From Chroococcidiopsidaceae cyanobacterium CP_BM_ER_R8_30 (GTDB lineage Bacteria > Cyanobacteriota > Cyanobacteriia > Cyanobacteriales > Chroococcidiopsidaceae), in NCBI GenBank assembly GCA_019244235.1, contig JAFASY010000297.1, positions 1-64,000 of the forward strand: a stretch of DNA of 64,000 nt, in the 5' to 3' direction. The stretch's first letter is position 1, and every line of letters begins with the position of its first letter. Under the pieces are notes generated by a model. That model was not told where the DNA came from. It saw nothing but the letters and a program-made list of their open reading frames with translations, and made no database searches. Positions 1-64,000 of the stretch are shown here, in pieces. Made by a program: the position numbers and the translations under genes.

Positions 1-1
1 A

Positions 2-1621
2 ATTTCCCCGCAGCTGAAACGGGCAGTACTGGCAAGCGAAGATAGTGATTTTTATCAGCATCATGGAATTAATCTTACCAGCGTGGGTCGCGCCTTTTTA
101 GCCAACGTGAAGCGTGACACAGTTGTAGAAGGTGGCTCGACCATCACCATGCAGCTTGTAAAAAATGTTTTTCTCTCCCCCAAGCGCCAGTTTAGCCGCA
201 AGATTGCCGAGGCTGTACTGGCAATCCGGCTGGAGCAAATCCTGACCAAGAACCAAATCCTAGAAATGTACCTCAATCAAGTCTATTGGGGTCATAACAA
301 TTATGGGGCTGAAACAGCAGCAGAAACCTACTTCGACAAGCCAGCATCTAAGCTAGATCTAGCTGAGTCAGCTATGATGGCAGGGCTCATTAAAGCACCA
401 GAAGACTACAGTCCGTTTGTGAATAAGAAGCTGGCAAAACAGCAGCAGGAGATTGTTTTGAACCGAATGCTGAGCTTAGGATGGATCACTCCAGCCCAGG
501 CAACCGCAGCCAGTGCCGAAAAACTCAAATTTGGCAAGGTTAAATCTTTCCAACCTAGCGAAATGCCCTATGTCACGGATGCTGTCTATGAAGAACTTGT
601 GCAGCGATTCGGTCGTGATGCTGTGCTTAAAGGTGGGATGCGCGTTCAGACAACTGTTGACTCTAATTTGGAAGCCATAGCGCGAGATACCGTAGCTAAA
701 TGGCATAAGTTATTGATTGAGGAAGGACTCTATGCCGATCAGATGGCTCTAGTTGCTGTCGATCCTCGTACCCATTTTGTCAAAGCTCTAGTTGGCGGCG
801 TCAATTATCAAAAGAGTAAGTTTGACCGAGCAACTCAAGCTCACCGTCAGCCTGGCTCTTCCTTCAAGCCATTCGTCTATTACACTGCTTTCGCTTCAGG
901 TAAGTACACACCCGACTCAACCATAGATGACAGCCCAGTCAACTATGCCGATGGTAGCGGTAAAACCTATACTCCCAAAAATTACGATAATACGTTTGAA
1001 GGCAAGATCTCGTTTAGACAGGCCCTAGAGCAGTCTCGTAATGTCCCAGCAGTCAAAATCGGGCAGGCGGTTGGGCTGAATAAGGTCATTCAAAACGTCC
1101 GCACTCTTGGAATCAAAAGTCCAATTGAACCAGTGGTATCCTTACCGCTAGGTGCGATTGGTGTGACACCATTGGAAATGGCTGGTGCCTATGCCACTTT
1201 TGCTAGCAATGGCTGGCAGTCTCCTACTACGATGATTGTCCGCGTCACCGATAGTAGTGGCAATGTGCTGCTTGACAACACGCCAAAACCTCAGCTGGTA
1301 CTTGACCCTTGGGCAGTGGCAACCCTCACAAGTGTCTTGCAAGGGGTAATTCAGGAAGGCACTGGTGAAGGAGCACAAATGGATCGCCCAGCAGCAGGAA
1401 AGACGGGAACAACTAACTCAGAACGAGATATTTGGTTTGTGGGTTATGTGCCGCAGCTAGCCACAGCTGTCTGGGTAGGCAATGACGACTACAGAACTTT
1501 GGGTCATGGTGCTACAGGTGGTGGCTTTGTCGCACCTATCTGGAAGGACTTCATGATGAGAGCATTACAGCACACACCCGTGCAGCAGTTTAAGTCTCCT
1601 GCCGAGTTTGAACGCCCCTAG
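2..1621 (+). CDS. Class A penicillin-binding protein (PBP1A-type), 5' partial
   Basis: Bifunctional peptidoglycan synthase: a glycosyltransferase (GT51) domain polymerises lipid II and a transpeptidase domain cross-links the stem peptides, on the outer face of the plasma membrane. The frame is open from base 2, so the start codon and membrane anchor lie upstream of the window. The first codons already carry the GT51 catalytic motif EDSDFYQHHG, followed by GGSTITMQLVKN and YLNQVYWG. The transpeptidase triad is complete: SSFK near base 856 (nucleophile Ser), SRN near 1034 and KTGT near 1400. The C-terminus ends soon after the last motif, with no extra domain. It converges with the DUF1825 gene, with a 4-bp overlap of the stop codons. 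Family certain; which cyanobacterial paralogue is not. Confidence 0.95.
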   Translation: MSPQLKRAVLASEDSDFYQHHGINLTSVGRAFLANVKRDTVVEGGSTITMQLVKNVFLSPKRQFSRKIAEAVLAIRLEQILTKNQILEMYLNQVYWGHNNYGAETAAETYFDKPASKLDLAESAMMAGLIKAPEDYSPFVNKKLAKQQQEIVLNRMLSLGWITPAQATAASAEKLKFGKVKSFQPSEMPYVTDAVYEELVQRFGRDAVLKGGMRVQTTVDSNLEAIARDTVAKWHKLLIEEGLYADQMALVAVDPRTHFVKALVGGVNYQKSKFDRATQAHRQPGSSFKPFVYYTAFASGKYTPDSTIDDSPVNYADGSGKTYTPKNYDNTFEGKISFRQALEQSRNVPAVKIGQAVGLNKVIQNVRTLGIKSPIEPVVSLPLGAIGVTPLEMAGAYATFASNGWQSPTTMIVRVTDSSGNVLLDNTPKPQLVLDPWAVATLTSVLQGVIQEGTGEGAQMDRPAAGKTGTTNSERDIWFVGYVPQLATAVWVGNDDYRTLGHGATGGGFVAPIWKDFMMRALQHTPVQQFKSPAEFERP

Positions 1622-1941
1622 GGTTGTTTTTCCAGCTCGGATTTCATCCGCTCTAGAGTGTTGTTCATTTGATCGAACATCTGTTGTGGTGTGATGCCAA
1701 ATTGACCCAACTGGGTCTTGAGTTGCTCTACTGTCATTTGAGCCATAAAGTCTTCTGACAGCTCGAAGCGCTTCATAAAAATGCGATAGCGTTCCATCAG
1801 AGCTTCCATCTGATCGATAAACAGCTTTTTACCCTCGCGGTCAAATTTGCCGTAGTTGTTACCTAACACAATTAAGGCTTGATAATCTTCAAACAGTTGT
1901 TTGGCCTCTTGCTGAACTATTTCAGAGTCAAAAAATCCCAT
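1618..1941 (-). CDS. DUF1825 family protein
   Basis: Small (107 aa) acidic, helical protein of a family conserved across cyanobacteria; no function is established. It begins MGFFDSEIVQQEAKQLFEDY, typical of the family, and is predicted all-helical and soluble with no signal peptide. Length matches the family. The start ATG at 1941 is preceded by a weak GGAAG. It converges on the PBP gene, so it is transcribed alone or with sequence to its right. Recognition is from the overall sequence pattern, not a catalytic motif. Confidence 0.85.
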   Translation of the reverse strand: MGFFDSEIVQQEAKQLFEDYQALIVLGNNYGKFDREGKKLFIDQMEALMERYRIFMKRFELSEDFMAQMTVEQLKTQLGQFGITPQQMFDQMNNTLERMKSELEKQP

Positions 1942-2073
1942 AACGCTTCCATCAACTAAGTGGGAACACTCAGTAGCTCATACCGTTGTATCTAATATCA
2001 TTCTAATCTAGACCCAAGGTCTTCCATTGCTTGCTAAAACTATGAGTGTGGCAAATACGGAGCTTCCTAAAAT

Positions 2074-2454
2074 ATGTTAAGCAGACCCAAAAGTCGAAAT
2101 GTAGCGGCGATTCTAGCTTTGGTTGGGATACTTATACCGATTTCAGGATTACATAAGTTTTATTTAGGACAGCCACTGTGGGGAGTCCTATACATACTAC
2201 TGTCTTTGACAACACCAATTCCCCGGGTGGCTAGCGCAATTGAGGCAGTCTGGTACTTAGCTCAAGATCAGGATGAATTTGACCAAAACTTTAATCTCAA
2301 TTTGGAATTGCCTAAAAAATCAAGTGCTGTACCAGTGCAGGTCAATGCAATCGCTGAAGCTATGCGTCAGCTTGACACTCTCCGCCAGGATGGGTTGATC
2401 TCGGAATATGAGTTTGAGCAAAAACGTCGGCAGATGCTAGACCGGATGGTTTGA
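2074..2454 (+). CDS. TM2 domain protein with C-terminal SHOCT-like segment
   Basis: Small membrane protein of 126 aa. The N-terminal half has two hydrophobic helices around GLHKFYLGQPLWGVLY, the TM2 signature (G-x-H-x-F-Y-L-G). Residues about 100-125 (LRQDGLISEYEFEQKRRQML) match the SHOCT motif, a short oligomerisation module often at the end of membrane proteins. No catalytic residues are visible. One base separates its stop from the ATG of the next gene, so the two are almost certainly cotranscribed and translationally coupled. Role unknown. Confidence 0.85.
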   Translation: MLSRPKSRNVAAILALVGILIPISGLHKFYLGQPLWGVLYILLSLTTPIPRVASAIEAVWYLAQDQDEFDQNFNLNLELPKKSSAVPVQVNAIAEAMRQLDTLRQDGLISEYEFEQKRRQMLDRMV

Positions 2455-2455
2455 C

Positions 2456-3010
2456 ATGACACAGCAGAATTGGCTGCCATCATTGACTCAACTACGTCAA
2501 AAGCTGAACCCTAGTTTTGTGGCACTACGAACACGCCTGCTAAACGACCCCTATTACCGGATGCAATCAACTACAGAAATTGCCATAGCAGCTGGGCTCG
2601 GCATCCAGATAGATGTGAATCAAGCTAGTGTCGATGATTGGCTAAGGCTACCAGGGTTATCAATTCACCAAGCGCGATCGCTAGTTGAACTTTGTCAAGC
2701 TGGGGTTAGGTTTTACTGTCTAGAGGACATTGCAGCGGCTTTAAATATGCCACTACAGCGATTAAAGCCCTTAGAGCCAGTTCTCAAGTTTTGTTACTAT
2801 GAGGAAATTTGTCACCCGGCTCAAGTTAACCCCAATACCGCAACAGTCGACCTGCTCCTACAGATTCCAACTATGGAGCTATCCTTAGCCAAAGCCATAG
2901 TGCAAAATCGACTGTCATCAGGGCCATACAGGAACTTAGCTGATCTCCAGCAGCGTTTATCGCTCAAGAGCGAACTCACAGCTCAACTGATGCACTATCT
3001 ACGCTTTTAA
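2456..3010 (+). CDS. Helix-hairpin-helix (ComEA-like) protein
   Basis: 184-aa soluble protein with two helix-hairpin-helix units of the ComEA type, at about residues 50-110 (IDVNQASVDDWLRLPGLS) and 120-175 (VNPNTATVDLLLQIPTMEL, then FxDLxxR-like YRNLADLQQRL). HhH units bind the DNA backbone without sequence specificity. Unlike classical ComEA there is no signal peptide or membrane anchor, so a DNA-uptake role is not implied. It follows the TM2 gene by one base and converges with lepB. A HIP1 site lies at 2674-2681. Family good, function unknown. Confidence 0.8.
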   Translation: MTQQNWLPSLTQLRQKLNPSFVALRTRLLNDPYYRMQSTTEIAIAAGLGIQIDVNQASVDDWLRLPGLSIHQARSLVELCQAGVRFYCLEDIAAALNMPLQRLKPLEPVLKFCYYEEICHPAQVNPNTATVDLLLQIPTMELSLAKAIVQNRLSSGPYRNLADLQQRLSLKSELTAQLMHYLRF

Positions 3011-3029
3011 CTATCTCTCCATCACCCCA

Positions 3030-3704
3030 TTACCCCATCTTACCCTGGCTAACAACTGAAACAAACCCGATCCTATTCAGAGGCCAAAAGCGAAACCAGG
3101 CGCGACCAACAATGTTCTTTCTTGGCAAGAAGCCCCAAACATGGGAATCATTGCTGTCGTTGCGATTGTCCCCCATGACAAAAAATTCTGCCTCAGGCAC
3201 CACCTGTGGTCCCCACTGGTAGTTTGGTGGTGCGGCAATATAGTCTTCTTGCAAGGGTTGACGGTTGAGGTAAACTTTGCCACGGGTAATGCTCAGCGTT
3301 TGACCGGGCTCGCCAATAACACGTTTGATGAAAGCTTGATCCTTGGCGTATCCCAAGATTTGTAGTTGCTGAGGCGGCTCAAAGACCACGATATCTCCGA
3401 TTGCAGGTGATCGCCAACGATAAGAAATTTTTTCCACCACCAGGCGATCGCCCATCCGCAAGGTCGGTAGCATTGAGTCAGAGGGAATGTAGCGCGGTTC
3501 GGCAATAAAGACCCGGATCAGAAGTGCCAAACACAAGGCGATGATAACGAGCTGAAAATTTTCTTGTTGGCCGCGCCATAGCCGCAACCATAGAGGAGCT
3601 TCTGTCGAATCTTTTTCCTTAGAAGTCATAGAATTTGTCGGACTAGCAAGAACTCTCAACAATACTCGATATATTTTGGCTCTAAAGCTAGCGTTTTTGT
3701 GCAA
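3030..3704 (-). CDS. lepB: Signal peptidase I
   Basis: Membrane-bound serine protease that removes signal peptides from exported proteins. One membrane segment at about residues 52-68 (VIIALCLALLIRVFIAE) precedes the catalytic serine in YIPSDSMLPTL (Ser77 from the TTG start). The lysine of the Ser/Lys dyad is in FIKRVIGEPG (Lys127), and box E is GDNRNDSNDSHVWGFLP. The chosen start is TTG at 3704 because GGAGGAG lies just upstream; an internal ATG at 3629 (MTSKEKDS) has no visible ribosome site but is also possible. Length is normal for a cyanobacterial type I enzyme. Confidence 0.95.
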   Translation of the reverse strand: MHKNASFRAKIYRVLLRVLASPTNSMTSKEKDSTEAPLWLRLWRGQQENFQLVIIALCLALLIRVFIAEPRYIPSDSMLPTLRMGDRLVVEKISYRWRSPAIGDIVVFEPPQQLQILGYAKDQAFIKRVIGEPGQTLSITRGKVYLNRQPLQEDYIAAPPNYQWGPQVVPEAEFFVMGDNRNDSNDSHVWGFLPRKNIVGRAWFRFWPLNRIGFVSVVSQGKMG

Positions 3705-3720
3705 AACTCCTCCAAATTAG

Positions 3721-3957
3721 TGTCTCACCTACCGTTGCTAACTTGCCTTGAAACGCTTCTCCAACTGGAAGAGCAGTGGAATATAAACTGAAAACATGAG
3801 CAATTCCGCGAGCCGAAAGCTTCGATAATGTAGGAGAAGAGCCGATGACGACCGCTCTACCCAACTCAATTTAGGAGGGGCGGCAGTCTTGCCTGAGCTA
3901 CAGAGTAGGCACTCTGGTTGCCTCTAACGGCTTTGAGCTGAACAAATACAATATTTA
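3721..3957. other. Gene-free stretch between lepB and the EamA gene
   Basis: 237 bp between divergent genes. I see no ORF, RNA gene or clear promoter. It should hold the promoters of lepB (leftward) and the EamA-type gene (rightward). Confidence 0.4.
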
Positions 3958-4440
3958 TTGAGGCACCTGGTAAGCAAAGTGAAGAGTAAGGGAAGAAAGA
4001 TTCGGACGCTGAAGACTGTGTTGGTACTAACAATTGACATCATTCTTAAGTCTCTAGGTGATGTCAATCTCAGTCATGGCATGAAACACGTTGGCAAAGT
4101 AGATTTTTTCAACCCTGGAACTTTTCTTGCAGATGGGTTTCAAGTATTCACCAATGTTTGGATTTTACTTGGGATTACACTTTTGATTGGGTATTCGCTG
4201 CTGGAACTGGCAGGGCTTTCCTGGCTCGACCTGAGTTACATGCTCCCTATGACTGCATTTACTTACGTATTGACCGCCTTCTTGGCACAGTGGCTCCTGC
4301 ACGAACATATCTCTCTCACGAGGTGGGCAGGTATATCTGTGATCTCACTCGGCGTCATTATTGTTGGCTTAGGCGAACGTAAACAACAAAAAATTCCGAA
4401 GGCAGAAAGCTCCCGATTGACGTACCGTGCTCCAAGATGA
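3958..4440 (+). CDS. EamA/DMT-family half-size transporter
   Basis: 160-aa membrane protein with an SMR/EamA-like layout: hydrophobic helices at about residues 20-35, 65-85, 90-115 and 120-140, ending in a basic tail. MKHVGKVDFFNP and the last helices (WLLHEHISLTRWAGISVI) fit half-size drug/metabolite transporters that act as dimers. Substrate unknown. The start is uncertain: TTG 3958 opens the frame, GTG 3979 is an alternative, and neither has a good ribosome site. The stop codon lies inside a ~105-bp direct repeat (4436-4540), so the native C-terminus may have been altered. Confidence 0.7.
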   Translation: MRHLVSKVKSKGRKIRTLKTVLVLTIDIILKSLGDVNLSHGMKHVGKVDFFNPGTFLADGFQVFTNVWILLGITLLIGYSLLELAGLSWLDLSYMLPMTAFTYVLTAFLAQWLLHEHISLTRWAGISVISLGVIIVGLGERKQQKIPKAESSRLTYRAPR

Positions 4441-4540
4441 GTGGCAGTAAACAATTTTAACTCTCACCAAAATCTCTCAACCGCTAGCTTCACTGCCGTG
4501 TTCTGCCGCTGACATCCCAATTAGTTCCAATACATCTCCT
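4436..4540. repeat. Direct repeat, left copy (acetyltransferase 3'-end sequence)
   Basis: About 105 bp that matches 5541-5645 at roughly 90% by eye; both share the core AACTCTCACCAAAATCTCTC. On the minus strand it reads as the last codons of the CatB-like acetyltransferase (LELIGMSAAEHG..ASG stop). It is therefore a detached copy of that gene's 3' end plus trailing sequence. Confidence 0.8.
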
Positions 4541-4575
4541 TCCGCAAAGAACGCCTCATTGGGCTGCTGGTGGAT

Positions 4576-4977
4576 CTATGGGAACAGCCTCAAACGAATC
4601 CAGAGTTGTCGTGCAGCTACTTGAGAAAAGCTGTTCATCTCCAGACACTTGACAGTAACTCTTCCAATTGAAGTGATGCCTACAACCATACCAGACTCCA
4701 CGTCGACCTGAAAATGCTCGTTCCATCGGTCTTGTCTTGGGTGGAAAAAACGAATTTTAGTGTTGGAGTTGGAATTTATGCCACTGATACGAGTTCCTTT
4801 ACGGAGATTACAAGAGCGACAAGCGAGGGCTAAATTAGATTCGTCATCTGCACCTTGTCTATAGAGTGGAATAATATGCTCCACTTCAAACGGGAAATTG
4901 AATACAAATTCAGGCGCATGACAATACTCGCAGCGATGCGTGGCGCGGTCTGCAACCACTGTGTAGTAAGGATTCAT
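4576..4977 (-). CDS. HNH endonuclease
   Basis: 133-aa HNH nuclease. It has a zinc-type CxxC (CEYCH, residues about 17-21), then EHIIPLYRQGADDESNLALA giving the His and Asn of the HNH fold, and CRSCNLRKG as the second Cys pair. The C-terminal part (FHPRQDRW...GITSIGRVTVKCLEMN...ARQLWI) is shared with the HNH protein at 27595-28020. Its ATG overlaps the stop of the upstream 119-aa gene (TAATG), implying translational coupling. The pair lies between two ~105-bp direct repeats. Such standalone HNH proteins are common in cyanobacteria and their biological target is unknown. Confidence 0.85.
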   Translation of the reverse strand: MNPYYTVVADRATHRCEYCHAPEFVFNFPFEVEHIIPLYRQGADDESNLALACRSCNLRKGTRISGINSNSNTKIRFFHPRQDRWNEHFQVDVESGMVVGITSIGRVTVKCLEMNSFSQVAARQLWIRLRLFP

Positions 4978-5336
4978 TAGCTTGATTGCTGCATCAATGC
5001 CGATGTTCGGGCTGTGGCAGCTCTCAATTCAGCATCAACAAGACTATCCAACTCTGCTTGTTGTTCTAGAGAAAATTCTTGACCGTGGTCGCGCGCTGTT
5101 CGCCATAAACTCATTAATTCAGATAACCGTTTCTGCTGTTCAGCACCGAAGAACGAATCGGGACGAAAATTTTGGATAATCAACAGCGCACTGAACTCGG
5201 TTTCCCCCAACTGAGTTGTCAATGCATCCAGAGCTTGTCCTGCCGTTTTGCCAATCGATTGCTTGTCGCCTGCGATGGCACAATATGATTTTTCACCATT
5301 TGCATCGGAGATTGGCAGGATAGCTACAGTGGTCAT
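4977..5336 (-). CDS. Hypothetical protein coupled to HNH endonuclease
   Basis: 119 aa, soluble, not recognised as a named domain. The N-terminus (MTTVAILPISDANGEKSYCA) looks like beta strands; the rest is helical and charged, including FSLEQQAELDSLVDAELRAA. This helix resembles LTKEEQQELFALRQAADQL in the partner of the other HNH gene (27173-27598), so these partners may share a helical module. It is upstream of and overlaps the HNH gene. A partner, adaptor or antitoxin-like role is only inferred from the coupling. Confidence 0.6.
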   Translation of the reverse strand: MTTVAILPISDANGEKSYCAIAGDKQSIGKTAGQALDALTTQLGETEFSALLIIQNFRPDSFFGAEQQKRLSELMSLWRTARDHGQEFSLEQQAELDSLVDAELRAATARTSALMQQSS

Positions 5337-5540
5337 TTTCTCATCTTGAGGTCATTTGCCTCAAATTATAGCTCCAGTGAAGTATCAGTTAGTACGCTGA
5401 GGCTGCTAACAACCTTTACACTCCACCAGCAGCTTCTTCAGTCCGCTGTCCCAGGATTATTAACTTGCTCTCACTAATAACTTGGCACAAGGCGAATCCA
5501 AAACACTATCTGTGCCAAGAGACTGAGGGATAAGGGCAAA

Positions 5541-5645
5541 GATGAGCGGTGGTAAACAATAGCAACTCTCACCAAAATCTCTCAACCGCTAGCTCCACCT
5601 CCGTGTTCTGCCGCTGACATCCCGATTAGTTCCAATACCTCTCCT
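5541..5645. repeat. Direct repeat, right copy
   Basis: Partner of 4436-4540. Bases 5582-5645 are the true 3' end of the acetyltransferase gene; 5541-5581 are its downstream flank. The two copies bracket the HNH/119-aa gene pair. Confidence 0.8.
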
Positions 5646-6232
5646 CGTGGCTCTTTCCACTGAATATCTTGTAACCAGTCGTCTGAGTTAGTGTACAGCC
5701 AATCTAAATTAGCCGCGATTTTAGATTCTTCCCAATCCCACCAGCATAGTTTGAGTAGACGTTCTATCGTCTCAGGCTTGAATCGATAACGAATTACCTC
5801 GGCTGGATTACCAACCACAATTGCATAATCGGGAACATCTTTAGCAACAACAGCCTGTGCGCCTACCACTGCACCATTGCCAATTTTGACCCCCGACAAA
5901 ACTGTAGCTCCATGACCTATCCAAACATCATGACCTATGACTGTTGCCCCCTTATTTGCAGCGTCAGTGTAACGTTCTTCAGGTTCTGCTCTTGTGGACA
6001 ACCACTTGAAAGGAAATGTCGTTGCTCGCGTCATCATATGATTTCCTCCAGCCAAAATGACAACATCCTTGGCTAGAGAACAAAACTTCCCAATCTCAAT
6101 TCGGTCGTCGGGTGTAAATATTGCTAAGCTGATGTGCCGATCGAAGTAGGTGTAGCCTCCAACTACGATTCGCGAATCTTGAACGTGAGCTTTCAGCCAA
6201 ATAGGAGGAGAAGAATATTCGAGCATAGTCAT
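5582..6232 (-). CDS. CatB-related O-acetyltransferase (xenobiotic acyltransferase family)
   Basis: 216-aa left-handed beta-helix acyltransferase that moves an acetyl group from acetyl-CoA to a hydroxyl; the substrate is unknown. Hexapeptide repeats run from about residue 45 to 145 (IEIGKFCSLAKDVVIL, ATVIGHDVWIGHGATVLSGV, KIGNGAVVGAQAVV). NHMMTRATTFPF carries the conserved His region of the CatB/VatD subgroup, and VVGNPAEVIRYRF closes the fold. Length fits. The 3' end is duplicated about 1.1 kb downstream, next to an HNH gene pair. It could act on chloramphenicol-like drugs or on an endogenous sugar; sequence cannot decide. Confidence 0.88.
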   Translation of the reverse strand: MTMLEYSSPPIWLKAHVQDSRIVVGGYTYFDRHISLAIFTPDDRIEIGKFCSLAKDVVILAGGNHMMTRATTFPFKWLSTRAEPEERYTDAANKGATVIGHDVWIGHGATVLSGVKIGNGAVVGAQAVVAKDVPDYAIVVGNPAEVIRYRFKPETIERLLKLCWWDWEESKIAANLDWLYTNSDDWLQDIQWKEPRGEVLELIGMSAAEHGGGASG

Positions 6233-6353
6233 AATTCAAGCTGGTTATGACTCCAAGCGGAGTAGGTTGATCGAGCTACTTGCCAGTTTTAGGCTGAGTC
6301 TGGGATCTCAGTTATCCTAAAGATGACGACATCCTCGTTCAAAAAACACCTTA

Positions 6354-7100
6354 ATGGCAAGTAACACATCTACCAGCGCATCAGGTGCTATCTTCCCTGG
6401 AGAAGTTTTTGCTCAAACTGCGGATTTTGACGCTGGAATTCGGGCGCTCATACCTCGCTATGACGAAATGTTGGAAGCAATCGCTCATTGCTTACCCTCA
6501 ACCGCTACACGCATTCTGGAGTTAGGTTGCGGCACAGGTGAACTCAGTCTCAAAGTCCTTGAGATTTGCCCAGAAGCAGATCTAGTTGCTATAGACTACT
6601 CTCCCCGGATGCTGAGTTACGCGCAAGCGAAAATTAAGCAGGTAGGCAAAGCATCACGGGTTACTTGGATTGAAGCGGATTTTGGTGACTGGGCAAGCGG
6701 TAATGTCGGACTACAGACACAAAAATTTGATGTCTGTGTCTCGTCACTGGCAATTCACCACCTCGAAGACGCCATAAAGCTGAAGCTGTTCCAGCGCATT
6801 TGCACTAGTCTTAACCCTGGTGGTAGCTTTTGGAACGCCGATCCAGTCCTGTCTGAATCACCTGCTATGTCAGAGATCTACGATGCAGCGCGAGAAGAAT
6901 GGGCAGCACAGCAGGGGACAACACTCACAGAAGTGCGAGCCAAAAGAGGAACTAGCAACCCTCAAGGTTATTCTAACCACGATCGCCTAGCAACCGTAAC
7001 AGCCCATCTAGAGATGTTAACTCAGGCCGGATTTCAAACAGTCGCAGTACCTTGGAAGTACTATGGTTTGGCCGTATTTGGTGGATTTGTTGGCAAATAG
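6354..7100 (+). CDS. Class I SAM-dependent methyltransferase
   Basis: 248-aa soluble methyltransferase. Motif I is ILELGCGTGELSLKVLE (about residues 59-75), motif II ends in VAIDYSPRML, and VCVSSLAIHHLE is motif IV with the acidic and His residues typical of small-molecule enzymes. The C-terminal half (LTQAGFQTVAVPWKYYGLAVFGG) forms the cap seen in ubiquinone/tRNA-type enzymes. Substrate unknown. It stands alone, diverging from the acetyltransferase and converging with the HGSNAT-like gene. Confidence 0.88.
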   Translation: MASNTSTSASGAIFPGEVFAQTADFDAGIRALIPRYDEMLEAIAHCLPSTATRILELGCGTGELSLKVLEICPEADLVAIDYSPRMLSYAQAKIKQVGKASRVTWIEADFGDWASGNVGLQTQKFDVCVSSLAIHHLEDAIKLKLFQRICTSLNPGGSFWNADPVLSESPAMSEIYDAAREEWAAQQGTTLTEVRAKRGTSNPQGYSNHDRLATVTAHLEMLTQAGFQTVAVPWKYYGLAVFGGFVGK

Positions 7101-7110
7101 CCTGAGAATA

Positions 7111-8586
7111 CTAAGTTCTCCAAAAGAGTTTCATTCTAGTAAAAAAACTCACTACTAACGCTACGATTACAGTATAAACCAGCCCTTTCAGAAATCCAAA
7201 TATTGGGGTTCGAGTATGCTCTACAATTATTGGTTCAAGCTGGGTCAAGGATAGAATAGGCCATAGCAAGTTAGCGAATCCAACATAGGCAATCATAGGA
7301 TTTTGTCCATTATCTATTAAGAGTTGTACCCAGTTTCGCTGGTTTAGAATATCTATTAAAACGGTAAAAACAATTAACATAAATATTGCCATTCCAGCAG
7401 TTACAAAAAAATAACTTATGGTTGGCGGATCTTTTTTGATACCGCCTTGATAAGGCTCAAAAAGTAAGCCAATGCTTAACCAATAAACTCCCCATAGATA
7501 AAGATTGTTAAGTAGTTTTTCTATTGAAGTTATCGGTTTTGTAAACAGAAAATAACCAGCCGTACAAATTACTGCACTTGCTAAAGTCGTTTGCCACACC
7601 CACCGGGCTTGTAAGCCGATCAATAATGTTATACAAAGCGCAAATACAAAAGTAATAATGCTATAAGAACGAGATTTTGACCAATACGATTGGCTGCTAT
7701 CATCATATGTACTTGAAGCTTGCATCCAAGAAAGGATAAGATCGCCAGCAATTGTTCCAGGAATAACTAAAAATAAATACGGCAAATACTCAAAATGAAA
7801 AATCCATGATATGGGAGAAATTGGTTTTCCGCTTGCCACCCAAAGCCAAGCAATCCAACCATGAGTCGTAGCAGATAGCCGCAGGGCTAGCAATATTCCG
7901 AGACTTCCTAAACGTAATAGTAAGTTCGAGCAAGTAAATAACCAGATAATTGAGCCAAAAACAGCGGTATTTGTTAGAACAATCAAAATAATATCGCTGC
8001 GATAAATAGAAAATCCGCTTCCGTCTGGGTAGCGGAGGAAAGCTAAAAGTATAATCGTGCTACACCAAGCACCAAAGGTAATTACTCTACACAAACCAAT
8101 CCATCGTGATTCTGACCAACGGACAAACATCAAAAATAGCAGCAAAAATCCGAACAAGGCAATCCACCATGTATGCTGAGTTGTATCTGGCTCGATGACC
8201 TGTGGTCGAAGATGCTGTAAAACTATAGCGAATGACCCTAAGAGAAACCCTCTTTTGAAAATTGATAAAATAATTCTGCCTTTAGTCAATCCTCTCGCTA
8301 GGCGACGAGAGAGTGCTAACGGAATAGCTGCTCCCATAGAAAATAGGAAGAGAGGAAATACAAGATCAACCCAGGTTAACCCAGCTAGACTAGGATTGAA
8401 GGTATGAGTTGGCGGGGGCTCTTGGGCGTGATACATCCATGCTGGCAACACTTTGTACGCTATAGTCCCAGACAGGACCATAGCTAAGATAGCGAACCCC
8501 CGCAGCGCATCTAGTGCGTAAGCCCGTTTCTGGGAAATTACAGGTACAGGAGTAGAAATGGCGTTTTGGATGTTGATGTCAGTCAA
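7111..8586 (-). CDS. HGSNAT-like/DUF5009 multi-pass membrane protein
   Basis: 491-aa integral membrane protein with about 11-12 hydrophobic segments. The N-terminus carries the family signature RAYALDALRGFAILAM, followed by WVDLVFPLFLFSMGAAIPL, as in heparan-alpha-glucosaminide N-acetyltransferase relatives (DUF5009/DUF1624). These are proposed to transfer acetyl groups across the membrane to glycans. NGQNPMIAYV near the C-terminus is another conserved patch. The start is TTG at 8586, preceded by a GGGGAG ribosome site seven bases away. Local base composition is AT-richer than its neighbours. Substrate not known. Confidence 0.85.
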   Translation of the reverse strand: MTDINIQNAISTPVPVISQKRAYALDALRGFAILAMVLSGTIAYKVLPAWMYHAQEPPPTHTFNPSLAGLTWVDLVFPLFLFSMGAAIPLALSRRLARGLTKGRIILSIFKRGFLLGSFAIVLQHLRPQVIEPDTTQHTWWIALFGFLLLFLMFVRWSESRWIGLCRVITFGAWCSTIILLAFLRYPDGSGFSIYRSDIILIVLTNTAVFGSIIWLFTCSNLLLRLGSLGILLALRLSATTHGWIAWLWVASGKPISPISWIFHFEYLPYLFLVIPGTIAGDLILSWMQASSTYDDSSQSYWSKSRSYSIITFVFALCITLLIGLQARWVWQTTLASAVICTAGYFLFTKPITSIEKLLNNLYLWGVYWLSIGLLFEPYQGGIKKDPPTISYFFVTAGMAIFMLIVFTVLIDILNQRNWVQLLIDNGQNPMIAYVGFANLLWPILSLTQLEPIIVEHTRTPIFGFLKGLVYTVIVALVVSFFTRMKLFWRT

Positions 8587-8663
8587 GTTTTGTCTCCCCT
8601 GCTATGTCTGACTAGACTATGCCTGAAGTCTCTTAATTTACCTTATTCTTTCAACTCATTTTT

Positions 8664-9224
8664 ATGAAGCGCCTCTCTAATTTCCTTATCCCTCTGTTCT
8701 TCATCGGCGGCGTTGGATGGATGCTTCCCCATCCTATTGCTTATGCGTTCAAAAGAGCTGATGGTACCACTACCTTTACTCAACCGCCGTTCCTAGTTGC
8801 GGCTAGCACGCCTTACCCTGAAGCAGAAGCCTGGAACACAACATACTTCTTCACCCTTGATATACCAGTTAATGCTGGCGAACCTCTTCAAAGAGTCACT
8901 TTCACCCAAACGGAGGGGAGCGAACCGATTCGCTTCGATCTAAAAGCCTTTCATGCCTTTGAGGGCACACGAAAACACCAGGGACCAAAGCTGACACTTC
9001 AACCCCCTACTAAGGGCGATCGCTCCTCACAGCAGATCTCTGTAACCTTTGACCCACCCGTGCCACCAGGTAAGACGGTGACAATTGCTTTGCAGACTAT
9101 CCGTAATCCCCTATTTGATGGTATCTATCTATTTGGCGTCACAGCCTTTCCACCTGGAGAGCAAGCTGTTGGTCAATTTATTGGTTATGGGAGGCTGCAA
9201 TTCTATAGGGATGTGAACGACTAA
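8664..9224 (+). CDS. DUF2808 exported protein
   Basis: 186-aa exported protein of a mostly cyanobacterial family. Residues 1-28 form a signal peptide (FLIPLFFIGGVGWMLPHPIAYA). The mature part is beta-rich with the family landmarks FTQPPFLVAASTP, AGEPLQRVTFTQ, FDPPVPPGKTVTIAL and NPLFDGIYLFGVTAFPPG. Full length. Function is not established; a periplasmic or outer-membrane-associated role is likely from the signal peptide. A HIP1 octamer lies inside at 9016. Confidence 0.85.
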   Translation: MKRLSNFLIPLFFIGGVGWMLPHPIAYAFKRADGTTTFTQPPFLVAASTPYPEAEAWNTTYFFTLDIPVNAGEPLQRVTFTQTEGSEPIRFDLKAFHAFEGTRKHQGPKLTLQPPTKGDRSSQQISVTFDPPVPPGKTVTIALQTIRNPLFDGIYLFGVTAFPPGEQAVGQFIGYGRLQFYRDVND

Positions 9225-9388
9225 TTAGGGTTCGTTTGTGTTGTTGAAATACTTAAGGAAAAATGACTACTTACTTAAGTGCCATCGTCAATCAAGTTGT
9301 TAGTTGTTCAGTAGAAATCCGCTAGGAATGCCAGCAAGAGTAGCGTTAATTTGATTATAGAGTTTGATTATGACGTAAAAAGTTTATT

Positions 9389-9529
9389 ATGAAAACCTTA
9401 AAAGTTATTTCTTATATTTTTGTGGCTTCTTTGCTGTTAAGCGGTATTTTTAGTATTTGTCAAGAAAAGACATCTTCTGCATCAAATGTTTCTCAATCAA
9501 CACAATCAACTAGAACAGGACAAAGATAA
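9389..9529 (+). CDS. Small secreted peptide, putative
   Basis: A 46-codon ORF (MKTLKVISYIFVASLLLSG...) with a clear signal-peptide-like N-terminus and a Ser/Thr/Gln-rich tail. A Cys at residue 24 is not in a good lipobox. It overlaps the annotated start of the Rieske gene by 44 bp, so either the Rieske start is further in (GTG 9540) or this ORF is spurious. I could not assign it to a family. Confidence 0.35.
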   Translation: MKTLKVISYIFVASLLLSGIFSICQEKTSSASNVSQSTQSTRTGQR

Positions 9530-10937
9530 ATCATCTAGAGTGGCTACAGACAATTGCCAAGTCAATGAGCTGCCCGCAGGCGGCAGCAACCCAACATCTT
9601 TTGACTGGCAAGAGGCGTGGTACCCTGTCCATTATGTCGAAGACCTTGACAAGTCGAAGCCAACCCCCTTTACTCTGCTTGGCAGAAATCTCGTGATCTG
9701 GTGGGAGCAGCCGACCGAGTCTTGGAGGGTATTCGAGGATAAATGCCCTCACCGCCTAGCACCACTGTCGGAAGGCAGGATCGCGGAAGATGGTCTGTTA
9801 GAGTGCCCTTATCATGGCTGGGCTTTTTCTGGGACTGGTAACTGCGATCACATTCCGCAACAGGTAGAGGGCGGAATGGCACAGGTATCCTCAAGAGCCT
9901 GCGTGGCGTCGCTACCGACAACTGAGCGCCAGGGACTCTTATTTGTCTACCCTGGTCAGGTAGAGAATGCCACAAGAACTGCTGTACCTATTATTGAGCT
10001 GCTAGAAGAAGCAACTGATGAATGGGTTTGCCTCAACACCTTTAGGGACCTACCTTACGATGCGCTAACGCTTTTGGAGAACGTACTAGATGCCAGCCAT
10101 GTTCCCTACACACATCATCCTTCAGTTGGCAACCGAGCCAATGGGGGTCCAGTTGAGCTTGAGACAATCGAGTCTGGCAGACAAGGGTTTAAAGGGATGT
10201 GGCAGGAAGGACCGCGACGCGGGACACTGGGACGGCAAGATACGACATTCATTGCGCCAGGGTTGATGTGGCACGACTTGACTTCTAAACAGTTTGGCAG
10301 AACCTTGACTGTCGTTTACGCTACGCCAATTCGCAAAGGCGAGTGTCGGCTTTTTGCCCGCTTTCCCTTCAAGTTTGCTTCCAAGCTACCTAGCATATTC
10401 ATCAAGCTGACACCGCGCTGGTATTCCCACATTCGGCAAAACGCCATCCTAGAAGACGATCAAATCTTCTTGCACTATCAAGAGCGTTATCTAGAGGCAG
10501 CTGGAGGTAGCGCTAACTTTGCTAAAGCATTCTACCTACCGACCAAAGCCGATAACTTTGTAGCGCAGTTGCGTCAGTGGGTAAACCGTTACAACGCTCT
10601 TCCGTTTCCTGAAGCAACTTTACCGCTAACTCAGTCACGGGATAAATTGCTAGATCGATATGACTCACACACCCTAAAGTGTGCTAGCTGTAGGACAGCA
10701 CTAGCCAACATTAAACGGCTCAGAAGAGGGTTAGCAGTGACTACAGTGATCGCCTGGGCAACCGTGCCACTGCTGGCGCTTTTCCTTGATGAAACAATCG
10801 CCCTGGCAACGCTCTCAACCGTAGTCACTCTAGTCTTTGCTGCGGCGTGGTTGGGACTGGGAAAACTAGAGCAGCAATTTTATCAGGGTCGAGATGTGCC
10901 CTCACGGAACCTGCCTGAGAAAAAGCGCTCTTCTTAA
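9486..10937 (+). CDS. Rieske 2Fe-2S, PaO-type oxygenase (Tic55/pheophorbide a oxygenase family)
   Basis: 483-aa mononuclear iron oxygenase. The Rieske centre is CPHRLAPLSEG and LECPYHGWAF (about residues 88-125). The catalytic domain (NVLDASHVPYTHH, giving the D/H iron ligands) is followed by a PaO C-terminal region with the redox CxxC in LKCASCRTAL. Two C-terminal hydrophobic helices (about 420-460) anchor it to membrane. Relatives in chloroplasts oxidise chlorophyll intermediates or act at the Tic complex; the cyanobacterial substrates are unproved. The start is uncertain: ATG 9486 has no ribosome site, GTG 9540 is the alternative. Its end overlaps the GST gene by 4 bp, tail to tail. Confidence 0.9.
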   Translation: MFLNQHNQLEQDKDKSSRVATDNCQVNELPAGGSNPTSFDWQEAWYPVHYVEDLDKSKPTPFTLLGRNLVIWWEQPTESWRVFEDKCPHRLAPLSEGRIAEDGLLECPYHGWAFSGTGNCDHIPQQVEGGMAQVSSRACVASLPTTERQGLLFVYPGQVENATRTAVPIIELLEEATDEWVCLNTFRDLPYDALTLLENVLDASHVPYTHHPSVGNRANGGPVELETIESGRQGFKGMWQEGPRRGTLGRQDTTFIAPGLMWHDLTSKQFGRTLTVVYATPIRKGECRLFARFPFKFASKLPSIFIKLTPRWYSHIRQNAILEDDQIFLHYQERYLEAAGGSANFAKAFYLPTKADNFVAQLRQWVNRYNALPFPEATLPLTQSRDKLLDRYDSHTLKCASCRTALANIKRLRRGLAVTTVIAWATVPLLALFLDETIALATLSTVVTLVFAAAWLGLGKLEQQFYQGRDVPSRNLPEKKRSS

Positions 10938-11971
10938 TCTTGTCGGGCTAGCTCTTTACCAAGAAGTTCACGACCATGAGGTTCAAGTAGGCTAGTCATA
11001 GCTGGACCAGAGGGAATGATGCCACCTGGATTGAGCGGGAACAGATTGCCGTAGTAATCTCGCTTTACGGCCTCTAAGTCGCAGGTGCTAGCGACGCCAG
11101 GTAACTGATATAGGTCACGCAAATATGGTCCTAAATTCTTATAGTCCTGAATTCTCCTGCGATTGCACTTAAATAGCCCATAATAGACAACATCAAAGCG
11201 AAACAGCGTGGTGAACAGGCGAACATCTGCAAGCGTGACTTGTTGTCCACAGAGATACCGACTTGTGGCAAGCGCTGCGTCAATCTCATCTAAAGCAGCG
11301 AATAGCTCGGCACAGGCTTGGTCGTATGCAGCCTGAGTCTGCGCAAAGCCACAGCGGTACACACCGTTATTGACTGCTTGGTAGATCTTCTCATTCCATT
11401 GGTCAATTGTTTCCCTTAGCTCCTCTAGGTAGAGATCTAGTGCAGGATGCTTAGCGAATCGATTAAACGCTGAGTTAAGCATCACTATAATCTCAGCACT
11501 CTCGTTGTTGACAATTGCTCTTGTCTCTTTGTCCCATAACACTGGCACCGTACTACGACCGCTATAGCCTGGTACTGCAAGTTGATAAAGTTCTGGTAGT
11601 GAGCAGCACCCCTCCTGCTCTTGGTCAAATACCCAGATACCCTCATTTGCTGAAGGCGACACAATAGCCACTGAGATGGCGTCTTCGAGTCCCTTAAGTG
11701 CCCGAACAACAAGAGTCCGGTGCGCCCAAGGACATCCCAGCCCAACATAGAGACAATAACGCCCTGCTGCTGGTTGATACGGGTTTTCTGCCTCTGTCCC
11801 AATGAAATGCCTAAACTGGCTGACAGGGCGAATGTACTCTCCCGACTGATTGCGTGGAGCCAGTTTTGACATCATCAGTTGCCAGAGAGTTGTCCACACA
11901 AACTTTCCGAGTCTGACAATTAGCCCTGGAGGAAGTGACTTACTTTTCTTCGTTTTAATAGTATGTGACAT
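10934..11971 (-). CDS. Glutathione S-transferase, glutathionyl-hydroquinone reductase-like (xi class)
   Basis: 345-aa cytosolic protein of the ECM4/YqjG type, which reduces glutathionyl-hydroquinones with glutathione. The thioredoxin-fold half has the catalytic Cys in GLGCPWAHRTL, and STVPVLWDKET and NNESAEIIVMLN form the glutathione site. The helical domain contains LCGQQVTLADVRLFTTLFRFD and YKNLGPYLRDLYQLPGV. The frame extends to a TTG at 11998, but ATG 11971 is more likely. A palindrome (11991-12008) lies just upstream within a possible promoter, suggesting redox or MerR-type control (see findings). Confidence 0.88.
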   Translation of the reverse strand: MSHTIKTKKSKSLPPGLIVRLGKFVWTTLWQLMMSKLAPRNQSGEYIRPVSQFRHFIGTEAENPYQPAAGRYCLYVGLGCPWAHRTLVVRALKGLEDAISVAIVSPSANEGIWVFDQEQEGCCSLPELYQLAVPGYSGRSTVPVLWDKETRAIVNNESAEIIVMLNSAFNRFAKHPALDLYLEELRETIDQWNEKIYQAVNNGVYRCGFAQTQAAYDQACAELFAALDEIDAALATSRYLCGQQVTLADVRLFTTLFRFDVVYYGLFKCNRRRIQDYKNLGPYLRDLYQLPGVASTCDLEAVKRDYYGNLFPLNPGGIIPSGPAMTSLLEPHGRELLGKELARQD

Positions 11972-11990
11972 GGCCGATTTGATTGTACTA

Positions 11991-12008
11991 GGGTTCAAAC
12001 TTGAACCC
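11991..12008. promoter_or_regulatory. 18-bp palindrome upstream of the GST gene (operator candidate)
   Basis: GGGTTCAA-AC-TTGAACCC, perfect 8-bp arms with a 2-bp centre, 20 bp before the ATG at 11971. On the gene's strand it sits in an 18-bp spacer between TTGGGG and TACAAT, the geometry used by MerR-family activators. The -35 match is poor, so this is a candidate only. Confidence 0.4.
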
Positions 12009-12077
12009 CAAAGTTATTACTTGGATGACGGAGATGCAAACTTTGCGAATAACTCTGCCCCTGTCGTGTTTTTAGTT

Positions 12078-12230
12078 TCAACTGCCACACTCAACTGCTA
12101 ACAAAGCTCCTCCACCCCATTTACGACACGTACTACAATGACACGCTGCTACTTCATGAATCAGGCTGGTTGTGGAAAGGCTTACCGCTCCGCATAAACA
12201 GCTACCTTTGACCACATTTAAATTAGACAT
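12078..12230 (-). pseudogene. GFA (DUF636) family protein, truncated
   Basis: A 50-codon ORF with a good ribosome site (AAAGGAGAGAGAAT before the ATG). It begins with the zinc-binding N-terminus of GFA/centromere-V-like proteins: GSCLCGAVSL and ACHCSTCRKWGGGAL, giving C-x-C and C-x-C-x2-C ligands. Family members are about 120-140 aa and have a further CxxC zinc pair, which is absent because a TGA follows VECGS. No clear continuation is seen in the other frames. I read it as a 5' fragment, though a short expressed zinc peptide is possible. Confidence 0.6.
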
Positions 12231-12344
12231 ATTCTCTCTCCTTTAACTTTACATAACTATTACCACCAATGCTTGCACCAGTATCTTTCGGATTTTCGCT
12301 AGACTCAAAGGGATAGCAAAAGGTTTCTAATATTTAAGATTTAC

Positions 12345-12818
12345 ATGGATTTAGACCAACAGATTCAAGAGCTAATCGACAATGCTCCCCAAGATGGCGT
12401 GACTCCGCGACTATTGACAGCGATCACTCCCGGACTCAAGCTACTGGCAGGGAAGTTACGCCATTCCCAGTACTACATTCTCCAAAACCTTGACCATGAC
12501 TGGGTGGCAACAACATTAAGCCATCGTACACAGCCAGGTGTAGAAAAGCGCGTTATCTACGCTTTCCCCAGCTTACAAGCTGTTCCAGTGAGTATGAATC
12601 AGGGGCTTGACTCTCAAGTCACTGCCATACCTATTGCGGTGACTCACATTTTATTTCAAATGGTTGCGTTGGAAACAGTTGATAGTACTGTTTTCTTTGA
12701 AACTCCAGGTGATTTAACCAATGGAATCGAAATTCGACGTGAAGACATCCAAAATTTAATTCAACTTCAGATGAAACAAAATACATCCACCAGCTACTTG
12801 CCACCGGATATTGCTTAA
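12345..12818 (+). CDS. Hypothetical protein, conserved-looking
   Basis: 157 aa, soluble, no signal peptide or membrane segment. It starts MDLDQQIQELIDNAPQDGVT and has an alpha/beta look with a central strand-rich part (RVIYAFPSLQAVP). I do not recognise a named domain and see no catalytic motif. Codon use resembles the neighbours and the ORF is well delimited, so it is probably a real gene. It converges with the P450 gene. Confidence 0.6.
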   Translation: MDLDQQIQELIDNAPQDGVTPRLLTAITPGLKLLAGKLRHSQYYILQNLDHDWVATTLSHRTQPGVEKRVIYAFPSLQAVPVSMNQGLDSQVTAIPIAVTHILFQMVALETVDSTVFFETPGDLTNGIEIRREDIQNLIQLQMKQNTSTSYLPPDIA

Positions 12819-12841
12819 GAGGTTGGGTCCACGTAGTTTTT

Positions 12842-14221
12842 TTACAAGGCACTCGGCTGGGGCGCTCGCAACTTTTGCCGACGCCGATCGGTGATTACCA
12901 TGCGCACACCACCAGTTGGTCCTAAGGTAAAGCCGCGTCGCGTCGGTTGTACTGGATGACTATCGACCAACGCTAATTGCCAGTCTGATAGTACCTTAGC
13001 TAGCACTAGTTTCATTTCAAACGGCGCTAATGCTATGCCAAGACAGCGACGATTACCACCTCCAAAAGGCAAATACTCATAAGGTGAAAACTGTCGTTCT
13101 AGAAATCTCTCTGGTTTAAACTTCTCTGGTTCTGGATACAGATCCTTACGTCGGTGAGTCAAATAAATACAAGGAGCTAAAATCGCACCAGATTCAAATG
13201 GGAAGCCCATAATCTCTATAGGTGATTTGACAATCCGTCCAAAGGCGATGAAGAGAATGGGGTACATTCTCAGAGTTTCCTGGCAGACTGCTGAGAGATA
13301 GGGCAGTTTAGCAATGCTGCTAGGATCTGGATTGTCGCCGATGGTGTCCAATTCTTGCAGCAGCTTGTCAAGTATTTCAGGTTGATGGTGGATTGAGTAC
13401 ATTGCCCAAGCCAAGGAGGTTGCTGTAGTCTCGTGCCCAGCTACTAAGAGTGTCAGCAACTCATCGTGCAACTCAACGTCGGTCATTGGCTGACCGTTTT
13501 GATCGCGAGTAGACATTAGCAAAGTCAGGACATCTGTGCCAGAGTGGTCTAGATTCTCTCGGCGTTCCCGGATCTCTGCATAGAGGAGTTCGCTAATTCG
13601 CTGCTGACGGTGCAGAAAACCTCCCCACGGACTCGACGAGCCTAAATCCTGTTGCAGGGTTTTAAAGAAAAACTGACTAGCCCTCCAGATGGAACTTGTT
13701 GCCTCCAGCATAGAACACAAGAGGGGAATCAGTTGTTGATAACGTTCACCTTCATGTAGACCAAATATTGCTTGCACAATTACCCGCAGGGAAATCTCCT
13801 GCATCAACCCTCGAACCGAGAATGATTTACCGAGCGGCATCTGATTTGTGACTTGCTCGGTAACATTGCAAATTAATTGCCCGTAGGTCCGCACCCGTTC
13901 TCCATGAAATGGGGGTGTTAACAGTTGGCGCTCTCGTCGGTGGCGATCGCCATCCATCAATAGAAGAGAATGTTCTCCTACTAAAGGCTTCACAATCTGG
14001 TTCGCTGCACCACTATCAAACTGATTGAGATCGGCAGCAAAGACTTGCTTAATTGCCTGAGGGTGGGAGAGAAACACGTAGGGGGTAAAATTCTCGCCCA
14101 CGTAAACAGTGAACATATCGCCATAGCGTTGAGCGCAGGTATCCATAAAACCCAAGGGATTAACGACCCATTGTAGGGTCTGCCAAATGGCTGGTGTTTT
14201 TGGACCATCAGGTAACTTCAT
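12842..14221 (-). CDS. Cytochrome P450 (CYP110-like)
   Basis: About 459-aa P450 monooxygenase. Landmarks are the I-helix AGHETTATSLAWA with the oxygen-activating Thr, the K-helix ExxR in ETLRMYP, PERF, and the heme loop FGGGNRRCLGIALAP with the Cys ligand. The N-terminus MKLPDGPKTPAIWQT is typical of the cyanobacterial CYP110 family, whose members hydroxylate fatty acids or terpenes. No membrane anchor. The frame runs to 14269 but the ATG at 14221 gives the usual start. Redox partners are not encoded nearby. It lies 10 bp or more downstream of dps on the same strand. Confidence 0.92.
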   Translation of the reverse strand: MKLPDGPKTPAIWQTLQWVVNPLGFMDTCAQRYGDMFTVYVGENFTPYVFLSHPQAIKQVFAADLNQFDSGAANQIVKPLVGEHSLLLMDGDRHRRERQLLTPPFHGERVRTYGQLICNVTEQVTNQMPLGKSFSVRGLMQEISLRVIVQAIFGLHEGERYQQLIPLLCSMLEATSSIWRASQFFFKTLQQDLGSSSPWGGFLHRQQRISELLYAEIRERRENLDHSGTDVLTLLMSTRDQNGQPMTDVELHDELLTLLVAGHETTATSLAWAMYSIHHQPEILDKLLQELDTIGDNPDPSSIAKLPYLSAVCQETLRMYPILFIAFGRIVKSPIEIMGFPFESGAILAPCIYLTHRRKDLYPEPEKFKPERFLERQFSPYEYLPFGGGNRRCLGIALAPFEMKLVLAKVLSDWQLALVDSHPVQPTRRGFTLGPTGGVRMVITDRRRQKLRAPQPSAL

Positions 14222-14278
14222 CATGATTTGCCTACTCAAATCACTACCTTCCACGCTGACAACTGGCATATTTGAAGC

Positions 14279-14770
14279 TTATTTTTCCAACAAGCTTCTC
14301 AACATCCAAGCAGTTTTCTCATGGAACTGCATACGCTGAGTTAACAAGTCGGCTGTTGGCTCATCATGTGCCTCATCGACAGTAGGAAAGAGAGAGCGAG
14401 CGACTCGAACCACAGCTTCTTGACCTTCTACCAATAAGCGGATCATATCTTCAGCCGCAGGCACGCCCGGAGTTTCCTCAATTGAACTGAGTCGAGCAAA
14501 TTCTGAGTAGGTTGCAGGAGCAGGAAAACCTAAAGCGCGGATACGTTCAGCAATTTCATCGACTGCCAATGCCAAGTCATTGTACTGTTGTTCAAACATT
14601 AGATGTAAAGTTTGAAACATTGGACCTGTAACGTTCCAGTGGAAATTGTGAGTTTTCAAGTAGAGTGTATAAGTATCAGCCAGGAGGCGAGAAAGCCCCT
14701 CAGCAATTTCCCCTCTGGTCTTTTCATCAATTCCAATATCAATGGGCTTTGACTGAACTTGAGCTTGCAT
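14279..14770 (-). CDS. dps: Dps-type DNA-protection/ferroxidase protein
   Basis: 163-aa ferritin-like protein that forms a 12-mer, oxidises Fe(II) with peroxide and can coat DNA. The ferroxidase signature is at about residues 35-75: [19 protein letters not shown], then [19 protein letters not shown]. The C-terminal helix ([19 protein letters not shown]) is complete. Length matches. The position between a P450 and a periplasmic molybdoenzyme fits an oxidative-stress neighbourhood. Cyanobacteria usually have several paralogues; which one this is cannot be said. Confidence 0.93.
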
Positions 14771-14811
14771 AACTTCCTCTCACTCTTAGCGCGTATTGCC
14801 TACTCACTATT

Positions 14812-15537
14812 CTACAATCCTGCAAACCACTCGTAGCCCTGATCCTCCCAGTAACCTGTTTTAGCAGGAAGCAGATGCTCAACTAAGGTAATCTTGGTAA
14901 TCCACTTGCTTTGCTTGTAACCCAGCTTGATGGGAGAGGCTAATCGGAGAGGAGCCCCGTTATCAATCGAGAGGGGATGTCCATTTTTCTGATAAGCCAA
15001 CAATGTTTGTGGGTGTAAGGCTGAAGCAATATCCCAACTCTCATAGTAGCCATCAGCAGACTGGAAGTAAACGTAGCGAACATTCGCCTTTGGTTGAGCA
15101 GAGGCAATGATATCTCGCAATCTCACTCCGCCCCATTGCACAATCGCTGCCCATCCTTCAACACAGACATGGCGAATCGTCATTGAAGTTAAGGAAGATT
15201 TTTGGATATCCGCCATGCTCAGGCTAAGAGGACGGTTAACCGCACCGTTGACGCTGAGACGAAACGTTGAGTGGTCGATTTTGGGCGTAAAGTTAAATGT
15301 ATTGATCAGTAAGGCATCTGGCTCAATTGCACTAGCTGGAAATTCGGGTATCAACTTCTGAGGATTCAACAGCAAAGCTTCAACACTCTGGTTGAGAGGT
15401 TGAGAGGCTTTATAGACCAAATCTTCAAATAGAGGGGAGCCACACCCATCTAGGAGGAAACCAATGCTGGCAAGCCCCGATAATTGGAGAAAGCGACGGC
15501 GTAGCAGTAGGTGGCGATGATCTTGAATCGGACGCAT
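14812..15537 (-). CDS. Molybdopterin-dependent oxidoreductase, YedY/MsrP-like
   Basis: 241-aa exported molybdoenzyme of the sulfite-oxidase superfamily. The N-terminus has a twin-arginine motif (RRRFLQLSG) and a hydrophobic stretch ending in DGC, so Tat export, perhaps with lipidation. The Mo-ligating Cys is in RHVCVEGW, followed by IVQWGGVRLRDII; APLRLASPIKLGYKQSKWI is the conserved C-terminal cofactor segment. E. coli MsrP repairs methionine sulfoxide with electrons from MsrQ. Here the adjacent cytochrome b gene (15547-16146, 9 bp upstream) would do this, making a functional pair likely. Confidence 0.88.
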   Translation of the reverse strand: MRPIQDHRHLLLRRRFLQLSGLASIGFLLDGCGSPLFEDLVYKASQPLNQSVEALLLNPQKLIPEFPASAIEPDALLINTFNFTPKIDHSTFRLSVNGAVNRPLSLSMADIQKSSLTSMTIRHVCVEGWAAIVQWGGVRLRDIIASAQPKANVRYVYFQSADGYYESWDIASALHPQTLLAYQKNGHPLSIDNGAPLRLASPIKLGYKQSKWITKITLVEHLLPAKTGYWEDQGYEWFAGL

Positions 15538-15546
15538 AAAGTACCT

Positions 15547-16146
15547 TTACCAAAACATTGACTCTATAAGGCACGAACCACCAACTTTGAGGCTTAGTAA
15601 GGAATGAATCACCGCAAAGATAATGACTGTCGGTACAGTGATGAAGTGAACAATTCTGAGCGCTTGCCAGCTACCAAATATATCGACAATCCAATGAAAT
15701 TGTGCTGGTTTATACATTCCTAAACCAGTAAAAATGGCAAGCAGCAAGATGGGAATGATAGCAGTGTAGACGAATCGGTGCCAAGCATAATTTCGCCGCT
15801 TTGGATTCTGGCTCACCTGCAGAGCCTTAATGTCGTTGGCACCCAAAAACCGCCGTTGCCAGCGTCTGGTGATGAAAATGTAGACACCATACCAAAGCAG
15901 GTTGAGTGCAAAAAACCACATAGCAGCGAAGTGCCAGTGTCTACCGCCAGCTAGCCAACCCCCCAATAGAAAGAAGGGGGGAAAGTGCCAGCCTCCACGT
16001 CCACCAAAGACTGGATTAGCATTGTAGATTTGCAGCCCACTACCGATCATCAAAAGCAGGCTAGTAATATTGACCCAGTGGAAGATCTTAGCTGGGAGGG
16101 CTTGAGTCGGTTGACTACGAGATTTTCTAGCGGCAGACGAATCCAT
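15547..16146 (-). CDS. Cytochrome b561/b6-type membrane subunit
   Basis: About 199-aa membrane protein with four hydrophobic helices. Histidines in the helices (KIFHWVNITSLLLMIGSG, HWHFAAMWFFALNL, WHRFVYTAIIPILL, RIVHFITVPTVII) are placed to bind two b hemes, as in thiosulfate-reductase/formate-dehydrogenase-type cytochromes b. It is upstream of and transcribed with the YedY-like molybdoenzyme, so it probably carries quinol electrons to it. The frame opens with TTG 16170, but ATG 16146 (MDSSAARKS) is the better start. It is not homologous in layout to MsrQ, so the pair is only analogous to MsrPQ. Confidence 0.85.
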   Translation of the reverse strand: MDSSAARKSRSQPTQALPAKIFHWVNITSLLLMIGSGLQIYNANPVFGGRGGWHFPPFFLLGGWLAGGRHWHFAAMWFFALNLLWYGVYIFITRRWQRRFLGANDIKALQVSQNPKRRNYAWHRFVYTAIIPILLLAIFTGLGMYKPAQFHWIVDIFGSWQALRIVHFITVPTVIIFAVIHSLLSLKVGGSCLIESMFW

Positions 16147-16353
16147 AGCTCTCGATAAGTGAAAACACAATTATTTTAGACAAGACTATATCAGTAGAAA
16201 CACGATGGACTTGAATTAGGGTCAGAGTCCTTTTTTGATAGTACGTTTCAAACCCCGTTTTGGATGAAGGAATTCCTAACAAACGCTTCTTTTGCAACAT
16301 CCAATAGATTGAGCTGACCGTAAATGGATTAGATATTTACACCAATCCACGTT

Positions 16354-16977
16354 ATGAACAGGCATTTGCTACAGCGACGCCAGTTACTTTGGTACCTTAG
16401 TCTAGCAACAGGCACGGCTGCACTCAGTCTTGGCTTTAAGAAAGTGACTACTCTCTCTTCTACTATCGCTCGTTATCACCCTAACTCTAACAACGCTGCT
16501 GCCAAGAGTGGTTTTCCTATCGATTTTTCTGTTACTGCCGCAACAGCTCCATCTCTACCAGAGTTTCAGGGCATTAGCCAGTGGCTCAATTCTGCCCCTC
16601 TTAGCGTTGAGCAGCTTAAAGGTAAGGTTGTTCTAGTACAATTCTGGACATTTGCTTGCATCAATTGTCAGCGTACCCTACCTTATGTTACTCGTTGGCA
16701 TCGCCAGTATGCAGAGCAAGGACTGATGGTCATTGGGGTACACACTCCAGAACTTCCCTTTGAGCGAGATGTGAGCAACGTCAAAAGAGCTTTACAGGAA
16801 CGTCAGATTACTTATCCAGTTCCTATAGATAATGAGTACAAAACTTGGAACGCTTATCACAATGATTACTGGCCTCATCTATTTCTAGCAGATCGCCAAA
16901 GCTTGATCCGCTATGACCACATTGGAGAGGGAGCCTACGACGAAACCGAACAGTTTATAAGAAAGCTATTAGGCTAA
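16354..16977 (+). CDS. TlpA-like thioredoxin-fold protein (redoxin domain)
   Basis: 207-aa exported thiol-disulfide protein. Residues 1-40 resemble a Tat-type or Sec signal (QRRQLLWYLSLATGTAALSL). The redoxin domain holds the active site in FWTFACINCQRTLPYV, a CINC variant of CxxC, and GVHTPELPFERDV is typical of the DipZ C-terminal domain. It is followed after 4 bp by ccdA; in some bacteria (DipZ) the two are one protein. The likely role is periplasmic or lumenal disulfide reduction, for example in cytochrome c maturation, with electrons from CcdA. Confidence 0.88.
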   Translation: MNRHLLQRRQLLWYLSLATGTAALSLGFKKVTTLSSTIARYHPNSNNAAAKSGFPIDFSVTAATAPSLPEFQGISQWLNSAPLSVEQLKGKVVLVQFWTFACINCQRTLPYVTRWHRQYAEQGLMVIGVHTPELPFERDVSNVKRALQERQITYPVPIDNEYKTWNAYHNDYWPHLFLADRQSLIRYDHIGEGAYDETEQFIRKLLG

Positions 16978-16981
16978 AACT

Positions 16982-17776
16982 ATGGCTAGCTCTCATTTAT
17001 CAGCTGGTCTAGCTGTATTGGCAGGATTGGTTACTGTTCTCTCACCCTGTGTTCTACCTATCCTGCCAGTTTTAGTAGGGCGATCGCTACAATCCCATCG
17101 CTATGGTCCCTTAGCTTTGGTAATCGGACTGATTGCAGGTTTTGCCACGATAGGTAGCTTGCTGGGAGTAACCGTTAGCTGGTTTGCTGGATTGGCTAGT
17201 GTTCTGCGGTATGTTGCGCTGGCGCTACTGTTACTGGTAGGCATAAACGCTATTTTCCCAAATAGTCGCTACCGATTGTTCAGCTTGCTCAAGGAAGTCG
17301 AGGCGGTTGGGACGAGGCTCCCTCGTCCCTTTATCCGCCGTGCCGGAGGCAGCTCCGGCAAAGCCTTAAGTCGTTTGCAGTTCGGATGGCTTAAAGAGCC
17401 AGCACGAGTTGGACTTATGGGGGAATACTGGCTAGGAACTCAACTTGGTTTACTTTGGACTCCCTGTGCAGGACCAGTTCTAGCCAGTATTCTGCTCCTG
17501 GCTGCTGTCAAGCATAATCCTGCAACAGCTTTTGGGCTTCTAATTTTCTATGGTTTGGGGGCAGCTTTTCCACTGCTTTTGATTGCCTATGGTGGTCGTT
17601 ATCTGAGCCAAAGTCTTTTAAAGTTGCGCTTCTACACGACTACAATTCAGAGAGTGGGTGGCGCAATCATTGTTATCACAGCAATTGCTATTCTTCTGGG
17701 TTGGGACGTACAGATACAGCTTTGGCTAGCTTTGCATGGTTCGTCCCTATTTGATAGCCTTGAGCAATACAAATAA
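16982..17776 (+). CDS. ccdA: Cytochrome c biogenesis protein CcdA-like (DsbD transmembrane domain)
   Basis: 264-aa membrane protein that passes reducing equivalents from cytosolic thioredoxin across the membrane. Six to seven hydrophobic helices are visible. The paired cysteines are in LSPCVLPILPVL (helix 1) and LLWTPCAGPVLAS (helix 4). Compared with the family, the loop after helix 3 contains an extra GC-rich stretch (GTRLPRPFIRRAGGSSG) encoded by two perfect hairpins, which looks like an in-frame palindromic insertion. The ORF survives. Coupled to the TlpA-like gene 4 bp upstream. Confidence 0.9.
   Translation: MASSHLSAGLAVLAGLVTVLSPCVLPILPVLVGRSLQSHRYGPLALVIGLIAGFATIGSLLGVTVSWFAGLASVLRYVALALLLLVGINAIFPNSRYRLFSLLKEVEAVGTRLPRPFIRRAGGSSGKALSRLQFGWLKEPARVGLMGEYWLGTQLGLLWTPCAGPVLASILLLAAVKHNPATAFGLLIFYGLGAAFPLLLIAYGGRYLSQSLLKLRFYTTTIQRVGGAIIVITAIAILLGWDVQIQLWLALHGSSLFDSLEQYK
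17309..17360. repeat. Twin hairpin element inside ccdA
   Basis: Two adjacent perfect inverted repeats: GGGACGAGG-CTC-CCTCGTCCC (17309-17329) and TGCCGGAG-GCAG-CTCCGGCA (17341-17360). They are GC-rich against their surroundings and lie in an expendable cytoplasmic loop of the protein. Confidence 0.75.
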
Positions 17777-17855
17777 AGGTTAACAGCCCTGAAGACTTTA
17801 TCAAGTCTTGTCAGCTAAATGGGAAGTACAATGTGCAGCAAAAGGCGTATGAACC

Positions 17856-18116
17856 ATGCCTAGTCTATATGACAGCGATTTTGTGCTATGGAGCGAGAAG
17901 ACAGCTAAAGCTTTGCGCGATCGCTCCTTTAACGATCTTGACTGGGACAATTTGATTGACGAGATAGAGCAATTGGGCAGGAACAATAAACATGCTCTAT
18001 CAAGCCAACTCAGGAGATTATTACACCATCTTTTGCAATGGGAATATCAACCCGATAAAACGAGAAGAATTCGCCCGCCCAGCAGCTCAAGCTCTTGGTC
18101 TCAACCAGGAGGATAA
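17856..18116 (+). pseudogene. DUF29 family protein, C-terminally truncated
   Basis: 86 codons. Residues 1-70 are a good DUF29 N-terminus (SLYDSDFVLWSEKTAKALRD, then LIDEIEQLGRNNKHALSSQL and LHHLLQWEYQPDK). DUF29 proteins are usually about 140-150 aa; here the sequence leaves the family after YQPDK and ends in a low-complexity RRIRPPSSSSSW. A second frame reads REEFARPAAQALGLNQEDK to a TAG at about 18125, so another gene's end may be fused on. Function of the family is unknown. Probably a remnant. Confidence 0.65.
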
Positions 18117-18368
18117 ACCCATCTAGTAGTTGAATCCTCATGGCGGACTCTATTGAAATACGAATTTGCTACTATTTCGGATAGAGAATATATTGAAGAT
18201 TAAGAGTTTAGTTTGAGTCTTGCCTGGACCAGGACAACATTTCCAATTCAAAATCCAATTGACTTAGTTATTCGTATATATATAAGACTCAGTTATTCTA
18301 AAGACGCTAATAAAGCTATAACTGGAATTAATTTGAGCGAATTTGCTCAAGCTAATCCTGAAAAACTT

Positions 18369-18953
18369 ATGGTTGATTCTGCCGATTCTAGCTCAAATGA
18401 TCTGCGATCACTAACTGATGCAGAACTGTATCGCGCTTTAAAAGCCAATCAACCTTCTGCTTTAGGTATTCTCTACGATCGCTATGCCAGTCTGGTTTAT
18501 AGACTGGCTCTCAGAATCTTAGCTAATCCCCAAGAAGCCGAAGACTTGACCCAAGAAATTTTTTTCGCTCTCTGGCGAAGTGGCACCTATAACCCGGATC
18601 GTGGTTCTTTAGGCAGCTTTTTAACCACCCTGACTCGTTCGCGAGCTATTGATAAATTACGTTCTCGTGGCACAAATCTCAAATTTCTCCAGCGGTGGAA
18701 TCAAATGACGACTACTGAAACTCCCCTGACACCTTTCGACATAGCTTCTCTAAATCAGCGTTCTCAGTATGTTCGTGATGCTTTGGCAACATTGCCGGAA
18801 AAGCAGCGACAGGTGCTAGAAATGGCATACTACGATGGACTTAGCCAATCAGAAATTGCAAAGCAGTTAGATACACCACTTGGGACAGTTAAGACTTGGG
18901 CTCGCCAAGGGTTATTGAGTTTGAGAAAAAATTTACAAGACTTTTTGTATTAA
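18369..18953 (+). CDS. ECF-type sigma factor (sigma-70 family)
   Basis: 194-aa group 4 sigma factor. Region 2 covers LGILYDRYASLVYRLALRI and AEDLTQEIFFALWR, with the -10-binding part at SLGSFLTTLTRSRAIDKL. Region 4 is LPEKQRQVLEMAYYDGLSQ and EIAKQLDTPLGTVKTWARQG, a helix-turn-helix. The frame is open back to TTG 18213, but the translated upstream part is unlike the family, so ATG 18369 (MVDSADSSS) is chosen. The next gene, 11 bp on, encodes its RskA-type anti-sigma factor, so activity is probably controlled by a signal at the membrane. Confidence 0.9.
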   Translation: MVDSADSSSNDLRSLTDAELYRALKANQPSALGILYDRYASLVYRLALRILANPQEAEDLTQEIFFALWRSGTYNPDRGSLGSFLTTLTRSRAIDKLRSRGTNLKFLQRWNQMTTTETPLTPFDIASLNQRSQYVRDALATLPEKQRQVLEMAYYDGLSQSEIAKQLDTPLGTVKTWARQGLLSLRKNLQDFLY

Positions 18954-18964
18954 TTCATCTCGCC

Positions 18965-19699
18965 ATGACTGAATCTCTATTTTCAGAAAGATTAGAAGAA
19001 TTGATGGCCGGTTATGTTCTTGGTAACTTAAGCCCTGAAGAGGCTGAGGAATTACGGCAACTCCTGACAGCACATCCTGAACTCAATACAGAGGTTTATC
19101 GTTTACAGGAAGTGCTAGAACTTATGCCTTACGCTCTACCAGAAGTAGAACTGCCATCACATCTACGTTCAGCTATTCTTGAAGTGGTCCATGGTCCAAT
19201 ACCACAGGCAATACCGAAGCGTTTTGCTTTGCCCTGGAGTAAGATAGCGGTCAGTTTTGCTACATTACTAGTTTTAATTCTAGGTTTAGATAACTATCGC
19301 CTGCGTCAACAGATGAGCTTTATCCAGGCTCAGGCAGCGAAGCAGAAAGATGTGATTGCGATGCTCGAAAATCCCACAACTCATTTAGTCTCTCTCAAAG
19401 GCATGGATAGTGCAGCTGCTGCCTCTGGAAGTGTGGTGATGACTCCAGGTGAACCCAAAGCTATTCTAATTCTACAGAATCTGCCTGTTCTACCTAAAGG
19501 TCAGTTTTATCAACTTTGGTCAGTTGTTGATGGAAAAAAGCTCCCTTCCGGACAATTTAATGCTAGCGCTCGAAACACAGTTTTAGTTAAACTTTCTATT
19601 CCTGATAGCTCTAAGTTAAAGGCATTAGTTGTTACTGTAGAAGAGTCTCCTGAGCCTAAAAGTCCATCTGGACCAATGGTAATGACAAGTACACTCTAG
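18965..19699 (+). CDS. RskA-type anti-sigma factor
   Basis: 244-aa single-pass membrane protein. The N-terminal 60 residues (LEELMAGYVLGNLSPEEAEE) form the sigma-binding anti-sigma domain, here without the zinc HxxxCxxC motif. One hydrophobic segment near residues 90-108 (IAVSFATLLVLILGLDNY) crosses the membrane. The C-terminal RskA domain (ILILQNLPVLPKGQFYQLW, then PSGPMVMTSTL) would sit outside the cytoplasm. The ORF extends upstream into the sigma gene, but ATG 18965 is the natural start. It inhibits the ECF sigma factor encoded just upstream; the releasing signal is unknown. Confidence 0.88.
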   Translation: MTESLFSERLEELMAGYVLGNLSPEEAEELRQLLTAHPELNTEVYRLQEVLELMPYALPEVELPSHLRSAILEVVHGPIPQAIPKRFALPWSKIAVSFATLLVLILGLDNYRLRQQMSFIQAQAAKQKDVIAMLENPTTHLVSLKGMDSAAAASGSVVMTPGEPKAILILQNLPVLPKGQFYQLWSVVDGKKLPSGQFNASARNTVLVKLSIPDSSKLKALVVTVEESPEPKSPSGPMVMTSTL

Positions 19700-19721
19700 G
19701 TAAGGCGACTGAGATCAATCT

Positions 19722-20339
19722 ATGGCTTATAGTGACTTTACTTTGGCTAAGGTACGAGAGGTGTTTGGATTAAGTACCAAAGAAAATCGCAGTTTGTTTG
19801 CAGATGTTGCTGGTATTCAGCCTTCGGATCTCTTAAGGCAGACTCTTGAAGAAAATCTGCCTTTGGCGATCGCTATCAATAGTGAGAAAGCTCGCTCTGA
19901 GTTTATCATTGCGCCTATTTTGTCTGAAGTGAGACGGCAATTATGTTATGAAGTGAGTCTGTTTTCAGGCACGGAGTTTAATGTTGATGCCAACCAAGGA
20001 CTGACGGGATTCTGTGATTTTATTCTCAGCCGCAGTCCAGAGCAGTATTTCATCAGTGTTCCAGTTGTAACTATAATTGAAGCAAAGAACGAAAACATCA
20101 TTGCCGGATTGGGGCAGTGTGTTGCTGCAATGGTTGCGGCTCAGCTATTTAATCAGAAGGCAGGAAATTATATTGAAAGCATCTACGGTTGTGTAACAAC
20201 TGGAACAGCTTGGAAGTTTCTAATTTTGCAGGAGAAAATTGTTTCAATTGATTCAATTGAGTATTATGTTAAAGAGGTGGATAAAATTTTAGGAATTCTC
20301 CTCCAACCGTTTCAACTCTCTGCGTTAAGAGTAATATAG
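19722..20339 (+). CDS. Hypothetical protein, PD-(D/E)XK nuclease-like
   Basis: 205-aa soluble protein. The middle contains GLTGFCDFILSRSP, then VTIIEAKNENIIAGLGQCVA. The Asp in FCDF followed about 25 residues later by E-A-K is the pattern of the PD-(D/E)XK nuclease core, and the following helix with a Gln (GLGQC) is also typical. This is a motif-level inference; no target or system partner is evident. It starts 22 bp after the anti-sigma gene but has a different character. Related proteins are common single genes in cyanobacteria. Confidence 0.6.
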   Translation: MAYSDFTLAKVREVFGLSTKENRSLFADVAGIQPSDLLRQTLEENLPLAIAINSEKARSEFIIAPILSEVRRQLCYEVSLFSGTEFNVDANQGLTGFCDFILSRSPEQYFISVPVVTIIEAKNENIIAGLGQCVAAMVAAQLFNQKAGNYIESIYGCVTTGTAWKFLILQEKIVSIDSIEYYVKEVDKILGILLQPFQLSALRVI

Positions 20340-20493
20340 CACTCCCAAATGAGCCGTAAAAATCTCTTCTTTCCTTGGCTCAGGAGCGTCTCTGCGGTTC
20401 GTAAAAAAAGATAGTTTTCACAACCCATAAAGGACTACTATGGATGAATTCAACTAATTTCGTAGTTCCTACAGGAAAATTTTAATACCAATA

Positions 20494-21033
20494 ATGACTG
20501 CTGAAACTAACATTCCCTCTCTGTCTAGCCTAGAATATATCTCCTACATTGATGCTAATGGTCAACTACCTGAGCAGTTTCAGGCGAAAGTTGGAGTTTA
20601 CGCAATTTTCGATCGACAACAAGTATTGCAATACGTAGGTTATTCCCGTGATGTCGATCTCAGTCTCAAACAGCATCTCGTGCGTCAGCCCCAACTCTGC
20701 TATTGGTTGAAAGTCCAAACCATCGATCGTCCCAGCCGCACCATCTTAGAAAACATTCAGCAAGCTTGGATCGCAGAGAATGGGGCGCTACCAGCAGGTA
20801 ATGGAATTGAGGAAGCAAAATGGACTCAGCCGATTGATGCCAAAGTCGCGATGACTGTTGATGAGCAAACCCACTTGACAGCGAGTGATGAGCTGACACA
20901 AGCAAAACTGTTAAAGGATGTAGCTCGACGAGTTGAGGGACAAATCTCATCCCAGTTAGAATCTCGTGGGGTAAAAATGCAACTCCGCTTCAATCCCAAG
21001 CTCAAAGAAAAAGGCTTACTGGACTTAAAGTAA
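20494..21033 (+). CDS. GIY-YIG nuclease family protein
   Basis: 179 aa. Residues about 32-60 carry the GIY-YIG signature in the form VGVYAIFDRQQVLQYVGYSR, followed by the Arg and helix expected of the fold. The remainder (about 100-179) is a charged, cyanobacteria-type extension ending MQLRFNPKLKEKGLLDL. The family includes UvrC, homing and repair nucleases; this single-domain version has no assigned substrate. It is a stand-alone gene in the nuclease-rich stretch 19.7-28 kb. Confidence 0.82.
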   Translation: MTAETNIPSLSSLEYISYIDANGQLPEQFQAKVGVYAIFDRQQVLQYVGYSRDVDLSLKQHLVRQPQLCYWLKVQTIDRPSRTILENIQQAWIAENGALPAGNGIEEAKWTQPIDAKVAMTVDEQTHLTASDELTQAKLLKDVARRVEGQISSQLESRGVKMQLRFNPKLKEKGLLDLK

Positions 21034-21115
21034 GCTAGCTCGACCCAAAGGTAGCGGTGCGATGTAGCAAGCTAGCTGTGTTGACGTTTGTATTTACATT
21101 TGTCATACTTAATTT

Positions 21116-21418
21116 ATGCGGGTCACTGGCTTCGTATGGGACAAAGGGAATCAAACGAAGTGCGAAAAGCATGGGGTGACCAGAGAAGAGATCGAAGCTC
21201 TTTTCCAACGTCCCGTCTGGGTAGCACCCGATGTGAAGCACTCTTCGACTGAGGAGCGGTTTCTTGCTGTAGGTCGAGGGGCGAACCGAAGACCGATGTT
21301 CGTTGTCTTCACGCTCCGGCAAGAGGGGGAAGAGCTTTTGCTACGTCCTATCAGCGCCCGTTACATGCACGAAAAGGAGGTAAAGCGGTATGCCGAAGCG
21401 TTTACCGAGGATGAATAA
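21116..21418 (+). CDS. brnT: BrnT-type toxin
   Basis: 100-aa RelE-fold ribonuclease toxin of the BrnT/BrnA type II system. It has the family opening FVWDKGNQTKCEKHGVTREE (W-D-x-x-K, then N/K and KHGV), IEALFQRPVW, and RPISARYMHEKEVKRY, which provides the catalytic Arg/His/Tyr region. Length typical. Its end overlaps the antitoxin gene by 29 bp, with the antitoxin's GGAGG ribosome site inside brnT. Toxicity is inferred from family knowledge. Confidence 0.88.
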   Translation: MRVTGFVWDKGNQTKCEKHGVTREEIEALFQRPVWVAPDVKHSSTEERFLAVGRGANRRPMFVVFTLRQEGEELLLRPISARYMHEKEVKRYAEAFTEDE

Positions 21419-21644
21419 CGACGAGGAGGCAGAGGCACTCCTTAAAAATGATCTCTCTGACTATCTTGACCCTACGAACTTCTCTCTCGTCTCGTTCGAG
21501 TTCGAGCCGAAGGATACAAGTATCAGTATTCGAATGTCCAGTACCCTCTTACACACCGTCAAAGAGGCGGCAAAGCGGCGTGGTATGAGTTATCAACGGT
21601 ACATCCGAGAAGCAGTCGAGCGATCACTCCATGAGCGGCAATGA
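21390..21644 (+). CDS. brnA: BrnA-like/ribbon-helix-helix antitoxin
   Basis: 84-aa antitoxin partner of BrnT. The C-terminal half (KDTSISIRMSSTLLHTVKEA, then AKRRGMSYQRYIREAVERSL) is a ribbon-helix-helix DNA-binding fold; the N-terminal acidic half would wrap the toxin. It overlaps brnT by 29 bp and has a strong ribosome site (AAGGAGG, about 9 bp before ATG 21390). Such antitoxins normally repress their own promoter upstream of brnT. Confidence 0.85.
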   Translation: MPKRLPRMNNDEEAEALLKNDLSDYLDPTNFSLVSFEFEPKDTSISIRMSSTLLHTVKEAAKRRGMSYQRYIREAVERSLHERQ

Positions 21645-21658
21645 TAGGTCTACCCCAG

Positions 21659-23263
21659 CTACCAAGCCAGTGCTAACCCATCAGCACGAGGCTCTGAAGC
21701 TGCTACCAAAACACCCTCTTGACGGCGGATTACTTGACCTTTGCCAAATTGTCCTCCCTCTGGACTTATCTGAACATTGTGACCCAGCTCGGTGAGTGCT
21801 AACGCAACTGATTGTGGTACCGTTTGCTCTAGTAGTACAGTGTTACCAGCGATACACTGCCATCGGGGTGCATCAAGAGCAGCCTGGGGATTCATCCCAT
21901 AATCAGTTTGATTCACAACTACTTGAAGATGTCCTTGAGGCTGCATTGGTCCCCCCATAACGCCAAACGGGCCTATGGGTTGACCACCCTGAGTCAGAAA
22001 ACCAGGGATAATTGTGTGGAAAGGACGCTTCCCTGGTCCCATCTGGTTAGGGTGTCCCTCTTCCAATGTGAAACCATAACCGCGATTGTGCAGTGCAATA
22101 CCTGTACCTGGTACCAGAAGCCCGCTGCCAAAGCCCATGTAGTTAGATTGAATAAAGGAAACCATCAGTTCTTGATCAGCTGCTGCTAAGTAGACAGTTC
22201 CCCCCTTTGGTAAACCAGGCTGAGCTAGAGGCATAGCAGTTTCACCAATCAACTGCCGTCGCACAGCGGCATAGGCTTTGTCTAAAAATAACGCATCAGG
22301 CATCTCTGAAAAACGGGAATCGCAGATGTACCTGCGAGCGTCTGCAAAGGCAAGCTTCATTGCCTCAATCTGGAGGTGATAACTCTCGGCTGATTCCCGT
22401 GGATACTTAGCCAGATCGAAGCCTTCGAGGATATTCAACGCAATCAGAGCTGCAATACCTTGAGTATTGGGAGGCAGTTCCCAAACCGTAGTCTGACGAT
22501 AGTTTGTCGCAATCGGCTCCACACAGTCTGCCTCATGTGACGCCAAATCAGCTACAGTTAACATGCCACCAGTTGCCGCAGCAAAGTTAGCTAATTGTTC
22601 AGCTAGCTGACCTCGGTAAAAACTCTCAACCCCTTCTTGAGCGATTGCTCGTAGAGTTTTAGCATGACCCTCACTTCGCCAGACTTCTCCAGCTACTGGT
22701 GCCCGCTCGTATGGAAAAAAAACCTCCTTAAAAGGCTGAAACTCCGAACCTGCAAGGGGGAGATACACTGACTCAGCTCGCTTCCAAGCTTGAGCCGTTA
22801 CTGGTGACACCGGGAAACCATCAGCAGCGTACCGAATTGCTGGTTCAAACAATTGCTCAAACGGCAACTGTCCCCATCGTTCCCACAAACGGTGCCAAGC
22901 AGAAACAGCTCCTGGCACAGTCACCGTCAGCCAGCCAGTCAACGGCAATTGCTCATACCCTGCCAACTGCTCCGACGTCAAACCCTGGGCACTTCTACCA
23001 GAGCCATTCAGCCCGTGCAACTTCCCATCCCATATCAAAGCAAAAGCATCTGAGCCAATGCCATTCATAGTAGGTTCCACTACCGTCAGAGCAATCGCCA
23101 TAGCCAGGGCAGCATCCACAGCATTTCCCCCAGCCCACAACATCTCCATCCCCGCCAAAGTCGCCAAAGGTTGGCTCGTCGCCACCGCCCCGCGCTGCCC
23201 CATCACCACTCGTCGGGCACTAGAGTAGGGATAACTCGTCAAAAAATCCTCACGCAGCATCAA
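21659..23263 (-). CDS. Gamma-glutamyltransferase family protein (YwrD-like)
   Basis: 534-aa Ntn-hydrolase precursor, made as one chain and cut into two subunits. The N-terminal part starts at QRGAVATSQPLATLAGMEML with AGGNAVDAALAMAIAL and VVEPTMNGIGSDAF. The cleavage site and nucleophile Thr are in KGGTVYLAAADQE, followed by VSFIQSNYMGFGSG. GAMMS-like substrate loops are replaced by GVMGGPMQPQGH, as in the YwrD branch. No signal peptide, so probably cytoplasmic. It may act on glutathione or another gamma-glutamyl compound or amide; the branch is poorly characterised. Confidence 0.9.
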   Translation of the reverse strand: MMLREDFLTSYPYSSARRVVMGQRGAVATSQPLATLAGMEMLWAGGNAVDAALAMAIALTVVEPTMNGIGSDAFALIWDGKLHGLNGSGRSAQGLTSEQLAGYEQLPLTGWLTVTVPGAVSAWHRLWERWGQLPFEQLFEPAIRYAADGFPVSPVTAQAWKRAESVYLPLAGSEFQPFKEVFFPYERAPVAGEVWRSEGHAKTLRAIAQEGVESFYRGQLAEQLANFAAATGGMLTVADLASHEADCVEPIATNYRQTTVWELPPNTQGIAALIALNILEGFDLAKYPRESAESYHLQIEAMKLAFADARRYICDSRFSEMPDALFLDKAYAAVRRQLIGETAMPLAQPGLPKGGTVYLAAADQELMVSFIQSNYMGFGSGLLVPGTGIALHNRGYGFTLEEGHPNQMGPGKRPFHTIIPGFLTQGGQPIGPFGVMGGPMQPQGHLQVVVNQTDYGMNPQAALDAPRWQCIAGNTVLLEQTVPQSVALALTELGHNVQISPEGGQFGKGQVIRRQEGVLVAASEPRADGLALAW

Positions 23264-23331
23264 CCCTTCAAAACTAAATTACTGCCCAGTCTACTAGATC
23301 TAAAATGATTAGCAACAGAAAATAGCTCTCC

Positions 23332-23405
23332 TCTTGGCGCTCTTGGCGTCTAACGCCTGCGGCTAACGGCTTCGCCTTCGCTGCGCTGGCGCTGCGCTAA
23401 GGCGG
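23332..23405. repeat. GC-rich short-repeat intergenic sequence
   Basis: Contains CTTGGCGCTCTTGGCGTC and nested GGCG/CTGCGCT repeats (CGCTGCGCTGGCGCTGCGCT), unlike the flanking AT-richer DNA. It resembles the short tandem or palindromic repeats spread through intergenic DNA in many cyanobacteria. No coding role is visible. Confidence 0.45.
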
Positions 23406-23425
23406 TTCAAACCTCCCTCAACACC

Positions 23426-24550
23426 ATGCCCCCCATCCCAGAAACAACAATAGGCGTAGCAGTAGCAGGAACCGGATTTGGTCAGAAAGTCCACATCCCC
23501 GGCATCCTCGCCCATCCCCGCACCCAACTCGTCGCCGTTTACCACCGAGACATAGAACAAGCCAGCGTGATCGCCTCAACTCACAACATTCCCTACGCCT
23601 GTGACACCATTGCCGATCTCGTAGCCCTACCCGAAGTACAAGCAGTCAGCATCTCAACCCCACCATTTCTACACTACGAAATGGCAAAGACAGTCCTGCA
23701 AGCCCAAAAGCACCTATTACTAGAAAAACCCACAACCCTCTGCGCTACTGAGGCAAGAGAACTTTACCAGCTAGCATTAGCAAATGGAGTCATCGCCACA
23801 CTAGACTTCGAGTTTCGCTTCATCCCCGCATGGCAGCATTTAGCAGAACTTCTCTGTGAGGGGTATGTTGGGCAGAAGCGCCTCATTAGAGTTGATTGGT
23901 TAGTCTCAAGCCGCGCCGATGCCTCACGTCCTTGGAACTGGTATTCCAGAAAAGATCGAGGTGGGGGCGCACTAGGAGCCCTAGGTTCCCATGCCTTCGA
24001 CTATATCAATTGGCTATTTGGACCAGTGCGGCGTTTATGCGCTCGTTTAAGCACTGCCATTCCCACACGCCCCGATCCAGCCACAGGCGAAATGAAACCT
24101 GTAGATGCAGATGACACCTGTCTGCTGATGTTAGAGCTAGCAGATGGAACACCCTGCCAGGTTAGCATCAGTGCTGCCGTCCATGCCCCTCGTCCACATT
24201 GGCTAGAAGTTTATGGCGATCGCGGCACATTAGTTTTAGGCAGTCATAATCAGAAAGATTACGTACATGGCTTTCACCTATGGGCAGCACCATCTGGTCA
24301 ACCCTTGACTGAGGTAGAGATTCCTATACATCTAGCATTTCCTCAAACTTACACGGATGGTCGGGTTGCCCCATTTATTAGAGTTGTAGATCAATGGGTG
24401 CGAGGCATTGACCGAGGAGAAGCACTGACTCCCTCTCTGAAGGAGGGGGTTTATTCTCAATTATTAATGGATCTTGCCCAAGCCTCCCACGAACAGGGTA
24501 ACTGGATTGATGTCCCAGAATTAGATATGTTTCTCACCGAAAATTCATGA
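23426..24550 (+). CDS. Gfo/Idh/MocA family oxidoreductase
   Basis: 374-aa NAD(P)-dependent sugar-type dehydrogenase. The Rossmann half starts with GVAVAGTGFGQKVHIPGIL (GxGxxG) and holds the EKP motif in HLLLEKPTTLC with the active-site Lys. The C-terminal alpha/beta domain begins at about 125 and includes GGGALGALGSHAFDYINWLF with the conserved His. Substrate unknown. Bases from about 23925 to 24549 are repeated almost exactly at 25222-25846, so the C-terminal two-thirds exist twice. Confidence 0.92.
   Translation: MPPIPETTIGVAVAGTGFGQKVHIPGILAHPRTQLVAVYHRDIEQASVIASTHNIPYACDTIADLVALPEVQAVSISTPPFLHYEMAKTVLQAQKHLLLEKPTTLCATEARELYQLALANGVIATLDFEFRFIPAWQHLAELLCEGYVGQKRLIRVDWLVSSRADASRPWNWYSRKDRGGGALGALGSHAFDYINWLFGPVRRLCARLSTAIPTRPDPATGEMKPVDADDTCLLMLELADGTPCQVSISAAVHAPRPHWLEVYGDRGTLVLGSHNQKDYVHGFHLWAAPSGQPLTEVEIPIHLAFPQTYTDGRVAPFIRVVDQWVRGIDRGEALTPSLKEGVYSQLLMDLAQASHEQGNWIDVPELDMFLTENS
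23925..24549. repeat. Long direct repeat, copy 1 (inside the oxidoreductase gene)
   Basis: About 620 bp nearly identical to 25222-25846, with scattered single-base differences. It covers the last ~207 codons of the Gfo/Idh/MocA gene. Together the copies bracket the DUF6883-DUF4926 genes. Confidence 0.9.
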
Positions 24551-24643
24551 ATCCTAGTGGTACATTCATCCTTCGCTTAAACACGCAATTGCCATAATTG
24601 AATAAAGCCCTCTCATTTCTCCTGTAGGGAGTCCAAATTAGTG

Positions 24644-24874
24644 TTATGTACCTACTAACTGGCTTCCATTTGGCTCAAAATGTAAAACGATGAGTTGTTG
24701 CATCTTGAGGGGCAACATTGCATAGGTCCGCCCCTGCTCATCGCTAAATTCAATCAGAAAAGCATCTAGAGCCAGTTGTTCAACAACAGTACCAACCTGA
24801 CCCCGAACCAAGCCTTGTTCGGGAAGGTCTTCAGTCAATGCCACGATATCTAGTAGGTGAATCGTGTTATTCAT
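24644..24874 (-). CDS. DUF4926 protein
   Basis: 76-aa small beta-barrel-like protein: LLDIVALTEDLPEQGLVRGQ, VGTVVEQL, FLIEFSDEQGRTYAMLPLK, the DUF4926 pattern (an SH3-like fold is suspected for the family). The start is ATG 24874 with a strong GGGAGGAG ribosome site; the open frame upstream to 24946 is not used. It lies 14 bp downstream of the DUF6883 gene on the same strand. These two families recur side by side in cyanobacteria, which suggests a toxin-antitoxin or paired role; this is inference. Confidence 0.85.
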   Translation of the reverse strand: MNNTIHLLDIVALTEDLPEQGLVRGQVGTVVEQLALDAFLIEFSDEQGRTYAMLPLKMQQLIVLHFEPNGSQLVGT

Positions 24875-24888
24875 ATGAACTCCTCCCT

Positions 24889-25221
24889 TTACAGAACATA
24901 GCAACTTGTCAATCGCGGAAAATCTTCTCCTATGCGGACGATCCAACTACTACGGACTATCGCCTGTCCCGCTGGTCCACTCATGGGAAAGTCTAACACG
25001 TACAACTGACCAAACTCGGTTAACTCAGTAGGTGTTGCTTCATAGCGAGAAGCAGCAATCAGTAAGGCATCTCGGAGAGTCTCTGCATCAGAAGCTGTTA
25101 ACCCAAGGGCAGCAGCAAAGACACGAGCCTTATTCTGACCACGTTTATGAGTCGTGTTCAGACAGTAATCCCGTAATTTAGCCAGATTAACGAAGGCGCG
25201 ATCAGAATTTGGTAGCCTCAT
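24889..25221 (-). CDS. DUF6883 protein
   Basis: 110-aa soluble protein that opens MRLPNSDRAFVNLAKLRDYC, with HKRGQNKARVFAAALGLTAS and a C-terminal strand (QAIVRSSWIVRIGEDFPRL). The pattern N-x-x-H-x-x-G-x-x-K-A-R-x-F is typical of the family, whose role is unknown. The ATG at 25221 is exactly next to the edge of the duplicated oxidoreductase sequence at 25222, so its native promoter, if it had one, has been replaced. It forms a pair with the DUF4926 gene. Confidence 0.82.
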   Translation of the reverse strand: MRLPNSDRAFVNLAKLRDYCLNTTHKRGQNKARVFAAALGLTASDAETLRDALLIAASRYEATPTELTEFGQLYVLDFPMSGPAGQAIVRSSWIVRIGEDFPRLTSCYVL

Positions 25222-25847
25222 TACGTCCTTGGAACTGGTATTCCAGAAAAGATCGAGGAGGGGGTGCACTAGGAGCCCTAGGTTCTCATGCCTTCGACTA
25301 TATCAATTGGCTATTTGGACCAGTGCGGCGTTTGTGTGCTCGTTTAAGCACTGCCATCCCCACACGTCCCGATCCAGCCACAGGCGAAATGAAACCTGTA
25401 GATGCAGATGACACCTGTCTGCTGATGTTGGAGCTAGCAGATGGAACACCCTGCCAGGTTAGCATCAGTGCTGCCGTCCATGCCCCTCGTCCACATTGGC
25501 TAGAAGTTTATGGCGATCGCGGCACATTAGTTTTAGGCAGTCACAATCAGAAAGATTACGTACATGGCTTTCACCTGTGGGCAGCACCATCTGGTCAACC
25601 CTTAACTGAGGTAGAGATTCCTACGCATCTAGCATTTCCTCAAACTTACACGGATGGTCGAATTGCCCCATTTATTAGAGTTGTAGAGCAATGGGTGCGA
25701 GGCATTGACCGAGGAGAAGCACTAACCCCCTCACTGCGGGAAGGGGTTTATTCTCAATTATTAATGGATCTTGCCCAAGCCTCTCACGAACAGAGTAACT
25801 GGATTGATGTCCCAGAATTAGACATGTTTCTCACCAAAAATTCATAA
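25222..25847 (+). pseudogene. Gfo/Idh/MocA oxidoreductase, 3' duplicate fragment
   Basis: Codes for the last ~207 residues of the neighbouring oxidoreductase (from PWNWYSRKDRGGGALGALG) with only a few substitutions, but lacks the whole NAD-binding domain and a proper start. The frame is open back to a TTG at 25209 inside the antisense DUF6883 sequence. Low divergence with the frame intact implies a recent duplication. Not expected to be enzymatically active alone. Confidence 0.88.
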
Positions 25848-25987
25848 ATCGCAGGTAGAAGAGTGGAAGGAGACTTATACCCTGCCTGTCGGAAAATTTC
25901 GCGCTTATTGGCGTCGTTGTGTTTTCGTTGATATCTCTTTGGTATTTCGTTGGATTTCCTCTACAATTTAGATGGAGGTAAAATGCT

Positions 25988-26452
25988 ATGCCACTTGTAA
26001 CACAGGACTCAACTTATCTACAGAACGGTCCTAGCTGGTCATCATTTGAGAAATTCCGCACGGAAGGAGCGAAAGCGCTCAATTCTCTTAAAGATGGTAA
26101 GGTTGCCACTCTACAGACGAAAACTGGTCAGTACCGCATACTTGAGGAACACGACTTTCAGAAGCTGCTGGGCTATTCTCGTGATGTGGAGCGCCTGCGT
26201 GGAGGATTACGCATCCTGATGCAGACCGTTCGCGTTGTGCAGAAACACCCAGACGTTGAAAGTCTCAACCTGCTGGCGGAGACAGTCACGATGTTAGGTA
26301 GTCTGCCGGAGCTTCCTACCCGTGACAGCTTTGACCCTTTGCTTCCTGAAGGCATCGAGGTAGACTCAGACGATGAAGTGGAGCTCGACCCCACCCAGAT
26401 TGAGCGCCCGCTCGATGCCTCCCATGTTGCTCTAGAAAACAATGTCTGTTGA
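25988..26452 (+). CDS. Hypothetical protein, first gene of an unknown overlapping pair
   Basis: 154-aa soluble acidic protein. It begins with a short region recalling Phd-like or antitoxin proteins (FEKFRTEGAKALNSLKDGKV, RILEEHDFQKLLGYSRDVER), then a helix and an acidic tail (GIEVDSDDEVELDPTQIERP). I cannot name the family. It overlaps the next gene by 11 bp, so they form one translational unit. Base composition is somewhat GC-richer than the flanks. An antitoxin- or adaptor-like role is plausible but unproved. Confidence 0.6.
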   Translation: MPLVTQDSTYLQNGPSWSSFEKFRTEGAKALNSLKDGKVATLQTKTGQYRILEEHDFQKLLGYSRDVERLRGGLRILMQTVRVVQKHPDVESLNLLAETVTMLGSLPELPTRDSFDPLLPEGIEVDSDDEVELDPTQIERPLDASHVALENNVC

Positions 26453-27113
26453 CACAGCATCAGCCAACACCACCCCTGGGGATTTGGCTGCACTGGAGGC
26501 GCAGCTACAGGCTCTCTCTCACAGCGACCAGGCCCTCAAGCTCATTCAACTCTTTGCCACAAACCTCGGCAAGACAAAGCAGCGTCAGCGCGTGTTCAAT
26601 GCCAAAGGTGCTCTTGTGCGTGAGCCGATCATTTACCAAGACGTACTCGCTCAGGGGCTGATTGAGGCCGATGAGGACCCCTTCCTTCTCCTACAGGGTG
26701 ACATTGTCGCCACAGACGCTGCCTACTTTATGGGAGAGCGTTTGACCGGGACGAAGTTTGCAGTAGTTACCTCGACCTGTGACCTCGTCCCCAAACGCCG
26801 CCAGTATGCGACATTATTGAGCGTGCAAACAATCAACAGCAATGACCCCCGTACTCCCCAGTTGCTTGGGGAACTGCTGAAGTTTAGCTCTACTCAACGG
26901 ATGTATCTGCCACCCCTACCAGACGACCCATCTGAAGTCATTGGCAACGCTTTGGTGTTTGATGGGATTGTGCAAGTGCGGATTGAAGACTTGCTCATAG
27001 CCACACGGCATGCCAGCCTCAGCTTAGTGGGGTGGCGCATTTTTGGTTCGTTAGTCCGCACGCTCATGGTCCGGGCTGGAGCAAGTGAGGTAAAGATGCG
27101 CTCAAGTGCTTGA
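26442..27113 (+). CDS. Hypothetical protein, second gene of the unknown pair
   Basis: 223 aa, soluble, no membrane segment. The N-terminal ~60 residues are helical. The core reads QGDIVATDAAYFMGERLTGT, then FAVVTSTCDLVPKRRQYATL. A conserved-looking T-C-D motif in a strand-turn suggests a binding or catalytic site, but I know no established function. It starts inside the 154-aa gene (11-bp overlap). Location in an accessory stretch between DUF6883/DUF4926 and an HNH pair fits a defence or toxin-type module. Family unknown to me. Confidence 0.6.
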   Translation: MSVDTASANTTPGDLAALEAQLQALSHSDQALKLIQLFATNLGKTKQRQRVFNAKGALVREPIIYQDVLAQGLIEADEDPFLLLQGDIVATDAAYFMGERLTGTKFAVVTSTCDLVPKRRQYATLLSVQTINSNDPRTPQLLGELLKFSSTQRMYLPPLPDDPSEVIGNALVFDGIVQVRIEDLLIATRHASLSLVGWRIFGSLVRTLMVRAGASEVKMRSSA

Positions 27114-27172
27114 ACAGCATTGAGCAGCTAAGATATACAGAATAAGCGGTATCCAGCGATGCAGCAGTAATT

Positions 27173-27598
27173 ATGGCGACGCGGCGAGTGACAATCGAAC
27201 TTCCAGAACCTGTTTTTCGGCAATTGGTGCGGATTGCGGAGGCAACTCATCAGCCAGTCGAAGTCCTCGTAGCGCAAAGCGTCATCAGCAACTTACCGCC
27301 GTCTGTGGATAATGCCTCACCAGAATTGCAACTGGAAGTACTAAGGATGCAAAGCCTTGGTACTGAGGAGCTAGTAAAGATCACTCAGGCTCTAGTTGAA
27401 CCTGAGCAACACGAACGTCAAACTGAACTACTGGCAAAAAATGAAGAGGGCTTGTTGACTAAGGAAGAGCAGCAAGAGTTATTCGCTTTGAGGCAGGCAG
27501 CCGATCAACTCATGCTCCGTAAAGCCTATGCCTGGTCACTTCTCCGTTGGCGTGGACAACGAATTCCAGCTTTAAAGGAATTGCCTATTCCACCGTGA
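27173..27598 (+). CDS. Hypothetical protein with RHH-like start, coupled to HNH endonuclease
   Basis: 141-aa protein. Residues 1-40 (TRRVTIELPEPVFRQLVRIA) look like a ribbon-helix-helix or CopG-like start; the remainder is helical, with LTKEEQQELFALRQAADQLM and the ending LLRWRGQRIPALKELPIPP. Its TGA overlaps the GTG start of the HNH gene (GTGA), implying translational coupling. A shorter relative of the helical part is seen in the partner of the other HNH gene (4977-5336). An antitoxin or DNA-targeting role for the nuclease is inferred. Confidence 0.65.
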   Translation: MATRRVTIELPEPVFRQLVRIAEATHQPVEVLVAQSVISNLPPSVDNASPELQLEVLRMQSLGTEELVKITQALVEPEQHERQTELLAKNEEGLLTKEEQQELFALRQAADQLMLRKAYAWSLLRWRGQRIPALKELPIPP

Positions 27599-28020
27599 CG
27601 ATTCCAGAAAATGTGCGACGGCAAGTTAGCGAGGAGGCAAACCATTACTGCGAGTACTGCAAGACATCCTCTCGGTTGACGGGGACACCCTTGGTCATAG
27701 AGCACATCCTGCCAAGATCATTAGGAGGAAGTGACGATCGCAGCAATTTAGCTGCCTCCTGCTACCGCTGTAACGAGTTCAAAGGTGCAAAAAACCATGC
27801 AGCTGATCCCGAAAGTGAGCAACTTGTACCGCTTTTCAATCCTCGAAATCAGCTCTGGGCTGACGAATTCATCTGGGGCAATGATGGGACTCATATCATT
27901 GGGGTAACACCCATAGGAAGGGCAACGGTAATTGCATTACGGCTTAACAATGAAAATATAGTTGAGGCACGAGCAATCTGGATTGAATTCAGATGGCATC
28001 CTCCATTAGCCATTGAGTAG
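27595..28020 (+). CDS. HNH endonuclease
   Basis: 141-aa HNH nuclease starting at GTG 27595, which overlaps the previous stop; the open frame back to 27547 is not needed. Motifs are CEYCKTSS, then IEHILPRSLGGSDDRSNLAA and CYRCNEFKGA. The C-terminal region (FNPRNQLWADEF, GVTPIGRATVIALRLN, ARAIWIEFRWHPP) matches the HNH protein at 4576-4977, so the two belong to one subfamily, though their partners differ. Target unknown. Confidence 0.87.
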   Translation: MTIPENVRRQVSEEANHYCEYCKTSSRLTGTPLVIEHILPRSLGGSDDRSNLAASCYRCNEFKGAKNHAADPESEQLVPLFNPRNQLWADEFIWGNDGTHIIGVTPIGRATVIALRLNNENIVEARAIWIEFRWHPPLAIE

Positions 28021-28453
28021 GGAGGGAAATCGTGAGATTCATAACAACAGTAATTTCACTGGGGAATTTACAACTCCACTAAATTCCCTATATCATTTCA
28101 GTAGATTTGCGGAAGTACATTTAGGAGACTTTCGTTAGAAATTTTTTGTCCTTTTAATTCTCGAACCATTCTAGGTTTAATCCTAATTACAACAGTAATT
28201 TCACTGAAAAGTTTACTGACTCTAATATTCCTTCTGAATTATTCTAGTGTTTTTACAGAGGTCTTTTTAAAGAGTTCATGCTATTGATTTTTCCTTATTT
28301 TACCATTAATAAACAATTTTTAAAGATTGTTTAAAGCAGGCGATTCTCAAAAAGAATATAAAGTAAAGTTTCAGTGAATAAAAGGACAAAAACTTGATGA
28401 TTTAAAATCTGCATGCTGTAATTATTGGTATCCCCATGGAGTACACAATCGTC
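28021..28453. other. AT-rich gene-free region with an 18-bp direct repeat
   Basis: 433 bp, very AT-rich, without an ORF of note. It holds a perfect 18-bp direct repeat ACAACAGTAATTTCACTG at 28044-28061 and 28189-28206, 145 bp apart. It probably contains the promoter of the PEP-CTERM gene at 28454. No RNA gene recognised. Confidence 0.5.
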
Positions 28454-28819
28454 ATGAATATTGCCAAGAAACTTTCTCTTGCTGCCGCAGGAACAGCATT
28501 GTTTGTAGTAGGAGTCGCAAGAACAGCTCCAGCTCATGCCTTCACAATTACAGGACCAGGTACCACCGTGACTGGTAGTGATGGTTCTTTAAAGCAATCA
28601 ACCGGACCAAGCGGGCAAACGAACTACGTTACCGATCCTGCACCTGGCACTTTGACTGCAGCGGGAACAACTCTTAATGGTTCACAATTCACCACCTTTA
28701 CCCCTAACGCTCCAGCAAGTGTTCCTGAGCCTTCTCCTGTATGGGGCACTCTAGCATTTAGTGTTTTTGGTGCAGGTTGGGTGCTCAAGCAACAAAAGCG
28801 TCAAATCAAGCAAGGTTAA
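28454..28819 (+). CDS. Small PEP-CTERM sorting-domain protein
   Basis: 121-aa exported protein. A signal peptide (NIAKKLSLAAAGTALFVVG..PAHA) is followed by a Gly/Thr/Ser-rich low-complexity mature part and a C-terminal sorting tag: VPEPSPVWG, a hydrophobic helix and the basic tail KQQKRQ. PEP-CTERM proteins are processed by exosortase and often reach the cell surface or matrix. ATG 28454 gives the proper signal peptide, although the frame opens at 28436. Mature function unknown. Confidence 0.85.
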   Translation: MNIAKKLSLAAAGTALFVVGVARTAPAHAFTITGPGTTVTGSDGSLKQSTGPSGQTNYVTDPAPGTLTAAGTTLNGSQFTTFTPNAPASVPEPSPVWGTLAFSVFGAGWVLKQQKRQIKQG

Positions 28820-28863
28820 TCTAGACGTAACCTTCATACTGCTTTTTAGCAAATGTTAGAAAT

Positions 28864-28915
28864 AAGAGACGAGGCAGACAGAGCAAATTATTGTTCTTCT
28901 TTTGTCTCGTCTTTT
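28864..28915 (+). terminator. Possible terminator after the PEP-CTERM gene
   Basis: Imperfect stem built from AAGAGACGAG and CTCGTCTTTTCTT about 35 bases apart, ending in a T-rich run, 45 bp after the stop at 28819. The loop is large, so this is a weak call. Confidence 0.35.
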
Positions 28916-29058
28916 CTTAACCAGGCAATACATTGCCAAACTGAAGGGAACTCATCTTAACTTTGTCCTTCAAGAGATTTTTTACAGAGAGCGGCTATCC
29001 AAAGTTCTATAAATTGGGTAGCAGAGTGGGAGTATTGAGTGTCTGGAGTAAAAGTTCA

Positions 29059-30327
29059 ATGATAGATAAATGTGGCGTAAGCCAAACTAAGGGCAATCCT
29101 GCGCCAATAGTCTTTTCAAAGCTAGTTAAGTTAGCAGCAATTAGTATGACTGCTGCATTCGGTAGTGCTGTTGCAAGCGCACAAGCGGCTGATTTCTCTC
29201 TTCCGATTCAGCAAGCAGCAAACGCGACAGGAGTTACTAGTGTTCGGAATAGTGGTCTAGACGGCAGTGGTATCACGATTGGCATAATATCGAACAGCTT
29301 CAATACCACACCGACTATGAATAGTATGGGTACTCCGGATACCTTGAACTATGACATAAAAAACGGATATCTACCATCACAAATCCAAATAGTTAAAGAC
29401 TTTAACGGTTCTCTGACTGATGAGGGTCGTGCTATAGGGCAAGTTATTCACGCTGTAGCCCCTGGAGCCAAGTTGGCGTTTTACACAGGCTCTGAAAGTC
29501 AAAGCGACTTTGCCAACGGTATTCAAGCTCTAGAATCAGCTGGAGCTAACATCATCGTGGATGATATTCAGTATGTATCAGAACCAAATCCCCCAGCTGG
29601 TGCTATTAACCAAGCGATTAATACAGTTGTGAATCAGGGTGTTAACTACCTCACCAGTGCTGGTAACAATGCTGGTAGTTTTCAATTGACTCCACTGACA
29701 ATCTACGGTCATGCCAGTAATCCCAATGCAGTTACTGTAGGAGCTGTATATGAGGGCAACCCAACAACTTCAAACTATAATTACGCAGGTTTTTCACCTA
29801 CACCAACTGTCCAAAAAGGACAACTAGAGCCATTCTCAAAGCCTGGAGCTAATAGCCCCTCTTGCTCAACGAGCCCTGATATAACCTGCAAGCCTGATGT
29901 TGTAGGACCAGATGGACTCCCTATCTCCTTCAATTTAAATAATGCTTCTCCATCTGAAGTGACTAGTCAAGGCACATTTTATGATTTCTTTGGTACATCG
30001 GCTGCTGCTCCTTATACTGCTGCTGTAGCTGCCCTCCTGCTTCAAGCAGATCCCCAGGCTACCAACTCTCAAATTTATGCAGCTCTGACACAGACTGCTA
30101 CACCACTAAATTCCTCAGGCTTTAGCAACAGCAGTGGCTATGGTTTAATCCAAGCTGATAAAGCCTTGGCATATCTGCAAGCAACAAGCGTACCTGAACC
30201 CTCTTCATTTGCAGGCTTAATTGCCTTTGGCTTTTGTTACGCAGGTTTTCTGTTCCTAAAACGTCCCATTTCGGTTGGCTTACAGGCAAAGCAATTCGCT
30301 GTCAAGCCAGTCTCATATAAAGATTGA
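29059..30327 (+). CDS. Subtilase (S8)-like protein with PEP-CTERM tag
   Basis: About 422-aa exported protein. The signal peptide is VKLAAISMTAAFGSAVASAQ, and the C-terminal tag is VPEPSSFAG plus a hydrophobic helix and KRP. The Ser site is clear in FFGTSAAAPYTAAVAALLLQ, the Asn oxyanion region is LTSAGNNAG, and the His-like region is QVIHAVAPGAKLAFYTG. The place of the catalytic Asp reads GIISNSF, Asn in place of Asp, so activity is doubtful. The frame opens at TTG 28963, but ATG 29059 precedes the signal. It may be a surface-bound pseudoprotease or a variant with an alternative Asp. Confidence 0.8.
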   Translation: MIDKCGVSQTKGNPAPIVFSKLVKLAAISMTAAFGSAVASAQAADFSLPIQQAANATGVTSVRNSGLDGSGITIGIISNSFNTTPTMNSMGTPDTLNYDIKNGYLPSQIQIVKDFNGSLTDEGRAIGQVIHAVAPGAKLAFYTGSESQSDFANGIQALESAGANIIVDDIQYVSEPNPPAGAINQAINTVVNQGVNYLTSAGNNAGSFQLTPLTIYGHASNPNAVTVGAVYEGNPTTSNYNYAGFSPTPTVQKGQLEPFSKPGANSPSCSTSPDITCKPDVVGPDGLPISFNLNNASPSEVTSQGTFYDFFGTSAAAPYTAAVAALLLQADPQATNSQIYAALTQTATPLNSSGFSNSSGYGLIQADKALAYLQATSVPEPSSFAGLIAFGFCYAGFLFLKRPISVGLQAKQFAVKPVSYKD

Positions 30328-30739
30328 GCAGATTTCTTCCCATTTCGATGCAGGCTTCAAGGTCGTCAAAGCTACGCAACTTGGTTAACCTTGAAGTATA
30401 CCTTCAAAAAATTAGTACATGCCTACGCTAGAACAGAGTGGAATGGGGCTGTCTTCAAGCGATTGCCAGTTGGTTGAAGACTTGTTAGCTGCTCCCTCTG
30501 CGTTGCGTCAGGAAATTACTGACCTATTAAGTGAAGCTCGGTAAAGCCTTGCTCAGTAAAACCTCTCTAGAAGTCCTGCAAGCCGGACAGGTAGATGCTG
30601 TGGTTCAGGCTGCTGCTTATGGACATCAGGGAGCAGCTTGAGCCACACCCACTGCCCTCGGCAGACTTCTTCACGCGATCACTGCCAACCGTAGAATGCT
30701 TGTGCGACGTTTGTTTCCCAACCGACATCCGAAGGCAGT
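30328..30739. other. Region with degraded coding sequence and a hairpin
   Basis: 412 bp. A perfect inverted repeat CTTCAAGGT/ACCTTGAAG lies at 30355-30396. A 41-codon ORF (30419-30544, MPTLEQSGMGLSSSDCQLVE) is followed in another frame by LLSKTSLEVLQAGQVDAVVQ, which looks like one decayed gene with frameshifts. I cannot assign the family. Confidence 0.4.
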
Positions 30740-31177
30740 TCAAGACTTCTTGGGACGTCCTCCTTTCGCTCCATTTTTACGAGCGGCGTCTGCTTTGGCA
30801 GGCGTTATCTTGAGACCTCCTTGTCTGCCTAATTCAGCCATCCATTCTTTAGTACCAAAAATGTTAGCTACCAGCCCAGGGATACTAAAGTCAATATCTA
30901 GACTCTCCCATCGAACGCTTCGACCACCACTATCGAGCGAAAAATCAGCAATCTCATCTGGAGTCGCATCTGCAAGTCCCTGCACAAGGGTTGGAGGAAA
31001 GCTTGAAATTGCACCATTTTTCAACCGAATGGTGATTAGATTATCAAGCTTGCTATAGCTTACTGACTCAGCGCGGGCAAGGGTAGCATCAGCCCTTTTC
31101 CCTGCTTCTCTTGCTTTTTCTATCTGCTCCTTCAAGTTCTCTTCTGTTAGTTGATCGAGGTTCCACTTTTTAGCCAC
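30740..31177 (-). CDS. DUF2442 domain protein
   Basis: 145-aa protein starting at GTG 31177, which has AAGGAGATACAC upstream. Residues about 40-105 hold the DUF2442 fold: YSKLDNLITIRLKNGAISSF, then PDEIADFSLDSGGRSVRWES and LDIDFSIPGLVANIFG. The C-terminus is a basic tail (KNGAKGGRPKKS). Members are commonly paired with DUF4160 and treated as toxin-antitoxin-like; here the upstream DUF4160 is only a remnant that overlaps by 8 bp. Confidence 0.82.
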   Translation of the reverse strand: MAKKWNLDQLTEENLKEQIEKAREAGKRADATLARAESVSYSKLDNLITIRLKNGAISSFPPTLVQGLADATPDEIADFSLDSGGRSVRWESLDIDFSIPGLVANIFGTKEWMAELGRQGGLKITPAKADAARKNGAKGGRPKKS

Positions 31178-31262
31178 CGTGTATCTCCTTCCATTTCTCC
31201 AAAAGCGTCTCTTGGTTCTCCGCAACTAAGCGCAGCGCCTGGGTTGCGACTTTGTTCTTCAT
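31170..31262 (-). pseudogene. DUF4160-like 3' remnant upstream of DUF2442
   Basis: 30-codon ORF: MKNKVATQALRLVAENQETL then LEKWKEIHGG. It resembles the last helix of DUF4160 proteins (ALRLV..N...L...W..IHG). The rest of that domain (the HPPHxHV-like core) is missing upstream. It overlaps the DUF2442 start by 8 bp, the normal layout of the pair. The domain match rests on this short segment only. Confidence 0.5.
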
Positions 31263-31514
31263 GTTGTAGACGTATATAAACGAGGGAGGACTTTCGAGGG
31301 ACTACACCCTTCTGCCACCTAGCGAAAGAGGATGCAGCTTATGAGACGGAGATGTCGCTTGACCTCTTTCCTTCTAACTGCCTGTTTTCAGTAGAACAGG
31401 TATTAGATTTGGATTTTTTGCCTTGACTACAGCTCTTGTGAGACTCGCTCCGTATACTCTAAGCTACGGAGCGGAGACTGTAACCAAAGTCAGCTATCCG
31501 ATGCCCTAGTCTGC

Positions 31515-33176
<1,662 letters not shown>

Positions 33177-33354
33177 TTATATCTATCCCGCTATAATGGG
33201 GACAGACGTAAAGAAATGTAAAGAGAGCTGTAACACAAAGTGGGAGTTAACATCTAGCTATAAAGCCACCTATTTTTCTAAATTGGTAGGATTATTGCTA
33301 GAAAAAGCAGGATTTTACAAAAATACTAGCTTAAGAGCCAGATTCTAATTGGTT

Positions 33355-34443
33355 ATGAACATCGATCACGTTCACTTCTATGTAGAAGATGCCAAGGCGT
33401 CGTGCAACTGGTTTATTAAACATCTAGGTTTTCAAGCTGTAGCTAGTGGCATTAGCAGTGAATATACATACACTGAAGTCATCAGAAACGGTTCCGTGTA
33501 CTTTGTTTTATCTTCACCATTATCAGAAAGCAGTCCAGTTGCACAGTTTCTGCGGCAGCACCCGTCGGGGATCGCGGATATAGCGTTTCGGGTTGCAGAT
33601 GTGGCAGCAGTCATGAATCGGGTGATCGCGCAAGGAGCCACAGTCTTAGAACCACTCCAGCAACACCAACAAGGTCAAGAATATCGGCTATGGGGTAAAA
33701 TTGCAGCTTGGGGTTCTCTTAGTCATACATTAGTGCAGCAGTCAACCTCTACCCAACCCACAATACCTAGGATGGAAGCACCGCTCCTAGCCCTCGATCA
33801 GGCCCAACCAATTCTCGATACATTCACAGGTATAGATCATGTGGTGTTGAACGTAGCAACTGGTGACATGGAGCGTGCCGTTGCCTGGTACAGAAACACA
33901 TTAGACTTTCAGTACCAGCAGACGTTTAAAATTCAAACCGACCACTCTGCCCTACATAGTCAAGTTCTAGTCTCGAAGCAAGGCAACATACAATTTCCAA
34001 TTAATGAACCAGCATCACCCAACTCTCAAATTCAAGAGTTCCTTGATGCGAATCGGGGACCAGGAATTCAACATATTGCCCTACAGACACCTGACATAGT
34101 ACAGGTAATTGCACAATTGCGTCAAAGAGGGCTACCGTTACTCCCAGTCTCTCCCAACTACTACACCCAGCTACAGCAACGCCAAGGATTATCATTATCA
34201 GCGACTCAATTACAAGAAATTGCACAAGCGCAAATCTTGGTCGATTGGGAGGAAGCCACTCCCCAAGCCTTGCTCTTACAAATCTTCTCTCAACCCATCT
34301 TCAAACAGCCAACCTTCTTCTTTGAATTCATTGAACGGCGATTTCAAGCACAAGGTTTTGGAGAAGGCAACTTTCGGGCTCTATTTGAAGCAATTGAACG
34401 CGAACAGCAAAAACGAGGCAGTTTAGGGGAAATGGGGAGGTAG
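33355..34443 (+). CDS. hppD: 4-hydroxyphenylpyruvate dioxygenase
   Basis: 362-aa non-heme iron dioxygenase that makes homogentisate, the tocopherol head-group precursor in cyanobacteria and part of tyrosine breakdown. Two VOC domains: NIDHVHFYVEDAKASCNWFI and TGIDHVVLNVATGDMERAVA, the second with the first iron His. GPGIQHIALQTPDI gives the second His, and FFFEFIERRFQAQGFGEGNF gives the Glu and the C-terminal gate helix. ATG 33355 is preferred to TTG 33349. The HAD gene follows after 6 bp, so they are probably cotranscribed. Confidence 0.93.
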   Translation: MNIDHVHFYVEDAKASCNWFIKHLGFQAVASGISSEYTYTEVIRNGSVYFVLSSPLSESSPVAQFLRQHPSGIADIAFRVADVAAVMNRVIAQGATVLEPLQQHQQGQEYRLWGKIAAWGSLSHTLVQQSTSTQPTIPRMEAPLLALDQAQPILDTFTGIDHVVLNVATGDMERAVAWYRNTLDFQYQQTFKIQTDHSALHSQVLVSKQGNIQFPINEPASPNSQIQEFLDANRGPGIQHIALQTPDIVQVIAQLRQRGLPLLPVSPNYYTQLQQRQGLSLSATQLQEIAQAQILVDWEEATPQALLLQIFSQPIFKQPTFFFEFIERRFQAQGFGEGNFRALFEAIEREQQKRGSLGEMGR

Positions 34444-34449
34444 GGACTA

Positions 34450-35151
34450 ATGCTCAGACTGATTACCGACTTCGATGGACCCATTATTGATGTTTCCGAA
34501 CGGTACTACCGTGTTTACCAATTTTGTTTAGAAAAGATTCAACGCCCAGGCCAAACAGTGCGATCACTCCCCAAAGCAGAGTTCTGGGATCTCAAGCGAT
34601 CGCGTGTCCCCGAACCGCGAATTGCGATGATTTCTGGTCTTGACGAAACGCAAAGCAAACAGTTTGCTCAGTTGCGGCGTCAAACTGTCCACTCCCAACC
34701 CTACTTCAGCTATGACGAGCTTGCTCCTGGCGCAGTTGACGCATTAGAAAAAGTCCAACAAGCTGGGGTTGATTTAGCCGTCATGACCATGCGTCGGGTA
34801 CGAGAACTCAACTACGCCTTCGAACGCCATAATTTAGGCAGATTTTTTCCCAAAAATCGGTGCTATTGCCTGAGCAACGACTACGTGAAAACTCGTGATG
34901 TTGATGATAAACCCTTGCTCATGGAACGTGCTCTAGCCGAACTTCCCCCGGCTCAAAACACCTGGATGGTTGGGGACACAGAAGCGGATATTATCACCGC
35001 GAAAAATCATGGCGTCGAGGTTATAGCGGTACTATGCGGTATCCGAAACCGCACTCAACTGGAACTTTATAAGCCTGACCTCATTGTTGAGGATCTGAGT
35101 GCAGCTGTAGATTTAGTTCTCCAGCACTCCTCTTTCCCACCCGCTCGCTAG
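34450..35151 (+). CDS. HAD-superfamily hydrolase
   Basis: 233-aa phosphatase-type HAD protein. Motif I is LITDFDGPIIDVSERYY, with the nucleophile Asp but Gly at the +2 acid position (DFDG, so the second Asp is present). Motif II is VMTMRR, motif III Lys is in DDKPLLMERA, and motif IV is WMVGDTEADIITAKNHGV. A helical cap lies between motifs I and II. Substrate unknown; phosphoglycolate-phosphatase-like enzymes are nearest in layout. It follows hppD by 6 bp. Confidence 0.88.
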   Translation: MLRLITDFDGPIIDVSERYYRVYQFCLEKIQRPGQTVRSLPKAEFWDLKRSRVPEPRIAMISGLDETQSKQFAQLRRQTVHSQPYFSYDELAPGAVDALEKVQQAGVDLAVMTMRRVRELNYAFERHNLGRFFPKNRCYCLSNDYVKTRDVDDKPLLMERALAELPPAQNTWMVGDTEADIITAKNHGVEVIAVLCGIRNRTQLELYKPDLIVEDLSAAVDLVLQHSSFPPAR

Positions 35152-35168
35152 AGGACGAGATCAACGAC

Positions 35169-35798
35169 TCAACGCAGGAAGCTGCTAATTAACCAGAGCA
35201 AGAAAAACGTCAGTATTGTGGAAAACTGCTCTGTAGTCAGCTGTATGACTCCTATTTGTGGTAAGAGCCAACTACCAAGCAACCCGCCAGCTATCAAGCC
35301 AGTTATCAAGCCAGAACCAGTTAGTAGTAGTGCTCGACCAAACTTTCTTTCTTTACGATTGAGAAAGTAAACGCTTAGTGCAACCCCTAACACCAGGGCT
35401 AGCTGCAGAACTTCACGGTCTGCGGCGTCTCTATAAAATCCGAGCAGCCCACTCAATCCGAAAAAGAAAATACCAGGCAGTAGAACATCAGATAGACTTG
35501 GCCTGTCGAGTAGCCTTTGCAGCCAGACAGGCGTCTTTTTAACCGGAGCAGAGCTTTCTTTCGCTGGTGCTTTAGAGAGTCGTTCAGCAAACCGAATCCC
35601 TTCTGGCACCTTAATTTTACCCTCTTGACGCATACGCAAGCGCTCCATCAGGATTGCATCGTATGCTGCTTCGATCGCCTCTTTCCGCTTGGCATCTTCA
35701 CCGTACTCTGACAGCAGGCGAGTGCGAGCCTGCTGAATCTCATCAAACGTAGCGTCCTCTGCTACCCCAAGTTTTTCGTAAGGAGTTTGATCGATCAT
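35169..35798 (-). CDS. CPP1-like family protein (DUF3353), J-domain-like
   Basis: 209-aa membrane protein. The N-terminal ~70 residues are J-like (PYEKLGVAEDATFDEIQQAR, then IEAAYDAILMERLRMRQEGK) but lack the HPD tripeptide. Three or more hydrophobic helices follow (about 100-205). The plant homologue CPP1 stabilises the protochlorophyllide oxidoreductase precursor, and the cyanobacterial proteins are presumed chaperone-like. ATG 35798. Converges with the HAD gene. Confidence 0.87.
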   Translation of the reverse strand: MIDQTPYEKLGVAEDATFDEIQQARTRLLSEYGEDAKRKEAIEAAYDAILMERLRMRQEGKIKVPEGIRFAERLSKAPAKESSAPVKKTPVWLQRLLDRPSLSDVLLPGIFFFGLSGLLGFYRDAADREVLQLALVLGVALSVYFLNRKERKFGRALLLTGSGLITGLIAGGLLGSWLLPQIGVIQLTTEQFSTILTFFLLWLISSFLR

Positions 35799-36098
35799 GA
35801 CAACCGCCTGCCTTCAGCCACAATCACTCTAACATATGCCAGGGACGCAGTGTATGCAGCAATGGACAAGTGACCTGCAAGAAAGCTGAGGAAACTTGAG
35901 CATGAGAATTCAAGGGGACAGTGTAAAGAGCTATTGGCAATCCCTAAATCTCGAACGATAATTGTTTAGAACGCTGACAAATGTACGAGTTGGATAATTG
36001 GTAAGCTCATCTCCTGACTTTAGTCTCTATTATCAATGTGTTCACTTTACTGCCCATTTTCTCATTTGCCCACCCGTAAACTTTCCTTATTATGAAAA
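35799..36098. other. Gene-free spacer between divergent genes
   Basis: 300 bp between the CPP1-like gene (leftward) and the response regulator (rightward). No ORF, RNA gene or repeat was recognised; it should carry both promoters. Confidence 0.4.
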
Positions 36099-36830
36099 GT
36101 GATGGCCATGGCTTTAGCCAAGATTCTTGTTGTTGATGACGATCCTTCTATCAGAAATTTAATCCAACGATTTTTGAGCAAGCAGAACTATCAGTTGGAG
36201 GCTGCCGAAGACGGCAGAACCGCCCTTGCGGTGTTTGAGCGATTTAACCCAGACCTGGTAATTCTAGATGTCAATTTACCAGATGCAACTGGATATAATC
36301 TCTGTCAAGATATGCAGAGCCGTACTGGTGTCTTTGTTCTTATGCTCACTAGCCGTGCTGATGAGGCAGACAAGATACAGGGCTTTTCTAAGGGCGCTGA
36401 TGACTATCTCACTAAGCCGTTTAGTTTAGGGGAGTTGGAAGTACGAGTAGGAGCTATTTTGAAGCGCCAACGGGTTATCAATACGGTAGAAAAGCAACGT
36501 CTAACTTTTGAAAAGCTGGTGATTGATCCAGAGCGACGAGAGGTAACGCTTAACAACCAACTAATTCCCTTAACTGCCCTTGAATTCGACCTCTTACGTT
36601 TTTTAGCAACCCATCCTGGTCGAGTTTGGCGACGTTCGGAACTCATCCAAGAGGTTTGGGACTATGAATATGTGGGAGACCAGAGGGTTGTAGATGTTCA
36701 TATCGGTCAAATTCGTAAGAAGATTGAAATAGATGTAACTCAACCAGTATTGATTCAGACTGTACGTGGCGTTGGTTACAAGTTTGAAGCTCCTGTTCGT
36801 TCCCAAAACCCTGGAAGTATCCAGCTGTAA
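36099..36830 (+). CDS. OmpR/PhoB-family response regulator
   Basis: 243-aa transcription regulator. The receiver domain has the acidic pocket KILVVDDDPSIR, phospho-acceptor Asp57 in LVILDVNLPDA, the Thr/Ser switch in LMLTSRAD and Lys in DYLTKPFSLGEL. The winged-helix domain follows (LTALEFDLLRFLATHPGRVW, VDVHIGQIRKKIE, VRGVGYKFE). No histidine kinase gene is adjacent, so it is an orphan. Three in-frame starts lie within 10 bp (GTG 36099, ATG 36102, ATG 36108). Target genes unknown. Confidence 0.92.
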   Translation: MMAMALAKILVVDDDPSIRNLIQRFLSKQNYQLEAAEDGRTALAVFERFNPDLVILDVNLPDATGYNLCQDMQSRTGVFVLMLTSRADEADKIQGFSKGADDYLTKPFSLGELEVRVGAILKRQRVINTVEKQRLTFEKLVIDPERREVTLNNQLIPLTALEFDLLRFLATHPGRVWRRSELIQEVWDYEYVGDQRVVDVHIGQIRKKIEIDVTQPVLIQTVRGVGYKFEAPVRSQNPGSIQL

Positions 36831-36839
36831 AGCTAGTGG

Positions 36840-36859
36840 GGTGGAAAGTATTTTCCACC
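36840..36859. terminator. Hairpin between convergent genes
   Basis: GGTGGAAA-GTAT-TTTCCACC, a perfect 8-bp stem starting 10 bp after the regulator's stop codon and before the convergent DUF2811 gene. No long T run follows, so it is at best a non-canonical bidirectional terminator. Confidence 0.4.
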
Positions 36860-36918
36860 ACTCACCGCCATTCACCGCTCCTAGTTTCTAGTTCCTTCTT
36901 GGTGATATGTATTGCTGT

Positions 36919-37116
36919 TTAACAACGGTGGAACAAGGCTTCTAGATAGACTCGGGCTGCACGGCGATCGCCATTGCCGTTTTGCAGTAAAAACAGTGAT
37001 AGGGCAGCCGTGAACACGCGGTCTTGATCCCAGTCAGGATGAGTTTCTAAGTAGCTTTTGAGCGATTCGTGCAGTTCTTCTGGAATTTCAGTCAGGATAC
37101 TAACGCTGGCATGCAT
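36919..37116 (-). CDS. DUF2811 protein
   Basis: 65-aa small protein of a cyanobacterial family: MHASVSILTEIPEELHESLK, then THPDWDQDRVFTAALSLFLL and ARVYLEALFHRC. Helical and soluble; function unknown. Start ATG 37116 has AGAGGAG eight bases upstream; the ORF to 37155 is not needed. A HIP1 octamer lies inside it at 36964. Confidence 0.85.
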   Translation of the reverse strand: MHASVSILTEIPEELHESLKSYLETHPDWDQDRVFTAALSLFLLQNGNGDRRAARVYLEALFHRC

Positions 37117-37470
37117 ACAAAAACTCCTCTTGTAGGTCGCATCATTGTCCGACAAGAGGGGGTAGGGTTGTCAATGCTACGAAATGTTGCAACTACCTTT
37201 ATGAAGAAAACAGATTTACGAAATAATCAGCCTTTTAGCATAATTTTCTTTACATATCTTTACGAAATCAAACTAATTTAGCCGCTTTCAGTTTACAGAT
37301 TAACAATCCACAGCTCTACTAGAAAACCACTACTTGCCGTCAGTATCTGTGGAAAACTTGGATAACTCTGTGGAAAAAGTTGAATTGTCTTGTGGAAACA
37401 ATGGGGAATCTGTGGGGAAAAGTTAGGAGAAAAATAAGAATTGCAAAGTGACAAGGAATTTTGATTTTTT
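37117..37470. promoter_or_regulatory. Gene-free region with phased DnaA-box-like motifs
   Basis: 354 bp. TGTGGAAAA occurs at 37348-37356 and 37369-37377, TGTGGAAAC at 37391-37399 and TGTGGGGAA at 37411-37419, in one orientation at 21-, 22- and 20-bp steps. CAATCCACA (37304) and CTTGGATAA (37357) are weaker relatives. The reverse complement TTTTCCACA is the cyanobacterial DnaA-box form. This could be a DnaA-controlled regulatory region or an origin; dnaA and dnaN are not in the window. Confidence 0.5.
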
Positions 37471-37809
37471 ATGACGCTTTCAGCTAACTCGCCCCAATCG
37501 GGATATACGTTACCAGTGTTTGCCTGTGCCGCGGCAATCGCGGCACTGCAATGGTTGCGTCATCGTCTGGTTCAATTTTATTTGACCGCAACCGTTCCAT
37601 TATTGTCAGAAGCAAAGCAGCAGCTACGTTACTGGCGCAATTATGTTAAGTTTGTCAAAATAGCAGTACATTCCATAAGAGATCAGAAATCCTTATGTCG
37701 ACGGTACACCGGCTTTTTCTCCGGGGAACCGTTCTCAAGGAACGGTTCCCTTTGGAAGCTGCTAAATGATGCGCTTTTGTTGCAGCGGTTCTGCCGTCTC
37801 TATACTTAG
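37471..37809 (+). pseudogene. cbiD: cbiD remnant (cobalt-precorrin-5B C1-methyltransferase N-terminus)
   Basis: The first ~30 codons read SGYTLPVFACAAAIAALQWL, the conserved beginning of CbiD, an enzyme of anaerobic-type cobalamin ring synthesis that normally has about 350-380 aa. After that the sequence no longer matches and ends after 112 codons. A perfect 10-bp-stem hairpin (37724-37750) lies in the decayed part. In several cyanobacteria cbiD lies directly upstream of guaA, as here, which supports the identity. The ORF is not expected to be functional. Confidence 0.6.
37724..37750. repeat. Hairpin upstream of guaA
   Basis: GGGAACCGTT-CTCAAGG-AACGGTTCCC: perfect 10-bp arms, 7-bp loop, in the decayed end of the cbiD remnant. 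It may be a palindromic insertion or a terminator-like stem; no T run follows directly. Confidence 0.6.
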
Positions 37810-37892
37810 TTCGTGTTTACTTTAATACACTATACTTAGGGTCTTTAATATTTTCACTGTATACACTACACTCTCTCCACTAGGAAAAGCCG

Positions 37893-39500
37893 GTGACTAC
37901 ACAAACAGAAGCACCGCTCCAAATAGAAACTTTGGGGCTTTTGAACCGCCAAATGATTGTAATTCTCGACTTCGGCTCTCAGTACTCTGAGCTAATTGCT
38001 CGGCGGATTCGTGAGACGCAGGTTTATTCTGAAGTCCTATCCTATCGAACGACGCCTACTCAGTTGCAACAGTTAAACCCTAAGGGAATCATCCTCTCTG
38101 GTGGTCCCAATTCTGTCTACGATCTGGGAGCCCCTCACTGTGACCCTGGAATTTGGCAGTTGGGCATCCCAGTCCTAGGCGTCTGCTATGGGATGCAGTT
38201 AATGGTGACTCAACTAGGCGGGGAAGTGATTAAAGCCGAGCGGGGAGAGTACGGCAAGGCGTCTTTATTAATTGACGATCCTACAGACTTACTAACCAAC
38301 GTCGAGCAAGGAACAACGATGTGGATGAGCCATGCCGACGCATGTACCAAGTTACCAGATGGGTTTGAGGTATTAGCACATACAGAAAATACTCCTTGTG
38401 CTGCCATTGCCCACCATGAAAAGAAACTCTATGGTGTGCAGTTTCATCCAGAGGTTGTACATTCTGTTGGTGGTCTGGCTCTGATTCGTAATTTCGTTTA
38501 CCATATCTGCGACTGCGAACCCACCTGGACAACTGCTGCCTTTGTTGAGGAATCCCTACGGGAAATTAGAGCTAAATTGGGCGATAAGCGGGTACTATTG
38601 GCTCTTTCAGGAGGTGTGGATTCTTCCACCCTTGCCTTCTTGCTACACAAGGCAATTGGTGACCAGCTTACCTGTGTATTTATCGATCAGGGCTTCATGC
38701 GGAAATTAGAGCCAGAAAGATTACTGAAACTTTTTTCTGAGCAGTTTCACATCCCGGTGGAGTATGTTGATGCCCGCGATCGCTTCCTTGCTGCCATTAG
38801 TGGTGTCACCGATCCAGAAGAAAAGCGTCGCCGGATCGGACATGAATTTATCCTCGTCTTTGAAGAAGCATCTAAACGTCTTGGTCCCTTCGATTACCTG
38901 GCTCAAGGTACCCTTTATCCAGACGTCATTGAATCAGCTGATACCAATGTTGATCCTGTTACTGGCGAACGAGTGGCAGTGAAAATTAAAAGCCATCATA
39001 ACGTGGGTGGCTTACCAAAAGATCTTAGATTTAAGCTAGTCGAACCTCTACGTAAACTCTTCAAAGATGAAGTCCGTAAAGTTGGTAGATCGATTGGTTT
39101 ACCAGAAGAAATTGTACAGCGCCAGCCTTTCCCTGGACCTGGACTAGCGATTCGCATTATTGGAGAGGTCACGCTAGAGCGGTTAGAGATTTTGCGAGAG
39201 GCTGATTTCATTGTGCGTCAAGAGATCAACCGTCGCGGGATTTACCAAGATTTCTGGCAAGCCTTTGCCGTCTTACTACCCATCCGGAGCGTAGGTGTTA
39301 TGGGTGACCAACGCACTTATGCTTACCCAATCGTCTTGCGGTTAGTTTCCAGCGAAGATGGTATGACTGCTGATTGGTCTCGCGTCCCCTATGATGTTTT
39401 AGAAGGGATTTCCAATCGGATTGTTAACGAAGTTCAGGGCGTCAATCGGGTGGTTTATGACATTACCTCAAAGCCACCTGGAACGATTGAGTGGGAATAA
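37893..39500 (+). CDS. guaA: GMP synthase (glutamine-hydrolysing)
   Basis: 535-aa enzyme converting XMP to GMP with ATP and glutamine. The class I amidotransferase domain starts at [20 protein letters not shown], with the nucleophile Cys in [10 protein letters not shown] and His/Glu in QFHPEVVHS. The PP-loop ATP pyrophosphatase follows with [16 protein letters not shown], and the dimerisation domain contains [17 protein letters not shown] and ends KPPGTIEWE. The start is GTG 37893. The DinB-family gene begins 3 bp after the stop. Confidence 0.97.
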
Positions 39501-39502
39501 GA

Positions 39503-40003
39503 ATGGATTTAAGGGAAATTTACGTTAATCTAGCCAACTATAACCAATGGGCGAACGAGCGAATATATAACGCCTGTGAACAACTAGAATCGGTCAGCTA
39601 TCATCAAAACCGCCAAGCATTTTTTGATTCTATTCATGGCACGCTGAATCATCTTTTGCTAACTGACCGGATTTGGATGGGCCGTATAACGGGGATCGCT
39701 TACCAATTCAACTCACTAAAAGATGAACTCTATCCCACTTTCTCCCTACTAAAGTCAGCTCGTCAAACTGAAGATGAGCGAATTATTGCTTACATCAAAG
39801 ATTTACCACTGGAGGCGATCCTTTCAGATTTGTCTTACTCCAACTCAACAGGTCAGCAGTACTGTCAACCCCTATGGCAATGTCTCACTCATCTATTTAA
39901 TCATCAGACACATCATCGTGGCCAGATTCATCAAATGTTAGGAGAAGCAAACATATCCACACCAGTCCTTGATATGGTAGTGATGTTACGCGATCGTCAT
40001 TGA
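39503..40003 (+). CDS. DinB family protein
   Basis: 166-aa four-helix-bundle protein. Metal-binding histidines are visible in DSIHGTLNHLLLTDRIWM and HLFNHQTHHRGQIHQML, the DinB/YfiT pattern (one His in helix 2, two in helix 3). The family includes thiol-dependent transferases (bacillithiol- or mycothiol-type); the substrate here is unknown. ATG 39503 lies 3 bp after the guaA stop; the longer ORF from 39491 is less likely. Confidence 0.88.
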   Translation: MDLREIYVNLANYNQWANERIYNACEQLESVSYHQNRQAFFDSIHGTLNHLLLTDRIWMGRITGIAYQFNSLKDELYPTFSLLKSARQTEDERIIAYIKDLPLEAILSDLSYSNSTGQQYCQPLWQCLTHLFNHQTHHRGQIHQMLGEANISTPVLDMVVMLRDRH

Positions 40004-40047
40004 CCAAGCTGATATCATCAGACTAGTCAACTAGTACGGTTGTTGCA

Positions 40048-40788
40048 ATGGTGGAATCAACACTAGAATCATCCCAAGCAGTTGAACAGGAGATCGAGTC
40101 AGCAATTCAGCAGCTCCAAGAGCTTGAACAGCTTGAGAAGAAGCTGAAGGATATCTATCTTATCAGTGGGTTAGGTGCAGATGAGCGAGTATTCCAACTG
40201 CTGAAATTTAAAGGATATCAGCCAGTTCATATCCGTTGGCTAGAGCCAGAGCGAGGCGAGCCAATTGAACAATATGCTAAACGATTAACAGCTCAAATTA
40301 GCTCCAGTCGTCCAATTATTGTTGGACTATCGTTTGGCGGCATCATTGCCGTTGAGATCGCTAAGCAACTTGAAGTCGAAAAGGTCATTGTAATCTCTAG
40401 CGCCAAAAATCGGGGTGAAATTCCCCCCTACTTTAAGATGCTGCGGTGGTTCCCTATCCAGCGGGTGTTCCCCTTCAAAAGTTTACTCTGGATGAGCTAT
40501 TGGCTTGCCTACTGGTTCTTCAGTCTAGAGACTATTGCCGAACGTCAGTTACTAAAAGCAATTCTGCTGGATACCAACGCTCGCTTCATTAAATGGGCAA
40601 CTCACAAAGTTGTCACCTGGAAAAATGAGACTATCCCTGAAAATCTCCATCATATTCATGGTCTGAGTGATCGCATCTTCTCAATTCGCTTTGTTAAACC
40701 CCACTTCACAGTTGAGAAGGGGGGGCATTTCATGATTATGAATCGAGCCGAGCAAATTTCGACACTTTTAGAACAGATTATTGGTTAG
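40048..40788 (+). CDS. Alpha/beta-hydrolase fold protein
   Basis: 246-aa protein. After a charged N-terminal helix (about 1-35, rich in E/Q) the fold begins with DIYLISGLGADERVF. The nucleophile elbow is IVGLSFGGIIAVEIA, G-x-S-x-G with Ser. A late His is in KPHFTVEKGGHFMIM, and an Asp is near IHGLSDRIFSI, so the triad is plausible. Substrate unknown. Downstream of the DinB gene on the same strand with a 44-bp gap. Confidence 0.82.
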   Translation: MVESTLESSQAVEQEIESAIQQLQELEQLEKKLKDIYLISGLGADERVFQLLKFKGYQPVHIRWLEPERGEPIEQYAKRLTAQISSSRPIIVGLSFGGIIAVEIAKQLEVEKVIVISSAKNRGEIPPYFKMLRWFPIQRVFPFKSLLWMSYWLAYWFFSLETIAERQLLKAILLDTNARFIKWATHKVVTWKNETIPENLHHIHGLSDRIFSIRFVKPHFTVEKGGHFMIMNRAEQISTLLEQIIG

Positions 40789-40899
40789 AGGCTGATGGAG
40801 TTATTTGTGGAGACTTCACACCTCAACTGTGACGAAACTGTGTTTTAGCAAGTTAGCAGGATGGCGCCATAATGAAGGAGCCGGGTAGGAGCGATTGCC

Positions 40900-41490
40900 A
40901 TGACCCAAATCAAGCCACGATTCAGATCGCTTGAAGAATACCTCGACTATGACGACGGAACTGATACCCGTTACGAGTTGGTGAATGGGGAGTTAGTTGA
41001 ATTGCCGCCAGAAAGCAGACTGAATCACAAAATCGCTTCATTTCTGTTCGAGGTATTTATTCGATTGGGCATTTCATCGACGCTTTTGACCATTGGGGTA
41101 CAAATTGCTGTCAGTAGTCAAGAAGTCACGGCGCGACAGCCGGATTTCGTCGTGCTGTCTCCTGAGTGCGCGGACGCATTAGAAGGGTTGAAAAGTGATT
41201 TGATTACCGCAGAGATGCCCGTCCCAGATTTAGTCGTCGAGGTCGTTTCACCAGGGAATCCGGGCAGCGAGAATTACGATCGCGATTATGTGGAGAAGCC
41301 GCGCGAGTATGCTGTGCGAGGTATTCCTGAGTTTTGGCGAGTTGACCCGGAGCGAACGCTGGTGACGGTCCTGAAGCTAGAAGGTGGCGCTTATCAAGCA
41401 AGAGATTTTCGGGGAAGTGATGCGGTTGTTTCTCGCGCCTTCCCCGATTTGCAATTGACCGCCGAGCAAATTCTGAGGGCTGGACGATGA
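40900..41490 (+). CDS. Uma2 family (DUF820) endonuclease-like protein
   Basis: 196-aa protein of a PD-(D/E)XK family that is greatly expanded in cyanobacteria. It has SLEEYLDYDDGTDTRYELVN (E-L-V-N-G-E), the Asp in ARQPDFVVLSPE, and the E-x-V catalytic pair in PDLVVEVVSPGN. PREYAVRGIPEFWRVDPE is the usual family landmark. Nuclease activity has not been shown for most members. Complete gene, ATG 40900. Confidence 0.9.
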   Translation: MTQIKPRFRSLEEYLDYDDGTDTRYELVNGELVELPPESRLNHKIASFLFEVFIRLGISSTLLTIGVQIAVSSQEVTARQPDFVVLSPECADALEGLKSDLITAEMPVPDLVVEVVSPGNPGSENYDRDYVEKPREYAVRGIPEFWRVDPERTLVTVLKLEGGAYQARDFRGSDAVVSRAFPDLQLTAEQILRAGR

Positions 41491-41530
41491 TCAGCTGTCG
41501 CTAAATTCTCTGACTAATGACTATTAATGA

Positions 41531-42259
41531 CTAGGACAAAATACCAAGTAAGACCATTCCAGCGATGACAACTATTAGCATAATCAGAGCCAGAGGTTTT
41601 TCCTCCTTTTGCTTCTTATCTGTTTGCCTTGAATGAAGTCCAGCCGATTTCAGTGGAGGATAGATGAATTCTCGATCTACAAGGCTCGATAAACCTCGCC
41701 AGACATTTGCTGACTCTAAAGCGGATTTTGCCTTAATTCCTGTTACAACTACCAACGGACAATTATTCCATGATGGCAAGCGGTACTGCTCAATTTCTAT
41801 AGCAAGTTTTCTGACTTGCTCTAAAGAGTTAGGTGCTAAGATTCGCCTTTCATCAGGTGTGTGATTCTCAGCTTTGCTATTCAATGCTAATTGAGTGATC
41901 GCGCTCCATCGAACTTTAAACCCATCTTCGCCGCCAAATTCTATGGCTTGGTCAATTTCTTTTCTTAGACAACCGCGCAAGGCACTGGCAGCTAGCGATC
42001 GTAAAACTGGTTCATTCGAGTTTTCCCCTACCCACATTACAGAGTTACGGATTTTGCGATCACGGAAATCTGTTCTACTTGACTCTAGCCCGGTAACAAG
42101 TAAAAGCAATCTACTATCATACCGTGCCAAAACTACCGTTGGGACTTCACTCTGAATCAGATCTTTAACTCGATACTTTCTGAGGAGCGATGGTTCTTCA
42201 GGTAGCCAGGAAACTCCTTGCTCCTGAGAAAAACCGCGGCTCTGAACGTAGATTTCCAT
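41531..42259 (-). CDS. Hypothetical protein with C-terminal membrane anchor, GTPase-linked
   Basis: 242 aa. No named domain is recognised in the soluble part, which has mixed alpha/beta patterns such as VPTVVLARYDSRLLLLVTGL and RLPSWNNCPLVVVTGIKAK. The C-terminus has a short charged linker (SRQTDKKQKEEKP) and one hydrophobic helix (LALIMLIVVIAGMVLLGILS) ending the protein, so it is tail-anchored. It starts 7 bp after the TRAFAC-type GTPase gene, so the two form an operon and probably work together at a membrane. Confidence 0.65.
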   Translation of the reverse strand: MEIYVQSRGFSQEQGVSWLPEEPSLLRKYRVKDLIQSEVPTVVLARYDSRLLLLVTGLESSRTDFRDRKIRNSVMWVGENSNEPVLRSLAASALRGCLRKEIDQAIEFGGEDGFKVRWSAITQLALNSKAENHTPDERRILAPNSLEQVRKLAIEIEQYRLPSWNNCPLVVVTGIKAKSALESANVWRGLSSLVDREFIYPPLKSAGLHSRQTDKKQKEEKPLALIMLIVVIAGMVLLGILS

Positions 42260-42266
42260 AGCAAAC

Positions 42267-43283
42267 TCAAGCTCCGATATCTAGCCATTTTTCACCCTGC
42301 AACACAGCAAAACCACCACTCGTTTTGCAACCCTTGGCAAATTCGGTGATGGCATTTTTGAGGTGAGAATCAAGACCTAACCAGGAGCGGATAAAATTGA
42401 AAAATCCCCAATTTTGCCGTTCGAGATGGAGTCTCAATAAGAACCGTAACAGGTAGCGGAGTGGCTGTTCGCTATCTTTGGGACTGTATTGGGCATCATG
42501 ACGAGTTTTCCTAAAAATGAACAGTGGTTTCCCATCATGAATCTCAATTCGAGAGAAAACCATACAGCCTACTGTCTGAACAGGGGTGACGACTACAGCC
42601 ACTTGAGGTAACAACTCATCTGAACTTAAGAGGTTGAATAGACTAGTGTAACCATCCTGAACTCGTCGTAACAGTTCAAATACAGATTCTTCGCTTTGCA
42701 AGTACTTTTCACACCTAACAGGCGCAAAGATGACAAGTCGTGGTGAATCCAGCTCTCGATAAACTCTTTGAAACAAATTAGTTATCTGCTGCGGTTTGTT
42801 AGTTTCATCATGCCACTGACCATTTTTTTCCATCAGCGCAGGTGTATCAATGGCAATAATAACGGCGACTGATTCTTTAATAAAACTTTCAATCCTCTCT
42901 TTTTCTTCACGAGACTTTTCTCTCTTAGATTCGTGCCATTCTCCCGGATAGTCTTTAAAGTGGATTAAAAGAGAGGGTGTAGCAGCTTTCTTGCCTAATT
43001 CAAATAAGAAAGATCTTTCTTCCTGAGTATAAGCAATCCACCCCTTCGTCTCTAAACTATCAGGCAGGCTTTTCAGTTCTGCTAGACGCTCTTGCAGCAG
43101 GGCTGAGCTTTCTAAGTCAGGTGTAAGTTGCAGATTAGTGCGACCAATATTGCTCTCGAACTGCTCGTACACAGCGGTCAATAGACTGGTTTTGCCTACG
43201 CCACTGGGTCCAAGCATCGTTATCTTAAGTTCATGCATCCAGGTACCGTTCTCTAATTTCAGTTTTGCCACCAGGCTCATCAT
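42267..43283 (-). CDS. TRAFAC-type P-loop GTPase-like protein
   Basis: 338-aa NTPase. The Walker A motif is MLGPSGVGKTSLLTAVY (about residues 23-40), the switch-II/G3 motif is LLIHFKDYPGEW, and a G4-like strand is RLVIFAPVRCEKYL. The middle and C-terminal parts are unfamiliar. ATG 43283 overlaps the stop of a Uma2 fragment; M16 (MHELKITML) could be the older start. Proteins of this type occur in predicted GTPase-centred conflict systems. The tail-anchored protein downstream is its likely partner. Role unproved. Confidence 0.75.
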   Translation of the reverse strand: MMSLVAKLKLENGTWMHELKITMLGPSGVGKTSLLTAVYEQFESNIGRTNLQLTPDLESSALLQERLAELKSLPDSLETKGWIAYTQEERSFLFELGKKAATPSLLIHFKDYPGEWHESKREKSREEKERIESFIKESVAVIIAIDTPALMEKNGQWHDETNKPQQITNLFQRVYRELDSPRLVIFAPVRCEKYLQSEESVFELLRRVQDGYTSLFNLLSSDELLPQVAVVVTPVQTVGCMVFSRIEIHDGKPLFIFRKTRHDAQYSPKDSEQPLRYLLRFLLRLHLERQNWGFFNFIRSWLGLDSHLKNAITEFAKGCKTSGGFAVLQGEKWLDIGA

Positions 43284-43503
43284 GACTGCATAGCAGCAAT
43301 CTCATCCTCTTTTGCCTGCTCCAGAAATCTGTACGGCTGCTCTTTTGGCACTTGGGGAAATGTGAGGCTAACTTCGACTTCCACATAAACCCCTTCCTGA
43401 AGCTGATAAATCCGCCATACCTTGCCGTTGAACCGCCAAAACTCTGGTACTCCTAGGCTAGCGTAGAATTCCAGCATTCTGGTATGACGCCTTTTAAGCA
43501 TGA
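43280..43503 (-). pseudogene. Uma2 family protein, C-terminal fragment
   Basis: Codes for the last ~75 residues of a Uma2 protein: FYASLGVPEFWRFNGKVWRI, then EVSLTFPQVPKEQPYRFLEQ. The PD-(D/E)XK core is missing. The open frame extends upstream to 43573 into the 3' end of the coq4-like gene, but only to about 43500 does it resemble Uma2. Not a copy of the Uma2 gene at 40900. It separates the Coq4 and GTPase genes and marks a recombination junction. Confidence 0.75.
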
Positions 43504-43509
43504 GTCTGC

Positions 43510-44163
43510 TCAAGTATCCACATTTAAAGAAACACGCACCTGTTCTATTGAAGTTTCCCATAAAGTATTCCAATTAATTCCAAATAATGGTTTAGCTTTT
43601 TTCCCCATCAGCCATCCTTTCGTAAGTGATTCCATGTACTGAGTTGAAACTTCGATATCATATACAACAGACTTCAGTAAATTTTTAGCAAGTAATGCTA
43701 ACCAGAAGCGTGATATCTCCAATTGCGCCACATAGAATGCTTCTAGCTGAATTTCTCCTAAAATGTCTGTCTTGCTTCCTGTGACAACATGCCAAATGTC
43801 GTGAGTTTCTGTGATATGGGTTGCTACAAAATGATGATCGCTCTCGGCAGGTGATGCTTGCAGAGGTTTTAGCTGATTTTGAATCATATGCTCTGCATAA
43901 ACATGACCCAACGTATTATCTGATAATTCTCTCAGTTGTTCTAAATTAATATTACCCAAGCTAAAACGCTCTTCAAAGGCTTTCTTTCCTTGAGGATGTT
44001 GAGAGAGCCGTTTAACCATTAATTGGAAACTTTCACTATCATTGCTCGCTTTTGCAAGCCGTTCAAGTACTGTAAAATCACCATCACGAGCTTGCACCAT
44101 GTCTAAAAAACTAGACAGTAGCGATTGCTCCCACTCTTGTTTTGCATAGATAGAATCTGACAT
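43510..44163 (-). CDS. Coq4 family protein
   Basis: 217-aa helical protein. The diagnostic Coq4 zinc-type motif H-D-x2-H-x11-E is present in THDIWHVVTGSKTDILGE, followed by IQLEAFYVAQLEISRFW. In eukaryotes COQ4 organises and acts in ubiquinone synthesis; cyanobacteria make plastoquinone, and what their Coq4-like proteins do is unknown. ATG 44163. It lies between a GNAT fragment and a Uma2 fragment, so it does not share an operon with a clear partner. Confidence 0.85.
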   Translation of the reverse strand: MSDSIYAKQEWEQSLLSSFLDMVQARDGDFTVLERLAKASNDSESFQLMVKRLSQHPQGKKAFEERFSLGNINLEQLRELSDNTLGHVYAEHMIQNQLKPLQASPAESDHHFVATHITETHDIWHVVTGSKTDILGEIQLEAFYVAQLEISRFWLALLAKNLLKSVVYDIEVSTQYMESLTKGWLMGKKAKPLFGINWNTLWETSIEQVRVSLNVDT

Positions 44164-44210
44164 AATCTAAAACCATGATTGTTTTGTACTTGTCATTGTA
44201 GATTCATCTA

Positions 44211-44378
44211 ATGTTAATAAAACCAAATATCAACCTTAGAGAGGCAAATTTACATGAAGATTCCCTGATTGCCACACATTTTTACCAGATGTGGCGAGAT
44301 AACGATGTTCCAGCTCACTTTATTCAGTCTGACTGGCTTGAGATTACTCTTCAGTTCATCGAACATGCCCGTCAGTAA
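44211..44378 (+). pseudogene. GNAT acetyltransferase, 5' fragment
   Basis: 55 codons: IKPNINLREANLHEDSLIAT, then YQMWRDNDVPAHFIQ and WLEITLQFIEHARQ. This looks like the N-terminal ~55 residues of a GNAT-fold protein (R-E-A-x2-x-D at strand 1), with the acetyl-CoA-binding Q/R-x2-G-x-G/A part missing. It overlaps the 3' end of the dynamin-like gene by 23 bp on the other strand, so the break point lies there. Confidence 0.6.
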
Positions 44379-46563
44379 GAAATCGCATTAAGTCTGGCTG
44401 ATTTGCTGCTGCTACCTGTTCCACAGAATTTAGCCATTCCTGCCGGATTCGCGTCCGTTCGCCTAGTTGCTCAAATTCTTTTGGCCAAACTTCTGCTCTT
44501 ACTTCCTCTAAGAAAATACGCCACTCTGTTTCTACACCTTCTGCCCGAAGGACGCGGTCAACAAACTCCTCTACAATTGCAAACGCAGCTTGGCTGGGTT
44601 CAGACAGCAAATCTTCTAATGCAGTTTCACAGCCATAAACAGCTTCGGCATAAAGTGTCTTGAGATTATCTAAAATCTCTTGAGCTGAAGGAGATTTAGA
44701 GAGTTGCAGGGTGGTTTCATCTGGTGTAAGTCCATCCAGATGCTTACGTATCCGGTGCTGGATCAGTCCGCGATATGATAGGTCGAAGCTAGATAGAATT
44801 TGAAACCCCAGATGCAGTTTGTGTAGTTGTGTCGGTAGTTGTGATGCGATCACTTCAAGGAATTGGGCACCACTAGCCTCTGTCAGTCCCCCCAGACGTC
44901 CGCATGTTACCAAAATTTCTGCCACCTGAGATTTCACCCGCTCGATTGCTTGCTTTAGTCCGTCGTCTAAGGAGAGAAAATGCTGTGACAGGTGGGCGCG
45001 AATCTCGTTCAGGTACTCGTAATATGCGTTAGGGTAGCCACCGCAGCGATCACGCCGACTTTCGATTTGGCTAATCGACGGAATCCCAGGATCTCTACGA
45101 CAAGCTTGGATAGCGGCATGAACTTGTGCTTTGAAGTCAAGATCTTGAGCATTCCGTTCCTCTTTGAGTTCCCTGAGCAATCCCTCCAGCCCACTTGTGA
45201 GATCGTTCCACAGTTGACCAAATAGCTGCAAGAAGAGTGGAAATGTGCGCTCGCGCTGCGTTGCATGACCTAAGGCATGCCGTGCTTTTTCTAACTCAGC
45301 ATCAACCTGGCTCTGTATCCGCAGCAAGCGATCCTGACAGGTAGAGGCGTATTGCTGATCGAGAGTCGTAATGTTGGTCGCTAGATAGTCCAGGACTCGA
45401 TCGAGAATTTTGGTGTTGGCTGTCTCTACATCAGCACAATTCGCGATCGCATACCCAAAAACCTGCAAGTGTTTTTCGGCAATAGTGTCTGCCAAGTCTT
45501 GGCAATTGTGCAAGTTGTCCCCATTTTTGGAGTTGGCATCGGTGCGGTTGAGCACTATAAAAGACCACAAATTCAGGGGGAGTTCAACCAGGGCTGAGCG
45601 AGCAGTGTCATACAATCTCACGTCCACATCAGCCCAGTAGTCACCCGACGACTTGGGCATCCGCACGAACAGCACAGCATCAACCTCCTGCCCCAAGGTT
45701 TTCACGAGTCGTTCTGCGTCGCCTACCCCTGTATCTCCTAAACCAGGCATATCCACTAGAGCAATTTGTCCAACATCAGTGTTGGGAAAATTGCAGAAAA
45801 TCTTGACTTCTCGCACTGCCAGGTAATTGAAGAAGACTCGTTGACCATCGGCAGTATCCTGAGCCACATATTCGCGAATTTGATTCTTAGTAATTCGGTA
45901 GGGTGAGGTTACTGTAAGCAAATGGCGATACTTTGCTACAAATTTGTGATATCTACCCAGATGTTCGTACATCGCCCCAGGCTCGGCAGCCCCAGGTAAG
46001 TCTTGAGGTAAAGGAGGCGGTGGCTTGTGAGCAAACTCTTCCAGCGTGATTGGCTTGACTCCCAAACGGAGCTTTTCGTAATACGGTCCTAGCACTTCCT
46101 CTAAAAATGAGTTTTCTGAGTGAAACCAGACTTCGGCATAAGTTTCTCCAGTTGCATGATGATGAATAGTACTACGAACACCTGTGCAATGTTGCCGATC
46201 CCCATCAGGGATCTCTGCCGCAGTCAGTCCCGTTAAGCTTTGCAATAGGCGACTTTTGCCTTGCCGTGCCCGTCCGACCACTCCAATATTGAGGGTATTG
46301 CGCGAGTAACGAACCTTGAGCTTGGCTAACGTTTCCAACCCAGTCAAAATATCTATATAGTTTGTATCAAAATTAATTTCTTTTAGCTGAGTAGTGATAT
46401 TTGATTCATCAACCAGAGTTAGTAGGCGATCGCGGTGTTTTTCTAAATTGTGTAGAGCTAAGTTGAGCGACATCAAGTTTGCCTCTACGTTGCCAATTTT
46501 TTGACCGAGAGGGTGGCGCTTCTCTATAATTTGGGTAATCTGGGCTGTCCGATTTGCGTTCAT
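44356..46563 (-). CDS. Dynamin-like GTPase
   Basis: About 735-aa large GTPase. G1 is VVGRARQGKSRLLQSLTG, G2 Thr is likely in HCTGVRSTI, G3 is LVDMPGLGDTG, and G4 is VLNRTD. The long C-terminal half (about 380-735) is helical and coiled, as in bacterial dynamins, which remodel membranes; some act in envelope stress or phage defence. The frame is open to GTG 46617; ATG 46563 (MNANRTAQI) is preferred. The last codons are antisense to a GNAT fragment, so the C-terminus may have been reshaped. Confidence 0.82.
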   Translation of the reverse strand: MNANRTAQITQIIEKRHPLGQKIGNVEANLMSLNLALHNLEKHRDRLLTLVDESNITTQLKEINFDTNYIDILTGLETLAKLKVRYSRNTLNIGVVGRARQGKSRLLQSLTGLTAAEIPDGDRQHCTGVRSTIHHHATGETYAEVWFHSENSFLEEVLGPYYEKLRLGVKPITLEEFAHKPPPPLPQDLPGAAEPGAMYEHLGRYHKFVAKYRHLLTVTSPYRITKNQIREYVAQDTADGQRVFFNYLAVREVKIFCNFPNTDVGQIALVDMPGLGDTGVGDAERLVKTLGQEVDAVLFVRMPKSSGDYWADVDVRLYDTARSALVELPLNLWSFIVLNRTDANSKNGDNLHNCQDLADTIAEKHLQVFGYAIANCADVETANTKILDRVLDYLATNITTLDQQYASTCQDRLLRIQSQVDAELEKARHALGHATQRERTFPLFLQLFGQLWNDLTSGLEGLLRELKEERNAQDLDFKAQVHAAIQACRRDPGIPSISQIESRRDRCGGYPNAYYEYLNEIRAHLSQHFLSLDDGLKQAIERVKSQVAEILVTCGRLGGLTEASGAQFLEVIASQLPTQLHKLHLGFQILSSFDLSYRGLIQHRIRKHLDGLTPDETTLQLSKSPSAQEILDNLKTLYAEAVYGCETALEDLLSEPSQAAFAIVEEFVDRVLRAEGVETEWRIFLEEVRAEVWPKEFEQLGERTRIRQEWLNSVEQVAAANQPDLMRFLTDGHVR

Positions 46564-46671
46564 GTAGGGCTTTAAGCAGTTGGGTTGAGCAGCAGATCTA
46601 GCTTTTTGGTCTAGCACTGATTCTTACCAAATTGCTCTAGCGCACTGCTGCTCAGTGATACAACCGATTAA

Positions 46672-47028
46672 TTATTTTGTGGCATTTTTAATCAGTTTTT
46701 GCGCTCCTTCTGTTGCTTCCTCAACTAAGTTCTCACCTGGATGAGAATCTTTATAAGCTTTGACATTCTTTTCGTAAACCTTATCGGGATCTTTAGCTGC
46801 TTCTAACTGCTCTTCATAGGAGTATGAGCGGTCTTCAGCAGCCTTTTGACTGTTTCTATCCAGCTTTTCCTGCTGAATCAGCTTCTGACCCTCAGTTGAC
46901 ACTGGTGCTGCCAAGCTTGGCGTGGCGAAGAATATCAATAGACTTGACACAATGCTGAAACTGAGTATACCCAGAATTAACAAGCTATTGCCAAGAGCTT
47001 GCTTCATGGTTGCAAAAATTCGCTGCAT
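46672..47028 (-). CDS. Small exported protein
   Basis: 118 aa. A signal peptide (LLILGILSFSIVSSLLIFFA..SLAA) is followed by a charged helical mature part (EGQKLIQQEKLDRNSQKAAE, then HPGENLVEEATEGAQKLIKN). It resembles small cyanobacterial secreted or low-temperature-induced proteins in composition, but I assign no function. ATG 47028 has GGAGGA eight bases upstream. Confidence 0.65.
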   Translation of the reverse strand: MQRIFATMKQALGNSLLILGILSFSIVSSLLIFFATPSLAAPVSTEGQKLIQQEKLDRNSQKAAEDRSYSYEEQLEAAKDPDKVYEKNVKAYKDSHPGENLVEEATEGAQKLIKNATK

Positions 47029-47427
47029 CTAAAAATCCTCCTGCATGGGCATAGTAATTCAAAGTGACTTCACTCCTTGAACCTAAGCGATAAATACAAT
47101 ACATATTTATCCAGGCTCAAGGGCATCCTACGTGTCTAGCTATAGCAATGACTTCTATCCTCAGACACATTGCAACGACCAGCGATCAACCGCTTTGTAT
47201 CTACTAAGCGTATAGCAGAGATCGATTGGTCAAGAGTCTGTTATTGGCGCATCGTAGCAGCTAGCTGAGTCATCTACAATGCGTGAGCATGGGCTTCCTT
47301 ACAAGCAGTATCATGAATAATGGTTTTGATTTATACCAGAAATTTTCTGACTAATGCTATAGAGTATCCATATTAGATTTAGCTTACGCCACTGTTCAGC
47401 CTCCTAGTTTGATTTAGAAGTAGGACT
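47029..47427. other. Gene-free spacer
   Basis: 399 bp between divergent genes (the exported protein leftward, the 121-aa protein rightward). I see no convincing ORF, RNA gene or repeat. Confidence 0.4.
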
Positions 47428-47793
47428 ATGGACCAGCTCACTACCAACGCACCAGAACTTGATGCTCAAACTATGAGCTTTCTCCTTGCTTTAGAGTGTA
47501 TGACAGATGAACACCCAGAAGCAGGTGCTATCTACGCTGACCTCACAAATCGAGTTCACACTGGTTATGGGTTGTCATTGCGGTTCAAAGCAGAGGAAGA
47601 GAAGCATCCAATTGAAGTTCAGGAAATGATAGCTAAATGCAATTTCTCAAGCCAACGAGTGCTTGTGATTCAATATGGTAAGAAATTTCGAGCGCTGCTT
47701 GTGAGTCTCATGGCGTTGAAAAGAGTAGTTGTAGCCAAGGAGACAGTAGAGCTAGAGCAAGCGTTGGCGACACTAGGTTTCTGGTCAAGGTGA
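47428..47793 (+). CDS. Hypothetical protein
   Basis: 121-aa soluble protein, mainly helical: TMSFLLALECMTDEHPEAGA, VQEMIAKCNFSSQRVLV. No signal peptide, membrane helix or known motif that I can recognise. ATG 47428 follows TAGGACT, a fair ribosome site. Isolated, tail to tail with ctaE. Function unknown. Confidence 0.55.
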   Translation: MDQLTTNAPELDAQTMSFLLALECMTDEHPEAGAIYADLTNRVHTGYGLSLRFKAEEEKHPIEVQEMIAKCNFSSQRVLVIQYGKKFRALLVSLMALKRVVVAKETVELEQALATLGFWSR

Positions 47794-47815
47794 AATGTGA
47801 TGTGTTGTCAGCATT

Positions 47816-48454
47816 TCACGTTGCCTGCCAAAGGTAGAGAAGTGAAAATACGAAAATCCAGATTGCGTCAACGAAGTGCCAGAACAAGGAGACTGCACTC
47901 ACACCATAACGTCCGTGATTGTAGTTACCTGGAATGAAGGAGCGAGCAAGCATGATCATCTGTAGGATAATCCCAGCGGTGACGTGCAAACCGTGAAAGC
48001 CTGTCAGCAAGTAGAACGTTGCGCCGACCAGTCCTGTACTCACTCCAAAATTAAGACCAAGCCACTCTTTAATCTCACCAACTAGGAAGTAGGCTCCCAT
48101 CGCTGACGTGGTTAGCCACAGCAGGCGAAATTTGCCGAGATGGTTGCGCTCTAAGGCACGTTCTGCGAAATAGATCACGATGCTACTCGAAAGCAGTACC
48201 ACCGTATTGATAATAACAGGTGTAGTTATTTCTGGTCCCGAAACACCAGGGGGAAGCCACTGGTGAGCTGTTAATTTTAGAGCGATGAGGGTGACGAAAA
48301 AACTGACGAAGATTATACTCTCCGAAAGCAGGAATATGGTGAAGCCGAACATCACCTTACTCCGCTCATCCTCAATATGTGCGCTACCATCCGGTTGAGG
48401 TAGGGGTTGCTGTAAGTGATTTGGATGAATAGGACTTTCCATAGCTAACTTCAC
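47816..48454 (-). CDS. ctaE: Terminal oxidase subunit III (ARTO-type)
   Basis: 212-aa membrane protein with five hydrophobic helices, the short form of cytochrome oxidase subunit III. SKVMFGFTIFLLSESIIFVS carries the conserved Glu, and FYLLTGFHGLHVTAGIILQM the helix V signature; the end is WHFVDAIWIFVFSLLYLW. The GTG start at 48454 overlaps the ctaD stop (GTGA); ATG 48442 is an alternative. Last gene of the DUF2231-DUF2231-ctaC-ctaD-ctaE operon. Confidence 0.93.
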   Translation of the reverse strand: MKLAMESPIHPNHLQQPLPQPDGSAHIEDERSKVMFGFTIFLLSESIIFVSFFVTLIALKLTAHQWLPPGVSGPEITTPVIINTVVLLSSSIVIYFAERALERNHLGKFRLLWLTTSAMGAYFLVGEIKEWLGLNFGVSTGLVGATFYLLTGFHGLHVTAGIILQMIMLARSFIPGNYNHGRYGVSAVSLFWHFVDAIWIFVFSLLYLWQAT

Positions 48455-50115
48455 TCCCGATCAGTAGCTCCCGGACTAGGAGCTTTTGACTTACCATAAC
48501 CGTAAGGGGCTGAGGTAACGACTGGAATTTCCTCAAAATTCTCTACAGGGGGAGGCGAGGAGGTTGTCCACTCCAGTCCGGTTGCGTGCCAGGGATTGTC
48601 TGAAACCTTCCTGCCCTGAAGAGTGGAGCCTACCATATTAATGATGAAGGGCAATGTCGCCATTCCCAGCAAGAATGACCCAATACTGGCGACGATGTTC
48701 CATGACTGGTACTGCGGGTCATAGGAGGAGATACGGCGTACCATACCCTGTAAGCCCAACGGGTGCATGGGGAAAAAGGTGAGGTTGGCACCAATAAAGG
48801 TTAGCCAGAAGTGGAGTTTACCCCAGCCCTCAGCATACATCCGCCCAGTGATTTTGGGGAACCAGTAATAAATTGCGGCGAAGATCGCCATTGTGATGGT
48901 GTTGTAAACAACGTAGTGGAAGTGCCCGACTACAAAGTAGGTGTTGTTAACATGCAGATCAAATGCTGTCGAGCCAAGCATGACGCCAGTAATACCAGCA
49001 AAGACAAACATTACAACACCAGCTAAGGCAAACAGCATCGGTGTCTGTAGGTGCAGCTTGCCGTTCCAGATGGTGGCAGCCCAGGCAAACACCTTCACGC
49101 CAGTAGGCACGGCAACCAGCATTGTAGTGAGCATGAAAAGCATCCGCATCCAACCGGGTGTACCACTGGCAAACATGTGGTGTACCCAGACAAGGGTACT
49201 GACTATCGCAATACCGAATGAGGCAAGCGCCACCGAACGATAGCCAAACAAAGGTTTGCGGGAAAAGGCGGGGATGACCTCAGAAAAGACGCCGAAGGCA
49301 GGTAGTACCATGACGTAAACCGCCGGATGGGAGTAGAACCAGAACAGATGCTGGTAAAGGATTGGGCTGCCTTCCTTAAAGGGATTGAATAGGGGTGCCC
49401 CCAAAGTCAGTTCTAAAAACAGCAGGATCGCCGCGCCAGTAAGAGCAGGCAAACAAAATAGTTGCAGCAACTGGGCACTTAGAACCGTCCACACGAAGAT
49501 GGGCATGCGGAAATATGTCATCCCAGGTGCCCGCATCTTGACAATAGTCGTGACGAAGTTGACTCCTCCCATGATTGATGAAATACCTAAGAGGGCTATA
49601 CCAAGAATCCAGAAGAGTTCCCCGTTAAAGACATGACCAGACGGATTCTGGAGGCTGACTGGCGGGTAGGACCACCATCCAGCCTGTGCAGTGCCAGAAG
49701 GCAGTAAGAAACTTGATAACAGCAAAAGACCTGCAAAGGGAATTATCCAGTAGGCAATTTCGTTAAGCAGTGGAAAAGCCATGTCTCGTGCTCCAATCAT
49801 CAGCGGCACTAGGTAGTTAGCTAAACCTACCTGGGTTGGGATAATCCACAGGAAGATCATCATCGTGCCGTGCATGGTGAATAAACCATTGTAAAGGGGG
49901 CGATCGACAATATCCGATTCTGGAGTCACCAGTTCACCACGCATGACCATAGAGAACAAGCCAGCGATCAGGAAGAAAATGAAAGTGGTGACCAGGTATT
50001 GGATACCAATGACCTTATGGTCAGTACTAAAGAAGTAGCGCTGCCAACCTGTCTCTTGCTCAATGTGTTCGGACTCGTGAGCGCTAGCAATACCTTCAAT
50101 CGGGTTATTGGTCAT
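48451..50115 (-). CDS. ctaD: Terminal oxidase subunit I (ARTO-type)
   Basis: 554-aa heme-copper oxidase catalytic subunit with 12 hydrophobic helices. STDHKVIGIQYL opens the family region. Heme and copper ligands are seen in FTMHGTMMIFLW, WFYSHPAVYVMVLPAFG (the H and Y of the active site), LVWVHHMFASG (two CuB His) and YFVVGHFHYVVY (HFH). It reduces oxygen to water and pumps protons. Here it pairs with a subunit II that lacks CuA, so electrons probably come from quinol. 12 bp downstream of ctaC. Confidence 0.95.
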   Translation of the reverse strand: MTNNPIEGIASAHESEHIEQETGWQRYFFSTDHKVIGIQYLVTTFIFFLIAGLFSMVMRGELVTPESDIVDRPLYNGLFTMHGTMMIFLWIIPTQVGLANYLVPLMIGARDMAFPLLNEIAYWIIPFAGLLLLSSFLLPSGTAQAGWWSYPPVSLQNPSGHVFNGELFWILGIALLGISSIMGGVNFVTTIVKMRAPGMTYFRMPIFVWTVLSAQLLQLFCLPALTGAAILLFLELTLGAPLFNPFKEGSPILYQHLFWFYSHPAVYVMVLPAFGVFSEVIPAFSRKPLFGYRSVALASFGIAIVSTLVWVHHMFASGTPGWMRMLFMLTTMLVAVPTGVKVFAWAATIWNGKLHLQTPMLFALAGVVMFVFAGITGVMLGSTAFDLHVNNTYFVVGHFHYVVYNTITMAIFAAIYYWFPKITGRMYAEGWGKLHFWLTFIGANLTFFPMHPLGLQGMVRRISSYDPQYQSWNIVASIGSFLLGMATLPFIINMVGSTLQGRKVSDNPWHATGLEWTTSSPPPVENFEEIPVVTSAPYGYGKSKAPSPGATDRE

Positions 50116-50127
50116 TAATTTTCTGCC

Positions 50128-51042
50128 TCAGCTGGAATAATTCACAATGGGAGGTTTGGCAGGCGCAACACTAGGCCAATTGCTTTTAAAACCATACTCT
50201 TGCCGCCGAGCGTATTCAGCAACCGCCTGATTCTTGGCTGGAGCTGGCTTACGGGCGGCAGCTTGGGCAAGCCATTGGGTATAAGCTTCGGGAGACTCAA
50301 TGTACACATCTGCTGTCATGGTGGCGAAGTAGGTACCACTGAAGTGGGAATCATGTAACCGATACTTGCCTTCGCGCAGTGGCGTGACTGTAAAGGTAAT
50401 GATGCGGTTGGGAATGATATCTTGCTTGAGGCGAAACTCAGGCACATAGAATCCGTGGATGACATCCTCTGAACGCATTGCTAGACTAGCGCTTTGATTG
50501 ACTGGCAGGTGTAATTCAGTACTAGTGACATTCCTGGCAGGATAGCGGAAAGTCCAAGACCACTGCTTCGCCACAACTTCAATCTGTTCAGATACAGGTT
50601 TGGCATTGTTGTTAACAATCGTTGCGGCATCAGCAGGTTCGGTTGCAGAAGGTATGTGCAAATGCACGATTGGTGTCAGACCTTGGATATCAATTTGCTG
50701 ATAAATGCTGAAGTTTTGAGCCGCAATCCACAACACCAACAGAATTGGAATCCCTGTCCATAAAGCTTCCAACTTCGGATTGCCTCGATCGGGACGAGCA
50801 TCGCTGAAGTCTCCCTCACTTGCTCGACAAGTGAGAATCGAATACATTATGAGACCAACGATCCCCAAAAAAATAAATGTTCCTAACGTCACTAGAAAGC
50901 TAAATAAGCCATCAACCCGTTTTGCTTCAGCTGTTCCTTGAGCGGGCATCCAGGAGTATGCCTGCTGTCCCAGCCAATAGCTGACGAGGATACTTACAAT
51001 CACGAACACAGCGAGTATCAGCGTATTTAGAATTTTCTTCAT
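50128..51042 (-). CDS. ctaC: Terminal oxidase subunit II lacking the CuA site (ARTO-type)
   Basis: 304-aa subunit II with two N-terminal membrane helices (about 5-30 and 45-70) and a cupredoxin domain. WSWTFRYPARNVTSTELHLP and DVIHGFYVPEFRLKQDIIPN are conserved. Where CuA oxidases have C-x3-C-x3-H, this reads RLHDSHFSGTYFATM, with no cysteines. Loss of CuA is a known feature of the cyanobacterial alternative respiratory terminal oxidase and quinol oxidases, so cytochrome c is unlikely to be the donor. ATG 51042. Followed by ctaD. Confidence 0.93.
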   Translation of the reverse strand: MKKILNTLILAVFVIVSILVSYWLGQQAYSWMPAQGTAEAKRVDGLFSFLVTLGTFIFLGIVGLIMYSILTCRASEGDFSDARPDRGNPKLEALWTGIPILLVLWIAAQNFSIYQQIDIQGLTPIVHLHIPSATEPADAATIVNNNAKPVSEQIEVVAKQWSWTFRYPARNVTSTELHLPVNQSASLAMRSEDVIHGFYVPEFRLKQDIIPNRIITFTVTPLREGKYRLHDSHFSGTYFATMTADVYIESPEAYTQWLAQAAARKPAPAKNQAVAEYARRQEYGFKSNWPSVAPAKPPIVNYSS

Positions 51043-51075
51043 AACGACATTCTTTTCTCCCTATCACCCCATCAG

Positions 51076-51678
51076 TTACCTGAGCAGCTCATTAGGATTT
51101 TTCCCCTGCCGCAGCAAGTTAGCAGCGGTTGTGTGCACCCCAAACTCATCTCCTAGTTGCGCTCCTAATGTCCCTTGAAGAAACAAAAGTCCCAGGATTG
51201 CCACCCCTGCTACTAGATAGCTCCAATGCACCTGCTTGTCTTCGTCCCGACGCCAATGATAGCGCTGAAACCCTCGCCATACAGTCATGACAACAATGAG
51301 GGTTAAGAGCAAGACCCCACCTAGTCCATGCATCAGCATTGTCGGACTTGCTCCCAGTCCCCAAGCACTTTTCACATCAGTTGGCGGATCGGCTAGCATG
51401 ATTTCAAAAAAGCCTGCGGCAACAGTGAAAAAAGTAACGACCGCACTAGCTAGCAGGTTATACCAGCCCACATCAAAGAAGCCTCGACGGACAGCCGTGA
51501 GCACTAAAAATTTGAGGATTGGTTGTTCCAAGGGAAACAACATTCCTGCCACATCAAAGGCAATAGCGATAATAAATAAACCTAACGTCAGATGCACTAA
51601 ATTTGGATGGATTGGAATCCCGTAGGGTAGTCCGTTGGCACCTAGCTTCACCCCCAACTGTTCAATCTGTAGGTTCAT
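51076..51678 (-). CDS. DUF2231 membrane protein (second)
   Basis: 200-aa membrane protein with four or five helices. It opens MNLQIEQLGVKLGANGLPYG, then IPIHPNLVHLTLGLFIIAIA, the DUF2231 signature (HP-x-x-V-H). The ATG at 51678 overlaps the stop of the previous DUF2231 gene (ATGA), so the upstream open frame to 51771 is not used. It precedes ctaC by 33 bp. Two such genes at the head of an ARTO operon suggest a heme- or quinone-related helper, but this is not established. Confidence 0.88.
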   Translation of the reverse strand: MNLQIEQLGVKLGANGLPYGIPIHPNLVHLTLGLFIIAIAFDVAGMLFPLEQPILKFLVLTAVRRGFFDVGWYNLLASAVVTFFTVAAGFFEIMLADPPTDVKSAWGLGASPTMLMHGLGGVLLLTLIVVMTVWRGFQRYHWRRDEDKQVHWSYLVAGVAILGLLFLQGTLGAQLGDEFGVHTTAANLLRQGKNPNELLR

Positions 51679-52178
51679 CACAAGACCCCCTTCTTTGTTG
51701 CCTCCATGACTGGCTCTACATGTAGCCCGTAGACCCACACCAACTGACTCCCCAAAAACACTTGGAAACACACCAGGCAGACAAGAAACGTGGCTACACC
51801 CAAGTAAGCCGGAGGGACTTTCAGTGGGTCACGGTTACGAATGATAAACCGCCAGGTCGTGATGGCAACGACGATGGCAGATAGCGACCAGCCAGTGAGT
51901 GTGTGTGAATTCAGGGTTGACTGTGCTGCTTCGTAAGGGTCTGCTAGACCAGCTTCAAACTGACCAAAGATGACGGCTAGGAAGATACAGACTGACGCGA
52001 CAAACATGTTCCAGAAACTGACCTCAAACAAATGGTGTTTGCGTGTGAAGTAGCCCACCACGTCGCAGAAGAAGGCAAACAGCACCATTGCAATCACGAA
52101 GTGAACGATGATGGGATGGATGGGATCGGGGTATGGTAGATTCTGGCTATTGAGAGATAGAGCAAGAGGCACAGGCAT
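51678..52178 (-). CDS. DUF2231 membrane protein (first)
   Basis: 166-aa membrane protein, with PYPDPIHPIIVHFVIAMVLF near the N-terminus (DUF2231 HP-x-x-V-H motif) and four hydrophobic helices in all. The start is ATG 52178 with AAGGAAAAAGCG upstream; the frame to 52211 is not needed. First gene of the oxidase operon, so the promoter lies in 52179-52745. Paralogue of the next gene. Confidence 0.88.
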   Translation of the reverse strand: MPVPLALSLNSQNLPYPDPIHPIIVHFVIAMVLFAFFCDVVGYFTRKHHLFEVSFWNMFVASVCIFLAVIFGQFEAGLADPYEAAQSTLNSHTLTGWSLSAIVVAITTWRFIIRNRDPLKVPPAYLGVATFLVCLVCFQVFLGSQLVWVYGLHVEPVMEATKKGVL

Positions 52179-52211
52179 CGCTTTTTCCTTAATGGCATCC
52201 AAACACCACAA

Positions 52212-52745
52212 TGACTAAATGGTTATGGCAACAAAGATTCAGCTCGTACTTCTTGAGAACAGCGGTAGAAAAATTAATACTCTTACCATACAGATTTTCG
52301 GCAAGGACAACAACATAGGATGCAAATTTCGCACAGTGGGGTTTTGTGATCAAGCAAAGCACTAGTCGCAGCCATATTTGCCCTAACACTCTTATTCTGT
52401 CTAGTTTTTACCCCCAACAAAATATTGACAAGTCAGGATAGACCTAATTAGAGAACAAATTAAATTTTTTAACTGTAAATTTAGCAACGCTAATGCTGAC
52501 AGACTTTTCAGGCATTTAGTGCTGTAGGTATCAGTTTGATTAACTTGCTAAAGTTGAACGACCTGCCCTTCAGCAATGTAAGGGATGGTTTCTCGTTGTC
52601 CATGCTTGCCACTAACTACCTAGAAAATTTTAGGCAAATATACTTATCGCTTTGACAAAAAGTCTGCTAGCTTTTTCACTTAAAGGGAGCGCCGGAGTTC
52701 TACTCCGGCTGCTGCTTTCTTGCCAGCTCAACCAGAGCATGGGTT
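52212..52745. other. Intergenic region with oxidase-operon promoter and a hairpin
   Basis: 534 bp, AT-rich, no credible ORF. A perfect hairpin GCCGGAG-TTCTA-CTCCGGC (52691-52709) sits just past the stop of the response-regulator/kinase gene and may end its transcript; it resembles the second hairpin in ccdA (shared GCCGGAG/CTCCGGC arms). The oxidase promoter should lie near 52200-52450. Confidence 0.45.
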
Positions 52746-53834
52746 TCAGTAGGGCACGACCCCTTCGCGAGGCATTTCCGTAAATGTAATCTTATACTCT
52801 GTTCCCTTATCTCTGTTAAGCTCGATAGTTCCTCCCAGTTGCGCAGTTAACGCATTGACCAGTTGTAGTCCTAGAGACTCTGTATGCTTAAAGTCTAAGT
52901 CTTGGGGAAAACCGATACCATTGTCACTGATAGCAAGGCTAAATTTGCCGTCATCCTCTGAACAAAAGTTGATGTAGACTTCACCCGATCTACCTTCAGG
53001 GAAGCCATATTTAAATGCATTCAATACGAGTTCATTGATAATCAAGCCACAAGCAATTGCTGTCCCAAGGCTCAAGAAAGCCCGCTCGGCAATTACCCGA
53101 ATATCAATGGTATCTGAATCAACCTGGTACGAAGACATTAAATCAGCTACAAGTCCTTTGATGTAGTCAGCAAAGTCTATTTGTGCCAAGTTTTCGGATA
53201 AATACAGCTTTTCATGAACAAGCGCCATTGATTCAATTCGATTTTGGCTGATTTTGAATACCTCCCGGCATCGTTCGTCTTGGATAGAATTTGACTGTAG
53301 GCTTAAGAGACTGGAAATTATCTGAAAGTTGTTTTTAACGCGGTGATGAACTTCTTTCAAGAGGACTTCTTTTTCCTGGAGCGATGCTTTAATTTGAGCC
53401 TCTGTTCGCTCATGCTCGGCCAACTTTTGGGCTGTTGCCTCTTCGACCAGTTGTTCCGCTCGATGCTTGTTAAGCGCCATTTCAATGGCAATCCGCAAAT
53501 CTCGATCAGCAAACGGCTTAATAATATAACCGAAGGCTTCCGTCACCTTAGCTCTGTCCAGGGTGGCTTCGTCAGAGTGCGCGGTGAGATACACCACCGG
53601 AATTTTGAACTCCTCCCGGATGCGGGCAGCAGCTGTGACTCCATCTATGTCACCCTTTTTTAGGGTGATATCCATTAGCACCAAGTCGGGAGAGCTTTTG
53701 GCAACACTCTTAATCGCTGCACTTCCTGAAGCTACTTTGTCAACCACGGTGTACCCAAGTTGATTCAGTTGTTCTTTAATCGCTGTGGAGGTAATCACCT
53801 CATCTTCTACAACAAGAATCTTTGCAGCTGACAC
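52746..53834 (-). CDS. Response regulator-histidine kinase hybrid (HisKA_2 type)
   Basis: 362-aa soluble signalling protein. The receiver domain (1-125) has AKILVVEDEVI, Asp55 in LVLMDITLKKG and Lys in GYIIKPFADRDL. A coiled linker leads to the HisKA_2 box [20 protein letters not shown] with the phospho-His, then an ATPase domain (NELVLNAFKYGFPEG, LAISDNGIGFP). A receiver in front of the kinase suggests it is driven by another kinase, likely the ethylene-receptor-like kinase 30 bp upstream in the same operon. Confidence 0.92.
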   Translation of the reverse strand: MSAAKILVVEDEVITSTAIKEQLNQLGYTVVDKVASGSAAIKSVAKSSPDLVLMDITLKKGDIDGVTAAARIREEFKIPVVYLTAHSDEATLDRAKVTEAFGYIIKPFADRDLRIAIEMALNKHRAEQLVEEATAQKLAEHERTEAQIKASLQEKEVLLKEVHHRVKNNFQIISSLLSLQSNSIQDERCREVFKISQNRIESMALVHEKLYLSENLAQIDFADYIKGLVADLMSSYQVDSDTIDIRVIAERAFLSLGTAIACGLIINELVLNAFKYGFPEGRSGEVYINFCSEDDGKFSLAISDNGIGFPQDLDFKHTESLGLQLVNALTAQLGGTIELNRDKGTEYKITFTEMPREGVVPY

Positions 53835-53864
53835 ATCGCACCTTCCTTGATGGAGGTTAACCTC

Positions 53865-55649
53865 CTAAACGCCAAAGCAAATCCTAAAGTCAGCTCCCGG
53901 ACCGCCAATGGACCCGGAAGCAACATCTAGGCTACCAAACACAATGCCAGAATTCGATTCAGGCAAAGCGGCGATCGCCGCTTTGCCTTTCTTGAGTTCG
54001 AGTGTCCCTTCAAGTTGTTCAGTAGCCAGAGCATGAACGAGGCAAAGCCCCAAAGACTTTTGCTGTTGGAAATCAGGCTTTTGCGTAAACCCAATACCAT
54101 TATCACGGACAATCAGTTCAAAATTCCTCTCCTTGGTCGCGTAAAATTGAACTGTAATCTCACCAGACAGACCCGATGGAAAAGCGTGTTTGAGAGAATT
54201 TGAAACAAGTTCATTAATAATTAAGCCACAGTGAATTGCTGTGTTGATATCTAAGTAAAGCGGTTCAACATCAACCTTAAAGCTAATCAAATTTGTATTA
54301 ACGCTCTGGGAAATGCATATGACTTGGACAAGGCTCTGAATGTAATCTCTAAAGTCAATTTTGTCGAAATTTTTGGAGCTATAGAGTTTTTCGTGGATGA
54401 GCGCCATTGATTGAATGCGATCGCGGCTCTCTTTCAGCACTGTCAAAGTAGGTAGATCATTAACGTAACGGGATTGGAGATAAAGGAGTCCCGATACAAC
54501 CTGTAAATTATTCTTAACCCGATGGTGCACTTCCTTAAGCAAGAGTTCTTTTTCTTGTGCTGCTGCAGCTGTAGCTGCGAGCGATGCTTGAAGTCGCTCC
54601 TCAACGTGTATGCGCTCGTTGATTTCGCAGCTCAGCTTCTCCGCTAGGAAACGGTAGCGCTGCACACTTTGGCGTAGTTTTTTCTCTGCCTGCTTGCGCT
54701 CGCTGATGTCTTCAACCACAGAAATGAAATATTGCGGCTTTCCTGGCTGCTGCGGCTGCAGCGAAGGTTCGCGCACGAGCGCCACGGTTAAATTAATCCA
54801 GACATAGGAGCCGTCTTTCCGGATATAGCGCTTTTCCATCGAGTAAGTCTGGATTTTGCCTGCCAACAGTTGATGAACATTCTCAAGGTCAGCTTCGAGG
54901 TCGTTAGGGTGAGTAATGTCTTGAAAAGTTCGCGCTTCTAGCTCTTTTTGCGAATAACCAACAATGTCGCAAAGTTTTTGATTGACCAATAGCCACTTTC
55001 CCTCTAAGTTTACCTGAGCAATGCCGACAGCAGCCTGATTGAACGTAGCCCGAAATTGCTCTTCACTCGCAGCTGCAGCTGCAGCAGTCCTTTTCAGTTT
55101 TTCCTCAGCCTGCTCACGCTCATGGATTTGTCCCTTCAAAGTAGAATTAGCAATACTCAGCTCACTGGTTCTTTCGGCAATCCGGAGTTCCAATTCCTCC
55201 TTTAAATGGCGTAGAGCCTCCTCTGTTCGCTTGTGTTCTTGAATTCGGAACGCCAATTCCTGGTTGGCTGCTTCTAATTGAGTGGGGCTTGGCAGAGCCA
55301 GTGCTTTAGGAATCAGTGGTGCTAGTTCTACCGCCGTTGCTACTGAGATCACAGCCGTGAGAGCTTTCAATAAGCCTGATAACCAATAGGTAGGGTGCCA
55401 TAGCGTCCAAATGTTCATCACATGAGTCGTGCCACAAGCGATGATAAAGCCTCCAAACAACAAGAACATCTGTTTGAAAGGGAGATCTTGTCTCTGCCGC
55501 ACAAAATAGACCAACATCAGCGGAATGGAATAATAGGCCAGTGCTATGAGCACGTCCGCCAGAATGTGCAGCCCAACTAGTCTTGGTTGCCAGAGATAGC
55601 AATGTCCGTGCGGAATGAACTGGCTTGAGAATAAAAAGTCATTCATCAA
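53865..55649 (-). CDS. Ethylene-receptor-like sensor histidine kinase with PAS domain
   Basis: 594-aa membrane kinase. The first ~110 residues hold three helices with every residue known to matter for Cu(I)/ethylene binding in ETR1, each offset by 7: Asp32, Tyr39, Ile42, Pro43, Cys72 and His76 ([31 protein letters not shown]). A coiled coil, a PAS domain (about 190-320, [13 protein letters not shown]), a HisKA_2 box ([19 protein letters not shown]) and an ATPase domain ([23 protein letters not shown]) follow. Synechocystis SynEtr1 is the established relative. The ATPase end holds an unusual ~30-aa insertion around a 28-bp palindrome. Confidence 0.92.
53961..53988. repeat. 28-bp perfect palindrome centred on HIP1, inside the kinase gene
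   Basis: Arms AGGCAAAGCGGCGA / TCGCCGCTTTGCCT with no loop; the HIP1 octamer GCGATCGC is the exact centre (53971-53978). It encodes part of an extra segment ([13 protein letters not shown]) not seen in the paralogous kinase at 52746-53834. Confidence 0.85.
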
Positions 55650-55923
55650 TCTCTGCCTAAAATTTTTGGTCTTCTGGCACTAGTCTTTTACACTCTGTTA
55701 GAACTCACTCTTCGTTCCCACTACCTCTTACCTTTGACCAATAACTCTATGATTTAAAAGAACCTATGACATCCATAGTAGAAAGTGTGACTTAGAGTTT
55801 CTTGCGTAAAATTACGGAAAATCGAGCAAAATTTCTTGAAGCTAACCTCTGGATATGCCACTCCCTACCCAGAATGAGATGGGAGCATGAGAGCCAACGT
55901 GATTTATCTGATGAGACGCGGGA

Positions 55924-56283
55924 CTATAGAGTTTTTGTGTAGCAAACTTCGTAGAGTACCGGACTCATTTTGGCAATCTTTAAGACTTCAGCATGCAGAT
56001 ATTGATATCGCTCGTTGATTTTTACACTCTTAAGCATGCTTTCTATACTTTCTACACTACTCCACTGAGCATAGTTTGCTCCATGTTTTCCGTCTAGACT
56101 TTTATGAAAATTTGCTGAGATGAAGCCTAACTGTTTACACATCACATCTTCGGTAATTGACACCCACAGTTCCGTCAAACGCTGCTGATTTTCGGGTTCA
56201 ACAGTAAAAACATTGATCAAAGTAACAATATCCAGATTTTTTGAAATCGTGGTCATCCGTTCATTGTTGATAAATGCGGTCAT
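55924..56283 (-). CDS. Antibiotic biosynthesis monooxygenase (ABM) domain protein
   Basis: 119-aa ferredoxin-like-fold protein of the ABM superfamily, which includes small cofactor-free monooxygenases and heme-degrading enzymes. VTLINVFTVEPENQQRLTEL is the first strand-helix, CKQLGFISANFHKSLDGKHG the second and NYAQWSSVESIESML the end of the domain. No metal motif is visible. Single gene with long flanks on both sides. Substrate unknown. Confidence 0.85.
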   Translation of the reverse strand: MTAFINNERMTTISKNLDIVTLINVFTVEPENQQRLTELWVSITEDVMCKQLGFISANFHKSLDGKHGANYAQWSSVESIESMLKSVKINERYQYLHAEVLKIAKMSPVLYEVCYTKTL

Positions 56284-56558
56284 TCTAAATCTCCTGTAAA
56301 GCTATATTCTTTCTTAAAAGATATTCATTCAAAACACTAAAAAACCAACTATTTAACCAATTGGCAAAGAGGTTATCCATAACTCACTAGCTTCTTAAGC
56401 TTTACCATAATTATTGCTGCAACTAAGTCTAAGCTTAGTCTAAAACTTGTACATTTTATGCCTACAGAGTATATTTCCCATAGTCATCTTAAGATGTCTC
56501 TTGAAACTCATGATGTAGTAGCCTAATGTCCAAGCAAGGATAAGGATACGTAGGAAAC

Positions 56559-57896
56559 GTGAAAAACCAATTGCTAAACAAACTGAGACTTGGCTTAGCG
56601 GTATCGGTTGCCAAGACAGTAACGTCTCTGGTTCGCATACTGCGCTTAGGCGCGGCTAGTGTTCTACCAGGCGAAATTGCGAGCCGAATTCAGCCCCAAC
56701 TGCTGGAAAAACTCAGCTCTCAGGTAGTCCAGGGCATGATTCTGATAGCCGGGACAAATGGTAAAACCACGACTTCGCTGCTCTTACGCACAATGCTGGA
56801 GCGAAAGGGCTACAGGGTTGCTCACAATGCAACAGGAGCTAATTTGTTGAATGGCTTAACTACGGCTCTGCTTGAAAATACCAATCTGTTTGGTCATTTG
56901 ACAGTTGATTACGCGATTTTAGAAGTGGATGAGAATGTGCTACCGAAGGTTCTGTCGTCCCTTCAACCCAAGATTATCCTCTGCTTGAACCTATTTCGGG
57001 ATCAGCTCGACAGATATGGAGAGGTAGACATAATTAACCAACGCTGGAGAGAGGCGATCGCAACCCTCCCTCTAGAAACTATTGTGATTCCGAATGCTGA
57101 TGACCCTACCTTATCCTACCTCGGTCAACATCTACCTCAACAGGTGTTATTCTTCGGGCTAAACGAACCAGAGCAATATCTGGATGAAATTCCCCATGCT
57201 GTCGATTCTATCTACTGTCCCAATTGTGGTCATGCATTGATATATCAAGGTGTCTATCTCTCACACCTAGGAGATTTCCACTGTCCTAGCTGCGGCTTTA
57301 GCAAAGGTAAATTGGCACTCGATAGCTGCAATTGGCCTCAGATTTTGATTGGGCTGTACAACAAATACAACACCTTGGCAGCCATACTCGCTGCCCAACA
57401 GTTAGGTGTAGATGAAGCCAGCATCCGTGACACTATTGCTAACTTTCATGCAGCTTTTGGACGGGCAGAAGAGCTAAAAGTCAGCGGTAAGCAAGTCCGA
57501 ATTCTGTTATCGAAAAATCCAGTTGGCATGAATGAAACAATTCGTGCTGTCCAGCAAGTATCTGGACAGACAACGCTTTTGGTGTTAAACGACCGGATAC
57601 CCGATGGCACTGACGTATCCTGGATTTGGGATGTAGATACAGAAAAGTTAGTTGAGCAGGGCGGAACTTTGATTGTTAGTGGCGATCGCGTTTATGACAT
57701 GGCGCTGCGACTGCGCTATAGCCAAAATGGCAATTGCCCCAACAACCATTTACAACTGATTATTAAAGAAGATCTACGTGATGCCATCGCTACTGCCTTA
57801 GAACAGACTCCAGACGGGGAAACTCTGCATATTCTGCCAACTTATTCCGCCATGCTAGAGGTGCGAGAAGTATTGACTGGTCGCAAGATTTTATAA
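56559..57896 (+). CDS. murT: Lipid II isoglutaminyl synthase, MurT subunit
   Basis: 445-aa Mur-ligase-like subunit that activates lipid II D-Glu for amidation. The ATP site is LIAGTNGKTTTSLLLRTML. The central domain has a four-Cys zinc ribbon (YCPNCGHAL and FHCPSCGFSKG), a MurT hallmark. The C-terminal DUF1727 domain includes LLSKNPVGMNETIRAV and LLVLNDRIPDGTDVSWIWD. The start is GTG 56559. The gatD gene follows after 19 bp. Confidence 0.95.
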   Translation: MKNQLLNKLRLGLAVSVAKTVTSLVRILRLGAASVLPGEIASRIQPQLLEKLSSQVVQGMILIAGTNGKTTTSLLLRTMLERKGYRVAHNATGANLLNGLTTALLENTNLFGHLTVDYAILEVDENVLPKVLSSLQPKIILCLNLFRDQLDRYGEVDIINQRWREAIATLPLETIVIPNADDPTLSYLGQHLPQQVLFFGLNEPEQYLDEIPHAVDSIYCPNCGHALIYQGVYLSHLGDFHCPSCGFSKGKLALDSCNWPQILIGLYNKYNTLAAILAAQQLGVDEASIRDTIANFHAAFGRAEELKVSGKQVRILLSKNPVGMNETIRAVQQVSGQTTLLVLNDRIPDGTDVSWIWDVDTEKLVEQGGTLIVSGDRVYDMALRLRYSQNGNCPNNHLQLIIKEDLRDAIATALEQTPDGETLHILPTYSAMLEVREVLTGRKIL

Positions 57897-57915
57897 CCTG
57901 GGAGAAATCAAGAAA

Positions 57916-58698
57916 TTGGAAATTATAATTGGCTGGCTCTACCCAACACTAATGAGTACCTACGGTGATCGCGGTAATGTCATCTGCCTTGAGCGGCGCT
58001 TATCATGGCGAGGGTATGAAGTCAAAGTGATGCCACTCGATCAGAGTGCTACAGCAACTGACATCTCCCAGGTAGACTTGCTGGTTGGTGGCGGGGCACA
58101 AGATCGGCAGCAAGAGATTGTCATGCGGGATCTTAAAGGAAGCAAGGCAGAGGCTTTGCGAGACAGAATTGAGAGGGGCACTCCTGGTATCTTCACCTGT
58201 GGTGCCCCCCAGCTTTTAGGACACTACTACGAGCCAGCTTTGGGTGTGCGGATTACTGGGCTGGGGCTATTTGATTTTGTCTCAGTCCATCCAGGACCAA
58301 ACGCCCGTCGCTGCATTGGTAATCTTGTGATTCGAGTGACAGCCACCACCTTAGCACAGGAACTAGAAGCTATAACAGATTCCACACCCTACCTGATTGG
58401 CTTTGAAAATCATGGGGGTCGTACCAAGCTTGGTCAGGTAGAACCACTGGGACAGGTATTACAAGGATTAGGCAACAACGGTGAGGATGGGACAGAAGGG
58501 GCAGTTTATCGAAATGCGATCGCTACCTATTCCCACGGTCCTCTTTTGCCCAAAAATCCTTTTCTCGCTGATTGGTTGCTTCAAACGGCACTCACCCAAA
58601 AGTATCAAAAGCCAATATCACTCGCACCCCTAGATGACACCCTCGCTACTCAAGCACGGGAAGCAATGTTTAAACGCCTCCGTGTCAGAGCTGGATAA
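57916..58698 (+). CDS. gatD: Lipid II isoglutaminyl synthase, GatD subunit
   Basis: 260-aa class I glutamine amidotransferase that supplies ammonia to MurT. The nucleophile Cys is in GIFTCGAPQLLGHYYE and the catalytic His in IGFENHGGRTKLG; LMSTYGDRGNVICLERRLSW is the family opening. The start is TTG 57916 with GGAGAAATCAAGAAA upstream. Together with MurT it makes D-isoglutamine in peptidoglycan stems. Confidence 0.95.
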   Translation: MEIIIGWLYPTLMSTYGDRGNVICLERRLSWRGYEVKVMPLDQSATATDISQVDLLVGGGAQDRQQEIVMRDLKGSKAEALRDRIERGTPGIFTCGAPQLLGHYYEPALGVRITGLGLFDFVSVHPGPNARRCIGNLVIRVTATTLAQELEAITDSTPYLIGFENHGGRTKLGQVEPLGQVLQGLGNNGEDGTEGAVYRNAIATYSHGPLLPKNPFLADWLLQTALTQKYQKPISLAPLDDTLATQAREAMFKRLRVRAG

Positions 58699-58729
58699 CT
58701 ACCTTGCTTGCTAACCTGCAACGATGATT

Positions 58730-59062
58730 TCATCGACAGGCTTGGTCTATGTAGCGGTTAACTGCCCTTAATCCTTGGACAGAATAATCTAGAGCATTAC
58801 TAAGAACCTGGCTCTCTTCACTAACCTTCTTTAAGTTATCCACTGCCGATTGCAAAGAGTCTTTAGCACTATGTGCTCCATCACAACCTCTATCAGCAAT
58901 CAGCATTCCCGGTTGAATAGGTTGTTGTAACTGCTTTATAGATTGAGAATTTTGGCTAGATTGATAACTCAATACAGGACTGACAGATGAAAACACGATT
59001 AATCCAATTGCAGCGATAACTGTAATAACTAAATATTTCCTCAGACGCATCTCACTCTCCAT
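58730..59062 (-). CDS. Small exported hypothetical protein
   Basis: 110 aa, or 105 from the second Met (MRLRKYLVITVIAAIGLIVF). Clear signal peptide, then a mature part of about 75 residues with two cysteines (DRGCDGAHS, DQACR) that may pair, and a helical middle (KDSLQSAVDNLKKVSEESQV). Not recognised as a family. Converges with gatD. Confidence 0.6.
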   Translation of the reverse strand: MESEMRLRKYLVITVIAAIGLIVFSSVSPVLSYQSSQNSQSIKQLQQPIQPGMLIADRGCDGAHSAKDSLQSAVDNLKKVSEESQVLSNALDYSVQGLRAVNRYIDQACR

Positions 59063-59339
59063 ACAACTCTTGATGGCGTGCTATTATTAGTACGCTAGCA
59101 CTAGTTCTCAGATTTTAGTCTAACGATACCTCAAGCGCTCAAGATTTAAACTCTATCGAAAGTCTAAAACTTTAGAACTAGTAGGAAATACAGTCCTCAT
59201 TTTTACAAGTTAAGCTGATTAACATCATTAGATATAGCTAGCTTGAACAGAAAGAGGCAGCATTTAGAGAGACCGTATTTCTTTTTTAATTGCTGTTGTC
59301 TAAGAGATCATTTGGGGGTGAACAATTACAATTTGTTGA
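59063..59339. other. Gene-free stretch
   Basis: 277 bp, AT-rich. I see no ORF, RNA gene or repeat to report. Confidence 0.4.
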
Positions 59340-59351
59340 TGTTATTGAAAT

Positions 59352-59540
59352 CCTCTGGATGGCTCTGTTGCAAAAACTCGTTTCAACCCTTATTGTGTGA
59401 AGGGAGTAGGGAAAGGTGTGGTGACTGGCGCACCAGGTACGATTGTCAATGCCATGCAAAATGCCCTAACTCCACTGGGCGTATATCTCATTGATGAGAG
59501 CCCTGATTCTCCGATTGTACTTAATCTAATGTGGTTAATG
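59352..59540 (+). pseudogene. Molybdopterin hydroxylase (xanthine dehydrogenase-type) C-terminal remnant, tentative
   Basis: The frame from about 59352 reads LDGSVAKTRFNPYCVKGVGK, then VTGAPGTIVNAMQNALTPLG and DESPDSP. This resembles the conserved end of Mo-hydroxylase large subunits (KGVGEGG-x-x-GAP-x-x-xNA-x-x-DAL-x-PLGV). The catalytic Glu of GEGG would be the Lys of GKGV here. There is no proper start and the rest of the ~700-aa protein is absent. Identification rests on about 45 residues. Confidence 0.4.
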
Positions 59541-59583
59541 ACAAGGTTAAAAAACGGGAGTTTGCAGTTACGTTCTTGTAACT

Positions 59584-60543
59584 TTAGTTGCGGCCAGGAC
59601 GTGCCGCTGGTCGCAGAGCGGCGCTAGCAAGCAGACTAACGAAGGCAGTGGTGAAAACCGTGAAGTACGAAGGCTCTGGCACCGGCAACGGATCAGCAAA
59701 TACGCCAAGATTGTTGCCAACGTAGCGTTCTGTGCCGTCGCTCGGTCGATTGATGATTTCAGCGCCGCCCTTGCCGTCTGACTTGACCAGCGCCGTTGAG
59801 CCACCGCCATCCAGGTTGACTCCCTGGTAAGCTCCGAGCGCCAGTAGTAAATCAGCGGCGTCAGAGGTCGTCACGCCAGCGCTGTACCCTGGCTGCCGCC
59901 CGTCGATAGTGGCGAGGTAGAGGTATCGACCATCCTGCGATAAACCGACATCCGTGCGCGGGTCGAGCCCGAATGGGTCGTGCGGTGCGCCAGTGGGTGT
60001 AGTGGAGGAGACGTTCACGCCATCTGACACGATCAGGTTGCCGGAGACGGCGTTGAAAACGTTTGATAAATCTATCGTTCCCGTCGTGCTAGGCGGGAGG
60101 ATGCTTGCCTTGTTTGCGGCTGAGATCAGCAAGGATGCTGCAGCGTCGTCACTGCCGAACGCCGGGGGCGAGACCTCGGTTCCGTCCGACACTGACAGCC
60201 CTATCAGGCTTTTCGGTTCCGGTGTCGCGTTGCAGCAAGGTGCGAAAAAGTTGGCATTGGTCGCGACCTGACTGCCGGAGGAAAGTAGGAATTGGCTGTT
60301 TGTCTGGGCAATCGTGTCCTGAGGGCCTGAATGCGGAGTTACCTCAAATCGAATGTCCGGCGCTGCCAAGTCGATCCGGTCGATATAGGCTTGGCTGTCA
60401 GACAAAGTAGCTTGTGTGCCATCGATACCCACGAACTCCGGATTCCAGCCACTCAGGCTGATCTGGGTGGCATTAGCCGAACCTGCAATTCCAAAGCCAA
60501 AGATGATACAGATGGCAAAACAATAACGTGAGGACTTAAACAC
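59584..60543 (-). CDS. Phosphodiester glycosidase family (NAGPA domain) protein with PEP-CTERM tag
   Basis: 319-aa exported protein. Start GTG 60543 has AAGGAGGAATC upstream; a signal peptide follows (YCFAICIIFGFGIAGSANA). The NAGPA domain shows TIDGRQPGYSAGVTTSDAAD, LGAYQGVNLDGGGSTALV and RPSDGTERYVGNNLGVF. The PEP-CTERM tag is VPEPSYFTVF, a hydrophobic helix and a basic end. Such enzymes remove sugar caps from phosphodiesters. GC content is clearly above that of its neighbours, which suggests transfer. Confidence 0.88.
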   Translation of the reverse strand: MFKSSRYCFAICIIFGFGIAGSANATQISLSGWNPEFVGIDGTQATLSDSQAYIDRIDLAAPDIRFEVTPHSGPQDTIAQTNSQFLLSSGSQVATNANFFAPCCNATPEPKSLIGLSVSDGTEVSPPAFGSDDAAASLLISAANKASILPPSTTGTIDLSNVFNAVSGNLIVSDGVNVSSTTPTGAPHDPFGLDPRTDVGLSQDGRYLYLATIDGRQPGYSAGVTTSDAADLLLALGAYQGVNLDGGGSTALVKSDGKGGAEIINRPSDGTERYVGNNLGVFADPLPVPEPSYFTVFTTAFVSLLASAALRPAARPGRN

Positions 60544-60735
60544 GATTCCTCCTTCATTTTTGTGTAGCAGCAAAAGATTTATGACAGTTTATTTGGTTGT
60601 TCTCGCACAGCCTAAAATCTAGAGTAGAGCTACAGTTTTAAGGAATATTTATGCCTTTTATAAGAAAAGCTTAAATTCTCGCTGACTCTACATCAAAACG
60701 GCTTTGTCAACTTAATCGAACCAGTTTAAAATTAG

Positions 60736-61503
60736 GGCATTGCAGGTTAGGCAGTTGCTTTAGTAGAATAGATGGAAAATGAAAACTTAATTAATCTACA
60801 TGAATTGTCCGAGAGGTGATTCTTCTAAAATCCGCAAGTTAGGTTATCAAGATGAAAAACAAAGATTTAAATGTAATGAGTGCGGTCGCGTTTGGAGAGC
60901 ATCATCCACACAAAGAGGTTACCCAACTGAAGTTAAACAGTTGTGCATCAAAATGTATCTGAGCGGCATGGGATTTCGTGGCATTGAACGAGTGACTGAG
61001 AGCCATCACACTACAATTATTGACTGGGTTCGAGAAGCTGAGGCTCAACTGACTGAAGATGAGGAAGCTGGGCTACCTGAAGTTGCAGAACTCGATAAAC
61101 TCCAAACCTTTGTGGGCAGCAAAAAGAACAAGGTTTGGCTTTGGACAGCGCTCAATCACTATCAATCGGGAATTCTAGCCATAACAGTTGGGGATAGAAG
61201 TGGTAAGACTTTCTCAAAATTATGGGAGAACTGGGGCAGTAAATGGTATCTGACTGATGGATATTGCGTTTATGCTAACTTCATTGACCCAGCGAAGCAT
61301 TTAGTAATGAAACAGACCAAAATGACACGGGTAGAAGGAGAAAATACACGGTTGCGACACTATCTAGCTCGATGACATCGCGCTACGTTGTGTTACTCAA
61401 AATCGATAGAAGTGCTGAGGTGTTCAGTCCGTTTACTCATACATTACCTACGATTTAAAACGGTTCCCCTTATCTACCAAGCAACTGCTTAACCTGCAAT
61501 GCC
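60736..61503 (+). mobile_element. IS1-family insertion sequence
   Basis: 768 bp bounded by 25-bp terminal inverted repeats with one mismatch: GGCATTGCAGGTTAGGCAGT.. (60736-60760) and its complement at 61479-61503. It carries one transposase ORF with a nonsense codon. No target-site duplication is visible in the flanks, so the outside sequence has been rearranged since insertion. Confidence 0.85.
60800..61492 (+). pseudogene. IS1-type transposase, in-frame stop
   Basis: The InsA-like zinc part (CPRGDSSKIRKLGYQDEKQR, FKCNECGRVWRAS) and the InsB DDE part (VWLWTALNHYQSGILAITVG, KWYLTDGYCVYANF) are in one frame, as in cyanobacterial IS1 copies. A TGA at 61373-61375 follows RHYLAR, and the same frame continues HRATLCYSKSIEVL to a TAA at 61490-61492. 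The first 191 residues contain most catalytic residues but lack the final Glu region, so it is probably inactive. Confidence 0.88.
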
Positions 61504-61641
61504 GCGGTTTCTACCTGGCATCTTCGGGGCATGACACCAGAGCAATTCAGGCTTATCTGATCTGGGACACAAGAACATTCAGCACACCGTTCGCTACACG
61601 GAATTGTCCCCTAAGCGTTTCAAGGATTTTTGGACAGGCTG
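61504..61641 (+). pseudogene. Tyrosine recombinase/integrase C-terminal remnant
   Basis: Two frames together read CGFYLASSGHDTRAIQAYL and LGHKNIQHTVRYTELSPKRF plus KDFWTG stop. This is the end of a phage-integrase-type recombinase, with the LGH box and the nucleophile Tyr in RYTE. A frameshift near 61556 separates the halves, and the rest is cut off by the IS1-type element. Confidence 0.8.
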
Positions 61642-61689
61642 AAACCAACGAGAGTTCTCCGGGAACGTTAGGTAAGGAGAGAAAGCCAC

Positions 61690-61883
61690 TTGAGTAATGA
61701 AGTGAGATACGAAACTACTTGGGAAAATGTCGATTGGCAAGAGATGAAATCGACATTAGCTGCCGATTGCTTTGATAATGGACGAACCCCAAGACAACTG
61801 CGAGAATCCTTTAAAAATAGCTATGCCACTGTCATTGCCTATGCTGAGGAGCGCATGATCGGTACTGCCCGAGTACTCTCTGA
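61690..61883 (+). pseudogene. GNAT acetyltransferase, 5' fragment
   Basis: About 64 codons: VRYETTWENVDWQEMKSTLA, then RQLRESFKNSYATVIAYAEE and RMIGTARVLSE. It matches the first two strands and helices of a GNAT protein up to G-T-A-R-V-L-S, where the family continues to the acetyl-CoA loop. At about 61883 it runs straight into tnpB sequence. Different family branch from the fragment at 44211. Confidence 0.75.
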
Positions 61884-62324
61884 AAGATACATTCTCAGGT
61901 TCTGCAAACTACTGTTCGTAGATTGCATGATACTTGGGAGAATTCTCAAAAGCGTGGATATGGGTTTCCCCAATTCAAGAAGTTTGGACAATTCAAATCA
62001 TTTGTGTTTCCTCAGTTCAAATCTAATCCAATTACTGGACAGCAAATCAAACTTCCTAAGATTGGTAATGTGGTCATCAATATTTCCCGACCAATTCCAG
62101 AAGGCTGTGCTGTCAAGCAGGTACGGGTCTTATCAAAGGCTAGGGGGACGCAGTGGTATGTCGTTGTCACACTGCAATTAGATGTATCAATCCCAGACCC
62201 ACCAGTTCATGGTCGTGCCATAGGTATTGATCTAGGATTAGAAAGATTCTTGACAACTTCTGACAGCATCTCAGTTGAACGTCCAAAGTTCTTCAAGTCG
62301 AAGCGAGGTCAGCTGAAGTTGTAA
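61884..62324 (+). pseudogene. tnpB (IS200/IS605-type OrfB) internal fragment
   Basis: Reads SQVLQTTVRRLHDTWENSQK, GYGFPQFKKFGQFKSFVFPQ, VKQVRVLSKARGTQWYVVV and AIGIDLGLERFLTT, the last holding the first RuvC Asp. The N-terminal ~60 residues and everything after FFKSKRGQLKL (second RuvC acid, zinc finger) are missing. Both ends are fused to other gene fragments. Confidence 0.88.
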
Positions 62325-62471
62325 CAGTTTGCCTCTAGAAACCTTTCCCCGCACTTGCTCGTAAGTGATTCGCTCGGCGTCTAGCAACAATTTGTGCAGA
62401 GCTAGCAATTTAGTTCGTAACGCGCTGAGGAGTTGATGTTGATTGATGCGCTGTTGAAGTGTGTTAAGCAT
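62271..62471 (-). pseudogene. Truncated cyanobacterial hypothetical gene behind pirin
   Basis: ORF starting at ATG 62471, overlapping the pirin stop by 8 bp. About 48 codons look native (SALRTKLLALHKLLLDAERI, TYEQVRGKVSRGKLLQL), resembling the first part of a ~140-aa cyanobacterial family I can describe only as hypothetical. From about 62325 on it is antisense tnpB (LTSLRLEELW), so the C-terminus is chimeric. Confidence 0.6.
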
Positions 62472-63357
62472 GAATCCGTCCCATCCTTCCGTTTCGATAG
62501 TCTTCAATCGCTTGCATAATTTCGGCTTCGGTGTTCATAACAAAGGGACCATAACGCACTACAGGTTCGTTGAGCGGTACACCTGCAATCAGCAGGAGAT
62601 CGAGGTTTTTTTGGGCATTAGCAGGATTGGTGATTGCCACCGAGTCTCCATCTTGGGCAAAGATCACCATCTGCCCATCATCTCCACGCTCCTGCTGTGT
62701 CCCAAACAAACCAAAGCCTTCCAGCACATAAGCAAAGGCGTTGTATTCCTTCGGTACAGACTGAATGATTGTTGCACCAGGTCGCAGCGTGAAGTGTAGA
62801 TAGATAATCGGCGTGCGGGTTTCAATTACCGCCTTAGCTCCTAACGCCTCTCCCGCAATCACCCGCACCGTTACAGACCCATCTTCCGTTTGAGCCAAAG
62901 GAATTTGAGTCGCCGGAATTTCCTGATAACGGGGTGGAATCATTTTGTCACATTGCGGCAGGTTGACCCATAGTTGAATCCCATGTAGCCGTCCACCTGT
63001 GCGGGTAAACTCTGATTCTGGCATTTCGGAGTGCACCACTCCTGCACCTGCCGTCATCCACTGCACATCGCCCTGATTCAGCAGTCCAGCATGTCCTTCA
63101 GAATCCTTGTGTTCTAACCGTCCATCCAAGACATAGCTGACGGTTTCAAAGCCCCGATGCGGATGATCTGGTGCACCTTTTGCCTCACCCGGTTTCAAAT
63201 TAACCGGACCCAATTCATCGAGGAGGAGAAAGGGGTCAAACTCGGAAAAGTTGATTTTGGGAAAGGGACGGCGCACTAAAAATCCTGCCCCTTCTAGCGT
63301 TTCAACACTGTTGACGATTGCGGCAACGGTTCTTTTCGTTTGAGTTTGCACAGTCAT
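62464..63357 (-). CDS. Pirin family protein
   Basis: 297-aa bicupin. The N-terminal cupin has the metal ligands in KGAPDHPHRGFETVSYVLDG and DVQWMTAGAGVVHSEMPES (H-x-H..., then H and E), and the C-terminal cupin is metal-free. GRLHGIQLWVNLP is a pirin landmark. Some bacterial pirins are quercetin dioxygenases; others regulate enzymes. ATG 63357. A truncated ORF overlaps its end. Confidence 0.93.
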   Translation of the reverse strand: MTVQTQTKRTVAAIVNSVETLEGAGFLVRRPFPKINFSEFDPFLLLDELGPVNLKPGEAKGAPDHPHRGFETVSYVLDGRLEHKDSEGHAGLLNQGDVQWMTAGAGVVHSEMPESEFTRTGGRLHGIQLWVNLPQCDKMIPPRYQEIPATQIPLAQTEDGSVTVRVIAGEALGAKAVIETRTPIIYLHFTLRPGATIIQSVPKEYNAFAYVLEGFGLFGTQQERGDDGQMVIFAQDGDSVAITNPANAQKNLDLLLIAGVPLNEPVVRYGPFVMNTEAEIMQAIEDYRNGRMGRIHA

Positions 63358-63433
63358 ACAATTGCCCCCTTGGAATTAGATAAATTTAGTTGTATCACTT
63401 ATCCTATATATGATTGCTCATATAACAGACGTG

Positions 63434-63961
63434 CTACTGAACTCCCTGTTCTGGCTGTGTCGTAAAGGTATAGACAATGATCTTCCAATCACCAGACTCT
63501 TTGCTGAGTACGAAGATCTCTCGATTAAAGTCTAGTTTTGTTGAACCGTCTGTCAGGCTCCTTTCAGTTTGTCCTTTAGGATGATGGGTGCGTACGATCG
63601 CAATGGGTCCATGAATGTCCACAGCGTCGTATTGGAAGTCAGTTGTGAATTTCGTTTCGCGGAAGAGCTCTGTGTACGGTTTTTCCATTGCCGCCACCCC
63701 GATGACCGTTGGTTTGTTGTTCCACTCAGCAACGGCATTCGGAGCGAAGAGCGTCCGGATAGTCCTAAAGTCAGAGTTGTTCAGGGCTGTTTGGTAGGTT
63801 TCTACGACTTGCTTCGCGCGCCGCTGTTCAGCAGCCACACTCGCCGTTGTTGAATACGTGAAAGCCCCACTCGGTCCACCATCCCTACCACCTTGTGCAC
63901 TAGCATAGCTACCGACGGACATGAAAACGAGGAAGATAGCTACTGTCATTCTCCTATACAT
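63434..63961 (-). CDS. Exported SnoaL/NTF2-like (DUF4440-type) protein
   Basis: 175-aa exported protein. Signal peptide MTVAIFLVFMSVGSYASAQ (after MYRR) and a NTF2-like cone fold: AKQVVETYQTALNNSDFRTI, LFAPNAVAEW, VDIHGPIAIVRTHHPKG and FNREIFVLSKESGDWKIIVY. Such domains bind or isomerise small hydrophobic ligands; no catalytic Asp/His pair can be assigned with certainty. ATG 63961. Complete. Confidence 0.82.
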   Translation of the reverse strand: MYRRMTVAIFLVFMSVGSYASAQGGRDGGPSGAFTYSTTASVAAEQRRAKQVVETYQTALNNSDFRTIRTLFAPNAVAEWNNKPTVIGVAAMEKPYTELFRETKFTTDFQYDAVDIHGPIAIVRTHHPKGQTERSLTDGSTKLDFNREIFVLSKESGDWKIIVYTFTTQPEQGVQ

Positions 63962-64000
63962 TATTGAGTCTCCTGATTGTTAAGGTTAGCTTTTCACAAC

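Follow-up and report, generated by a model that had tools for sequence, protein, structure and literature searches.

A direct repeat around a cyanobacterial HNH endonuclease gene pair is very probably the trace of two decayed integron cassettes

The stretch of 64,000 nucleotides that was analysed (hereafter the window) very probably contains a decayed two-cassette CALIN, read on the minus strand. The first cassette would consist of an acetyltransferase gene and its attC (6232-5528), and the second of a gene for a 119-aa protein, an HNH endonuclease gene and a further attC (5527-4420). The assignment was made because a covariance model of cyanobacterial attC-like sites (R1) matches both copies of a direct repeat in the window, and because sites of this type lie head-to-tail, covary as a hairpin and adjoin divergent integrase genes. 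In this way, a puzzling duplication of a gene end is explained as ordinary integron cassette anatomy, and an attC which overlaps the 3' end of a gene is seen to be able to masquerade as a duplication of that gene. The kind of structure is already known, since CALIN as well as cyanobacterial integrons with their own attC type were reported before, and the locus is a small decayed example of it.

The direct repeat (4434-4540 and 5539-5645) is 107 nt long, ungapped and 90% identical between the copies, which are spaced by 1105 nt. When a 121-nt query from the right copy was searched against the 5.54-Mb genome (E < 1), two copies were found, both in the window. In the right copy, 64 nt (5582-5645, minus strand) belong to the 3' end of the acetyltransferase gene and the other 43 nt lie past its stop; the left copy has no acetyltransferase gene attached. 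This confirmed three statements of the first-pass annotation, namely that a repeat of ~105 bp exists, that its right copy is the true 3' end of the acetyltransferase gene with its flank, and that the left copy is detached. Read on the minus strand, the acetyltransferase gene comes first, followed by one repeat copy, the 119-aa gene, the HNH gene and the other repeat copy. The annotation had placed exactly one two-gene unit between the copies; the 119-aa/HNH pair is indeed located there, but the ~190 nt which separate the right copy from the 119-aa gene also contain a damaged attC core. All features of the locus are given in Table 1.

Table 1. Features of the cassette locus and its flank in the window.
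Feature	Position	Strand	Evidence
Signal peptidase gene lepB, last gene on that side shared with relatives	3030..3704	-	Peptidase_S26
EamA-type transporter ORF, on the opposite strand	3958..4440	+	PF00892, E 3e-6, partial, just below cut-off
Degenerate attC ending the HNH cassette (rest of the left repeat)	4420..4506	-	R1 22.7 bits, E 6.5e-5; R2 10.2 bits
Detached 3' coding end of the acetyltransferase gene (first part of the left repeat)	4507..4540 (34 nt)	-	32/34 identical to 5612-5645
HNH endonuclease gene, 133 aa	4576..4977	-	PF01844, E 7.3e-14
119-aa protein gene, first of the HNH pair, no known family	4977..5336	-	ORF; homologues in cyanobacteria
Core of another attC, truncated and of the type found after the HNH pair in G024	5401..5449	-	R2 partial match and local alignment
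attC of the acetyltransferase cassette (most of the right repeat)	5528..5611	-	R1 52.7 bits, E 3.3e-15; R2 30.8 bits
Gene of the first cassette: Vat/CatB-like hexapeptide-repeat acetyltransferase, 216 aa	5582..6232	-	Pfam and NCBIfam matches

The model R1 was built from five cyanobacterial attC-like sites, none of which came from the window. On the 64 kb it matched both copies of the repeat and nothing else. The attC accounts for 73 of the 107 nt (~70%) in each copy, with 64 of these 73 positions identical between left and right. An Rfam search gave no real match. When family and class genomes were searched at the DNA level, the non-coding half of the repeat was found in distant cyanobacteria beside unrelated genes; an azoreductase gene (named by eye from its sequence), for instance, adjoins the attC copies of L012 and L022 in genomes G018 and G250. 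Matches to R1 were obtained in 265 of the 388 cyanobacterial genomes sampled, including genomes without a detectable integrase, which suggests, on the basis of this one model, that cyanobacteria very commonly carry attC-like sites. Applied to 650 kb of mostly non-cyanobacterial (mostly proteobacterial) DNA, R1 gave nothing above 15 bits.

Copies outside the window read RCTAAC-AAGTCGATG-AAGCGG ... CCGCTT-ATCTTGGTC-GTTAGGC. Judged by their sequence, the RCTAAC and GTTAGGC ends and the inner boxes are the R''/R' cores and the L boxes of integron attC. Variants of R' in relatives include GTTAGGC and GTTATGC, and R'' is AAC. The bottom strand of these sites folds into R and L stems and shows bulged bases. 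In an alignment of 81 sites, 88.6% of the stem cells were paired, a count which leans towards the model since the alignment was fitted to its structure (slid controls reached 21-41%). The AAC/GTT cores were nearly invariant in this alignment, and double-changed cells were threefold more frequent than in shuffles (166 observed vs 53), with the same leaning towards the model.

A deep search of four genomes yielded 11, 15, 36 and 52 sites. Among neighbouring sites within 4 kb, 38 of 40 pairs were on the same strand (p 7e-10) with a median gap of ~1.35 kb, and G015 displayed 13 close gaps where 0.9 were expected. Integron integrase (IntI, TIGR02249) was detected above cut-off in 122 of the 388 genomes. 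Among the matches listed, the R1 sites within ~10 kb of an integrase point away from it in G152, G293, G311, G223, G367, G207 and G026, and G152 harbours two integrons, each with at least 10 R1 sites in a run. An attC array pointing away from the integrase is the textbook integron layout. It was also considered that the palindromic element could be a non-integron mobile repeat (MITE or REP-like) which happens to sit 3' of genes. Numerous copies across numerous genomes would fit such an element, as would the scatter of copies over separate contigs in the window's own genome, where 11 attC-like sites were found, some with intact cores (L089, L101). However, the same-strand head-to-tail spacing, the position next to intI with an orientation away from it, and the conserved AAC/GTT cores combined with covarying variable L stems are all predicted for attC and not for a MITE, which leaves this explanation with a close to negligible probability.

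In several genomes, attC-like sites occur by the dozen in several separate clusters (52 in G250, 36 in G015; also in G152, L190 and L192). They are more dispersed than the single large array that is known from Vibrio. No integrase was found in G250 at E 1e-50 among the matches listed. In the window's genome (assembly 97% complete, 328 contigs) no IntI above cut-off was detected, the top TIGR02249 matches being below 58 bits and skipping profile positions 176-231. A complete integron would have intI and attI beside the array, and with no intI detected in this genome the locus does not qualify as one.

Both window sites are on the minus strand, 3' of minus-strand genes. The consensus cores of attC are RYYYAAC (R'') and GTTRRRY (R'). 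The right attC shares 30 bases with the 3' end of the acetyltransferase gene; its R'' core is GCAGAAC (5605-5611) and its R' core is degenerate (CTTATCC at 5528-5534, vs GTTRRRY). The left attC has retained the R'' core GCAGAAC and has lost the R' core. Taken by itself, the left site is weak with both R1 and R2, and its identity as a putative attC rests mainly on its 90% likeness to the right site. Despite their scores with the structural model, the window copies fold as weak partial hairpins only, with several pairs broken. Since the R' core is damaged in both sites and no intI was detected in the genome, the two cassettes are probably immobile.

The integron account needs one extra event. 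The shared sequence reaches 34 nt upstream of R'' into coding sequence, and these 34 nt in the left copy translate like the tail of the acetyltransferase (GDVLELIGMSAAEHG vs GEVLELIGMSAAEHG). An attC alone is not sufficient to explain this. The integron integrase cuts inside R', and therefore it cannot have made the boundary of the left copy 34 nt upstream of R''. The claim that the left copy is a duplicate of the gene end thus holds for these 34 nt and not for the rest, which is attC. One explanation would be duplication only: the acetyltransferase gene and its 3' flank would have been copied in tandem, the HNH pair captured between the copies and most of the second gene later deleted, the resemblance to a recombination site being incidental. 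The coding tail in the left copy and the presence of just two copies in the genome agree with this. The 3' flank, however, is an attC which is also found beside other genes, in arrays and next to integrases, and duplication as the sole account is contradicted by the attC ends carried by the HNH pair in G024, G197 and G355. Duplication only is thus considered very unlikely, while a duplication in the form of a second cassette may be part of the history without replacing the cassette account.

In the cassette account, each cassette would originally have been a small circle of one or two genes with a single attC. The folded bottom strand of the attC would have been recombined by an integron integrase from elsewhere, which set the cassettes in tandem, as proposed here from integron biology. 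The repeat would then exist because the cassettes bear attC of one type at their 3' ends, and not because a nuclease copied its neighbour. Most simply, the 34-nt coding end would be what is left of a second acetyltransferase cassette which once followed the HNH cassette and was fused to it by ordinary deletion. The third core points in the same direction. R2 matched it partially at 5401-5444, with E 0.29 when the window was searched and 0.032 when a 7-kb stretch was searched without filters, and its local alignment with the attC of L127 gave a score of 34, reached by none of 1000 shuffles. Since this core resembles the attC which follows the HNH pair in G024, another HNH-type cassette end was presumably once located between the acetyltransferase gene and the pair. 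The array would once have been longer, by the second acetyltransferase cassette and one more HNH-type attC, and deletions away from the integrase cut points would have trimmed it. A remnant of the HNH cassette's own attC was sought in 4541-4575, and the signal there was not above that of shuffles.

The genes of the two cassettes are also found as cassettes elsewhere, the HNH pair in G024, G197 and G355 and the acetyltransferase in G250. Homologues of the 119-aa protein were identified in 55 of the 388 cyanobacterial genomes, and an HNH homologue adjoins the 119-aa homologue in most of the 30 loci examined. In the window, the 119-aa gene and the HNH gene overlap by a single base at their stop/start junction (TAATG). 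The HNH gene is complete, since all 133 residues align with most homologues. In G024, G197 and G355, an attC of classical form lies ~10-20 bases past the HNH stop (e.g. GTACAACAATTGCGGT ... GACCGCAACTGTTATGC). The pair of G024 lies inside a single-strand run of six R1 sites, and in G015 an attC was found just upstream of the 119-aa gene. A conserved nuclease pair using the integron cassette route was thus identified. Many other genomes have the pair with no attC detected next to it, and it is therefore probably not restricted to integrons. In a locus of G015 (L011:753-1575), the HNH gene is broken at about residue 67 by IS-like transposase ORFs and the 119-aa gene is largely intact.

The first-pass annotation had regarded the HNH pair as a mobile unit whose end is marked by the repeat and which left the neighbouring gene intact; this is supported. 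Its mechanism is not supported. It had proposed that a homing-type HNH module was inserted beside the acetyltransferase gene, carrying or making a duplicate of the end of that gene. The HNH nuclease fold is common among homing enzymes, and the 34 nt of acetyltransferase coding end are truly in the left copy. But most of what the copies share is attC, a class-wide family with unrelated neighbours, so that the shared part belongs to a dispersed repeat family, which the annotation itself had named as evidence against its mechanism. Furthermore, the widely distributed pair occurs in many contexts and ends in its own attC in the three genomes examined with attC, and the homologue of the acetyltransferase has the same attC without an HNH pair. 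The annotation had also asked whether repeats of neighbouring genes flank other HNH pairs. Several do have flanking direct repeats, and the one that was tested, in one genus, turned out to be an ordinary dispersed repeat, of which each genome had 15-23 scored copies; none of the other HNH pairs was seen to be flanked by a duplicated end of a neighbouring gene. From these data, a homing-type insertion is judged extremely unlikely. In genus g65 (G270:C192, G289:C528, G289:C671 and G196:C1:3405364-3425283), the HNH pair and its neighbours are surrounded by HIP1-rich dispersed repeats, about one per kb and for the most part on the same strand. These repeats are array-like but without AAC/GTT cores, and possibly represent another cassette-like system or plain dispersed repeats.

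The 119-aa protein gave no match in Pfam, NCBIfam or PADLOC. Similarity of the HNH protein to PtuB of the Septu system was detected in its HNH domain, though weak (PADLOC E 2.8e-12). The partner of PtuB is the PtuA ATPase, whereas the partner in the window is a protein without family. Membership in Septu was rejected, as no PtuA ATPase is encoded beside the HNH gene and its partner has no match in the three databases. A TATAAT-like motif ~50 nt before the 119-aa start is common to L011, L127 and the window. As this motif is kept upstream of the pair in other genomes, the pair probably has its own promoter, a function predicted from the motif. A search for the 119-aa protein on plasmids found none. 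Tentatively, the pair could be an uncharacterised two-gene defence or toxin-antitoxin-like module which is passed among cyanobacteria in part as an integron cassette and has a promoter of its own, although this assignment is more doubtful than not.

The acetyltransferase is nearest to the Vat/CatB xenobiotic acetyltransferases, though it remains under the cut-offs of those families. A single close homologue was found in the 388 cyanobacterial genomes (G250:C78, 81% identical). It is followed by an intact attC which is part of a run of three sites, and no HNH pair lies beside it. With the remaining homologues, the alignment stops at about residue 180. A scan of genome contigs with the acetyltransferase gave just general hexapeptide transferases with 37-49% identity.

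Integron cassettes are a known bacterial route for collecting genes. The R1 family shares with them the R''/R' cores, the L stems, the bottom-strand hairpin, the head-to-tail arrangement on one strand and the association of each site with one gene or two-gene unit. The window differs in that both of its sites have lost the R' core and that the left one is fused to the stray 34-nt coding end. With CALIN the window shares at least two attC (by R1) with genes and no integrase nearby or detected in the genome, but it has two sites only, both degenerate and called with R1 instead of the model of IntegronFinder. CALIN are defined as clusters of attC sites lacking an integrase (IntegronFinder 2.0, PMC9024848), and their origins have been discussed (PMC8618304). 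Cyanobacteria are among the taxa with their own attC covariance model, and integrons were already reported there (PMC8352920). Cassettes often carry acetyltransferase genes or two-gene toxin-antitoxin units (PMC8618304).

On the other side of the left repeat, the EamA-type ORF extends into the repeat with its final 7 bases. It may be a truncated gene, since the family matches it only partly, it starts with TTG and it ends inside the left repeat. The order tm2-T2K-lepB is conserved in family genomes, and no window gene was found beyond lepB in them. An empty-site comparison by DNA search in the family gave distant matches only and no strict empty site. In G002, which belongs to another genus, an attC is located just before lepB in the same relative orientation, and therefore cassettes have occupied the position next to lepB in two genera. 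The region before lepB in that genome (L207:1978-5930) contains attC sites together with small gene pairs that resemble, as named by eye, XisH/XisI, HicA/HicB and PIN-type toxin-antitoxin pairs.

What the first reader, a model, noticed from the sequence alone, without database searches (positions are those of the whole stretch)
23925..25847. DUF6883-DUF4926 pair between near-identical 620-bp copies of the oxidoreductase 3' part
The last ~207 codons of the Gfo/Idh/MocA gene are repeated with very few changes, and the DUF6883 ATG (25221) abuts the repeat edge (25222). The module reads against the oxidoreductase. This is the second case in one window of a small two-gene unit framed by a duplicated 3' gene end, which suggests a common route of entry.
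Basis: partly seen in the sequence, partly recalled or inferred. Interest (0 to 1): 0.62.

Follow-up and report, generated by a model that had tools for sequence, protein, structure and literature searches.

The report
Toxin gene pair inside duplicated target
In this cyanobacterium a two-gene module that looks like a toxin and its antidote sits between two near-identical copies of the end of a metabolic gene, and a sister case in another cyanobacterium, where a relative keeps the uninterrupted site, shows that such modules can enter chromosomes by duplicating a stretch of their target, as restriction-modification genes are known to do.

Summary
A 628-bp direct repeat (95.7% identical) of the oxidoreductase 3' end (23926-24553 / 25223-25850) frames DUF6883 and DUF4926, and a 107-bp repeat frames an HNH two-gene unit at 4434-5645. 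In about 790 kb sampled from this genome only two other spaced repeats of this kind were found. DUF6883 is predicted to be a CdiA-CT-like (BECR-type) RNase toxin and DUF4926 its SH3-like antitoxin; the pair was present in 133 of 133 cases. Other toxin-antitoxin (TA) pairs in related genomes are framed the same way, small genes at core loci never (0/297), but about 9 in 10 DUF6883 modules show no frame. The best evidence is a second DUF6883 insertion: hsdM - DUF6883 - DUF4926 - 128-bp copy of the hsdM end - ParDE, against uninterrupted hsdM - ParDE in a relative. [quoted passage not shown] At the window locus the copies differ mostly synonymously and neither evolves faster, so the divergence is not decay of a dead fragment; one copy was probably imported as an allele. 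No strict empty site was found for the window locus itself. New variant of a known kind.

The parts
23426..24550 (+). intact Gfo/Idh/MocA oxidoreductase gene, 374 aa
   Evidence: PF01408, PF02894, PF22725; orthologues at 61-81% identity in most of 40 related genomes
23926..24553 (+). repeat copy 1: 3' part of the intact oxidoreductase gene
   Evidence: self-BLAST, 628 bp, 95.7%
24644..24874 (-). DUF4926, 76 aa, predicted SH3-like antitoxin or immunity protein
   Evidence: PF16277; AF2 pLDDT 82; weak SH3/KOW-like PDB matches; beside DUF6883 in 133 of 133 cases
24889..25221 (-). DUF6883, 110 aa, predicted BECR-type RNase toxin
   Evidence: PF21814; AF2 pLDDT 90.5; best PDB matches are CdiA-CT toxins 6cp8 and 6cp9
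25223..25850 (+). repeat copy 2: detached 3' part of the oxidoreductase gene
   Evidence: self-BLAST
25209..25847 (+). open frame over copy 2 (TTG start, 212 aa), no stop codons; fragment without the NAD-binding domain
4434..4540 (+). second case, left repeat copy (107 bp, 89.7%)
5539..5645 (+). second case, right repeat copy: 3' end of the acetyltransferase gene 5582-6232 (-) plus 43 bp downstream
4576..4977 (-). second case: HNH endonuclease gene, 133 aa
   Evidence: PF01844 E 7e-14
4977..5336 (-). second case: partner gene, 119 aa, no Pfam match

Best explanation
A DUF6883-DUF4926 toxin-antitoxin module entered downstream of the oxidoreductase gene by insertion with long target duplication, so that the gene's 3' part now lies on both sides of it. 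Mechanism, inferred: incoming DNA that carried the module next to an allele of the oxidoreductase 3' part paired with the resident gene by homologous recombination at one side. The other end was joined illegitimately (homology-facilitated illegitimate recombination) at about codon 167, or a circle carrying module plus 3' part integrated by a single crossover. Either leaves one intact gene, the module, and a 3' fragment. The module itself is predicted to work as an addiction or defence pair: DUF6883 is a BECR-fold RNase of the CdiA-CT kind, neutralised by the SH3-like DUF4926. Shown: the repeat, its rarity, the pairing, the predicted fold, the constrained pattern of divergence, and an empty-site case at hsdM. 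Inferred: the recombination steps and the activity.
For: 628-bp repeat exactly framing the module. Only four spaced repeats in about 790 kb of own genome, two of them framing two-gene units in this window. All full-length orthologues found lack module and repeat, best 81% identity. dN 0.015-0.020, dS 0.10-0.14 between the copies; neutral decay of the fragment gives on average 14-17 amino-acid differences against 6 seen, 0 of 4000 simulations as low; copy 2 is not further from orthologues than copy 1. Independent insertion: G032 has hsdM - DUF6883 - DUF4926 - 128-bp hsdM end - ParDE - MNT - hsdS; G081 has hsdM - ParDE - MNT - hsdS, collinear from the hsdM end into ParDE. DUF6883 modules fall inside repeat frames 12 times against 3.6 expected for random positions in the same loci; 0 of 297 small genes at core loci do. 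No integrase, transposase or terminal inverted repeat in the 669-bp insert. Precedents: RM systems insert with long target duplications in the order of 100 bp (PMC3874152); effector-immunity modules proposed to enter by homology-facilitated illegitimate recombination (PMC5361080).
Against: No strict empty site for the window locus, because flanking genes are not conserved. Repeat frames are not significantly commoner around DUF6883 than around other small genes of the same neighbourhoods (17/133 vs 28/290; 11/133 vs 10/290, Fisher P 0.051). In the hsdM case the fragment looks like a decaying in-situ copy: it is further from relatives than the intact end, so allele import need not be general. 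Junction microhomology is 5 bp (P 0.037), suggestive only. No donor genome was found.
Confidence: 0.6

Rival explanations
1. Tandem duplication of the 3' part arose first in place (slippage or unequal crossover), and the module was inserted later, or at the same time, into the duplication joint; no foreign allele was involved.
For: At hsdM in G032 the detached copy is further from relatives than the intact end, as expected of a decaying local duplicate.
Against: At the window locus the copies differ by 4.3-4.5% with dN/dS about 0.11-0.2, and neutral decay of the fragment is rejected; copy 2 is not evolving faster than copy 1. No relative shows the tandem fragment without the module.
Confidence: 0.22
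2. The detached 3' part is itself expressed and under selection, so the constrained divergence says nothing about import; the module lies between by chance.
For: The 212-codon frame is fully open and the amino-acid changes are conservative.
Against: It lacks the NAD-binding domain, and the repeat edge matches the module edge to within 2 bp on one side.
Confidence: 0.08
3. Site-specific integrative element that restores the 3' end of its target gene, as integrase-based islands do at tRNA or protein genes.
For: The 3' end of a gene is duplicated and the gene stays intact, in both cases of the window.
Against: No integrase in the 669-bp insert; repeat length and target differ in every case (628 bp oxidoreductase, 107 bp acetyltransferase, 128 bp hsdM).
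Confidence: 0.03
4. Assembly artefact: two strains' alleles joined in one draft contig.
For: Draft assembly of 328 contigs; the copies differ like strain alleles.
Against: No Ns near the locus; the junction shares only 5 bp, far below an assembler's k-mer; a second framed unit lies on the same contig, and the same structure occurs in another genome with a relative's empty site.
Confidence: 0.06

Closest known systems
Insertion with long target duplication of restriction-modification systems (Nobusato et al. 2000; Furuta et al. 2010; reviewed in PMC3874152)
   Same: Small toxic gene pair without a transposase, framed by long direct repeats of target DNA; single copy of the target in a relative (shown here for the hsdM case).
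   Different: The cargo is a toxin-antitoxin pair, not restriction-modification; the 628-bp repeat is longer than the 'order of 100 bp' cited; the copies at the window locus look like diverged alleles.
Displacement of effector-immunity modules in T6SS and Rhs loci by homology-facilitated illegitimate recombination (PMC5361080)
   Same: New module placed after a conserved anchor, remnants of older genes left between successive modules, as in the hsdM arrays.
   Different: Here the anchor is an unrelated metabolic or RM gene that stays intact, and the cargo is not a secreted effector.
CdiA-CT toxins of E. coli 3006 and Klebsiella pneumoniae 342 (6cp8, 6cp9)
   Same: Predicted fold of DUF6883: three helices then a four-stranded sheet; TM-score 0.69/0.70 to 6cp9.
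   Different: Stand-alone 110-aa protein in a chromosomal pair; only 16-24% identity; activity untested.
MuF polymorphic toxins of temperate phages (PMC5576092)
   Same: DUF6883 forms the C-terminal domain of a MuF minor capsid protein on an Anoxybacillus plasmid.
   Different: The window protein has no delivery domain.

Membership tests
Insertion with long target duplication | Long direct repeats of target sequence at both edges of the insert | tested here: met
   628 bp at 95.7%; 107 bp at 89.7%; 128 bp at 93% in G032
Insertion with long target duplication | Target present once and uninterrupted in a close relative | tested here: inconclusive
   Met for hsdM: G032 against G081. For the window locus the gene is single in relatives but flanks are not syntenic
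Insertion with long target duplication | No transposase, integrase or terminal inverted repeats in the insert | tested here: met
   Only the two module genes in 24554-25222; no inverted-repeat ends
Insertion with long target duplication | Cargo is a restriction-modification system (as described) | tested here: not met
   Cargo is DUF6883-DUF4926; claimed here only as working alike
Homology-facilitated illegitimate recombination | One homologous arm from donor DNA | tested here: inconclusive
   Copies diverged under constraint; no donor found
Homology-facilitated illegitimate recombination | Short microhomology at the illegitimate joint | tested here: inconclusive
   5-bp GCCTC; 3.7% of random joints do as well
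Toxin-antitoxin module | Conserved two-gene operon | tested here: met
   133 of 133 cases, same strand, DUF6883 first, median gap 30 bp
Toxin-antitoxin module | Toxicity of one partner neutralised by the other | not testable with these tools
   needs an expression assay
BECR-fold RNase toxin (CdiA-CT kind) | Fold | tested here: met
   AF2 pLDDT 90.5; 6cp8 E 8e-4, 6cp9 TM 0.69/0.70
BECR-fold RNase toxin (CdiA-CT kind) | Catalytic residues and RNase activity | not tested
   Invariant K15, Y19, K31, W93 seen in alignment A1, not mapped on the CdiA-CT active site
Integrase-borne island at a gene 3' end | Integrase gene and constant att core | tested here: not met
   No integrase; different targets and repeat lengths

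The most novel reading that the evidence does not exclude
Chromosomal toxin-antitoxin pairs are a transposase-free class of mobile DNA in cyanobacteria: they travel with a piece of their neighbour gene's 3' end, enter relatives by recombination at that gene, and leave layered arrays of TA pairs separated by gene-end remnants (as at hsdM); the long repeats also allow RecA-dependent excision as circles and re-entry.
Probability: 0.2. Interest if true: 0.75.

Novelty: new variant of a known kind. Interest (0 to 1): 0.5.

Why it matters
How chromosomal toxin-antitoxin pairs move without a transposase is poorly understood. A mark left in the sequence (target duplication, empty site in a relative, alleles of different origin) makes the route testable from genomes alone, and it links TA pairs to the mechanism proposed for restriction-modification genes. 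It also gives a functional prediction for DUF6883-DUF4926, on which the held literature has no dedicated study.

Tried and rejected
Synteny of window neighbours (GGT, 25988, 26442, HNH and others) with oxidoreductase loci of relatives: none conserved, so no strict empty site. Distant search of plasmids for a donor of the oxidoreductase allele: no match. Sequence search of DUF6883 and DUF4926 profiles against PDB: nothing significant. PADLOC and PHROGs: no hit for the module. Viral contigs: only two loci with relatives of DUF6883 (three other queries gave none). Sigma-70 promoter scan of the module region: none. Specificity of repeat frames for DUF6883: not established. CRISPR-like arrays and tandem paralogues explain most spaced repeats in oxidoreductase loci of relatives.

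Full report
Observation. The last 207 codons of the Gfo/Idh/MocA gene (23426-24550) recur downstream. Self-BLAST gives 628 bp at 95.7%, 23926-24553 against 25223-25850, without gaps. Over 626 bases there are 28 differences, 20 at third codon positions. Between the copies lie only DUF4926 (24644-24874) and DUF6883 (24889-25221), both on the minus strand. The DUF6883 start codon ends one to two bases before the repeat edge. In about 790 kb of this genome (window and 60 further stretches), spaced direct repeats of at least 50 bp with 0.2-6 kb between copies occur four times: these two, one framing a DUF4351 gene (L268), and a duplicated RES-type toxin gene (L298, assigned by eye).

What the module is. 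All 133 DUF6883 genes found in the survey loci are followed on the same strand by DUF4926, median gap 30 bp; DUF6883 occurs in 135 of 196 relatives. DUF6883 is modelled with pLDDT 90.5, and its best solved relatives are contact-dependent inhibition toxins: 6cp8 (E 8e-4) and 6cp9 (TM 0.69/0.70, full length). From my own knowledge these are BECR-fold tRNA-cleaving toxins. DUF6883 also forms the C-terminal domain of a MuF minor capsid protein, the position of toxin domains in MuF polymorphic toxins (PMC5576092, listed). DUF4926 is modelled as a small SH3-like barrel (weak matches). Inference: RNase toxin and antitoxin, toxin gene first. The pair also occurs on a Rubrobacter plasmid and in a phage contig, so it moves widely.

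Age and origin of the repeat. If the fragment had been made in place and then decayed, many differences should change amino acids. dN is 0.015-0.020 and dS 0.10-0.14. Simulated decay gives on average 14-17 amino-acid differences and a stop codon in over half of runs; 6 and none are seen, and 0 of 4000 simulations are as low. Of the amino-acid differences, the family majority residue is in copy 2 at two sites (314, 339) and in copy 1 at one (322); copy 2 is no further from orthologues than copy 1. The copies therefore diverged as parts of working genes. The simplest reading is two alleles brought together: imported DNA carried one of them. Divergence then measures the distance between donor and recipient, not the date of the event.

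Generality. DUF6883 modules lie inside direct-repeat frames (60 bp or more, 80% or more, up to three copies, spacer up to 2 kb) 12 times, against 3.6 +/- 1.6 expected for random positions in the same loci. With tight edges 17 of 133 modules are framed, against 28 of 290 other small genes or pairs in the same loci and 0 of 297 at oxidoreductase (core) loci; with at most three copies, 11/133, 10/290 and 0/297. So framing marks TA-rich accessory neighbourhoods, not DUF6883 in particular. The other framed units include ParDE (L136), MNT-HEPN (L114), PIN pairs (L142, L224), DUF2283 pairs (L130, L235), a DUF6888 gene with its neighbour (L213), and HNH pairs (L157, L165). Spaced repeats at core loci are mostly CRISPR-like arrays and tandem paralogues instead.

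A sister case with an empty site. In G032 the order is hsdM, DUF6883, DUF4926, a 128-bp copy of the hsdM 3' end (93%), ParD, ParE, MNT, hsdS. In G081, whose HsdM is 95% identical, hsdM runs directly into ParD, ParE, MNT, hsdS; its hsdM end and downstream align without a break to the G032 detached copy and its downstream. This is an insertion of DUF6883-DUF4926 with a target duplication of about 120-128 bp. A further 31-44-bp hsdM-end remnant lies between the MNT(-HEPN) genes and hsdS in G032, G029 and G197, and the unit next to hsdM differs (ParDE, PIN pair, 158-aa gene). That looks like successive insertions after hsdM, each leaving a remnant. Here the detached copy is the faster-evolving one, so in this case local duplication followed by decay fits.

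Mechanism. Long duplications of variable length at unrelated genes, without integrase or transposase, fit recombination of incoming DNA rather than a site-specific enzyme. Two routes give the structure: homology at one side with an illegitimate joint at the other, or single-crossover integration of a circle carrying module plus gene end. The window joint shares 5 bp (P 0.037). A review states that RM systems can insert with long target duplications in the order of 100 bp, and mentions no such case for TA systems in the passages read (PMC3874152; see also PMC1643837). Effector-immunity modules are proposed to enter by homology-facilitated illegitimate recombination (PMC5361080), and duplications by transformation are documented in pneumococcus (PMC3784515).

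Limits. No strict empty site and no donor for the window locus; draft assembly; activity untested; gene calls in the survey are longest-ORF calls; loci were chosen by DUF6883, so the TA enrichment is partly by design. The absence of earlier TA cases rests on a partial library.

Verdict. Real, unusual, and best read as a toxin-antitoxin module inserted with long target duplication. New variant of a known kind.

Noticed in passing
window 23426-24550: Third-position composition of the oxidoreductase gene changes at about codon 135 (5' part rich in C-ending codons; 0 of 300 permutations as strong), about 95 bp upstream of the repeat edge; orthologues show no such break. The skew extends upstream to about 22700.
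   Followed up: partly
window 27173-28020; 4576-5336; L157 6041-6664; L165 4407-5176: A small gene next to a short HNH endonuclease gene recurs as a two-gene unit, three times framed by direct repeats; candidate toxin-antitoxin or defence pair.
   Followed up: partly
L319 7386-9254, L318 6840-8243, L320 677-2256: Layered TA genes between hsdM and hsdS with hsdM 3'-end remnants; the unit next to hsdM differs between relatives.
   Followed up: partly
window 21116-21644: BrnT toxin and CopG antitoxin genes, another TA pair close by.
   Followed up: no
window 53961-53988: Perfect 28-bp palindrome.
   Followed up: no
L298 162-558 and 5331-5724: 397-bp copies (94.7%) of a RES-type toxin gene 4.8 kb apart in the same genome.
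   Followed up: no
L263 3962-4563: DUF6883-DUF4926 pair between tail genes of a phage contig.
   Followed up: no
L187: Closest relative of the window module found (77% in DUF6883) lies next to 859-bp direct repeats that enclose an ISL3-type transposase piece.
   Followed up: no
G034 C1 3651522-3652295: A second, 5'-part fragment of the oxidoreductase (64%, residues 8-264) about 7 kb from the intact gene in G034.
   Followed up: no
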